Shown here one piece after another: positions 1 through 36,531 of a stretch of DNA of 36,531 bases; position 1 is the stretch's first letter; every line of letters starts with the position of its first letter. The notes below the pieces were generated by a model. The model searched no databases. It worked only from the letters and a program-made list of their open reading frames with translations, and was not told where the DNA came from. This DNA is from Holdemania filiformis DSM 12042 (GTDB lineage: Bacteria > Bacillota_I > Bacilli_A > Erysipelotrichales > Erysipelotrichaceae): NCBI RefSeq assembly GCF_000157995.1, contig NZ_GG657556.1, positions 558,967 through 595,497 on the forward strand, given 5' to 3'. The position numbers were made by a program, and so were the translations under genes.

Positions 1-333
1 CTGAACCGGGACGGGTTATGTTACACGTTTATTCCCCGCTACCAGGAAGAGGCGGCGGAAAGCGACGGCTTTCTCCAGGCCCGCGCTCTGATCCGCGAAT
101 GGCTGGAAAACGAGAACCCCTCCTTATTTAATCTGTGTGAGCAGGTGCTGATCCGCGAAGCGTATCTGGCGCTGCCGCTGGGCTTTGAAGAAGCGGAGGG
201 CATATCGCTTGCGTCCAGCTGCGTTCATCTCGTATACTGCAGTATGCAGGATGAGGAAGGCTGGCGTCAGTTCGCGTCCCAGCATCAGCTTGAAAATGTC
301 AATTTATTCGATTTAAAAAGCCAATTTATTTGA
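1..333 (+). CDS. C-terminal fragment of an unrecognised protein
   Basis: The frame is open from base 1 to a TGA at 331-333, giving about 110 residues of the C-terminus of a gene that starts before the window. The fragment is acidic and looks helical and cytoplasmic, with no signal, membrane segment or metal motif. I do not recognise the family. Its stop codon overlaps the -35 box of the tig promoter, so it ends just where the next transcription unit begins. In Bacillus the gene upstream of tig is the TPR protein ysoA, but the sequence here is too short to link to it. The reading frame is convincing from codon use; the function is unknown. Confidence 0.7.
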   Translation: MNRDGLCYTFIPRYQEEAAESDGFLQARALIREWLENENPSLFNLCEQVLIREAYLALPLGFEEAEGISLASSCVHLVYCSMQDEEGWRQFASQHQLENVNLFDLKSQFI

Positions 334-357
334 AATTCAGATAACATTTGTTATAAT
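330..357 (+). promoter_or_regulatory. Promoter of tig
   Basis: TTGAAA (330-335), a 16-base spacer and TATAAT (352-357) form a good sigma-A-type promoter. It ends 34 bases before the tig start and overlaps the preceding stop codon. Confidence 0.75.
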
Positions 358-391
358 AGAAAGGCTAGACATAAGGAGGACAAAGAAGTTT

Positions 392-1666
392 ATGTCAACT
401 TGGACACTAAAAGAAAAATCAACAGGCGAACTGAAAGTCACCATTGAGGGTGAAAACTGGAAAACGGCTCAGACAAAAGCTTTTAATAAATTAGCGAAAG
501 AACTGGAAATCCCGGGTTTCAGAAAGGGTTCCGTTCCAGCCGCCATGGCGAAGAAATATGTTCCGGCCCAGAAGATTATGCTGGAAGCCGTTGAGCATTG
601 CGCGCAGGATCTGCTGGATGCGGGAATCGAAGAACACAGCCTGTGGCCGATCTCCCGGCCGGAGCTGAACGTTGAAGAAATCAGCGAAGAAGCCGCGACG
701 ATGAGCTTTACGTTCGCGATCAAGCCGGAAGTTAAGCTGGGCGAATACAAGGGTTTAGCTTACGAAGTAGAAGAAACTTCGGTCAGCGAGGAAGAAGTTG
801 AAGCGGAACTGAAGCGGATCCAGGAAAACTTCGCCGAGCTGGAAGTGAAGGAAAACGGCGAAGTTGAAAACGGCGATACCGCGGTCATCGACTTTGAAGG
901 CTTCAAGGACGGCGTTGCGTTTGAAGGCGGAAAGGGTGAAAACTATCCGCTGGAGATCGGTTCCAACAGCTTCATCCCGGGCTTTGAGGAACAGGTCATC
1001 GGCATGAAGAAGGAAGAAACGAAGGACATCAACGTCACGTTCCCGGAAAACTATCAGGCCGCTGAACTGGCTGGTCAGCCGGTTGTCTTCAAGGTTACGG
1101 TTCACGAAATTAAAGCGAAAGTACTGCCGGAGCTGAACGACGATCTCGCGAAGGACGTCAACGCTCCGGATGTGGAAACCATGGACGACTTAAAAGCGCT
1201 GATCCGCAAGAACCAGGAAGAACAGAAGCAGCAGAACGCGGAAAACGAAGCGACCAACAAGCTGATCAGCACGGTTGTTGACGCCTGCGAAGTGGAAATT
1301 CCGGAAGTCATGATCAAGAATGAAACGGACGATATGATTCAGGATTACGCCAACCGTCTGCAGCAGCAGGGTATTTCCTTAACGCAGTTCTTCCAGATCA
1401 CGGGACAGAGCGAGGAAACACTGCGCGAACAGATGGCGAAGGACGCTGAAAGCAAAGTTAAGCTGCGCTTAGTTCTGGACGCGATCGCGACGCAGGAAAA
1501 CCTGGAAGTCGGCGAGGAAGATATCGATACGGAATACGGCCTGATCGCCTCTCAGTACAATATGGAAAAAGAGAAGGTCAAGGAACTGATTCCGGCGTCT
1601 TCGATCTCCTACGACGTCCGGCTGCGCAAGGCGCTGGACCTGATTAAGGATTCCACCAACAAATAA
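392..1666 (+). CDS. tig: Trigger factor (ribosome-associated chaperone and prolyl isomerase)
   Basis: Trigger factor binds the ribosome exit tunnel and shelters nascent chains. The 424-residue length is typical. The N-terminal ribosome-binding domain carries the signature loop GFRKGSVP near residues 41-48. A central FKBP-type prolyl isomerase domain (roughly 155-245) includes the stretch IPGFEEQVIGM. The charged, helical C-terminus matches the SurA-like chaperone arms. The ATG has AAGGAGG about ten bases upstream. The gene has its own promoter and a terminator right after its stop, so it is probably monocistronic. In many Firmicutes clpX follows tig; here lon follows directly. Confidence 0.97.
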   Translation: MSTWTLKEKSTGELKVTIEGENWKTAQTKAFNKLAKELEIPGFRKGSVPAAMAKKYVPAQKIMLEAVEHCAQDLLDAGIEEHSLWPISRPELNVEEISEEAATMSFTFAIKPEVKLGEYKGLAYEVEETSVSEEEVEAELKRIQENFAELEVKENGEVENGDTAVIDFEGFKDGVAFEGGKGENYPLEIGSNSFIPGFEEQVIGMKKEETKDINVTFPENYQAAELAGQPVVFKVTVHEIKAKVLPELNDDLAKDVNAPDVETMDDLKALIRKNQEEQKQQNAENEATNKLISTVVDACEVEIPEVMIKNETDDMIQDYANRLQQQGISLTQFFQITGQSEETLREQMAKDAESKVKLRLVLDAIATQENLEVGEEDIDTEYGLIASQYNMEKEKVKELIPASSISYDVRLRKALDLIKDSTNK

Positions 1667-1685
1667 GACGCTTCGCGTCTTTTTT
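1666..1685 (+). terminator. Rho-independent terminator after tig
   Basis: AGACGC (1666-1671), triloop TTC and GCGTCT (1675-1680) form a perfect 6-bp stem followed by a T run. The stem begins on the last base of the tig stop codon. Confidence 0.85.
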
Positions 1686-1726
1686 GACCTTTATAACACG
1701 TACTATTTCAGACAAGGAGGGTGTCA

Positions 1727-4045
1727 ATGAACAACGAAAAAATGGAAATCAGTGTTCCGGTCATCGCTACACGAGGAATCATTGTTTTTCCCCAGCAGGA
1801 CATCATGATTGAGGTCGGCCGGGAAAAGAGCATTCGTGCCGTTGAGGAAGCAGAAGAAAAGTTCGATGGTCATGTCTGGCTCGTCTGCCAGAAAGACATC
1901 ATGGTTGACAATCCTGCTCCTTCAGATCTCTACACGTTCGGCACATTGTGCCGGATCAAAAATATCCGCCGTAAAGAAGGCTTTATGCGGATTACCTTCA
2001 GCGGCCTGGAACGGGCAAAGCTGGTTTCGATTCAGGATGAGGACAGAATGTTTATGGCGACGGTGCTGCCGGTCGCGGATGAAGCCGGCGATAATCTCGA
2101 GGAGATGGCTTTAATTCGCCGGGTGGCTAAGGAATTCGAGAATATCGCGTCCAGCGCCAACAATTTCCCGCCGGAGATCATTGCTCAGCTGACCAAGGGC
2201 GTTTCCGCGCCGACGCTGTCCGATCAGTTCGCGCAGTATTTCCCGCTGCCTTTGGAAAAGAAGCAGGTGCTGCTGGAAACGTTGAACGTCAACGAACGGC
2301 TGATGATGATCATCCAGGAACTGGAAAAAGAAAAGCAGCTGTCCGACATTGAAAACAACATCAATGAAAAAGTCAAGGAGCGGATCGATGAATCGCAGAA
2401 GGAATACTATCTGCGCGAGAAGCTCCGCGCGATTAAAGAAGAACTGGGCGATGTGTCCAATCAGAGCGACGATTCCGAGGAACTGCGCCGGATGATCGAG
2501 GAAAATCCATATCCGGAAGCGATCAAGGAAAAGGCCCGGGAAGAACTGGCGCGGTATGAAATGCTGCCGGGGGCATCCGGGGAAGCCGGGGTTGTGCGGA
2601 CTTATCTCGACTGGCTCTTAGGCGTACCGTGGTGGCAGGAAACCGAAGACAACGAAGACCTCAAGCGGGTGCAGCAGCGCCTGGACGAGGATCATTTCGG
2701 TCTGGAAAAGGTCAAGAACCGGATCATGGAATACCTGGCAGTCAAGCAGATGACCCATTCGCTGAACGCGCCGATTCTGTGTCTGGTCGGGCCGCCGGGC
2801 GTCGGGAAGACGTCGCTGGCAAAGTCTGTGGCCAGAGCGCTGGACCGGAAGTTTGTCAAGGCGTCGCTGGGCGGCGTGCGCGATGAAGCTGAAATCCGCG
2901 GTCACCGCCGGACGTATTTAGGCTCGCTGCCGGGCCGGATCATCCAGGGGATGAAGAAGGCTGGCGTCGTCAATCCAGTGTTCCTGATCGACGAAATCGA
3001 CAAGATGGCCAGCGATTACAAGGGCGATCCATCGAGCGCAATGCTGGAAGTGCTGGATCCGGAACAGAACAAGCTGTTCTCCGATAACTATCTGGAAGAA
3101 CCGTACGATCTGTCGAAGGTCATGTTTATCGCGACGGCCAACACGCTCGACACAATTCCGGCGGCGCTGCGCGACCGTTTGGAAATCATCGAACTGTCCT
3201 CGTACACCGAGGTGGAAAAGGTCAGCATCGCGAAGGAGCATCTGATCCGCAAGCAGGCTGAAATCAACGGTCTGAAGGCGAGTCAGTTTAAATTGGGCGA
3301 AGAAGAACTGATTTATCTGATCCGTCATTACACCCGGGAATCCGGCGTGCGTCAGTTGGAGCGGGTGATCGCTTCGCTGTGCCGCAAGAGCGTTCTGGCG
3401 ATCATGAAGGATGGCAAACGTTCAGTCAAGATCACGAAGAAGCTGATCGTGGAATGGCTGGGCAAAGAAAAGTTTGAATACGGCGTCAAGGAGAAAAAAG
3501 ATCAGATCGGCGTGGTAACCGGTTTGGCCTATACGTCCTTCGGCGGCGATATCCTGCCGGTTGAGGTCACTTACTTCGACGGGAAGGGCAAACTCATTGT
3601 CACCGGTCAGCTGGGCGACGTCATGAAGGAATCGACAGAAATCGCGCTGGACTATGTCAAAAGCAAAGCTGTCGAATTCAAGATTGATCCGGCGTTCTTC
3701 GATAAACACGATATCCACATCCATTGTCCGGAAGGCGCGGTGCCGAAGGATGGGCCGAGCGCCGGTGTCACGCTGACCACGGCGTTGGTTTCCGCGATCA
3801 CCCGGATGCCGGTTCATGCGAATCTGGCAATGACGGGTGAAGTCACGCTGCGCGGCAACGTGCTGCCGATCGGCGGTCTGCGTGAGAAATCGCTGGCGGC
3901 GCACCGCAGCGGCATCTCGACGGTTATCATTCCCAAGAATAACGTCAAGGATCTTGACGAAGTTCCGGAAATTGTTAAGAATGACATTCATTTCATTCCG
4001 GTCGAAACGGTCGACCAGGTTATCCAGGAAGCGCTGGTTCGCTAA
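1727..4045 (+). CDS. lon: ATP-dependent protease La (Lon, LonA type)
   Basis: Lon degrades misfolded and regulatory proteins in the cytosol. The order is N-terminal LON substrate-binding domain (about 1-200), coiled helical region, AAA+ module with Walker A GPPGVGKTS near residue 354, and C-terminal S16 protease domain. The catalytic Ser lies in PKDGPSAG (residue 678) and the catalytic Lys in REKSLAAHR (residue 721), so the dyad is intact. A GTG at 1721 is in frame, but AAGGAGG (1714-1720) touches it directly; the ATG at 1727 has six-base spacing and is preferred, giving 772 residues. engB starts on the base after the stop, so the two genes are almost certainly cotranscribed. I saw no CIRCE element upstream. 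Confidence 0.97.
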   Translation: MNNEKMEISVPVIATRGIIVFPQQDIMIEVGREKSIRAVEEAEEKFDGHVWLVCQKDIMVDNPAPSDLYTFGTLCRIKNIRRKEGFMRITFSGLERAKLVSIQDEDRMFMATVLPVADEAGDNLEEMALIRRVAKEFENIASSANNFPPEIIAQLTKGVSAPTLSDQFAQYFPLPLEKKQVLLETLNVNERLMMIIQELEKEKQLSDIENNINEKVKERIDESQKEYYLREKLRAIKEELGDVSNQSDDSEELRRMIEENPYPEAIKEKAREELARYEMLPGASGEAGVVRTYLDWLLGVPWWQETEDNEDLKRVQQRLDEDHFGLEKVKNRIMEYLAVKQMTHSLNAPILCLVGPPGVGKTSLAKSVARALDRKFVKASLGGVRDEAEIRGHRRTYLGSLPGRIIQGMKKAGVVNPVFLIDEIDKMASDYKGDPSSAMLEVLDPEQNKLFSDNYLEEPYDLSKVMFIATANTLDTIPAALRDRLEIIELSSYTEVEKVSIAKEHLIRKQAEINGLKASQFKLGEEELIYLIRHYTRESGVRQLERVIASLCRKSVLAIMKDGKRSVKITKKLIVEWLGKEKFEYGVKEKKDQIGVVTGLAYTSFGGDILPVEVTYFDGKGKLIVTGQLGDVMKESTEIALDYVKSKAVEFKIDPAFFDKHDIHIHCPEGAVPKDGPSAGVTLTTALVSAITRMPVHANLAMTGEVTLRGNVLPIGGLREKSLAAHRSGISTVIIPKNNVKDLDEVPEIVKNDIHFIPVETVDQVIQEALVR

Positions 4046-4648
<603 letters not shown>

Positions 4649-4660
4649 TTCGGGCTTTTT

Positions 4661-4688
4661 TCATATTTTCCTCGGTTTGGCATACACT
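4661..4688 (+). promoter_or_regulatory. Putative sigma-E (sporulation mother-cell) promoter
   Basis: TCATATT (4661-4667), 13 bases, then CATACACT (4681-4688). This matches the sigma-E consensus KMATATT / CATACANT of endospore formers at every defined position. It ends 35 bases before the SpoVID-like start. No sigma-A-type -10 box is evident here. The match was made by eye. Confidence 0.6.
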
Positions 4689-4723
4689 GAAATTGAAGCA
4701 GGAATGCTGGGGAGGAACCATAG

Positions 4724-5500
4724 ATGAAACCAATGAAAATTGAGAAACGACTGGAGCTCAGTCGCCCGGTCGATCAAATTCTGCAATGCCAGATCACCAA
4801 CGAGATTCAATATCATACCGAGGCCGACGGGATCCGGGCTTTAGGCTCCTTATGGGTCAAGGGACAGGCGGCTGATGAACAGGGCGCTTATCCGCTGAAC
4901 GAAGAAATCACACTGGACGTCCTGGCGCCCTTGGATAAGCTGCAGGATCCATCGCAATTCCGGATCCGGCTGCATCATTACGACGCCCGGATCGAAAGCC
5001 GCGAGATGATCGTGACGATTTATTTGAATGTATACGGCATGAAAGAAGAACGGGCGACCTCAATTCTGGAAGTTCAGCCGGAGAAACGAGAACCGGAGCC
5101 GTCACCGCTGCCGGAGATTACACAGCCAGCGGCGGAAAGCGCGGAACTGACTCCACCGGCGGCTGAAGAACCGGCTGACGCTCCGATCATTCCGGCCTCG
5201 GCGCCTGTGCAGGAGAAAGAGGCGATGGCTGCGGAGGGACCGGCTGTCAAAGAAAATACGGTCATGGATGAAGAAACGAACGATCCGGCGGAAGCGGCCG
5301 TTAACGAGGACGTTGGAGAAATTGAAGATTTGTTTGACGATGCGGAGAATGTCATCGTGACCAGCCGGTATATGCTGGCACAGATCAACGATACCTATGC
5401 TTCGATTGCCCAACGCTACGGGGTGAATGAAAAGCAGTTGATCGCCGTCAATCACAACAAGCCACTGGAGGAAAAGACGCTGATTCTGCTGCCGCTGTAA
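4724..5500 (+). CDS. spoVID: SpoVID-like spore coat morphogenetic protein with C-terminal LysM
   Basis: The 258-residue product has three parts. An N-terminal beta-rich domain (about 1-115) resembles the SpoVID N-terminus. A long Pro/Ala/Glu-rich acidic linker (about 120-205) follows. The C-terminal LysM domain (about 213-258) contains DTYASIAQRYGV and ends LILLPL. There is no signal peptide or membrane segment, so it is a cytosolic protein. In B. subtilis, SpoVID sits in the mother cell and tethers coat proteins through its N-terminus and LysM. The position between engB and valS matches spoVID in B. subtilis, and a sigma-E-like promoter precedes it. SD GGAGG lies 8 bases before the ATG. Overall similarity is weak, as is usual for this family; another cytosolic LysM protein is the alternative. 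Confidence 0.68.
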   Translation: MKPMKIEKRLELSRPVDQILQCQITNEIQYHTEADGIRALGSLWVKGQAADEQGAYPLNEEITLDVLAPLDKLQDPSQFRIRLHHYDARIESREMIVTIYLNVYGMKEERATSILEVQPEKREPEPSPLPEITQPAAESAELTPPAAEEPADAPIIPASAPVQEKEAMAAEGPAVKENTVMDEETNDPAEAAVNEDVGEIEDLFDDAENVIVTSRYMLAQINDTYASIAQRYGVNEKQLIAVNHNKPLEEKTLILLPL

Positions 5501-5536
5501 GTGGTCAATCTGCAAGCTGTCAATCATGGTTATAAG

Positions 5537-5560
5537 GAGGACTGGATGCAGTCCTTTTTT
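5537..5560 (+). terminator. Terminator after the SpoVID-like gene
   Basis: GGACTG (5539-5544), loop GATG, CAGTCC (5549-5554) and six T. The left arm overlaps a chance AAGGAGG sequence. Confidence 0.8.
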
Positions 5561-5695
5561 CTGGATTTATGTTTGAAATCAGAACAAAAACCGGAGTTAT
5601 CTGTCTTTTTAACAAGAACGAAAAGAAGGAAATAGCTTGCGATTCAGCTGAAATTCAGATACAGTGAAGTAAACAAGACAAGGGAGGGGTATTGA

Positions 5696-6364
5696 ATGAA
5701 AAAAACAGCGGTCATGATCTACCGGGCGTTTTGCATGCAGGAGATCAGCTGCCTGACCGATTGGTTAGTCGGATTGGGTAAACCGATGATCGTCTGCGCG
5801 GCGGATCATCAACCAGTGAAAACGGAAGAAGGCTTTACCGTGCTGCCCGAATTCAGCTATGATGAAGTCAACCTTGATGAGATCGACTGCCTGATTCTTC
5901 CGGGAATCAGTGAATTCCCGGAAGTGTTAAAGGATCAGCGCCAGCTGGACTTTTTAGCCCGGTTCAAGGAGCGGCCGGATATTCTGATCGCATCGATCTC
6001 CGTGTCCCCGGTTTTATTAGCGGCGGCGGGTTTGTTAGAGGGGATTTGTTACTGCGGCGGATTTTATCAGGAAGTGTTGGATGATCTGCCGTTTATGGAA
6101 AAAGAAAATTTCCGCTTTGAGCCGATCGTCGTTGAGGGCAACATCATGACGGCGTTCGGCGGGGCGTTCCGTGAGTTTGCCTTAGCGGTGATGGAAAAAC
6201 TGGGCTTCGAAGTGCCGGCTGAACCTTTCGGCCCGCTGGCTGAAAACTGGACTAGGGATAAGCTGAACTTCACGATGGAGTCGGAGGTTGAAAAAACGTA
6301 TTGGAAAAACGCGCTGGCGATGCTGAAACGGGAATGTCCGCAGTTTTTTGAGAACCGCGGCTGA
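5696..6364 (+). CDS. DJ-1/PfpI (class I glutamine amidotransferase-like) protein without nucleophile Cys
   Basis: The 222-residue protein has the DJ-1/PfpI fold pattern: beta strand plus DCLILPGI (usually LPGG) and a nucleophile-elbow region. In the family the elbow reads like AAIC-x-GP; here it is ASIS-VSP, so the usual Cys is Ser at residue 102, followed by the typical LLAAAGLL helix. The protein is therefore unlikely to be a Cys-dependent glyoxalase or amidase and may be a binding protein or may use Ser. The ATG has AGGGAGGGG upstream. It stands alone between a terminator and the valS T-box, occupying the place of ysxE in Bacillus. Fold call is fairly sure; function is unknown. Confidence 0.75.
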   Translation: MKKTAVMIYRAFCMQEISCLTDWLVGLGKPMIVCAADHQPVKTEEGFTVLPEFSYDEVNLDEIDCLILPGISEFPEVLKDQRQLDFLARFKERPDILIASISVSPVLLAAAGLLEGICYCGGFYQEVLDDLPFMEKENFRFEPIVVEGNIMTAFGGAFREFALAVMEKLGFEVPAEPFGPLAENWTRDKLNFTMESEVEKTYWKNALAMLKRECPQFFENRG

Positions 6365-6453
6365 ACTTTTCGTCTATCACTTCGTTGGTTTGCTTTTTCG
6401 ATGTATTCCAGCTTTTTTCCTTTCCTTAGATGTCGGAATTCGTTGAAATCCGA

Positions 6454-6482
6454 TTGACAAGCGGAGATCCAATGCCTATAAT
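6454..6482 (+). promoter_or_regulatory. Promoter of the valS T-box unit
   Basis: Consensus TTGACA (6454-6459), 17-base spacer, TATAAT (6477-6482). This is the best sigma-A-type promoter in the window. Confidence 0.9.
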
Positions 6483-6484
6483 AA

Positions 6485-6710
6485 AGCCATCTACGTTGAA
6501 CGGAAGAAGTAGCGGCTTTGGGAAATCAGAGAGCTCCCGGAGGGTGCAAGGGAGTCAGAAAAAGCAGTGAAAAGTCGTCCGGAAGTTGATTTTCTGAATT
6601 TAAGTAGGAAGATCCGAATGCCGTCGTTACCGGTGAAAGCGCATCTTTGAAGAAAGATGAAGTAAGGTGGTACCGCGCGTGAAGCGTCCTTGTTGCAGGG
6701 CGCTTTTTTT
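6485..6710 (+). promoter_or_regulatory. T-box leader controlling valS
   Basis: The leader has a Stem I region with CGGCTTT (about 6511-6517) able to pair with AAAGTCG on the 3' side, the T-box sequence GGTGGTACCGCG (6666-6677), and a terminator of 8 bp (6683-6690 with 6697-6704) plus a T run. T-boxes bind uncharged tRNA; here the tRNA should be tRNA-Val. GTC and GTT triplets lie in the expected specifier strand (about 6570-6592), but I could not fix which one is read. Confidence 0.92.
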
Positions 6711-6749
6711 GTTCAACGAAGGAAAAATAAAAAACAGGAGGAAGAACTG

Positions 6750-9359
6750 ATGAAAAAGGAACTGGCCCTGAAATATAACCATCTGGATGTGGAACAGGGC
6801 TATGACAACTGGATCAAAGAAGGCTATTTCACAGCCGGCGATCAAAGCAAGGATCCGTTCTGTATCGTGATCCCGCCGCCGAATGTCACCGGCAAGCTGC
6901 ACCTGGGGCATGCCTGGGATACGACGCTGCAGGATATTATCGCCCGCTACAAGCGGATGCAGGGCTACGACATGCTGTGGGTTCCGGGCATGGACCACGC
7001 CGGCATCGCAACGCAGGCGAAGGTGGATGAGCGCCTGAAAAAAGAAGGCGTTTCCCGCTATGATCTGGGCCGTGAGAAATTTCTGGAACGAGCTTGGGAC
7101 TGGAAGGAAGAATATGCCGGGCATATTCGTCAGCAGTGGGCGAAGATGGGGCTGTCGCTGGACTACACCCGCGAGCGTTTTACACTGGATGAAGGCTTAA
7201 GCAAAGCCGTCGCCAAGGTTTTTGTTGACTACTACAACGACGGCCTGATCTATCAGGGCGAGCGGATCATCAACTGGGATCCGGCGGCCAAGACGGCGCT
7301 GAGCAACATTGAGGTTATCCATAAGGAAACCGAAGGCGCGATGTATACGTTCAACTACAAGGTCGTTGAAACTGGCGACTGCTTCCAGGTCGCGACGACC
7401 CGTCCGGAAACGATGTTCGGCGATGTTTGCGTCGTTGTGCATCCGGATGATGAACGGTTTAAGCATCTGATCGGCCTGCACGCCGTCAACCCGGCAAACG
7501 GGGATGAACTGCCGATCATCGGCGACGACTACATCGACATCGAATTCGGAACCGGCGCGATGAAATGTACGCCGGCCCACGATCCAAACGACTTCGCAAT
7601 TGCGGAACGCCACCATCTGCCGCGGATCATCTGCATGAATCCGGACGCGACGATGAACGAACGCTGCGGCGAGTTTGAAGGCATGGATCGCTTCGAATGC
7701 CGCAAACAGCTGACGGAAAAAATCCGTCAGGAAGGCAATTTGATCAACATCGAAAAACATATCCATCAGGTCGGCTATTCCGAACGGACCGACGTCATCG
7801 TCGAACCGATGCTTTCCAAGCAGTGGTTTGTCCGCATGAAGCCGCTGGCGGAGGACGTTCTGAAGCATCAGGAATTGGCTGAGGAAAAGATCAACTTCTA
7901 CCCGCCGCGCTTTGAAAAGACCTTTACGCAGTGGCTGGAAAACATTGAGGACTGGTGCATCTCCCGCCAGTTGTGGTGGGGCCACCGGATCCCGGCCTGG
8001 TACCATAAGGAAACCGGCGAGATTTACGTCGGCACGGAAGCGCCGCAGGATCTTGAAAACTGGAATCAGGACGAGGATGTTCTGGACACCTGGTTCTCCA
8101 GTGCGCTATGGCCGTTCTCGACGCTGGGCTGGCCGGATAAGACGCCGGATCTGGAACGTTATTATCCGAACGACGTGTTGGTCACGGGCTATGACATCAT
8201 TTTCTTCTGGGTCGCCCGGATGGCGTTCCAAGCCCGCTACTTCACAAAATCCCGCCCGTTTAAGGATGTTCTGATCCACGGTCTGATCCGCGATGCGCAG
8301 GGCCGCAAAATGTCGAAATCGCTGGGCAACGGCGTCGATCCGATGGATGTCATTGCCAAGCATGGCGTCGACAGCCTGCGCTTCTTCCTGACGACCAATT
8401 CCACGCCGGGTCAGGATATGCGCTACATTGAGGAAAAGCTGGAAGCGTCCTGGAACTTCATTAACAAGATCTGGAATGCGTCCCGTTTCGTCATGATGAA
8501 TATGCCGGAGGATTTCACGCTCGAGGACATCGACCTCAGCACGTTGTCGATTACCGACACCTGGATTCTCAACCGGTTGAATGAAACGATCGCCTCAGTG
8601 ACCGCCAACATGGACAAGTATGAGTTCGCGTTGGTCGGCAACGAGCTGTACAGCTTTATCTGGGATGATTTCTGCAGCTGGTATATCGAATTAAGCAAAG
8701 CTGGATTGAACAGCGAGGATGCCCAGGTCAAGCGGGCGACCCAGTCGACGCTGATCGTCTGCCTGCGCGCGATCATCCGTCTGCTTCATCCGTTCATGCC
8801 ATTTGTCACTGAAGAAATTTACAGCGTCCTGCCGCATACCGAAAAAGCATGCTGCCTGGCCGCCTGGCCGACGCCGGTGGAAGGCCTGAACTTAAGCCAT
8901 AACGAGGAAGTCGATCAGCTGATCTCCGTTATCAAGACGATCCGTCAGGTCCGTGTTGATTACAATCTGAAGCCGTCCGCGCCGCTGGCGATGACGATCC
9001 GGAACGCGCAGAACCAGCCGGTCGCTGTCAACGCTCCGATCGCTTCGATTTATGAGAAGATGTGCAAGGCCAGCTGGAAAGCGGAGCTGGACGGGGAAAT
9101 GCTCGTCCGGCCGATCTTAGGCGGATCCTTAAGTATTCCGATGAGCGACGTCGTCGATCTGGAAGAGGAAAAAGCCAAACTGAAAAAAGAAGCCGAACAT
9201 CTGAACGCTGAAATCAAGCGTGCGGAAGGCATGCTTTCCAATGAACGCTTTGTCGCTAAGGCTCCGGCTGAGAAAGTCGAAGCGGAACGCAAAAAGCTGG
9301 AAACCTATAAGCAGCAGCTGGAAATCGTCCAGACCCGCTTGCAGGAAATTGAGAAATAA
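6750..9359 (+). CDS. valS: Valyl-tRNA synthetase
   Basis: Class I synthetase of 869 residues that charges tRNA-Val. The HIGH motif appears as HLGH (residues 51-54) after PPPNVTGK, and KMSKS at residues 520-524. The large CP1 editing domain lies between them (with [10 protein letters not shown]), and the C-terminal arm ends in the typical charged coiled coil. The frame is open further upstream to 6690, but that would run through the T-box terminator; AGGAGG before ATG 6750 fixes the start. Expression should rise when tRNA-Val is uncharged. A terminator follows at 9403. Confidence 0.98.
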
Positions 9360-9402
9360 ACGCTGTCAAAAAAATCTCAGCTTTCATGCAGAATTACCAA
9401 GT

Positions 9403-9427
9403 ACCCGGTCCTGTGGATCGGGTTTTC
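9403..9427 (+). terminator. Terminator after valS
   Basis: ACCCGGTCC (9403-9411) pairs with GGATCGGGT (9415-9423) with one G-T pair and loop TGT, followed by a short T-rich tract. Confidence 0.75.
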
Positions 9428-9643
9428 TTGTGGGAATGAACCGATTTCAAAAGCATCGGTGATAGCAGCACGTTGAGCGATGTTCACCGCAAGGGGCACA
9501 AAGAAAGGCTGAAGGTTTCTTGGCTAAGTTAAAAATGGAAGAAAACAGATCAACCTGAAGGAAAGTGGGATCTGCGTACAAACACATGCTGAAAGCAGGC
9601 AGGATCCGCAGACGCAATCCAGAATATAAGATGGAAAATAAAA

Positions 9644-9673
9644 AAGACTTTCTAAAATCTTTCAGAAAGTTTT
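9644..9673 (+). terminator. Possible terminator inside the intergenic stretch
   Basis: AAGACTTTCT (9644-9653) pairs with AGAAAGTTTT (9664-9673), giving a 10-bp A/T-rich stem with one G-T pair and a 10-base loop. It could act in either direction. It implies a transcript ending here that has no gene assigned. Confidence 0.4.
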
Positions 9674-9738
9674 ACGCCCTCGGCTAGACAAAATGCGGCA
9701 AGTGTCGTTATCGCCATGGGCTTCGTAGTCACCGGCGC

Positions 9739-9767
9739 TTGTCTTTTGGCGAAGAGAAGACTACAAT
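9739..9767 (+). promoter_or_regulatory. Likely promoter of the AsnC-like regulator operon
   Basis: TTGTCT (9739-9744), 17-base spacer, TACAAT (9762-9767). An inverted repeat GTAGTC (9725-9730) / GACTAC (9759-9764) spans the -35 box and overlaps the -10 box; a second pair is CTTCG (9721-9725) / CGAAG (9750-9754). These could be operator sites. Confidence 0.5.
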
Positions 9768-9857
9768 GAAATAAATGATAGCGCTTACAAAAAAGCGGAT
9801 TGAGATTCCGTCAAAGTCGAAAGGCTTTCAGCATACAGTGAAATGAGGTGGTATTCG

Positions 9858-11081
9858 ATGACGGAGAAACAATATCTTTTAGGTACGGATGAACAGCAGC
9901 AATGGATGCGGGAGTACACGTTTGCCCCGCGCGGCAACGGGTTTAAAGAACCCGGCGTGCTTGGAATGGACGCGAAGGAATTCTCGGCGTTCAACGTGGC
10001 CAAATCGTTTTATCAGGTGCATCCGGAGGTCTTTAACTTAAAACTTGTGGCAGAGAAGACCGGTGTGGCGGAAAGTGAGATCGCAGCCCGGCTGAAACGC
10101 ATGATCGACCGCCGGCTGATTATGTTTGTGAAGAATTCTTCCGTTTCCGCTCTGGGTTTTGGGCTGTATTACTGGATTGTGAAAATGAAAAAGGACTGCC
10201 CGCCGCAGGCGAAGGCGCAGTTGGCGGAATGGATTCAAAATAAGGACGAGATCTGCACCGGTTATTTAACGGAAGGCGATTTCGATTTCTTCTGCGGCAA
10301 TCATATGCGCGTGCTGGACAATCTGCTTTGTGGCGTGATTGAACCGATCCGTCGCAACCGCTGGGTCGAATCCATTCATCTCTGTCCGATCCGCCGCGAC
10401 GTCCGCGAATCCCATGTCAATCTGTGGGACGCTCCGAAGGCGGATTACCGCCGCTATCTGTGGTCGGACGCGCAGAAAACCAACTTCTTAAACAGCCAGA
10501 ACGAGATGGACGCTACGGACTTCGCGATCATCGACATTCTGAACAATGTGACCTCGATCGAAGATTTCTTTGATTACGAGGTGCTCGGCCAGCTGTCCGG
10601 TCTAGATCCGGCGGCGATGAAGAAGGATCTGGGCTGGATCGTCGATCATCAGCGCTATGTCGTGCCGATGTTCTATTTTAATTATCAGGCGCTGGGGCTG
10701 AACATGCACTGTTATCTGATCCGCCTGTTCCAGAATGTGACGAGCTGCCGTAAGGAGCAAATCGTCGACGAACTGAGCCAGTATCCGGAATTCAATAATA
10801 TCTTCGAGTTCTCCGATGGGATTTACGATATTCTGGTCAGCGCTTATGCACAACTGACGGATCTTGATGCTTTACGTACAATGTTAGACGGCTACGCCGA
10901 GATCGAAGAAGTTTGGGAAGCTGACAGTCCGCGGCAATTCCGCCGTTGGACGGCGCGGCTGGATAAAGACGCGGATATGTGGGAGGAATGTATTTTTACT
11001 GACGATTTCCTGCAGGACCGCACGAGCTGGCCGATTGAACCAGCGGGGGAATGGCAGGAGAAAGGCGGTGAAGAACGATGA
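9858..11081 (+). CDS. Regulator with two Lrp/AsnC-like modules
   Basis: The 407-residue protein appears to contain two copies of an Lrp/AsnC-type unit. The first has a winged-helix HTH (about residues 60-95, VAEKTGVAESEIAARLKRM) followed by a RAM-like sensing domain. The second HTH-like segment begins near residue 225 (DFAIIDILNN ... LSGLDPAAMKKDL) with its own C-terminal domain. Lrp family members are usually about 150 residues, so this is a fused tandem form. The start is ATG 9858 because GAGGTGG lies six bases upstream; the ATG at 9843 has no site. Its stop overlaps the next start (ATGA), so it probably regulates or senses for the acyl-CoA synthetase-like partner. DNA binding is inferred, not shown. 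Confidence 0.7.
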   Translation: MTEKQYLLGTDEQQQWMREYTFAPRGNGFKEPGVLGMDAKEFSAFNVAKSFYQVHPEVFNLKLVAEKTGVAESEIAARLKRMIDRRLIMFVKNSSVSALGFGLYYWIVKMKKDCPPQAKAQLAEWIQNKDEICTGYLTEGDFDFFCGNHMRVLDNLLCGVIEPIRRNRWVESIHLCPIRRDVRESHVNLWDAPKADYRRYLWSDAQKTNFLNSQNEMDATDFAIIDILNNVTSIEDFFDYEVLGQLSGLDPAAMKKDLGWIVDHQRYVVPMFYFNYQALGLNMHCYLIRLFQNVTSCRKEQIVDELSQYPEFNNIFEFSDGIYDILVSAYAQLTDLDALRTMLDGYAEIEEVWEADSPRQFRRWTARLDKDADMWEECIFTDDFLQDRTSWPIEPAGEWQEKGGEER

Positions 11082-12481
11082 AGACCAATGCGATCCGCGG
11101 TTATGTTGTCGACCGGCTTCAATATGCTTTGAATCCATCCAGCGTCGCGGTGATCGGCGCCAGCCGCTGTCCGGGCAAGGTTGGTCATAAGGTTATCGAC
11201 GGCTTACAGAAATGGGGCTATCAAGGAAAAATTTACCCGGTGAATCCGCGCGCGGAGAAGGTTGCGGGCCTAAAAGCTTATCCGACCCTGCGGGAGATTG
11301 AGGAGCCGGTTGATCTGGCGTTCATCGCGGTGCCGGCGCATTTGGTCAAATCGATTCTGGAAGACTGCGTAGCCAAAGAAGTAAAAATCGTTGTGATTGC
11401 GACCAGCGCCTTTAAGGAGATCGGCCGCGGCGAGCTGCAGGACGAGCTGACAGAATACTGCCGGGCCAACGAGCTGCCGCTGATCGGACCGAACTTAGTC
11501 GGCATGGGATCGCCGGCGCTGAATTTCAATTGCGGCTTTATCCCGTATCTGCCGACGCTGGGACCGGTAGCGATGATTTCTCAATCCGGCGCCAACCTGT
11601 TGGCGGCGTTAGGGACCTCACAGAAGGATCACTACGGCATGAGTTTCTTCGTCGGGTTAGGCAATAAGGCCGACGTTGATTTCAGCGAATTTATCGCGTA
11701 TGCCGGCAAGGACGACAACACGAAGTGCATCGCCGTCTATATGGAAGGGCTGGACAGCCCGGAGGCGTTTATTGAAGCGTGCCAGTCGGTGGCTAAGCCG
11801 GTCGTCGCGATCAAGGTCGGACGCAGTCCGATCGGCGTAAAGGCAGCGTTTGCCCACACGGCCAGCGAAAACGTGAGGGATGATGCGTACTATGATGAGG
11901 TCTTTGCTCAGGCCGGAGCGCTGCGGGCAACGACATGGCAGGAATTTCTCGATGTTTCGCTGGCGCTGGGAACTCAGCCGGCGCTGCGCGGCGAAAACGT
12001 TGTGATGATTACCAACGGCGGCGGTTCTGGTCTTTTGAGCTGCGACCATTTTGACCGCTGCGGTCTGCCGCTGAAAGAATTAAAGGAAATTTCGCCGAGT
12101 CTGGCCGGGCGTATCCGCGCGTACATGCCGATGTTCGGATCACCGCTCAATCCAGTCGATATTTCCGGCACTGCTTCGCCGACGCAGTACAAAGGCGCGT
12201 TCATGCAGGCGATGCGCGATCCGGCAGTTGATGGAATTCTCGGCTCGATCTGTCCGACAGCGGTGACTAACGTCGATGCGGTCGTCGACGTTGTGATCGA
12301 AGTCCACGACCGTTACCGCCGCTTAGGCAAACCATTTATCATGGAATGCCAGGGCGGAGAGGAATGCCAGCGGGCGATCATGAAGCTGCGCGATCACGGT
12401 ATCCCGGCGTATCCGACGGCGGAACAGGCGGTCAATGCGATGGTGGCGTTATATCGCTATGGTCAGATGCAGAAAAAATAA
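11078..12481 (+). CDS. Alpha-type subunit of NDP-forming acyl-CoA synthetase (CoA-binding/succinyl-CoA synthetase-like)
   Basis: The family converts acyl-CoA plus ADP and phosphate to acid plus ATP. The 467 residues hold an N-terminal CoA-binding Rossmann domain (SVAVIGASRCPGKVG near residues 15-30), a succinyl-CoA synthetase-like flavodoxin domain with MISQSGANL, and a further ligase domain. The phosphorylated His is kept: AFAHTAS, His260, where relatives read SHTG. The length matches archaeal alpha subunits. The ATP-grasp beta subunit, needed for ATP formation, is not fused and not in the window; the next gene is unrelated. It overlaps the Lrp-like gene by four bases. It may pair with a distant beta subunit or have another acyl-CoA role. 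Confidence 0.8.
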   Translation: MKTNAIRGYVVDRLQYALNPSSVAVIGASRCPGKVGHKVIDGLQKWGYQGKIYPVNPRAEKVAGLKAYPTLREIEEPVDLAFIAVPAHLVKSILEDCVAKEVKIVVIATSAFKEIGRGELQDELTEYCRANELPLIGPNLVGMGSPALNFNCGFIPYLPTLGPVAMISQSGANLLAALGTSQKDHYGMSFFVGLGNKADVDFSEFIAYAGKDDNTKCIAVYMEGLDSPEAFIEACQSVAKPVVAIKVGRSPIGVKAAFAHTASENVRDDAYYDEVFAQAGALRATTWQEFLDVSLALGTQPALRGENVVMITNGGGSGLLSCDHFDRCGLPLKELKEISPSLAGRIRAYMPMFGSPLNPVDISGTASPTQYKGAFMQAMRDPAVDGILGSICPTAVTNVDAVVDVVIEVHDRYRRLGKPFIMECQGGEECQRAIMKLRDHGIPAYPTAEQAVNAMVALYRYGQMQKK

Positions 12482-12559
12482 ATGAAAAGGGTAAAGCGAA
12501 AAGTTTGAGATCCAGCGCTTTTCTTGAAAGTTTTTAATAAACGATAAAGGATGAAAGAG

Positions 12560-12600
12560 CCGCGGCATTGCAGAATAAAAGCTGAAACGCCGCGGTTTTT
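12560..12600 (+). terminator. Terminator after the synthetase-like gene
   Basis: CCGCGGC (12560-12566) and GCCGCGG (12589-12595) form a perfect 7-bp stem around a 22-base loop, followed by TTTTT. Confidence 0.8.
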
Positions 12601-12642
12601 CTGTGATTTGATCGCGCAAAGATAAAAAATCGGTTAAGCTAT

Positions 12643-12712
<70 letters not shown>

Positions 12713-12746
12713 GATGACGATAAAAAGAGATAACTGAGAAAAAAAG

Positions 12747-12766
12747 GATAAGCGATGGCGCTTATC
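12747..12766 (+). promoter_or_regulatory. Hairpin touching the ribosome binding site of the reductase-like gene
   Basis: GATAAGCG (12747-12754), loop ATGG, CGCTTATC (12759-12766): a perfect 8-bp stem ending one base before the SD GGAAAGGA (12767-12774). No T run follows, so it is not a terminator. It could stabilise the mRNA or affect ribosome loading. Confidence 0.5.
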
Positions 12767-12780
12767 GGAAAGGAAAAAAT

Positions 12781-13335
12781 ATGGCAGAAAGAAAAATTAT
12801 TTTAAATCTGGCGGTGAGTTTGGATGGTTATATCTGTGATCCAGAAGGGGGTTTCGCGTGGATCAGCGGTCAAGGCGACCGTCGGCTGGACACTGTTCCT
12901 CATTATGACATCGAAGCTTTTGCCAGCCAGGTCGACGTGATTGTGATGGGGCGCAAAGCCTATGAGGACTGTGGTCTGGACTTTGTCGCAGAGCCGCAAA
13001 CCAAACAATTCTGGATCGCCTCCTCCAAGCCGCTGGCTTTAGAGCCGCCAGCCCGGTGGATCAGCGGGAATCTGGTCGATTCGGTGTTGGCGCTGAAAAA
13101 ACAGCCGGGTAAGGATATCTGGCTGTTCGGCGGGGCTGGGGTAACGGATCCATTTATTCGAGCCGACGCTGTCGACGAATACATCGTCGGGATTATTCCG
13201 ATTCTGCTGGGGCAGGGCCGGCGGTTATTTCATGAAGGCTTCGCATCGATCGCGCTGCATCTGGAACAGTTCTGGATTGACGACGGCGTCGTGGTGATGC
13301 GCTATCGACGCCGCGGTGAGACTTTGGGGAAGTGA
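12781..13335 (+). CDS. RibD C-terminal/dihydrofolate reductase-like protein
   Basis: The 184-residue product belongs to the RibD_C/DHFR-fold family of NADPH-dependent reductases (YyaP/YwjB type). Family marks are SLDGYI near residues 13-18, VIVMGRKAYE, LFGGAGV (pyridine nucleotide loop) and the strand IIPILLGQGRRLF. The physiological substrate of these single-domain proteins is generally unknown, so I do not call it DHFR. It has no deaminase domain, unlike RibD. The gene stands alone, with a ten-copy heptamer and a hairpin in front. The SD is GGAAAGGA. Confidence 0.85.
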   Translation: MAERKIILNLAVSLDGYICDPEGGFAWISGQGDRRLDTVPHYDIEAFASQVDVIVMGRKAYEDCGLDFVAEPQTKQFWIASSKPLALEPPARWISGNLVDSVLALKKQPGKDIWLFGGAGVTDPFIRADAVDEYIVGIIPILLGQGRRLFHEGFASIALHLEQFWIDDGVVVMRYRRRGETLGK

Positions 13336-13395
13336 CAAAATCCGCGAACTGTCGGAATGGGGATAGTAAAAGATGAGGCAGGCGCTCGGAAGTCA

Positions 13396-13404
13396 TGGTA
13401 TAAT
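13396..13404 (+). promoter_or_regulatory. Extended -10 promoter for the alpha/beta hydrolase
   Basis: TGGTATAAT is an extended -10 element (TGn plus TATAAT); no good -35 box is seen. It lies 17 bases before the ATG at 13422, implying a leader of only about 11 bases. Confidence 0.6.
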
Positions 13405-13421
13405 AGGAACGGGTGATAACC

Positions 13422-14375
13422 ATGAAAACAAAAACGAAATTGATGATTGCGGCCGGCGCCGCCGCAGGCGCGGCTGCCAGCTATTACGGCGTCTGCGAAC
13501 TGGCGTATAACCGGTTTATCCGCCGCGGCCCAAAATTCTTTGCGATGGGTCCGCAGGAGGATGCGTTGACGGAAGAACAGCGGGCGGAACGCCGGCAGCG
13601 CCAGGAAGCGGTACAGAGCTGGTTTGCGGCCAGTCAGGTGCAGGATCTGACGCTGACTTCTTTTGACGGGCTGCGGCTGCACGCAACCCAGATTCTCAAC
13701 CATCCCGACAGCGACAAATGGATCGTGATGGCGCATGGCTACGGCGCGGACAGTCTGGCGCTTTTGCCGAGAGCGAAAACGTTTGACGAAGCCGGCTTTA
13801 ACGTGCTCCTGCCGGATCTGCGCGGGCATGGGTTAAGTGAGGGAGATTATGTCGGCATGGGCTGGAATGACCGGCGCGACCTGATCGCCTGGACGGACCG
13901 CATCGCAAGCGAGCATCCCGACAGTCAGATCGTCTTGTTCGGCCTGTCGATGGGCGCGTCCGCGGTGATGATGGCCTGCGGCGAAGAAGATCTCAACGAT
14001 CGCGTTGTCTGCGCGATCGAGGAATGCGGCTATACCAGCATCCCGGCAATTGCGGAAAAGCAGGTGCGCAGTGCGTTTGGAATCGCAACCCAGCCGGTTC
14101 TGATCGGGCTGTCAACCTTGATCAAAATGCGCTGCGGTTACTCCGTTTGGGAAGCCAGCGCAGTGGAACAGCTGCGGCAGTGCCGTGTTCCGATGTTGTT
14201 TATCCATGGTGAAGAGGACGACTTTGTTCCGTATGACATGGTGTTCGAAAATTATTACGCGTGCACCAGCGAAAAAGAGCTGTACACCGTACCAGCGGCC
14301 AGACATTGTGAAGCCTATCGCAGCCCGCATTATGACGAGCGGCTGCTCCGTTTTATCCGCCGTTTTCTGCACTAA
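13422..14375 (+). CDS. Membrane-anchored alpha/beta hydrolase
   Basis: Serine hydrolase of 317 residues. An N-terminal basic segment and Ala/Gly-rich hydrophobic stretch (about 5-25) look like a membrane anchor or uncleaved signal. The core has VMAHGYG (oxyanion region), nucleophile GLSMGAS (Ser176), acid in GEEDDFVP (Asp266 or 267) and ARHCEAY (His295). It resembles the BAAT/YqkD-like hydrolases of Firmicutes (about 300-330 residues, anchored). A GTG at 13413 is in frame, but GGGTG at 13411-13415 fits better as the binding site for ATG 13422. Substrate unknown. It ends at a terminator and is monocistronic. Confidence 0.87.
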   Translation: MKTKTKLMIAAGAAAGAAASYYGVCELAYNRFIRRGPKFFAMGPQEDALTEEQRAERRQRQEAVQSWFAASQVQDLTLTSFDGLRLHATQILNHPDSDKWIVMAHGYGADSLALLPRAKTFDEAGFNVLLPDLRGHGLSEGDYVGMGWNDRRDLIAWTDRIASEHPDSQIVLFGLSMGASAVMMACGEEDLNDRVVCAIEECGYTSIPAIAEKQVRSAFGIATQPVLIGLSTLIKMRCGYSVWEASAVEQLRQCRVPMLFIHGEEDDFVPYDMVFENYYACTSEKELYTVPAARHCEAYRSPHYDERLLRFIRRFLH

Positions 14376-14416
14376 GCAGACAAACAACCCTTGAATTAAA
14401 AAAAAGTTTAAATTTG

Positions 14417-14453
14417 AAAAAAGCCTAACAGACCAGCTCTGAAAGGCTTTTTT
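14417..14453 (+). terminator. Terminator after the hydrolase
   Basis: AAAAAAGCCT (14417-14426) pairs with AGGCTTTTTT (from 14444), a stem flanked by A and T tracts. It may work on both strands. Confidence 0.8.
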
Positions 14454-14487
14454 GTCATTTTGAGGGAATCTGGTTAGACCAAATATA

Positions 14488-14501
14488 TGTAAACGTTTAC
14501 A
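14488..14501 (+). promoter_or_regulatory. cre-like palindrome upstream of ppdK
   Basis: TGTAAACGTTTACA is a perfect 14-base palindrome that fits the CcpA catabolite-response consensus TGWAANCGNTNWCA at every position. It is centred about 49 bases before the expected transcription start, just upstream of the -35 box, so it could act as an activator or a repressor site. Confidence 0.7.
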
Positions 14502-14508
14502 AAAACTA

Positions 14509-14537
14509 TGGAAATTCCTGGTCAGTTCCGCTATAAT
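14509..14537 (+). promoter_or_regulatory. Promoter of ppdK
   Basis: TGGAAA (14509-14514), 17-base spacer, TATAAT (14532-14537). The -35 is weak, which suits a promoter that depends on a regulator. Confidence 0.6.
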
Positions 14538-14582
14538 AAGTCTATGAAAGTTGGCTGGAAAATACGCCTATAAGGAGGAACA

Positions 14583-17216
14583 ATGAGCGAAAAATATGTT
14601 TATCTTTTCTCTGAAGGAAATGGTAAAATGCGCGAACTGCTCGGCGGAAAAGGGGCAAATCTGGCAGAAATGACCAATTTGGGCATGCCGGTTCCGCAGG
14701 GCTTTACCGTTACGACGGAAGTCTGCACACGTTACTATGAAGACGGAGAAAAAATTGCGCCGGAGATTACGGAGGAAATCAACCGCAATCTGAAAACGCT
14801 GGAAGAAATGACAGGCAAGAAGATGGGTGATAAGGAAAACCCGCTGCTGGTTTCCGTTCGTTCGGGCGCCCGCGCTTCCATGCCGGGCATGATGGATACG
14901 ATCCTGAACCTGGGCATTAACGACGAAGTCGTCGAAACAATTGCGGCAAAGACGGAGAATCCGCGCTTTGCTTACGATAGTTACCGGCGTTTCATTCAGA
15001 TGTTCTCGGACGTCGTCATGGGCTTGCCGAAAAGCAAGTTTGAAGTGATCATCGACGAACTCAAGGACCGCAAGGGCGTTAAGCTTGATACGGAACTGGA
15101 TGCGGACGATATGAAGGAAATGACTGCGCGTTTCAAGGAATTCTACAAGGAAAACCTGAACGAGGACTTCCCGCAGGATCCGAAAGAACAGATGATCCGC
15201 GCCGTTGAAGCGGTATTCCGTTCCTGGAATAATCCGCGTGCGATTTACTATCGCAAAATGAACGATATCCCGGGTTCCTGGGGAACGGCCGTCAACGTCC
15301 AGATGATGGTGTTCGGCAACATGGGCAATACCTGCGGCACCGGCGTTGCGTTTACGCGTAATCCGGCAACCGGCGAAAATAAACTGTTCGGCGAATTCTT
15401 AATGAACGCGCAGGGCGAAGACGTCGTTGCGGGGATCCGTACACCGCAGACGATCGACGAATTAAAAGAAGTCATGCCGGATGCATACAATAGCTTCGTG
15501 GAGATCTGCGGCAAGCTGGAAAAGCATTACCGCGATATGCAGGACATGGAATTCACGATTGAAAACGGCAAGCTGTTCATGCTTCAGACCCGAAACGGCA
15601 AGCGTACCGCGGCTGCGGCGCTGAAGATTGCCTGTGATATGGTAGCGGAAGGCCTGATTACGAAAGATGAAGCGCTGATGATGGTCGAACCAAAGGCGTT
15701 GGACGCCTTGCTGCACCCGCAGTTTGATCCGGCTGAATTGAAACAGGCGCATCTGATTGCCAGCGGCCTGCCGGCTTCGCCGGGAGCGGCCTGCGGTCAG
15801 GTTGTCTTCAGTGCGGAAGATGCGATCACGGAAGCCAACAAGGGCAAAAAAGTCGTGCTGGTTCGTCTGGAAACCTCGCCGGAAGACATCGAAGGCATGA
15901 ACGTCGCTCAGGGGATCCTGACTGTTCGCGGCGGCATGACTTCGCATGCGGCGGTTGTCGCTCGCGGCATGGGACGCTGCTGTGTCTCCGGCTGCGGTGA
16001 AATCGACATCCATGAAGAAGAAAAAACCTTTACTGTCGGCGGCCACACCTATAAAGAGGGCGACTGGATTTCGTTAGACGGCTCGACCGGCAATGTTTAC
16101 GGTGAAGCCGTGAAAACAGTTCCGGCACAGATCTCCGGCGATTTTGAAACGTTTATGAAATGGGCGGATGAACGCCGTGTGCTGCAGGTCAGAACGAACG
16201 CCGACACGCCGAAGGATGCGAAGCAGGCTGTCGCTTTCGGCGCTCAGGGCATCGGCTTAGTCAGAACAGAACACATGTTCTTTGATTCCAACCGCATTAA
16301 AGCAATGCGGGAAATGATTGTTTCTTCCACGGAAGAACAGCGCCGCGCGGCTTTGGCAAAACTGCTGCCGATGCAGCGTTCCGACTTTGAAGGCATCTAT
16401 GAGGCGATGGAAGGCCGTCCGGTTACGATCCGTTATCTGGATCCGCCTTTACATGAATTCCTGCCGACTTCCTCGTATGACATCGCGACGCTGGCTCAGG
16501 ACATGAACCTGAATATCGACGATCTCAAGAGCATCATTACTTCGCTCCATGAGTTCAACCCGATGATGGGTCACCGCGGCTGCCGTCTGGCGATCTCCTA
16601 CCCGGAAATCGCAGAAATGCAGACGCGCGCAGTCATTGAAGCGGCGATCAACGTCAACCGCAAGCATCCGGATTATCACATTACGCCGGAAATCATGATT
16701 CCGCTGGTTGGCGATGTCAACGAACTGAAATATGTTAAGAATATCGTCACCAAGGTCGCGGATGAAATCATCAGCGCTTCCGGTATCGAAATGAAATACA
16801 TGGTCGGCACGATGATCGAAATTCCGCGGGCCGCTCTGTTAGCGGATGAAATCGCGGAGGAAGCGGAGTTCTTCAGCTTCGGCACCAACGATTTAACGCA
16901 GATGACATTCGGCTTCTCGCGTGATGACGCCGGCGGATTTCTGTCGCATTATTACGACAAGAAGATTTACGAGCAGGATCCGTTTGCCCGTCTGGATCAG
17001 CATGGCGTCGGCAAGCTGGTCGCAATGGCGGCAGAGCTGGGCCGTAAGACCCGCCCGAACATCAAGCTGGGCATCTGCGGCGAACACGGCGGCGATCCAA
17101 GCTCGATCGAATTCTGTCACCGTGTCGGACTGAACTATGTTTCCTGCAGTCCGTACCGTGTTCCGATCGCTCGTTTGGCAGCAGCGCAGGCAGCGATTAA
17201 GAACGACAAGCACTAG
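14583..17216 (+). CDS. ppdK: Pyruvate, phosphate dikinase
   Basis: PPDK interconverts pyruvate + ATP + Pi and PEP + AMP + PPi in the cytosol, serving glycolysis or gluconeogenesis in anaerobes. The 877 residues match clostridial PPDK. N-terminal ATP-grasp domain contains SVRSGARASMPGMMDT; the swivelling domain has GGMTSHAAVVARGMG with the phospho-His at 455; the C-terminal PEP/pyruvate barrel has GICGEHGG with the catalytic Cys at 832. All key residues are present. TAAGGAGG lies five bases before the ATG. The gene is monocistronic, with a cre-like site upstream and a terminator after. No PPDK regulatory protein gene is adjacent. Confidence 0.98.
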   Translation: MSEKYVYLFSEGNGKMRELLGGKGANLAEMTNLGMPVPQGFTVTTEVCTRYYEDGEKIAPEITEEINRNLKTLEEMTGKKMGDKENPLLVSVRSGARASMPGMMDTILNLGINDEVVETIAAKTENPRFAYDSYRRFIQMFSDVVMGLPKSKFEVIIDELKDRKGVKLDTELDADDMKEMTARFKEFYKENLNEDFPQDPKEQMIRAVEAVFRSWNNPRAIYYRKMNDIPGSWGTAVNVQMMVFGNMGNTCGTGVAFTRNPATGENKLFGEFLMNAQGEDVVAGIRTPQTIDELKEVMPDAYNSFVEICGKLEKHYRDMQDMEFTIENGKLFMLQTRNGKRTAAAALKIACDMVAEGLITKDEALMMVEPKALDALLHPQFDPAELKQAHLIASGLPASPGAACGQVVFSAEDAITEANKGKKVVLVRLETSPEDIEGMNVAQGILTVRGGMTSHAAVVARGMGRCCVSGCGEIDIHEEEKTFTVGGHTYKEGDWISLDGSTGNVYGEAVKTVPAQISGDFETFMKWADERRVLQVRTNADTPKDAKQAVAFGAQGIGLVRTEHMFFDSNRIKAMREMIVSSTEEQRRAALAKLLPMQRSDFEGIYEAMEGRPVTIRYLDPPLHEFLPTSSYDIATLAQDMNLNIDDLKSIITSLHEFNPMMGHRGCRLAISYPEIAEMQTRAVIEAAINVNRKHPDYHITPEIMIPLVGDVNELKYVKNIVTKVADEIISASGIEMKYMVGTMIEIPRAALLADEIAEEAEFFSFGTNDLTQMTFGFSRDDAGGFLSHYYDKKIYEQDPFARLDQHGVGKLVAMAAELGRKTRPNIKLGICGEHGGDPSSIEFCHRVGLNYVSCSPYRVPIARLAAAQAAIKNDKH

Positions 17217-17235
17217 GATTTAGAGTGGTTCAAAG

Positions 17236-17262
17236 GCAGGCTGATTTACGGCCTGCTTTTTT
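17236..17262 (+). terminator. Terminator after ppdK
   Basis: GCAGGC (17236-17241) and GCCTGC (17251-17256) with a 9-base loop, then six T. Confidence 0.85.
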
Positions 17263-17351
17263 CTCGATTCAAGAAAGAAAACGGGTTGTTCAAAAAAATT
17301 CAGCTTTATAGAATAAGAAAAAACATAAGGCAAGGAGTTCGCTTTCTCTTT

Positions 17352-17367
17352 AGAAAACGTTTATAAT
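17352..17367 (+). promoter_or_regulatory. -10 box with overlapping imperfect cre-like site
   Basis: TATAAT at 17362-17367 is placed well for the SDR gene; the -35 is poor. AGAAAACGTTTATA (17352-17365) matches 12 of 14 positions of the cre consensus and overlaps the -10 box, where CcpA binding would repress. Confidence 0.4.
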
Positions 17368-17395
17368 AAAAGCAAGGAAAGATGGTGATTGAAGT

Positions 17396-18226
17396 ATGAA
17401 AAGTATTTGTGTGATCAGCGGCGGCGGCAGCGGCATGGGTTTGGAAGCAGCGAAGATTTTAGGCCGGAAACATAAAATCATTCTGATGGGAAGAACGGTG
17501 GCCAAACTGGAAAATGCGGTTAAACAGCTGCGTGATGCGGGAATCGAGGCCGAGGCTTACCCGGCGGATGCCAGCCATCGTGAATCGGTCAGGCAATTAG
17601 CAGCGTATGCGTCGCAGCAGGGTGAGGTTAAAGTACTGATCCATGCCGCAGGCGTTTCTCCGCATATGACAGATGCGCAGAAAATCTTCGAGATCAACGC
17701 GATCGGAACGATGAACATGGATGAGGAATTCGTGAAAATTATGCCGGAGGGCAGCTGTATCCTCAATGTTTCCAGCATGTCGGCATATATGCTTCCGGCA
17801 GATAAAGCTCCCAAACAGATATATAAGCTGAGTCTGAGCGATGCGGAGGCCTTCCGTCTTGCAGTGAATCAGATGCTCAGTCAAGTTCCGCCGGAGCAGC
17901 AGACCGGGACAGCCTATACCCTTTCCAAAAACTTTGTTCTCTGGTATACTGCGCGGATGGCTGTGAAGTTTGGCAAGCAGGGAATTCGGATCGTCTCAAT
18001 TTCGCCGGGCACCTTTAAGACACCGATGGGAGAAATTGAAGGCAAGGAAGCCGCTTCTTTCGCAGAGCGCGGTGCTTTGGGCCGGATGGGCGAACCGGAA
18101 GAAATCGCGGAGATGATGGCGTTTATGGTCAGTGATGAATGTTCCTACCTGACTGGCGTCGATATTCTGTATGATGGCGGTTCTGTTGCCGCGCTGCAGG
18201 CGATGAGGGAAGATCGAGCTCAGTAA
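17396..18226 (+). CDS. Short-chain dehydrogenase/reductase
   Basis: NAD(P)-dependent oxidoreductase of 276 residues, classical SDR. The cofactor motif is SGGGSGMG (residues about 7-14), followed by a MGRT segment. The NAG-type motif is replaced by HAAG. The catalytic pair is YTLSK (Tyr174, Lys178), and the C-terminus has SPGTFKTPMG and YLTGVDILYDGG. The insertion before the Tyr is longer than in most SDRs (about residues 125-170), as in the 3-alpha-hydroxysteroid dehydrogenase group, but that does not decide a substrate. The upstream site GATGGTG is moderate. The next gene is 96 bases away and may be independent. Confidence 0.9.
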   Translation: MKSICVISGGGSGMGLEAAKILGRKHKIILMGRTVAKLENAVKQLRDAGIEAEAYPADASHRESVRQLAAYASQQGEVKVLIHAAGVSPHMTDAQKIFEINAIGTMNMDEEFVKIMPEGSCILNVSSMSAYMLPADKAPKQIYKLSLSDAEAFRLAVNQMLSQVPPEQQTGTAYTLSKNFVLWYTARMAVKFGKQGIRIVSISPGTFKTPMGEIEGKEAASFAERGALGRMGEPEEIAEMMAFMVSDECSYLTGVDILYDGGSVAALQAMREDRAQ

Positions 18227-18322
18227 CAACAGAAAAAGAGAATTACAGCGTGAAGCTGGAGCCAGCGTTTTGAAAAAGACGTTTCGTGCTTCAGCTTTTC
18301 AGAACGAAAAGAGGAGAAGAAC

Positions 18323-19108
18323 ATGAAAACAAAATTTGCGATTTTAGGGGCTGGCAAGCTGGGCAGCATTGTGGCGCGGGCCTGGAAGTCCGGCAAGATG
18401 CCGGAATATGAGCTGGTCGGCATTCTCAGCCGGACGGCGGACTCCGCTCAAGCCTTGGCGGAGGAGGTCGGCGTGGCCTGGACAACTCAACTGGAGGAGC
18501 TGTTGAGGTGGAAACCGCAGATCGTCGCGGAAGCGGCTTCCGTCGAGGCGGTAAAGGCCAATGCGGTCGCGGTTTTACAAGGCGGAGCGGATTTCGTCAC
18601 GCTGGCGATCGGGGCGTTTGCGGACGCTGATTTTTATGAAGAAGTGCAGGCAGTCGCGCGCGCGGCCGGCCGCAAGGTTTACATCGCTTCCGGCGCGATC
18701 GGGGGCTTTGATTTAATGCGCACCGCGGCTGCGATGAGTCCGATTGAAGCCTCCATCACTTCCGAGACCGGACCACAGTATCTGCGCACAACGCCGGTCT
18801 ATCGTGAAGAAATGGCGGCCAGCGAAACGACGCTGACTGCTTTTGAAGGCAGCGCTAAGGAAGCGATCGCTCTGCTTCCACGCCGGGTGAACGTTGCCGT
18901 CGCCACGTCGCTGGCCACCAATGGGCCAGAGCATACCGGCGTGAAGATCGAGAGTACGCCGGGCTTTATCGGCGATACCCATACGATCCGGGTGGAAGGT
19001 GAGGAAATCAAGGCAGAAATTGCGATCTATTCCCGCACCAGCGCGATTGCCGGATACAGCGTTGTGGCTTTGCTGAACAACATCGCCTCCCCGATTCAGT
19101 TCCAGTAG
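18323..19108 (+). CDS. L-aspartate dehydrogenase-like oxidoreductase (NadX family)
   Basis: The 261-residue protein has an N-terminal Rossmann motif GAGKLG (residues about 9-14) and the two-domain layout of aspartate dehydrogenase. The central segment includes VYIASGAIGGFD and the C-terminal catalytic region GDTHTIRVEGE. NadX enzymes make iminoaspartate for NAD synthesis or deaminate aspartate. No nadA or nadC is adjacent, so the role in NAD synthesis is not supported by context. The SD AGAGGAG is about 8 bases upstream. The 96-base gap before it holds an inverted repeat (TGAAGC / GCTTCA, about 18252-18293) that could end the SDR transcript, but I am unsure. Confidence 0.82.
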   Translation: MKTKFAILGAGKLGSIVARAWKSGKMPEYELVGILSRTADSAQALAEEVGVAWTTQLEELLRWKPQIVAEAASVEAVKANAVAVLQGGADFVTLAIGAFADADFYEEVQAVARAAGRKVYIASGAIGGFDLMRTAAAMSPIEASITSETGPQYLRTTPVYREEMAASETTLTAFEGSAKEAIALLPRRVNVAVATSLATNGPEHTGVKIESTPGFIGDTHTIRVEGEEIKAEIAIYSRTSAIAGYSVVALLNNIASPIQFQ

Positions 19109-19170
19109 TTTTTCCTTCCCAGCAGGTATAAATCGGAAAAAAACGCCGAGAATACTGGCAGGAGGAATTA

Positions 19171-19683
19171 ATGATGAAAAAAACAATTCTGCGGTACGCT
19201 GCGGTCTGCTTGGGATTTGCTTTGATTTTGGGCGGCTGCAGCAGAAACAACAATTCAGCCACACCCACGCCGTCGATGACCCCTTCGGCTTCGCCGGAAA
19301 GCTCGATGACACCGACGGAAACGGTGGAACCGATTGCCAGCATTCAGGATGTTCTGGATCACTTCCAGAATAACAATTACACCTTCAACCAGGTGACGCC
19401 GATTGAAAATACAGATTTCAACGCGCTGGAAGGCACCTCATTTCAATACAACGATCAGGTCTATTACCTTTATCGTTTTGATCCAGCCAACGAGGAAAGT
19501 CAGAAAATGCTGAATTATGCGAGTCAGAACGGCCGGATGAAGGTCAACGCAAACGGTCAGGAAACCGAATACTACGCGTATGTCAACGGCAATACAGCTT
19601 TGATCTACGACAGTAAGGAAATGATCGAAGACCTGAAGGAAATCTATTCGCAATACCGCAATTCCACAACGCAGGGTCAATAA
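19171..19683 (+). CDS. Small lipoprotein of unknown function
   Basis: The 170-residue product has a lipoprotein signal: basic N-terminus, hydrophobic core and lipobox LGGC with Cys23. A Thr/Pro/Ser-rich linker (about 27-55) follows, then a compact domain of about 110 residues (MLNYASQNGRM, EYYAYVNGN). It should be anchored on the outer face of the membrane. I do not recognise the domain. AGGAGG is five bases before ATG 19171; the next codon is also ATG and could be used. It shares its lipoprotein nature with the next gene, but the intergenic promoter suggests separate transcription. Confidence 0.8.
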   Translation: MMKKTILRYAAVCLGFALILGGCSRNNNSATPTPSMTPSASPESSMTPTETVEPIASIQDVLDHFQNNNYTFNQVTPIENTDFNALEGTSFQYNDQVYYLYRFDPANEESQKMLNYASQNGRMKVNANGQETEYYAYVNGNTALIYDSKEMIEDLKEIYSQYRNSTTQGQ

Positions 19684-19704
19684 GACTCTGCCTTTTCTTT
19701 CCCG

Positions 19705-19713
19705 TGATATAAT
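19705..19713 (+). promoter_or_regulatory. Extended -10 promoter for the second lipoprotein
   Basis: TGATATAAT carries TGn plus a perfect -10 box, 24 bases before the start. No clear -35 box. Confidence 0.55.
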
Positions 19714-19737
19714 GAAAACAGAAGGGCAGGGATGACG

Positions 19738-20478
19738 ATGCACAGAAAGGGAAGCTTTATCGCCGCATTGCTTGCGATGATGGTGATGCTGAGTGCTTGC
19801 GGCTGGCTGGATCAGCTGTGGATTCTGGCCAAGACGAGCCGGGCGCTGACGACGATGGAATCCGTGACCGCAGACATCACGATTGAGGCTGAAGGCAAGG
19901 CTGGCAACCGCTATCTATGGCTGCCCTATCATGTTGCGGGGCAGGGCGTGCTGCAGGGACGGAAGGAAGAACCTGCGGTCAAGCTGGATTTGCGCTGGCA
20001 GGGCGGCAGCGGCGTGCTTCAGATTCCGCTGCATGTTCAAGCTCAATGGCGCTGGCAAGAGGACCGCTGGCAAAAATATGATTTGAATCAGAAACAATGG
20101 GTTGATCAGCCGGGGGCCGAACCAGCCTTGCCGGATTGGAAAGCCATTCTGGCTGTTTTGAAAGGCGGCCGCTGGTCGATGCAGGAAACGATCGGGAACG
20201 TCCGCTGTGCCGAGGTCACTCTGACGCTGGATGCGGTTTCAGCCGCGTCTTTTCTCAGAGAATGGGGCCTGGAAGATCCGATCGCCGCAATGGTCGAAAG
20301 TCAAAAAACGCTGACTGTTCGGTTTGCGGTAAAGGAGGAAACCGGGGAACCCGTTCGCTTAACGCTGGACAGCGTAGGAACGGAGGAGCTTTCCGGCGAT
20401 TTGTCGATGACGCTGGATCAGCTGCATATCCAGGCTGATTTTTCACAGATCGATCAAACGACCTGGGTGCAGCCTTAA
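19738..20478 (+). CDS. Lipoprotein of unknown function, possible LolA/LppX-like fold
   Basis: The 246-residue protein has a signal peptide with lipobox LSAC (Cys21). The mature part begins with a helix and then alternating beta strands (DITIEAEGKAG, KLDLRWQGG, VTLTLDAVS, LTVRFAVKEE, MTLDQLHIQAD), the pattern of a half-barrel like LolA or LppX; this is an impression from strand pattern only. Two nearby ATGs exist (19732 and 19738); the second has better spacing from the GGCAGGG site. It ends 43 bases before the thrS promoter. Confidence 0.78.
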   Translation: MHRKGSFIAALLAMMVMLSACGWLDQLWILAKTSRALTTMESVTADITIEAEGKAGNRYLWLPYHVAGQGVLQGRKEEPAVKLDLRWQGGSGVLQIPLHVQAQWRWQEDRWQKYDLNQKQWVDQPGAEPALPDWKAILAVLKGGRWSMQETIGNVRCAEVTLTLDAVSAASFLREWGLEDPIAAMVESQKTLTVRFAVKEETGEPVRLTLDSVGTEELSGDLSMTLDQLHIQADFSQIDQTTWVQP

Positions 20479-20520
20479 ACCCGGTCATCGTTCTGAATTT
20501 CTGGAAAAAATTCATTTCCA

Positions 20521-20549
20521 TTGACAAGGCGGGAAAACCGGTGTATAAA
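20521..20549 (+). promoter_or_regulatory. Promoter of the thrS T-box unit
   Basis: TTGACA (20521-20526), 17-base spacer, TATAAA (20544-20549). Confidence 0.88.
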
Positions 20550-20551
20550 AG

Positions 20552-20776
20552 AGGTATATACAAAGACCAGGACATGATCGTTTCAGAACTTGGATCAGAG
20601 AGGTTTCCGGAAGGTGCGAGGAAGCTGAAAAGGGAAACGGTTACCGCCTGCGAGTATCGCTTTTGAAAAAGCGACGATTCTCATCGTTATTGAGCTTGAG
20701 TGCCTGTTTCATGGAAGAAACAGGAAATAAGGTGGTACCGCGTTGAACAACGTCCTTAATCAAGGGCGTTTTTTTT
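20552..20776 (+). promoter_or_regulatory. T-box leader controlling thrS
   Basis: The T-box sequence GGTGGTACCGCG is at 20731-20742, followed by a terminator with an 8-bp stem (20750-20757 with 20762-20769, one G-T) and eight T. In the Stem I 3' strand an ACC triplet at 20643-20645 is a plausible Thr specifier. Readthrough is expected when tRNA-Thr is uncharged. It governs thrS and probably the overlapping lipoprotein gene. Confidence 0.92.
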
Positions 20777-20806
20777 GTGGTCTTAGAAAAACAGGAGGAA
20801 GGAACT

Positions 20807-22549
20807 ATGATCAACATCAAAGAAGACGAGCATCTGCATGTGCTCAACCACAGCTGTGCGCATTTGTTGGCGCAGGCTGTCAAACATCTGTATCCGCACG
20901 CAAAATTCTGGGTTGGACCGGTCATTACCGACGGTTTCTACTACGACATCGACTTGGGCGACGATGTGCTGCATGAGGAAGATCTGGCGAAGATTGAAAA
21001 AGAAATGAAGAAGATCGCCAAGGATGGCAAGCGTATTGTCCGGCATGAAATCTCGAAAGCGGAAGCGCTGGAGATGTTCAAGGACGATCCGTACAAGCTC
21101 GATTTGATCGGGCACATGGACGAAGATGATACCGTGATCAGCTGCTACTCCCAGGGGGATTTTACCGATCTATGCCGCGGCCCGCATGTCGAGAGCGTCA
21201 AGGAGCTGAAGCATTTCAAGCTGCTGAAAGTCAGCGGCGCGTACTGGAAGGGCGATGCCAACAACAAGATGCTGCAGCGGGTTTACGGCATCTGCTTCGA
21301 TACCGACGAGGAAGTTCAGAATTATCTGAATTTCCTGGAAGAAGCGAAGAAGCGCGATCATAAGAAATTAGGCCGCGAGCTGGATCTGTTTATGATGAGC
21401 GAATATGGCCCGGGGTTCCCGTTCTTTTTGCCGAACGGCATGATCCTGCGCAATGTGCTGGAAAACTACTGGTACGAAGAACATACCAAGGAAGGCTATC
21501 AGTTCATCAAGACGCCGATCATGCTTTCCAAGGACTTGTGGGAGCTGAGCGGACACTGGGCGAATTATCAGGACAACATGTATACGACGATGATCGATGA
21601 CCGCGAGTTCGCAATCAAACCGATGAATTGCCCGGGCGGCATTCTAGTCTATAAAAATGGGCTGCACTCCTATAAAGATCTGCCGTTGCGCATTGGCGAG
21701 CTGGGACAGGTTCACCGTCACGAAGCCAGCGGCGCCTTGAACGGATTGTTCCGCGTCAGAACGTTCACTCAGGACGACGCGCATATCTTCATGCGCGAGG
21801 ATCAGATCGAGAGCGAAGTCGTCCGGCTGATCAACTTCATCGACCGCGTGTATTCGGTGTTTGGCTTAAGCTATGAAATCGAGCTGTCGACACGGCCGGA
21901 AAAGAAATATATCGGATCGATTGAAATCTGGGATAAAGCGGAGGCGGCGCTGGAAGCGGCGTGCCATGCGGCGGGCAAGGCCTGCAAGATCAATCCGGGC
22001 GACGGCGCGTTCTACGGACCGAAGCTGGACTTCCATTTAACGGACAGCCTGGGACGGGTCTGGCAGTGCGGCACGATCCAGCTGGATATGAATCTGCCGG
22101 AACGCTTCGATCTGACTTATGTCGATGCGGACGGTTCCAAGAAACGTCCAATCATGCTGCACCGCGTCATCTTCGGCTCGATCGAGCGCTTTATCGGCAT
22201 TCTGATCGAACATTACGCTGGTGCTTTCCCGATGTGGCTGGCGCCGCAGCAGGTCGTCATCGTTCCGGTGCATCACGAACGGCATCTGGACTATGCGAAA
22301 GAATTGGAAGCGATGTTGTTGGCCAAGGGCGTGCGCGTGAAGGTCGACGGCCGCAACGAAAAGCTGGGCTACCGCGTTCGTGAAGCGCAGACGCATAAGA
22401 TTCCGATGCAGATTGTCGTCGGCGACGGCGAGGTTGAAAACAACACGGCGACGGTTCGCCGGTATGGCAAGAAAGATTCTGTGACGCTCAGCAAAGAGGA
22501 ATTGCTGGAAAGCATCCTCAACGAAATTGAAACGAAGGCGCGCGTATGA
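20807..22549 (+). CDS. thrS: Threonyl-tRNA synthetase lacking the TGS domain
   Basis: Class II synthetase of 580 residues. The editing domain has the zinc-site pattern HSCAH (residues about 15-19) and CRGPH. The catalytic core keeps the zinc ligands in MNCPGG, VHRHEASG and MLHRVIFGS; the anticodon domain is C-terminal. Bacterial ThrRS is usually about 640 residues with an N-terminal TGS domain of about 60; here the protein starts just before the editing domain, so the TGS domain is absent. The frame upstream to 20777 crosses the T-box terminator and is not coding; AGGAGG before ATG 20807 fixes the start. The stop overlaps the next start (ATGA). Confidence 0.97.
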   Translation: MINIKEDEHLHVLNHSCAHLLAQAVKHLYPHAKFWVGPVITDGFYYDIDLGDDVLHEEDLAKIEKEMKKIAKDGKRIVRHEISKAEALEMFKDDPYKLDLIGHMDEDDTVISCYSQGDFTDLCRGPHVESVKELKHFKLLKVSGAYWKGDANNKMLQRVYGICFDTDEEVQNYLNFLEEAKKRDHKKLGRELDLFMMSEYGPGFPFFLPNGMILRNVLENYWYEEHTKEGYQFIKTPIMLSKDLWELSGHWANYQDNMYTTMIDDREFAIKPMNCPGGILVYKNGLHSYKDLPLRIGELGQVHRHEASGALNGLFRVRTFTQDDAHIFMREDQIESEVVRLINFIDRVYSVFGLSYEIELSTRPEKKYIGSIEIWDKAEAALEAACHAAGKACKINPGDGAFYGPKLDFHLTDSLGRVWQCGTIQLDMNLPERFDLTYVDADGSKKRPIMLHRVIFGSIERFIGILIEHYAGAFPMWLAPQQVVIVPVHHERHLDYAKELEAMLLAKGVRVKVDGRNEKLGYRVREAQTHKIPMQIVVGDGEVENNTATVRRYGKKDSVTLSKEELLESILNEIETKARV

Positions 22550-23508
22550 AGAAATGGCTTTGTTTCCTCAGCGTTCTTGCGCTGACGGCAGGGTGCGCCG
22601 CCAATCCTAAAACACCCGAAACAATTCCGGAAACATCGCCGGAGCCGACTGCGGAAACCACGCCGGTTTCCTTGTCAATCCTGGGTCCGACCGGGGCTCC
22701 GGCGCTGGCCTTGATCGCGCCGATGAAGGCGGGACAGGATGTGACGCTTGTCGACGGTACGGATGTGCTGCAGGCCGCGTTCGTCAATCCGAATCCGGAA
22801 TATGACGTGATCGTCGCACCGAGCAATCTGGGTGCGAAGCTGGCCGCCAATGGCAAGACAACCTACCGGATGGAAAGCGTCTTAACCTGGGGAAATCTGT
22901 ATCTGGTCGCGGCGGATGAAGCGGCCTTGGAAAACCCGGGTGTCTTTGCGGCTTTCGGCGAAGGTGCGGTGCCGGGCAAGGTGCTGGAAACCGTTTTGCA
23001 GGCTAATCCGGTTACGCCGGAAATCACCTGGTATGCCAGTGTAGCGGAAGTCCAGGGTGCCATGTTGGCGGGAAAAGCCGACGTGGCGCTGATGGCGGAG
23101 CCGGCGGCGACGGCGACAATCGCCAAAGCGAAGGAGAACGGTCAGGAGCTGAAGATCGTCATGGATCTGCAGGAACAATGGAAGACGGCCACCGGAACCC
23201 AGGGCTATCCGCAGGCGGCGTTGTTTGTCCGTCAGGATCTGCCGGAAGAAAAGAAAGCAGCCGTTGAAACCATGCTGCAGTCGATGCGCGATTATCTGGT
23301 GCAGGCGGAACAGGATTCGTCGATCGTTGAAGCGGATATTGAAACACTGGACGCTCAGACGCTGGGCGTGCCTGGCGGCGCTGTGATCGCTAAGACATGG
23401 ACGCGGATGAATCTCAACATCGTCGACGCACAGGAAGTCCAGAGCGAACTGGAATCCTTCCTCACGCTGTTTGGAATTACGGAACTCGCGGGCATATTGG
23501 CAGAATAA
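22546..23508 (+). CDS. ABC transporter substrate-binding lipoprotein (SsuA/NMT1/ThiY-like)
   Basis: The 320-residue product has a lipoprotein signal with lipobox TAGC (Cys17), an acidic Pro/Thr linker, and a two-lobed type 2 periplasmic-binding fold. Marks are GPTGAPALALIAPM near the start of lobe one, VIVAPSNLGAKL, and DVALMAEPAATA at the crossover, similar to nitrate/sulfonate/thiamine-precursor binding proteins. The ligand cannot be told from sequence alone. It overlaps thrS by four bases and has no promoter of its own, so it should be induced with thrS by the T-box. The likely partner permease is 2.5 kb downstream; no ATPase is in the window. Confidence 0.85.
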   Translation: MKKWLCFLSVLALTAGCAANPKTPETIPETSPEPTAETTPVSLSILGPTGAPALALIAPMKAGQDVTLVDGTDVLQAAFVNPNPEYDVIVAPSNLGAKLAANGKTTYRMESVLTWGNLYLVAADEAALENPGVFAAFGEGAVPGKVLETVLQANPVTPEITWYASVAEVQGAMLAGKADVALMAEPAATATIAKAKENGQELKIVMDLQEQWKTATGTQGYPQAALFVRQDLPEEKKAAVETMLQSMRDYLVQAEQDSSIVEADIETLDAQTLGVPGGAVIAKTWTRMNLNIVDAQEVQSELESFLTLFGITELAGILAE

Positions 23509-23526
23509 AACAAAAGATTCACTGAG

Positions 23527-23554
23527 AGAAGGTCAAGCCGGCCTTCTTTTTTTT
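23527..23554 (+). terminator. Terminator after thrS and the binding-protein gene
   Basis: AGAAGGTC (23527-23534), 5-base loop, GGCCTTCT (23540-23547), one G-T pair, then a long T run. Confidence 0.85.
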
Positions 23555-23602
23555 ATGAATTGTAAAAATTTCGTTAAGAAAAGAAATAATTTTCATAATA
23601 TG

Positions 23603-23632
23603 TTGAAAACGAATGAAACCAAGCGATATAAT
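23603..23632 (+). promoter_or_regulatory. Promoter of pepD
   Basis: TTGAAA (23603-23608), 18-base spacer, TATAAT (23627-23632), 28 bases before the ATG. Confidence 0.75.
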
Positions 23633-23659
23633 AGAAATCAGAGAAAGGGTGGTACACCA

Positions 23660-25096
23660 ATGACGATGGACTTAAACGAACGGATTTTTTATTACTTTAA
23701 CGAACTGACAAAGATCCCGCACGGTTCCCGTAACGAAAAACAGCTGAGCGACTGGCTCGTTCAATTTGCGAAGGATCACGGTCTGCGCTGGATTCAGGAT
23801 GAGATGAACAACGTTATCATTTATAAAGCCGGTACCGCTGGTCTGGAAAAGGCGGGCGCGGTGATTCTGCAGGCGCATATGGACATGGTCTGCGAGAAGG
23901 AAGCGGGCGTGGATTTTGACTTTGAAACGCAGGCGTTGAATACTTATGTGGAAGATGGCTGGCTGAAAGCCCGCGGCACGACGCTGGGGGCGGACGACGG
24001 CGTGGGCGTCGCGATGATGCTGGCGCTACTGGAAGCAGACCAGAAACCGCATCCGCCGCTGGAATGCGTGTTCACCGTGATGGAAGAGATCGGCCTGAAT
24101 GGCGCGCAAGGGTTAAAGAAAGACTATTTTACGGCGAAACGGATGATCAACATGGACTGCGGCGGCGAAGATAAAACCGTGGTTTCCACCGCGGGCGGAT
24201 TAGTCTGTACGATGACGATGGTGCGGCCGCAGGAAAGATTTGAAGGCAGCGGCTGGAAATTGACGGTTTCCGGACTGAAAGGCGGACATTCCGGTTCGAA
24301 TATCGATAAAGAGCTGGGCAATGCGAACAAAATTGCGGTCCGTTGTCTGCGGGAGCTGGTCAAAAACGAGCTGGAGGTCTGGATCGCGGATTGGGACGGC
24401 GGCAATAAGGACAACGCAATTCCGCGCGATTGCTGGATTCGTTTCGCCAGCCAGGATTCGCGCAAGGTTCAGAAGTGCGTCGAGCAGGTAGCGGAACAGG
24501 TAAAGGCGGAGCTGAAGGCCAGCGATCCGGACGTTGCCATTACATTGGAAGCCGATTCCACGATCAGCGCGGTTTACTCCGCACAAGATTCGAAAGCGTT
24601 CATCAATTTCATCACCGTCCTGCCAAGTGGCCTGCGCGCCAAAAGCATGGCGATTCCGGGCTTGACCTGGGCTTCGGAAAACCTGGCCTCGATCAAGCGG
24701 CGCGGATCCAGTCTGATCGTCACGATCTCGATGCGTTCAGCGCAAAAGAGCTGGATTGAAAAAATGAGCGATGAACTGACGATCCTGGCGGGATTGTATG
24801 GCTGGACCTGCAGCTTTGCCAACGGTTATCCGGCATGGGATTATTGTGAAAAGAGCGCGATGCGGCAGAAGCTGGCGGCCCTGGTTCAACAGAAAACCGG
24901 GAAGGAATTAAAAACGGAAGCCGGCCATGGCGGTACGGAATGCGGCGTGTTCTGCGAGATGATTCCGGGGATTGATATCGTGACGATCGTACCGGAAGCC
25001 AGCGGCGCGCATACGCCGCAGGAAAAGCTGAACCTGGCGTCATTTAAACGGACATACGACCTGCTTTGCGAGCTGTTGGCGAGCTTGGAAGATTAA
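23660..25096 (+). CDS. pepD: Aminoacyl-histidine dipeptidase (M20 family)
   Basis: Cytosolic zinc dipeptidase of 478 residues that releases amino acids from Xaa-His and other dipeptides. M20 marks are all present: AHMDMV (metal His and catalytic Asp, near residue 73), TTLGADDG (bridging Asp, near 110), VMEEIG (catalytic and metal Glu, near 141), MINMDCG, and GAHTPQE near the C-terminus. The lid domain includes LKGGHSGSNI. The frame is open back to 23471, but that overlaps the previous gene and its terminator; AAGGGTGG before ATG 23660 sets the start. Own promoter, so a separate unit from thrS. Confidence 0.95.
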   Translation: MTMDLNERIFYYFNELTKIPHGSRNEKQLSDWLVQFAKDHGLRWIQDEMNNVIIYKAGTAGLEKAGAVILQAHMDMVCEKEAGVDFDFETQALNTYVEDGWLKARGTTLGADDGVGVAMMLALLEADQKPHPPLECVFTVMEEIGLNGAQGLKKDYFTAKRMINMDCGGEDKTVVSTAGGLVCTMTMVRPQERFEGSGWKLTVSGLKGGHSGSNIDKELGNANKIAVRCLRELVKNELEVWIADWDGGNKDNAIPRDCWIRFASQDSRKVQKCVEQVAEQVKAELKASDPDVAITLEADSTISAVYSAQDSKAFINFITVLPSGLRAKSMAIPGLTWASENLASIKRRGSSLIVTISMRSAQKSWIEKMSDELTILAGLYGWTCSFANGYPAWDYCEKSAMRQKLAALVQQKTGKELKTEAGHGGTECGVFCEMIPGIDIVTIVPEASGAHTPQEKLNLASFKRTYDLLCELLASLED

Positions 25097-25140
25097 CGCT
25101 GCATTCTGATTAGTTTTTGCTTGGCAAGGGGGGGACGCGT

Positions 25141-25905
25141 ATGGATCTGGATCTGATTTATGATTATTTTGACGAGGAACATCGCTTAACCGCGACGCCG
25201 GCCCGAAGCATCGAATTATTGACGACGAGAATGCAGATTGCGAAAGTGCTGAAACCGGGAATGCGGATTCTGGATGTGGGGGCTGGAAGCGGAGCCTACA
25301 GTCTGGCTTATGCCCAGGAGGGCTATGCGGTCACCGCGGTGGAACCGGTGAAAAAGCACTGTGCCCTCATGAAGGCGAAACGCCGGCCGGCCATGGATCT
25401 GACGATCCTGGAAGGCAATGCCCTCGATCTGACGATGCTGGAAGCCGCTTCGTTCGACGTCGTCCTGTGTTTGGGACCGCTCTATCATCTTGAGCATGAA
25501 GCGCAGCGGACACGCTGTCTTGAACAGGCGCTTCGCGTGCTGAAACCCGGCGGATCCGCATTCTTCGCTTTTATCAATAACGATATGGTGTTCATAACGG
25601 AAGCGATGGTCTACAATCCGGATTTTCTGGACAATGGCCGGTATGACTGCAGCACGTTTAAGGTGGCGGATCTCCCGTTTGTTTTTCTGACGCTGGATCA
25701 GGTTCGCCGCTGGCTGGCTACGCTCGGCTGGAAACCGGCTCAGGTTTTCGCCGCGGACGGCATGGCCGAGCTGCTGGCGGACAAAGTGAATGCGCTGAGC
25801 GCCGAACAGTTTCAGCAATGGCTTGCGTTTCATTGGGCGATGTGCGAGAAACCGGCGATGCTGGGCGCGAGTAATCATGTTGTTTTCAGGCTGGATAAAG
25901 TGTGA
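25141..25905 (+). CDS. Class I SAM-dependent methyltransferase
   Basis: The 254-residue protein has motif I LDVGAGSGAY (residues about 43-52), an acidic end of strand two (VTAVEP), and the post-motif FDVVLCLGPLYHL with VLKPGG. This fits the UbiE/Methyltransf_11-type small-molecule methyltransferases. Substrate unknown. Start is ATG 25141; an in-frame TTG at 25117 lies before the binding site. The site contains a run of seven G (25128-25134). It is 44 bases after pepD with no terminator between, so it may be cotranscribed with pepD. Confidence 0.87.
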   Translation: MDLDLIYDYFDEEHRLTATPARSIELLTTRMQIAKVLKPGMRILDVGAGSGAYSLAYAQEGYAVTAVEPVKKHCALMKAKRRPAMDLTILEGNALDLTMLEAASFDVVLCLGPLYHLEHEAQRTRCLEQALRVLKPGGSAFFAFINNDMVFITEAMVYNPDFLDNGRYDCSTFKVADLPFVFLTLDQVRRWLATLGWKPAQVFAADGMAELLADKVNALSAEQFQQWLAFHWAMCEKPAMLGASNHVVFRLDKV

Positions 25906-25915
25906 AAAATATCGC

Positions 25916-25942
25916 AAAAGGGCGGAGCTGACCGCCTTTTTT
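25916..25942 (+). terminator. Terminator after the methyltransferase
   Basis: AAAAGGGCGG (25916-25925) pairs with CCGCCTTTTT (25932-25941), 6-base loop, within a T run. Confidence 0.85.
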
Positions 25943-26012
25943 GTGCATGGATTCGCAAGGTCGGGAAAGGGCGAAAAATGGGAAATAAAGATAGCGTTTT
26001 CATTCGGACTGA

Positions 26013-26021
26013 TGATATAAT
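26013..26021 (+). promoter_or_regulatory. Extended -10 promoter directly before the permease
   Basis: TGATATAAT ends only six bases before the ATG at 26028, so the expected transcription start coincides with the start codon. No -35 box is obvious. Confidence 0.55.
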
Positions 26022-26027
26022 AAATCC

Positions 26028-26783
26028 ATGAGAAAACAGCGAACCGGTTTGAAAAAAGAACAGTTCCTTACGATCGTGATCCTGATGATCCTCTGGCAGC
26101 TGCTGGCGCTGAGCGTCAATAACGACATTTTGATCCCGATGCCTCTGGACGTGGCGCGGCGGATGCTTGCGGATGTATCGCAGCCGGCTTTCTACGCGCA
26201 GACGCTGAGCACTCTGGGACGGATGCTCAAGGGCTTTGGAATTTCACTGATCCTCGCGTTGGTCTGCGGGTTTGCGGCAGCGATGCAGCCGGTGATCCGG
26301 CGCTTGATCGAACCGCTTGAGGTGATCGTCAAAACGATTCCCAATTTGTCCTACATTATGATTTTCCTGATCTGGCTGGGCAGCGAAGGCAGCGTCATGG
26401 TTACCAGCTTCTGCGTGCTGTTCCCGGTCTTTTATACAGCGGTTTTGTTAAGTCAGGATCTATTGGACAGCGAGCTGCAGGATGTGCTGCGCTGCTACCC
26501 GGAAAGATCCGTGTCTGTTTTCTGGAAAGTACGTCTTCCGCAGGCTTTGCCGCATCTGTTGGCGGCGATGAAAACCGGCTTCGGCTTAGGTTTGCGGGTC
26601 TGCGTCATGGCGGAGGTGCTGACGCAGGTGAGAATTGGAATCGGCCGGCAGATGTCGTATGCGGCGCGGATCGCGCTGGATATGACGGGTCTGTTCGCCT
26701 GGACGCTGTGGATTATTCTGATCAGCGCGGCGGCGGACGGCTTGTTCAGCTGGCTGCAGAAAAAGGTTGAATCATCCCTGTGA
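26028..26783 (+). CDS. ABC transporter permease (SsuC/TauC/ThiX type)
   Basis: Inner membrane protein of 251 residues with about six hydrophobic segments, typical of BPD-type permeases. The EAA-like cytoplasmic loop that contacts the ATPase lies near RLPQALPHLLAAMKTG (residues about 168-184). It probably works with the binding protein encoded at 22546; both belong to the sulfonate/taurine/thiamine-precursor class. There is no ribosome binding site before the ATG, and a -10 box is six bases upstream, which suggests a leaderless mRNA. The hydrogenase operon starts 43 bases after its stop with a clear binding site, so cotranscription is possible. Confidence 0.88.
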   Translation: MRKQRTGLKKEQFLTIVILMILWQLLALSVNNDILIPMPLDVARRMLADVSQPAFYAQTLSTLGRMLKGFGISLILALVCGFAAAMQPVIRRLIEPLEVIVKTIPNLSYIMIFLIWLGSEGSVMVTSFCVLFPVFYTAVLLSQDLLDSELQDVLRCYPERSVSVFWKVRLPQALPHLLAAMKTGFGLGLRVCVMAEVLTQVRIGIGRQMSYAARIALDMTGLFAWTLWIILISAAADGLFSWLQKKVESSL

Positions 26784-26826
26784 TGTTTTCAATATAGAAA
26801 CCCAAATAACACGTGGAGGTGAAAGG

Positions 26827-27321
26827 ATGGGGAAACTCAACGAACAGTCGGTGCAGGTCATCGATCGGATCGTCGATCGGCATCGCGGCCGGCCCGGACC
26901 GGTGAAGTTGATGCTGCACGACGTCCAGAAAGAGCTGGGCTATATTCCATTTGAAGCAATGGAGAAAATTGCCGCAGCGTCAGGTGTTTCAGCTGCCGAG
27001 GTGTATGGCGTCGTCACGTTCTATACGCAGTTTACGACCGAACCCAAGGGCAAGCATGTCATCAATGTGTGCATGGGCACAGCCTGTTATGTCAAAGGAT
27101 CGGCGGATTTACTACAGCGGATTTGCGATCTGACCGGAACGAAGGTCAATCAGACAAGCGCCGACGGTCTGTTTTCGCTCGATGCGACGCGCTGCCTGGG
27201 GGCATGCGGATTAGCGCCGGTAGCGATCCTGGACGATCAGGTATACGGCAATGCGACCAGCTCCACCGCGCTGGAGGACCGGATCAAAGCGATCATTAAA
27301 ACCGAGTCCGGCGTTCAGTGA
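26827..27321 (+). CDS. hydC: Bifurcating [FeFe]-hydrogenase subunit HydC (NuoE-like)
   Basis: The 164-residue protein is a thioredoxin-fold [2Fe-2S] subunit homologous to NuoE. The four cluster cysteines are Cys82 and Cys87 (CMGTACYVKG) and Cys123 and Cys127 (CLGACGLAP). In HydABC complexes it passes electrons between the flavin subunit and the hydrogenase. The start is ATG 26827 with GGAGGT six bases upstream; an in-frame ATG at 26767 lies inside the permease gene. It is followed by hydB after 21 bases and hydA, one operon. Confidence 0.94.
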   Translation: MGKLNEQSVQVIDRIVDRHRGRPGPVKLMLHDVQKELGYIPFEAMEKIAAASGVSAAEVYGVVTFYTQFTTEPKGKHVINVCMGTACYVKGSADLLQRICDLTGTKVNQTSADGLFSLDATRCLGACGLAPVAILDDQVYGNATSSTALEDRIKAIIKTESGVQ

Positions 27322-27342
27322 AAGAAGAAAGAGGAGAAGCAC

Positions 27343-29229
27343 ATGAAATCATGGAATGAACTTCGCGAACTCCGGGCGAGCGCGGCGAAGGAAATCGCAT
27401 TGCGCAATCCGGGAGCTTCGGCTGCTGCGGGGCCGGAACGGCTGCATGTTTTAGTCTGTGCCGGCACCGGATGCACATCGTCATCTTCGGCGCTGATCAT
27501 GGAGCAGATGCAGCAGCAGTTAATCGCCCGCGGTCTGGATCAGGAAGTCCGCGTCATCAAGACCGGCTGTTTCGGCCTGTGCCAGAAAGGGCCGATCGTC
27601 GCGGTCTATCCCGATAAAATTTTCTACTGTCATGTTAAACCGGACGATGTCGGAGAGATCATCGAACAGCACTTCATCGGCGGGCAGCCGGTAAAACGGT
27701 TGGAGATGAACGACATTGATGAAATCACGCAGGAAAAAATCTTTGATATCGACAAGATCCGCTTTTATGCCAAGCAGCAGCGGATCGCGTTGAAAAACTG
27801 CGGTCAGCTCGATCCGGAGAATATCCGCGAATATATCGCCCGCGACGGCTATGAAGCACTGGCGAAAGCGCTGCATGAAATGCAGCCGCAGGAAGTGATC
27901 GACGAAATTAAGAAATCCGGCCTGCGCGGCCGCGGCGGCGGGGGCTTCCCGACCGGTGTGAAATGGCAGTTTGCGGCAGATCAGCCGGCGGGCGACAAGT
28001 ATGTTATCTGTAATGCCGACGAAGGGGATCCGGGCGCGTTTATGGATCGTTCGATTTTGGAAGGCGATCCACATGCCGTCTTGGAAGCAATGGCGATCGC
28101 GGGCTATGCGATCGGCGCCCAGCAGGGGTATGTGTATATCCGCGCGGAATACCCGATCGCGGTAAAACGCTTACAGATTGCGATCGAACAGGCGAAGGAA
28201 CTCGGTCTGTTTGGCGAACATATTTTAGGCACGGACTTCAGCTTTGATATCGAGATCCGCCTGGGCGCGGGCGCGTTTGTCTGCGGTGAGGAAACAGCGC
28301 TGATCCAGTCGATCGAAGGCAAGCGCGGCATGCCGGTGCCGAAGCCGCCGTTCCCGGCGGTCAGCGGCGTCTGGGGCAAGCCGACGATTATCAACAACGT
28401 TGAAACCTATGCCAATGTGGCGCAGATTATCCTGAAGGGCTCCGGCTGGTTCAGTGCAATCGGTACGGAGAAATCCAAGGGCACCAAGGTCTTTGCGTTA
28501 GGCGGTAAAATCGTCAACACCGGACTGGTTGAGATTCCGATGGGCACGACGCTGCGCGAGGTGATTTATGAAATCGGCGGCGGCTGTCCGAACGGCAAGA
28601 AGTTCAAGGCGGTGCAGACCGGCGGCCCAAGCGGCGGCTGCCTGACCGTCGAGGATCTGGATACGCCGATTGACTTTGACAATCTGATCGCTTTGGGCTC
28701 AATGATGGGGTCCGGCGGAATGATCGTTTTGGATGAGGACAACTGCATGGTCGACGTCGCGCGCTTCTACATGGAGTTTATCGTCGACGAATCGTGCGGC
28801 AAATGTACGCCGTGCCGCGTCGGCACCAAGCGCATGCTGGAACTGCTGACGGATATCTGCGAAGGCCGCGGAACGATGGAAACGCTGGACGAGCTGGAAA
28901 CGCTGGGCAAGATGATCAAGGATACCGCATTATGCGGTTTAGGTCAGACCGCCGCCAATCCGGTGCTGTCGACGCTGCGCTTATTCCGCGATGAATATGA
29001 AGCGCACGTCAAAGAAAAACGCTGCCCGGCCGGCGTCTGCAAGAAGCTGCTGCATTACTCGATCGATCCGGAGAAGTGCCGCAAATGTTCGATGTGTGCC
29101 CGCAACTGTCCGGTTGGCGCGATCAGCGGCGTTCCGGGCCAGAAACCATATGTGATCGACCACGACAAGTGCATCAAGTGCGGCGCTTGTATGGAGACCT
29201 GCCGCTTCGGTGCGGTCAAGCGCGATTAA
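27343..29229 (+). CDS. hydB: Bifurcating [FeFe]-hydrogenase flavoprotein HydB (NuoF-like)
   Basis: FMN-containing NAD(H)-binding subunit of 628 residues, the site of electron bifurcation between NADH and ferredoxin in HydABC enzymes. The order is an N-terminal thioredoxin-like [2Fe-2S] domain (about 28-120, VCAGTGCTS and KTGCFGLCQKGP), NADH/FMN site GRGGGGFPTG near 196, a SLBB segment, the [4Fe-4S] motif SCGKCTPCR near 484, and a C-terminal two-cluster ferredoxin (CRKCSMCARNCP and CIKCGACMETC, about 578-620). This fusion is larger than NuoF and typical of HydB. SD AGAGGAG is present. hydA follows after 16 bases. Confidence 0.95.
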   Translation: MKSWNELRELRASAAKEIALRNPGASAAAGPERLHVLVCAGTGCTSSSSALIMEQMQQQLIARGLDQEVRVIKTGCFGLCQKGPIVAVYPDKIFYCHVKPDDVGEIIEQHFIGGQPVKRLEMNDIDEITQEKIFDIDKIRFYAKQQRIALKNCGQLDPENIREYIARDGYEALAKALHEMQPQEVIDEIKKSGLRGRGGGGFPTGVKWQFAADQPAGDKYVICNADEGDPGAFMDRSILEGDPHAVLEAMAIAGYAIGAQQGYVYIRAEYPIAVKRLQIAIEQAKELGLFGEHILGTDFSFDIEIRLGAGAFVCGEETALIQSIEGKRGMPVPKPPFPAVSGVWGKPTIINNVETYANVAQIILKGSGWFSAIGTEKSKGTKVFALGGKIVNTGLVEIPMGTTLREVIYEIGGGCPNGKKFKAVQTGGPSGGCLTVEDLDTPIDFDNLIALGSMMGSGGMIVLDEDNCMVDVARFYMEFIVDESCGKCTPCRVGTKRMLELLTDICEGRGTMETLDELETLGKMIKDTALCGLGQTAANPVLSTLRLFRDEYEAHVKEKRCPAGVCKKLLHYSIDPEKCRKCSMCARNCPVGAISGVPGQKPYVIDHDKCIKCGACMETCRFGAVKRD

Positions 29230-29245
29230 GGAGGGCCGCGGAAAC

Positions 29246-30999
29246 ATGACGAAAATCAATTTAAAGATCAATAATATTCCGGTTCAGGCCGAGCCGGGTT
29301 CCACCATTCTGGAAGCGGCGCGGGCCGCAGGCATCCAGATCCCAACGCTCTGTTATTTAAAAGACGTCAACAAGACGGGCGCCTGCCGCGTCTGCACGGT
29401 TGAGATCAAAGGCGCGAAAAGCCTAGGCGCCGCGTGCGTATATCCGGTCAGCGAGGGGATGGAGGTCTTCACCAATTCCCAACGGGCTTTGGAAGCGCGT
29501 AAGCACACCGTCGAGCTGATCCTGTCCAACCATTGCGGTGATTGCCTTTCCTGCATCCGCAACCAGAACTGCGAGCTGCAGAAGCTGGCACAGCAGCTGG
29601 GGATCCGCAAGGTGCGTTATGAAGGGGAGAAAACACCGCCGACGTTTGATGAGGTTGCGCCGGGGATCGTCCGCGACACGTCCAAGTGCGTGCTGTGCGG
29701 ACGCTGCATTGAAACCTGCAAGAAGGTTCAGGGTCTGGGCATTCTGAGCTTTATCAACCGCGGCTTCAACACCAAGGTCGCGCCGGTCTTTGACAAGAGC
29801 TTCAATGACGTCAACTGCATGCAGTGCGGCCAATGCGTCAACGCCTGCCCGGTCGGCGCTTTGTTTGAAAAAGAAGACATTCACCGCGTCATTGAAGCGC
29901 TGAACGATCCGGAGCAGCATGTCGTCGTCCAGACGGCCCCGGCGGTACGCGCGGCGTTAGGCGAGGAGTTCGGCCTGCCGATCGGCACGCGCGTTACCGG
30001 CAAGATGGCTGCGGCGCTGCGGCGGATCGGGTTTGACCGCGTCTATGATACCAACTATGCCGCAGATCTGACGATCATGGAAGAAGGTCATGAGTTCATC
30101 GAGCGCGTCCAGCATCAGGGTGTGCTGCCGATGATCACGAGCTGTTCGCCAGGCTGGATCCGATATTGTGAATTTGAATATCCGGATCTGCTGGAGCATT
30201 TGAGTTCCTGCAAGTCGCCGCACATGATGTTCGGCGCGATCCTGAAATCTTATTACGCGCAGACGCATAATCTGGATCCGCGCAAGATCACGGTCGTTTC
30301 CATCATGCCGTGCACTGCGAAGAAGGCGGAGGTCGTCCGTCCGGAAATGCGCAAGGATGGCGTAGCGGATGTGGACGTGGTCCTGACGACGAGAGAATTA
30401 GGGCGGCTGATCAAGATGTATGGAATCAACTTTGAGAATCTGCCGGATGAAGATTTTGATCAGGATATGTTCGGACAATATTCCGGAGCCGGCGTGATCT
30501 TCGGCGCCAGCGGCGGGGTCATGGAGGCGGCGCTAAGAACCGTCAAGGAAACACTGGAAAACAAACCACTGGATAGTCTGGACTTCACAGTTGTCCGGGG
30601 CATGGAAGGCGTGAAGACGGCGGAACTGGAGGTCGCGGGGATGCAGGTTAAAGTCGCGGTCGCTTCCAGTATGAGCTGTGCCAAGCCGCTGCTGGATGAA
30701 ATCCGCGCAGGCACCTCGCCGTATCATTTCATCGAAATCATGGGCTGTCCGGGCGGCGCATCAACGGCGGCGGTCAGCCGATTATCAACGCTTCGATCCG
30801 CAACGGCTTTAAGCCGATTGACTGGAAGAAGGAACGGGCAAAGGCGTTATATGATGAGGATGCGCTACAGAGCGTGCGTAAATCGCATGAGAACCCGCAG
30901 ATCATCGCGCTGTATGATCAATTCCTGAAAGAACCGGGAAGTCCGCTGGCACATGAGCTGCTTCATACGACGTATTCCAAAAAAGAACGTTTCAAATAA
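29246..30999 (+). pseudogene. hydA: [FeFe]-hydrogenase catalytic subunit HydA, frameshifted at an H-cluster ligand
   Basis: Catalytic subunit that reduces protons to H2. It has an N-terminal [2Fe-2S] domain (CYLKDVNKTGACRVC), a His/Cys [4Fe-4S] site (HCGDCLSC), two [4Fe-4S] clusters (CVLCGRCIETC, CMQCGQCVNAC) and the H-cluster domain. L1 is TSCSPGW (Cys300) and L2 is MPCTAKK (Cys356). L3 should read CPGGC-INGGGQP; the first Cys (501) is present, but the second codon has lost one base between 30757 and 30758. The original frame then ends at 30928. From 30760 the other frame encodes INGGGQPIINAS through RKSHENPQI and ELLHTTYSKK to TAA 30999, clearly the true C-terminus. Corrected length about 584 residues, normal for the family. 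SD AAGGAGG is 11 bases before the ATG. Sequencing error or a real mutation. Confidence 0.93.
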
Positions 31000-31024
31000 G
31001 ACAGTTGTTAAAAGATAAAGCAAA

Positions 31025-31060
31025 GAGGGAAGGACTTCATGTTTTTCCTTCTTTCGCTTT
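31025..31060 (+). terminator. Probable terminator after hydA
   Basis: GAGGGAAGG (31025-31033) can pair with CCTTCTTTC (31047-31055) with two G-T pairs, followed by GCTTTTT. The position, 25 bases after the restored hydA stop, fits. Confidence 0.5.
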
Positions 31061-31081
31061 TTGCGGAGGGAGTGCGGGACA

Positions 31082-32173
31082 TTGAAAAAGATTTTAAAAG
31101 GTGTCGGTGCGGTGATCGCCGGGCTGATCGCTTTGATCGTTGGCTATGGGATTTTCATGCAGGTTAATTATTACCGGATCGCGGATTTTCAAAGCGTAGA
31201 GACGGTGAACAATCCGCCGGCGCGGCTCGATGCTGATCAGGAATATACGCTGATGACGTACAATCTCGGCTTTGGAGCGTATTCGGACGACTATTCTTTC
31301 TTCATGGATACCGGAAAGATGAAAGACGGGAAAGCGACGCGGGGAAAGCATGGCCGGGCTTTAAGCAAGGAAGCGGTGATTGCCAATACGCAGGGCAGTC
31401 TCGCCCTGATCCAACAATCATCGCCGGATTTTATATTCCTGCAGGAAGTCGATGTGAAGTCGTCGCGGAGTTATGGCGTCGATCAGGCGGCAATCCTTCG
31501 CTCTGCATTTTCGGGGTATGGCAGCGTCTTTGCCTTGAACTTCCATAGTCCGTATTTAATCGTCCCGCCGCAGGAACCGCATGGCTCGGTGCAGTCCGGA
31601 TTGTTGACGCTGTCGAATTGGCATGTGGATGAAAATGTGCGGCGGCAGTTTCCTGTCGACGGCTCTTTTATTACAAAGTTTACCGACTTGGACCGGTGTT
31701 TTCTGATCAGTCGGTTAGGTTTAGACAACGGAAAAGAGCTGGTGCTGATTAACGTTCATCTGTCAGCCTACGATCAGGGCGGAACGATCCGCGCGCAGCA
31801 GCTGGCCTTGCTCAACCAGGTGCTGATTCAGGAGCGCGAACAGGGAAATTATGTAATCGCGGGCGGTGATTTTAATCATGACATCGCCGGTACGTTGGAT
31901 TTCTTTCCTTCCCAGCAGCAGGTTCCGGATTGGATTTTTGCGATGAACACTGCGGATCTGGCAGAAGGGTATCACTTTGTTCGGGCAGATAACGCCGATG
32001 AAACTGCGACCTGCCGCGGTGCGGATATTCCGTTTGAAGCGGGGGTCACGTACCAGGCGATCGTCGACGGATTCTTGGTTTCGGATAATCTTGCGGCGAC
32101 AGCGGAGAATATCCAGAATGACTATCGGTATTCCGATCATAATCCGGTCGTATTGAAATTCAGAATGAATTAG
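31082..32173 (+). CDS. Membrane-anchored endonuclease/exonuclease/phosphatase-fold protein
   Basis: The 363-residue protein has an N-terminal membrane anchor (about 5-28) and an extracellular EEP domain. Motifs of the fold are YNLGFG, FLQEVD (metal Glu, about 127), NVHLSAY, AGGDFNHD and SDHNPV at the C-terminus (catalytic His). Such proteins include nucleases, sphingomyelinases and inositol phosphatases; the substrate cannot be assigned. The start is TTG 31082 (reads as MKKILKG); CGGAGGG lies 11 bases upstream. The frame is open back to 31061, upstream of the site. It forms its own unit with a terminator after it. Confidence 0.87.
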   Translation: MKKILKGVGAVIAGLIALIVGYGIFMQVNYYRIADFQSVETVNNPPARLDADQEYTLMTYNLGFGAYSDDYSFFMDTGKMKDGKATRGKHGRALSKEAVIANTQGSLALIQQSSPDFIFLQEVDVKSSRSYGVDQAAILRSAFSGYGSVFALNFHSPYLIVPPQEPHGSVQSGLLTLSNWHVDENVRRQFPVDGSFITKFTDLDRCFLISRLGLDNGKELVLINVHLSAYDQGGTIRAQQLALLNQVLIQEREQGNYVIAGGDFNHDIAGTLDFFPSQQQVPDWIFAMNTADLAEGYHFVRADNADETATCRGADIPFEAGVTYQAIVDGFLVSDNLAATAENIQNDYRYSDHNPVVLKFRMN

Positions 32174-32196
32174 TTGAAGGTTAGGGTGTGATAGAG

Positions 32197-32230
32197 AGGG
32201 CTTCGGCATAATGGCCGGGGTCTTTTTTTT
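32197..32230 (+). terminator. Terminator before the polysaccharide operon
   Basis: An 11-bp stem with several G-T pairs (32197-32207 with 32214-32224), 6-base loop, followed by T residues. Confidence 0.75.
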
Positions 32231-32461
32231 ATGAATTTGTTAGGGATCGCTTCGTTATAATTGCGTGGCTGAATAACCATACAGGACATGAATTTGGTTG
32301 TTGATTACATTTAAGCCCCTTTTTATGGCAAAAAATCACACATTTTTTGACAAACAAAATTCAATGCCAAAAACTGGTAAAATCGTTTATTTTTAATACA
32401 TGTCCCATTATAAATGGCTTATTTCTTTGTGTCAATAATAGTGTACATTATCTGATGGTTA
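32231..32461 (+). other. A+T-rich upstream region of the polysaccharide operon
   Basis: No coding frame. It holds isolated promoter-like boxes (TATAAT at 32256-32261, TTGACA at 32347-32352, TATAAA at 32409-32414) but none forms a well-spaced pair, so the transcription start is not fixed. The region is clearly richer in A and T than the genes upstream. Confidence 0.5.
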
Positions 32462-32517
32462 GCGACTGTTAGAGATTTCGCAGGGGGCGAAGGAAGCAGT
32501 TCTTTTTTTATGAACTG
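32462..32517 (+). promoter_or_regulatory. Candidate leader attenuator of the polysaccharide operon
   Basis: GACTG (32464-32468) pairs with CAGTT (32497-32501) and encloses a stem TTCGC (32477-32481) / GCGAA (32487-32491); seven T follow at 32503-32509, as in a terminator. CAGTTC (32497-32502) can instead pair with GAACTG (32512-32517), which would break the first hairpin. This layout fits an attenuator, and the operon encodes a NusG-like antiterminator. Confidence 0.5.
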
Positions 32518-32543
32518 ATTCCCATCGAGAGAGGGGGAGCAGC

Positions 32544-33224
32544 ATGACCAAAGGTGAAAGCATCGAGCTTAGAACAAGGATATCGGTATCATTATCAATA
32601 AAAAAATGGATCAGCAAAGGGATTAAGCGTCTCATCGATATCCTGGCAGGGATTGCCGGATGTCTGCTTCTGATTCCGCTTTACTTCTATGTCCGCCATA
32701 AAAATCATAAGGAAGGCGATTATGATCCGGTGTTCTTTAAACAGACACGGATTGGCAAGGATGGCAAACCGTTTGAAATGATCAAATTCCGTTCGATGAT
32801 TCCGAATGCAGAAGCCCTCCTTGAACAGTTGATGAAGACAGATCCCAAGATCCGGGAAGAATATACAATACATAAAAAATTAAGACAGGATCCGCGCATT
32901 ACCGCTGCGGGAGAATTTTTAAGAAAGACGTCGCTCGATGAATTCCCGCAGTTAATCAACGTTCTGAAGGGCGAAATGACGCTGATCGGTCCGCGTCCTT
33001 ATCTGCCGCGGGAGAAAGAAGATATGGGCGAATATTATAATCAGATTATTCAGGTCAAACCCGGCTTAGGCGGGTTGTGGCAAGTCCGGGGACGAAGTGA
33101 TCTCAGCTTCCACGACCGCTGCGAACTGGATAAAGAATATGTCGAAAACTGGTACCTGTTGTGGGATTTCAAGATTCTGTTGAAAACGTTGCAGATTGTC
33201 CTTTTAAGAAAGGGGGCAATGTGA
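32544..33224 (+). CDS. Undecaprenyl-phosphate sugar-1-phosphate transferase (priming glycosyltransferase)
   Basis: This enzyme moves a sugar-1-phosphate from a UDP-sugar to undecaprenyl phosphate, the first membrane step of capsule or exopolysaccharide repeat synthesis. The 226 residues start with a short N-terminus and one hydrophobic segment (about 30-50), then the conserved catalytic domain: KQTRIGKDGKPF, IKFRSM, LRKTSLDEFPQL, LIGPRP, and PGLGGLWQVRGRS. It is the short (WbaP C-terminal/EpsL) type with no N-terminal four-helix domain. The SD GGGGG is about 8 bases before the ATG. Its stop overlaps the next start (TGATG), so the NusG-like gene is coupled. Confidence 0.95.
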   Translation: MTKGESIELRTRISVSLSIKKWISKGIKRLIDILAGIAGCLLLIPLYFYVRHKNHKEGDYDPVFFKQTRIGKDGKPFEMIKFRSMIPNAEALLEQLMKTDPKIREEYTIHKKLRQDPRITAAGEFLRKTSLDEFPQLINVLKGEMTLIGPRPYLPREKEDMGEYYNQIIQVKPGLGGLWQVRGRSDLSFHDRCELDKEYVENWYLLWDFKILLKTLQIVLLRKGAM

Positions 33225-33736
33225 TGCGCTGGTATTTTGTTGAAGTTGAAAAGCATCATGAGGAAGATGTCCTGGAATTAATGAAAAGCTCACCTTTCGA
33301 AGCTTTCCTACCCAAGAAACAACGTTATTTCAAAAAGCAGGTATTGGTGACCTGGGTAGAGCGCCTGTTATTTCCAGGAACGATCATGATTACCAGTGAT
33401 TTTCCTCAAGCTGAATTTACAAAACAGTTCAACGAATGGCTTTCTCAGCATTCCGATATATCTCAGTGGATTCATTTAGAAGAAAAAGAGTATTTCTCCC
33501 TCCAGGAAGATGAACGGCTTTTCCTGAATTCATTAATGAATGAACAGCATGTAATTCCGATTTCAACCGGCTTCTTAAATGAGAAGCAATTAATTGTCGA
33601 ATCCGGACCTTTGCAAGGGTTGGAATCACGGATAAAGAAGATTGACCGGCATCAGCGAACCGCGCAGGTTCGGTTTCAGATCTGCGGGCAGATGATGTTG
33701 CTTAACCTCGGATTAATTGTTAAACAAAGTGATTGA
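33224..33736 (+). CDS. loaP: NusG-family transcription antiterminator (LoaP-like)
   Basis: The 170-residue protein is a specialised NusG paralogue. The N-terminal NGN domain opens MRWYFVEVEKHHE and continues through LLFPGTIMI; the C-terminal KOW domain is near residues 125-165 (VESGPLQGLESRIKKIDRH). General NusG genes sit beside secE and rplK; this one is the second gene of a polysaccharide operon, as for LoaP of Firmicutes and UpxY/RfaH elsewhere. LoaP proteins bind an RNA hairpin and let polymerase pass terminators over long operons. It is preceded by a possible leader attenuator and followed by a terminator (33812-33835). The start ATG overlaps the sugar transferase stop by one base. Confidence 0.87.
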   Translation: MRWYFVEVEKHHEEDVLELMKSSPFEAFLPKKQRYFKKQVLVTWVERLLFPGTIMITSDFPQAEFTKQFNEWLSQHSDISQWIHLEEKEYFSLQEDERLFLNSLMNEQHVIPISTGFLNEKQLIVESGPLQGLESRIKKIDRHQRTAQVRFQICGQMMLLNLGLIVKQSD

Positions 33737-33811
33737 ATTTGATTTGGATAGTTGCATGGGCACTTCCAATTCAGTTTCATGGTTATTTTTTACAAACTCA
33801 TCGGAAGCTTG

Positions 33812-33835
33812 AGGTGGCGAAGCCTACCTTTTTTT
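33812..33835 (+). terminator. Terminator inside the polysaccharide operon, after the NusG-like gene
   Basis: AGGTGGC (33812-33818), loop GAA, GCCTACCT (33822-33829) with one bulged base, then a T run to 33835. It lies between the antiterminator gene and the LCP gene. Confidence 0.7.
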
Positions 33836-33860
33836 ATTAATCGACAAGGATGTGACAAAA

Positions 33861-34910
33861 TTGAAGAAAAAACAGAAAAGAAACAAAACAAAGATTTTGT
33901 TGATTGTGGCGGGCACGTTAATAGGTTTAATCGCTGTGATTGGCATCAGCGGAAATTTGTATGTAGATTCGTTATTAAATAAAACAAATCGTTCAAAGAA
34001 ACTAACTGATGAACAAGCAATGGTGAATCAGGAAGTTAAAGATCAAGTGCAGGATCATCAAATTGTGAATATTGCTTTATTCGGTTCCGACAATCAGGAT
34101 TGGAACGAGTGGACGGACACTGAAATGCAGCGGTCCGACGCGACAAAGATTATCTCCTTAGATTTTAATGCGAAGAAAATCAAAATCACTTCATTACAAC
34201 GAGATATTCTAGTCTATCTTCCTGAGGCCTACAATGATTATGATAAGTTGAATCATGCCCATTGGCGCGGAGGTCCTGAGTTAGCGATTCAGACGATCAA
34301 TTTGAATTTTGATATGGACATTACGCAATATGTCGGATTCAGTTTTGAAGCAACGGTAAAGTTAGTCGATTTAGTCGGCGGAATTGATCTTTATCTGACA
34401 GCTGAGGAAACACATCAAAAGATTCGTGATTTACAAATTGACGGCGATGATGGGGTCTATCATCTGAATGGTCAACAAGTGAAAGAGTATTGCCGGATCC
34501 GGACCATTGACGATGACTTTCATCGCATGAAACGTCAGAATACCGTCATTATGGCCATCCTGACAGAACTCAGAACAAAGAATTTCTGGGAACTGATGGA
34601 TATCGTTGAAGACATGATGCCTTGGATCGAAACGAACCTGACCAACGATCAAATTAAGAATTATATTATGAATTTACTGACTTTTGATTTAAAGCATATT
34701 GATCAATACCAGATTCCTTCTACCGGAATGGAAGCTATCTACAAAACTGTAGAATATAATGATTTCAGTCCATTGTATGTAATGGACAGTTATCAACAGA
34801 TGGTGAAGGATATTCATGAGAACATCTATGAAATGGAAAATTATCAGCCAAGTACAAAGGTAATTAAACTTGAGAAGTCAATCTATGAGAAATTCGGAGG
34901 ACCCGAATAA
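33861..34910 (+). CDS. LytR-CpsA-Psr family glycopolymer ligase
   Basis: LCP proteins attach polysaccharide or teichoic acid from the lipid carrier to peptidoglycan outside the membrane. The 349 residues have a lysine-rich cytosolic start, one membrane helix (about 11-33) and the LCP domain: NIALFGSD, RSDATKIISLD, ITSLQRDILVYLP (conserved Arg-Asp), LVDLVGGIDLYL, and YCRIRTIDDDFHRMKRQ. The start is uncertain: TTG 33861 has AAGGATG at good distance, while the in-frame GTG at 33852 touches that site; I chose TTG. Its stop lies in the loop of a terminator-like hairpin. The gene is more A+T-rich than the genes before 32200. Confidence 0.92.
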   Translation: MKKKQKRNKTKILLIVAGTLIGLIAVIGISGNLYVDSLLNKTNRSKKLTDEQAMVNQEVKDQVQDHQIVNIALFGSDNQDWNEWTDTEMQRSDATKIISLDFNAKKIKITSLQRDILVYLPEAYNDYDKLNHAHWRGGPELAIQTINLNFDMDITQYVGFSFEATVKLVDLVGGIDLYLTAEETHQKIRDLQIDGDDGVYHLNGQQVKEYCRIRTIDDDFHRMKRQNTVIMAILTELRTKNFWELMDIVEDMMPWIETNLTNDQIKNYIMNLLTFDLKHIDQYQIPSTGMEAIYKTVEYNDFSPLYVMDSYQQMVKDIHENIYEMENYQPSTKVIKLEKSIYEKFGGPE

Positions 34911-34921
34911 GGTTCTTTTTT
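34898..34921 (+). terminator. Terminator-like hairpin over the end of the LCP gene
   Basis: AGGACC (34898-34903) pairs with GGTTCT (34911-34916) with one G-T pair, followed by T residues to 34921. The LCP stop (34908-34910) is in the loop. Confidence 0.6.
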
Positions 34922-34949
34922 AGTGAGAAGAGAAAAGGGAGAGAAGAGA

Positions 34950-35657
34950 ATGTACGAGAACGACGAAATTGAAATCGATTTGTCGCGGGTGTTTGAAATC
35001 ATTAAAAAGTATTTCAAACCCTTTGCGCTGATCATCCTAGCTGCTTCCATTGTGGCCGCTTTGATCACGCTGTTTCTGATACCAAAGAAATACACAGCGG
35101 AAGCAAAACTAATTATTGTCCAGAAGTCCAATCCGGACAGCCAACAGATTAGCTACAATGATCTTCAAACGTCTCAAAAGCTGGTGAATACCTACAGCGA
35201 GATATTGAAGAGTGAAGCGATCAGCGATGAAGTGATTCAGAATCTGAAGTTAGAAGACTTAGATACAGAAGGATATCAGAAGATCGTTAAAATCAGCTCA
35301 GTGAAAGATACGGAAGTCATCACGATTGCGGTAACGTCAAAAGATCCAAAAGAAGCCGCAGTGATTGCGAATGAGATCGTGGATGTATTTCGAGATAAGA
35401 TCTATTCCATTATGAATATTGAAAATGTGACCGTTTTAAATTCCGCAAAGATCCCAGAGAAGAAATCGAGCCCATCGAATGTTAAAAATACATTGATTGG
35501 TTTCTTACTCGGCTGTGTCATTGACGGCTGCATTGTTTTATACATTCTATTGAATGATCGAAATATCCGGACCGAAGAAGAATTAAAACAGATTTTTGAT
35601 TATCCGATTATCGGTTTAATACCTGATATGACGCATGGGACAGGAGGTGCAGAATAA
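34950..35657 (+). CDS. Wzz/CpsC-type chain-length and kinase-modulator protein
   Basis: The 235-residue membrane protein has two transmembrane helices (about 25-45 and 180-205) flanking an extracellular domain with coiled segments (LVNTYSEILKSEAI, DPKEAAVIANEIVD) and a proline-containing approach to the second helix (AKIPEKKSSPS). This is the Wzz/CpsC/CapA layout. It regulates polymer length and activates the CpsD kinase encoded next. The start is ATG 34950 with AAGGGAGAG upstream; the in-frame GTG at 34923 lacks a site. Its stop overlaps the next start by one base (TAATG). Confidence 0.92.
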   Translation: MYENDEIEIDLSRVFEIIKKYFKPFALIILAASIVAALITLFLIPKKYTAEAKLIIVQKSNPDSQQISYNDLQTSQKLVNTYSEILKSEAISDEVIQNLKLEDLDTEGYQKIVKISSVKDTEVITIAVTSKDPKEAAVIANEIVDVFRDKIYSIMNIENVTVLNSAKIPEKKSSPSNVKNTLIGFLLGCVIDGCIVLYILLNDRNIRTEEELKQIFDYPIIGLIPDMTHGTGGAE

Positions 35658-36412
35658 TGTTAAGAGTTGGAGAAGAATTAATTACTATTCTGGATCCTGA
35701 ATCTTCTGCATCCGAAGCTTACCGAACATTAAGAACCAATATTCTGATGCGGAACTTCGATCGGGATATGAAAGTCATCAACATTATTTCAACAACTGCC
35801 CAGGAAGGAAAAACGACTTGTGTTCTCAATCTTGCCATGGTTTACGCTCAGTTACAGAAAAAAGTCTTAGTCATTGATTTAGACTTACGGATGCCAACGA
35901 TTCATAAAAAACTGAAGTTAAAGAATAAAAAAGGCATTTCGGATATCATCGGTCATCAAGCAGAATTTGAGGAAGTTGTTTTACAGCCTTATGAAAATGT
36001 GGATGTAATTACCGCAGGAACGAAGATTCCGTTTGCTTCCGAGTTTATCCAATCGAACGCCTTAAAAGAATTCATTGAGGAGAGAAAAAAAGAATATGAC
36101 TTAATCCTTTTAGACTGCCCGCCGGTTGGATTGGTGACGGATGGAATAGTGGCTGCCTCATATTGCGATGGAACGATCTTGGTTTGTGCCTCGAATCGAA
36201 ATGACCGAAAAGAATTACTCCGAGTCAAAGATCAGTTTGAACAGACACAAGTGAATGTCATTGGAATTGTCATGACGATGATGCCAGTTCAGCGAAAATA
36301 TTATAACAGTTACGGTTATCGATATAGTGATTCGCAGAAAAAGACAGCACAGAAGAAAAAGAAAAATTCAATCATGTCTTCCATTACGAAAAAAGGCGAT
36401 AAAAAGAAATGA
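35657..36412 (+). CDS. cpsD: CpsD/CapB-type tyrosine-protein kinase (BY-kinase)
   Basis: Cytosolic bacterial tyrosine kinase of 251 residues that works with the Wzz/CpsC membrane protein and controls polysaccharide assembly. Walker A is AQEGKTT near residues 46-53, Walker A' is VIDLDLRMP near 73-81, and Walker B is LILLDCPP near 150. The C-terminal Tyr cluster RKYYNSYGYRY (about 213-223) is the autophosphorylation tail. The activating motif of the partner is on a separate gene, the Firmicute arrangement. It overlaps cpsB by four bases (ATGA). Confidence 0.95.
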   Translation: MLRVGEELITILDPESSASEAYRTLRTNILMRNFDRDMKVINIISTTAQEGKTTCVLNLAMVYAQLQKKVLVIDLDLRMPTIHKKLKLKNKKGISDIIGHQAEFEEVVLQPYENVDVITAGTKIPFASEFIQSNALKEFIEERKKEYDLILLDCPPVGLVTDGIVAASYCDGTILVCASNRNDRKELLRVKDQFEQTQVNVIGIVMTMMPVQRKYYNSYGYRYSDSQKKTAQKKKKNSIMSSITKKGDKKK

Positions 36413-36531
36413 TCGATATTCATAGTCATTTAATTCCAAAAGTGGATGATGGAAGTCAAAGTTTAGAAGAATCACTCTCTTTATTGAAGCAAGCAGAACA
36501 GGACGGAATAACAGAACTCATCACTACACCC
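36409..36531 (+). CDS. cpsB: CpsB/CapC-type tyrosine phosphatase, N-terminal fragment
   Basis: Only the first 41 residues are in the window; the gene runs off the end. The start IDIHSHLIPKVDDGS is the metal-binding signature of the PHP-type manganese-dependent phosphatases (CpsB, YwqE), followed by LEESLSLLKQAEQDGI. The enzyme removes phosphate from the CpsD tyrosine tail. It overlaps cpsD by four bases. The order kinase then phosphatase differs from streptococci, where cpsB comes before cpsC and cpsD. Confidence 0.93.
   Translation, partial: MIDIHSHLIPKVDDGSQSLEESLSLLKQAEQDGITELITTP

Follow-up and report, generated by a model that had tools for sequence, protein, structure and literature searches.

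The capsular polysaccharide loci of Bacteroides fragilis combine invertible promoters, the Mpi invertase and the UpxY antiterminator (PMC12632263). A survey of invertons in a defined gut community found UpxY genes beside invertons of Bacteroidota; for Bacillus-like Firmicutes, the median inverton count was 0 (PMC11892184). Within the Bacillota, the RecV-dependent switches of Clostridioides difficile control surface structures by DNA inversion (PMC7446863). For LoaP of Bacillus velezensis to act, the leader of its target must contain a UNCG hairpin and, after it, a terminator; LoaP acts on terminators that lie downstream of its hairpin (PMC12691694). In the literature that we searched, which covered few subscription papers and in which absence is not proof, no paper joined LoaP or Holdemania to invertons, and the two matches for Erysipelotrichaceae together with invertible promoters appeared unrelated. 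Two-layer control is known from Bacteroides, and appears to be unreported in this branch of Gram-positive bacteria.

Here we describe a region of Holdemania filiformis DSM 12042 that appears to form the regulatory end of an operon for a phase-variable surface polysaccharide. This view forms part of a joint best explanation, which we consider likely on the strength of comparative sequence analysis, that promoter inversion followed by LoaP antitermination controls the operon, in a manner convergent with Mpi and UpxY of Bacteroides. The window (the whole stretch of DNA that was analysed, 36,531 nucleotides) lies in a 659-kb contig of a 3.9-Mb genome (Holdemania, Erysipelotrichaceae), the closest relatives of which in our collection are Holdemania sp. 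Marseille-P2844 (G003) and Holdemania massiliensis AP2 (G002).

Like B. fragilis, Holdemania has several polysaccharide loci, each with a consensus promoter flanked by inverted repeats, together with a NusG-paralogue antiterminator at the operon start and a candidate global serine invertase encoded elsewhere. Unlike B. fragilis, it belongs to the Bacillota and uses sigma-70-type hexamers and a LoaP-like antiterminator (UpxY score 40, cut-off 100); its target is an RNA hairpin-terminator leader located after loaP, no UpxZ-like gene was seen, and one of its polysaccharide loci is without an antiterminator gene. To our knowledge, the sequence of the Holdemania recombination site is unrelated to that of B. 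fragilis. The dfn and mln leaders of B. velezensis offer a second parallel, since there too a LoaP protein is coupled to a small RNA hairpin and then an intrinsic terminator. However, the Holdemania operon is for polysaccharide rather than polyketide, the hairpin loops are AUGG, UCAG or UGCG and not strictly UNCG, the target is inside the operon after loaP, and the promoter is invertible. With C. difficile, whose RecV is a tyrosine recombinase, Holdemania shares DNA inversion in the Bacillota controlling surface structures, but its sites look to be of the serine-invertase type, and a LoaP-like protein serves the target operon.

The genes of the operon and its upstream border are as follows.

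31061-32173: exo/endo-phosphatase gene, the operon's upstream neighbour
32193-32233, + strand: strong intrinsic terminator of the phosphatase gene (-19.7 kcal/mol, z -5.25, 0 of 200 shuffles as good)
32544-33224, + strand: bacterial sugar transferase, WbaP-like, C-terminal domain only (PF02397, 2e-60; TIGR03022, 1.4e-81, under its cut-off)
33224-33736, + strand: loaP-like NusG paralogue, 170 aa (Pfam PF02357; NF033641 LoaP, 115.7 bits)
33852-34910, + strand: LCP (LytR-CpsA-Psr) glycopolymer transferase (PF03816, 8e-30)
34923-35657, + strand: Wzz/CpsC-like chain-length regulator (PF02706; TIGR01006)
35657-36412, + strand: CpsD/Wze-like tyrosine autokinase (TIGR01007, 173.6 bits, over cut-off)

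The terminator at 32193-32233 insulates the operon from the phosphatase gene. Past the window, we read a PHP phosphatase, a UDP-sugar dehydrogenase and a glycosyltransferase from the open reading frames. As expected of a LoaP gene, the loaP-like gene adjoins a long biosynthetic operon (sugar transferase, LCP, Wzz and Wze, with the genes past the window). Elsewhere in the window there are two T-box leaders, at 6487-6694 and 20554-20760 (Rfam RF00230, 121 and 104 bits).

The window NusG paralogue scored 115.7 bits against LoaP (NF033641), compared with 40.1 against UpxY (NF033644) and 29.5 against NusG. As the curated cut-offs are 125 bits for LoaP and 100 bits for UpxY, the protein falls under both; by its sequence it is best classed as a diverged member of the LoaP family, which is the best family by far. 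These scores and the neighbouring genes bear out the suggestion of an earlier note on this DNA that the NusG-like protein is LoaP-like and encoded early in a polysaccharide operon. The protein is 92% identical to its counterpart in Marseille-P2844 and 68% to that in H. massiliensis AP2, and its sole solved relative by sequence search is PDB 8f5g. The RNA-contact residues of B. velezensis LoaP are E40, R41 and I143 (PMC12691694). The same genome encodes two more LoaP-like proteins (C25:235718, 98.5 bits; C25:253971, 158.7 bits) plus the housekeeping nusG; a "LoaP" match on contig C35 was rejected, as it is this housekeeping gene, beside rpmG and secE. Relatives of the window protein at two loci, L010 and L039, score over the cut-off (148 and 159 bits, respectively). 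The full-scoring gene at L039 (7965-8480) has a fixed promoter and lies upstream of asnA-like and purine biosynthesis genes, a context that is neither a polysaccharide nor a polyketide operon, and the R2 leader element is absent there. Adjacent LoaP-like genes in tandem pairs were also observed in four genomes of a sister family (G037, G048, G052 and G054).

Upstream of the operon we found the elements of an invertible promoter.

32325-32352, + strand: left recombination site, 28 bp, with core AC at 32338-32339 (consensus TGTaAcAaAAAgT-AC-ACTTTTaTTGACA over 14 sites)
32338-32444, no strand assigned: invertible promoter segment, 107 bp, OFF in this assembly (matches the orthologue only when reverse-complemented)
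32407-32435, - strand: perfect consensus promoter TTGACA-17-TATAAT (12/12 match), directed away from the operon
32430-32457, - strand: right recombination site, with core GT at 32443-32444 (from the site alignment)

The earlier note, whose range began at 32462, missed this segment. After inversion, and only then, positions 32338-32444 match the Marseille-P2844 orthologue at 97 of 107 positions; the uninverted alignment gives 68 matches in 118 columns, which is about the best of 300 shuffles (67). The TTGACA/TATAAT promoter of Marseille-P2844 is directed at the operon (ON) and that of the window is OFF, so that both orientations are known between species, with the exchange point located in the ACAC common to both arms. 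A scan of the window found no consensus promoter directed at the operon. When the 14 arms were aligned, they formed a 28-bp near-palindrome, TGTaAcAaAAAgT-A[C/G]-ACTTTTaTTGACA, with its centre of symmetry on the 2-bp core (palindrome match fraction 0.55 at the core centre, 0.43 at the next best centre). The core letter, C or G, is the same in the two arms of each inverton, and the -35 box forms part of the recombination site. Serine invertases use near-palindromic sites centred on a 2-bp core.

A fixed-length inverton pattern occurs four times in the genome of H. filiformis, once in H. massiliensis AP2 and twice in Marseille-P2844. The four invertons of H. filiformis, three before polysaccharide loci and one by a PTS operon, are of almost constant length and are oriented as follows.

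Window: OFF
C25, loaP paralogue: OFF
C30:305519, loaP-less LCP-wzz-wze locus: ON
C24:402395, PTS operon: facing away

The search of 118 relatives gave three further matches to the pattern, none of which shows the site consensus beyond the letters that were matched; a single match came from the reversed control. A 12/12 promoter flanked by 14-bp arms at L010, which belongs to another genus, was rejected as an inverton, given that such arms number 30, compared with 30.3 in shuffles. The PTS inverton (L071:10380-10495, corresponding to C24:402380-402495) is upstream of a mannose-family PTS operon in which EIIA, EIIC and EIID were identified; its neighbours include a SIS-domain protein and a GntR regulator, and its promoter is directed away, with the same orientation in a sister species. 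We also observed a conserved flank, CAGGACAT...GTTGTTGATTACATTT (window 32280-32325), at a near-fixed distance outside the left recombination site. It is present at the three polysaccharide invertons, but not at the PTS one, and is possibly an activator or recombination-accessory site.

Two of the three polysaccharide inverton loci of H. massiliensis are assembly gaps, CCTACA-N493-TGTAGG and GTCACA-N245-TGACGG. Three of the four gap edges fall on the recombination core, and the fourth is ~12 bases outside; elsewhere in this assembly, gaps are spaced some 40 kb apart on average (5 in 200 kb). Mixed orientations in the culture would explain gaps at half-sites simply, whilst such gaps can have other causes, and it is indirectly, from these gaps, that we infer inversion within a strain. 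As to the enzyme, all three inverton-bearing species share three conserved families of ~200-aa serine recombinases, and the inverton-free G001 has just one of these families. They carry a resolvase domain, their best PHROG match is "DNA invertase" (1e-46 to 1e-56), and they score 38-59 bits against the Mpi family NF009949, under its cut-off of 272 bits. We regard these three small proteins as candidate invertases. None of the three is encoded next to the window inverton, and an invertase among them would therefore work in trans, like Mpi in Bacteroides. The tyrosine recombinases of the genome are less likely candidates, since two are XerC/XerD-like and two are beside hsdS-like genes. The latter arrangement (L074 and L075) suggests that the same genome has a phase-variable type I restriction system.

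The hairpins predicted within the operon are listed below.

32464-32509, + strand: hairpin 1, leader terminator or attenuator upstream of the sugar transferase gene and loaP (46/46 conserved; recurs before the paralogous loaP)
33745-33768, + strand: candidate LoaP-recognition hairpin TGGATAGTTGCATGGGCACTTCCA, motif AGTTG-N5-GCACT (outer-stem compensatory changes in the paralogues and L010)
33811-33836, + strand: hairpin 2, terminator between loaP and LCP (conserved in three species and six Holdemania loci)
34892-34921, + strand: hairpin 3, over the LCP stop (weak)

A scan for terminator-like sites gave 11 in 5.5 kb, compared with 5.0 +/- 1.9 in shuffles. Hairpin 1 has 13 pairs (-12 kcal/mol) followed by T7, and its energy alone is unremarkable (z -1.3, with 19 of 200 shuffles equally good). 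Similarly, hairpin 2, with a stem at 33811-33830 followed by T7, has an energy of -8.5 kcal/mol and a z of -1.25 relative to shuffles. Hairpins 1 and 2 stand out by their conservation, and not by folding energy relative to shuffles. Both had been described in the earlier note, and both were found in the two other species, where hairpin 1 is identical at 46 of 46 positions and hairpin 2 (33806-33835) at 30 of 30; the latter is kept in all six aligned Holdemania loci. Between H. massiliensis and the window, identity is 37% for the gene right after hairpin 1, 68% for loaP and 69% for LCP. At one H. massiliensis locus (L100, upstream of 8001), leader and loaP are separated by what looks like a shortened and degenerate sugar transferase gene, and the leader hairpin is unaltered despite this. 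When the same leader hairpin was sought in related operons, as had been suggested, it was found before the paralogous loaP locus, where its stem and apical sequence are unchanged, but not at the loaP-less polysaccharide locus; this distribution may point to a separate tie between hairpin 1 and loaP. A mutually exclusive antiterminator (arms 32492-32502 and 32512-32522) was considered and rejected, as it is missing from the paralogous leaders and hence not general. Hairpin 3, which had also been proposed as a terminator (34898-34921), is probably not one: it is at chance level (z -0.56, with 48 of 200 shuffles equally good), its T-run begins 7 nt past the stem, and in relatives it is eroding, with wobble pairs or a lost T-run (interrupted in H. 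massiliensis).

The intergenic stretch between loaP and LCP is conserved in six Holdemania loci, in which RNAalifold predicts two hairpins. The first, at 33745-33768, was unlisted in the earlier note; it follows the pattern TGGA.AGT.GC-loop-GC.ACT.TCCA, and hairpin 2 sits 42 nt downstream. Its outer stem covaries, being TGGA/TCCA in one locus type and CAAA/TTTG in another. Across seven sequences, the leader structure pairs 92.4% of cells, compared with 85.8% when shuffled, and has 9 two-sided changes, compared with 3.7, with a score that drops when the partner is slid; the alignment was fitted to the structure, so these covariation counts lean towards it. We derived a covariance model from the six Holdemania loci; of the LoaP-linked loci outside the genus, it matched L010, in a different genus of the same family (G033), at E 0.005. 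The L010 hairpin is AGTTG-TTTCG-GCACT, with a UUCG loop; a terminator comes next, and the LoaP gene that is over the cut-off lies downstream of both. A refined model that included L010, when run on the whole genomes of 60 relatives, gave matches below E 1e-10 only in G000 (three), H. massiliensis AP2 (three), Marseille-P2844 (one) and G033 (one); R2 matches above E 0.25 in other genera were taken as chance. The loop is AUGG in the window, and so not UNCG; it is UGCG in one H. massiliensis locus, UUCG in G033 and UCAG elsewhere. The pairing of hairpin and then terminator is present at several LoaP-linked loci. Before the sugar transferase gene, in the first leader, we found no LoaP-type hairpin.

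The leader after loaP (33745-33768, then 33811-33836) is arranged like a LoaP target, which makes LoaP-dependent read-through into the LCP-wzz-wze genes a plausible prediction. In the mechanism that we favour, a trans-acting serine recombinase would flip the 107-bp segment, with its consensus sigma-70 promoter, between the two 28-bp sites. The orientation in the assembly is OFF, and the inverted promoter would transcribe the operon. From the ON promoter, polymerase would get past the attenuator-like hairpin 1 and through the sugar transferase gene and loaP, and would then reach the hairpin at 33745-33768 and the terminator, hairpin 2. LoaP, by binding to the former, would allow read-through of the latter into LCP, wzz, wze and the rest. 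We infer both the termination at the hairpins and the binding by LoaP.

The earlier note had gone further, proposing that the protein made early in the operon lets the rest be transcribed and so reinforces its own expression. Entry into LCP-wzz-wze remains plausible from the leader layout, but the self-reinforcement is not supported. It would require LoaP to relieve hairpin 1 as well as the later terminators, in positive feedback on its own synthesis, from a promoter that is ordinary and fixed. The strict conservation of hairpin 1, and its occurrence before two loaP-bearing loci and not before the loaP-less one, do fit such a model. However, both hairpin 1 and loaP precede the LoaP-type hairpin, and the first leader yielded no hairpin of this type. 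By the cis mechanism that is known, LoaP could therefore not relieve hairpin 1. Furthermore, the window has no operon-facing consensus promoter, and the consensus one that it does have points the other way, with the opposite orientation in a relative. Thus, we consider the feedback model unlikely.

We think it very unlikely that the promoter at 32435-32407 is itself fixed, serving in a divergent or antisense direction, with the difference between sister species reflecting an old rearrangement and no continuing switching. The C25 paralogue and the PTS locus, which are the other loci comparable across species, do have the same orientation in both species; against this, the same sites recur at four loci of one genome with core dinucleotides matching within each pair, and the H. 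massiliensis gaps are bounded at half-sites at two loci. Energies close to the shuffle level would suit a reading in which the hairpins serve as ordinary terminators at gene borders or as signals for mRNA processing, with the NusG paralogue at work elsewhere. That reading is also quite improbable in light of the strict conservation of the hairpins next to diverged genes, the covariation at 33745-33768, and the paired hairpin and terminator at several LoaP-linked loci. Promoter inversion followed by LoaP antitermination is the explanation that we retain.

The polysaccharide locus without a loaP gene (L070:9500-9870) combines a LoaP-type leader with an invertible promoter in the ON orientation. 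Within this locus (C30:305510-305868), which has its own invertible promoter, the leader is related to that of the window, with the terminator kept and the LoaP-type hairpin partly degraded. A tentative extension of the mechanism, on which we are doubtful, is a cross-locus AND gate, in which the C30 locus would need both its own promoter ON and LoaP supplied in trans from another ON locus. If true, this gate of inversion and antitermination would decide which surface polysaccharides combine.

A promoter that is "missing" in a single assembly can simply be in the OFF orientation, and caution is warranted in reading such assemblies. If the two-stage mechanism is true, Holdemania assemblies and RNA-seq are predicted to show mixed ON and OFF cells, and LoaP would have a natural phase-variable context. 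It would also mean that a whole control strategy has evolved convergently in an unrelated Gram-positive gut genus, from different parts, namely a LoaP-like protein, an RNA hairpin-terminator leader and a different recombination site.
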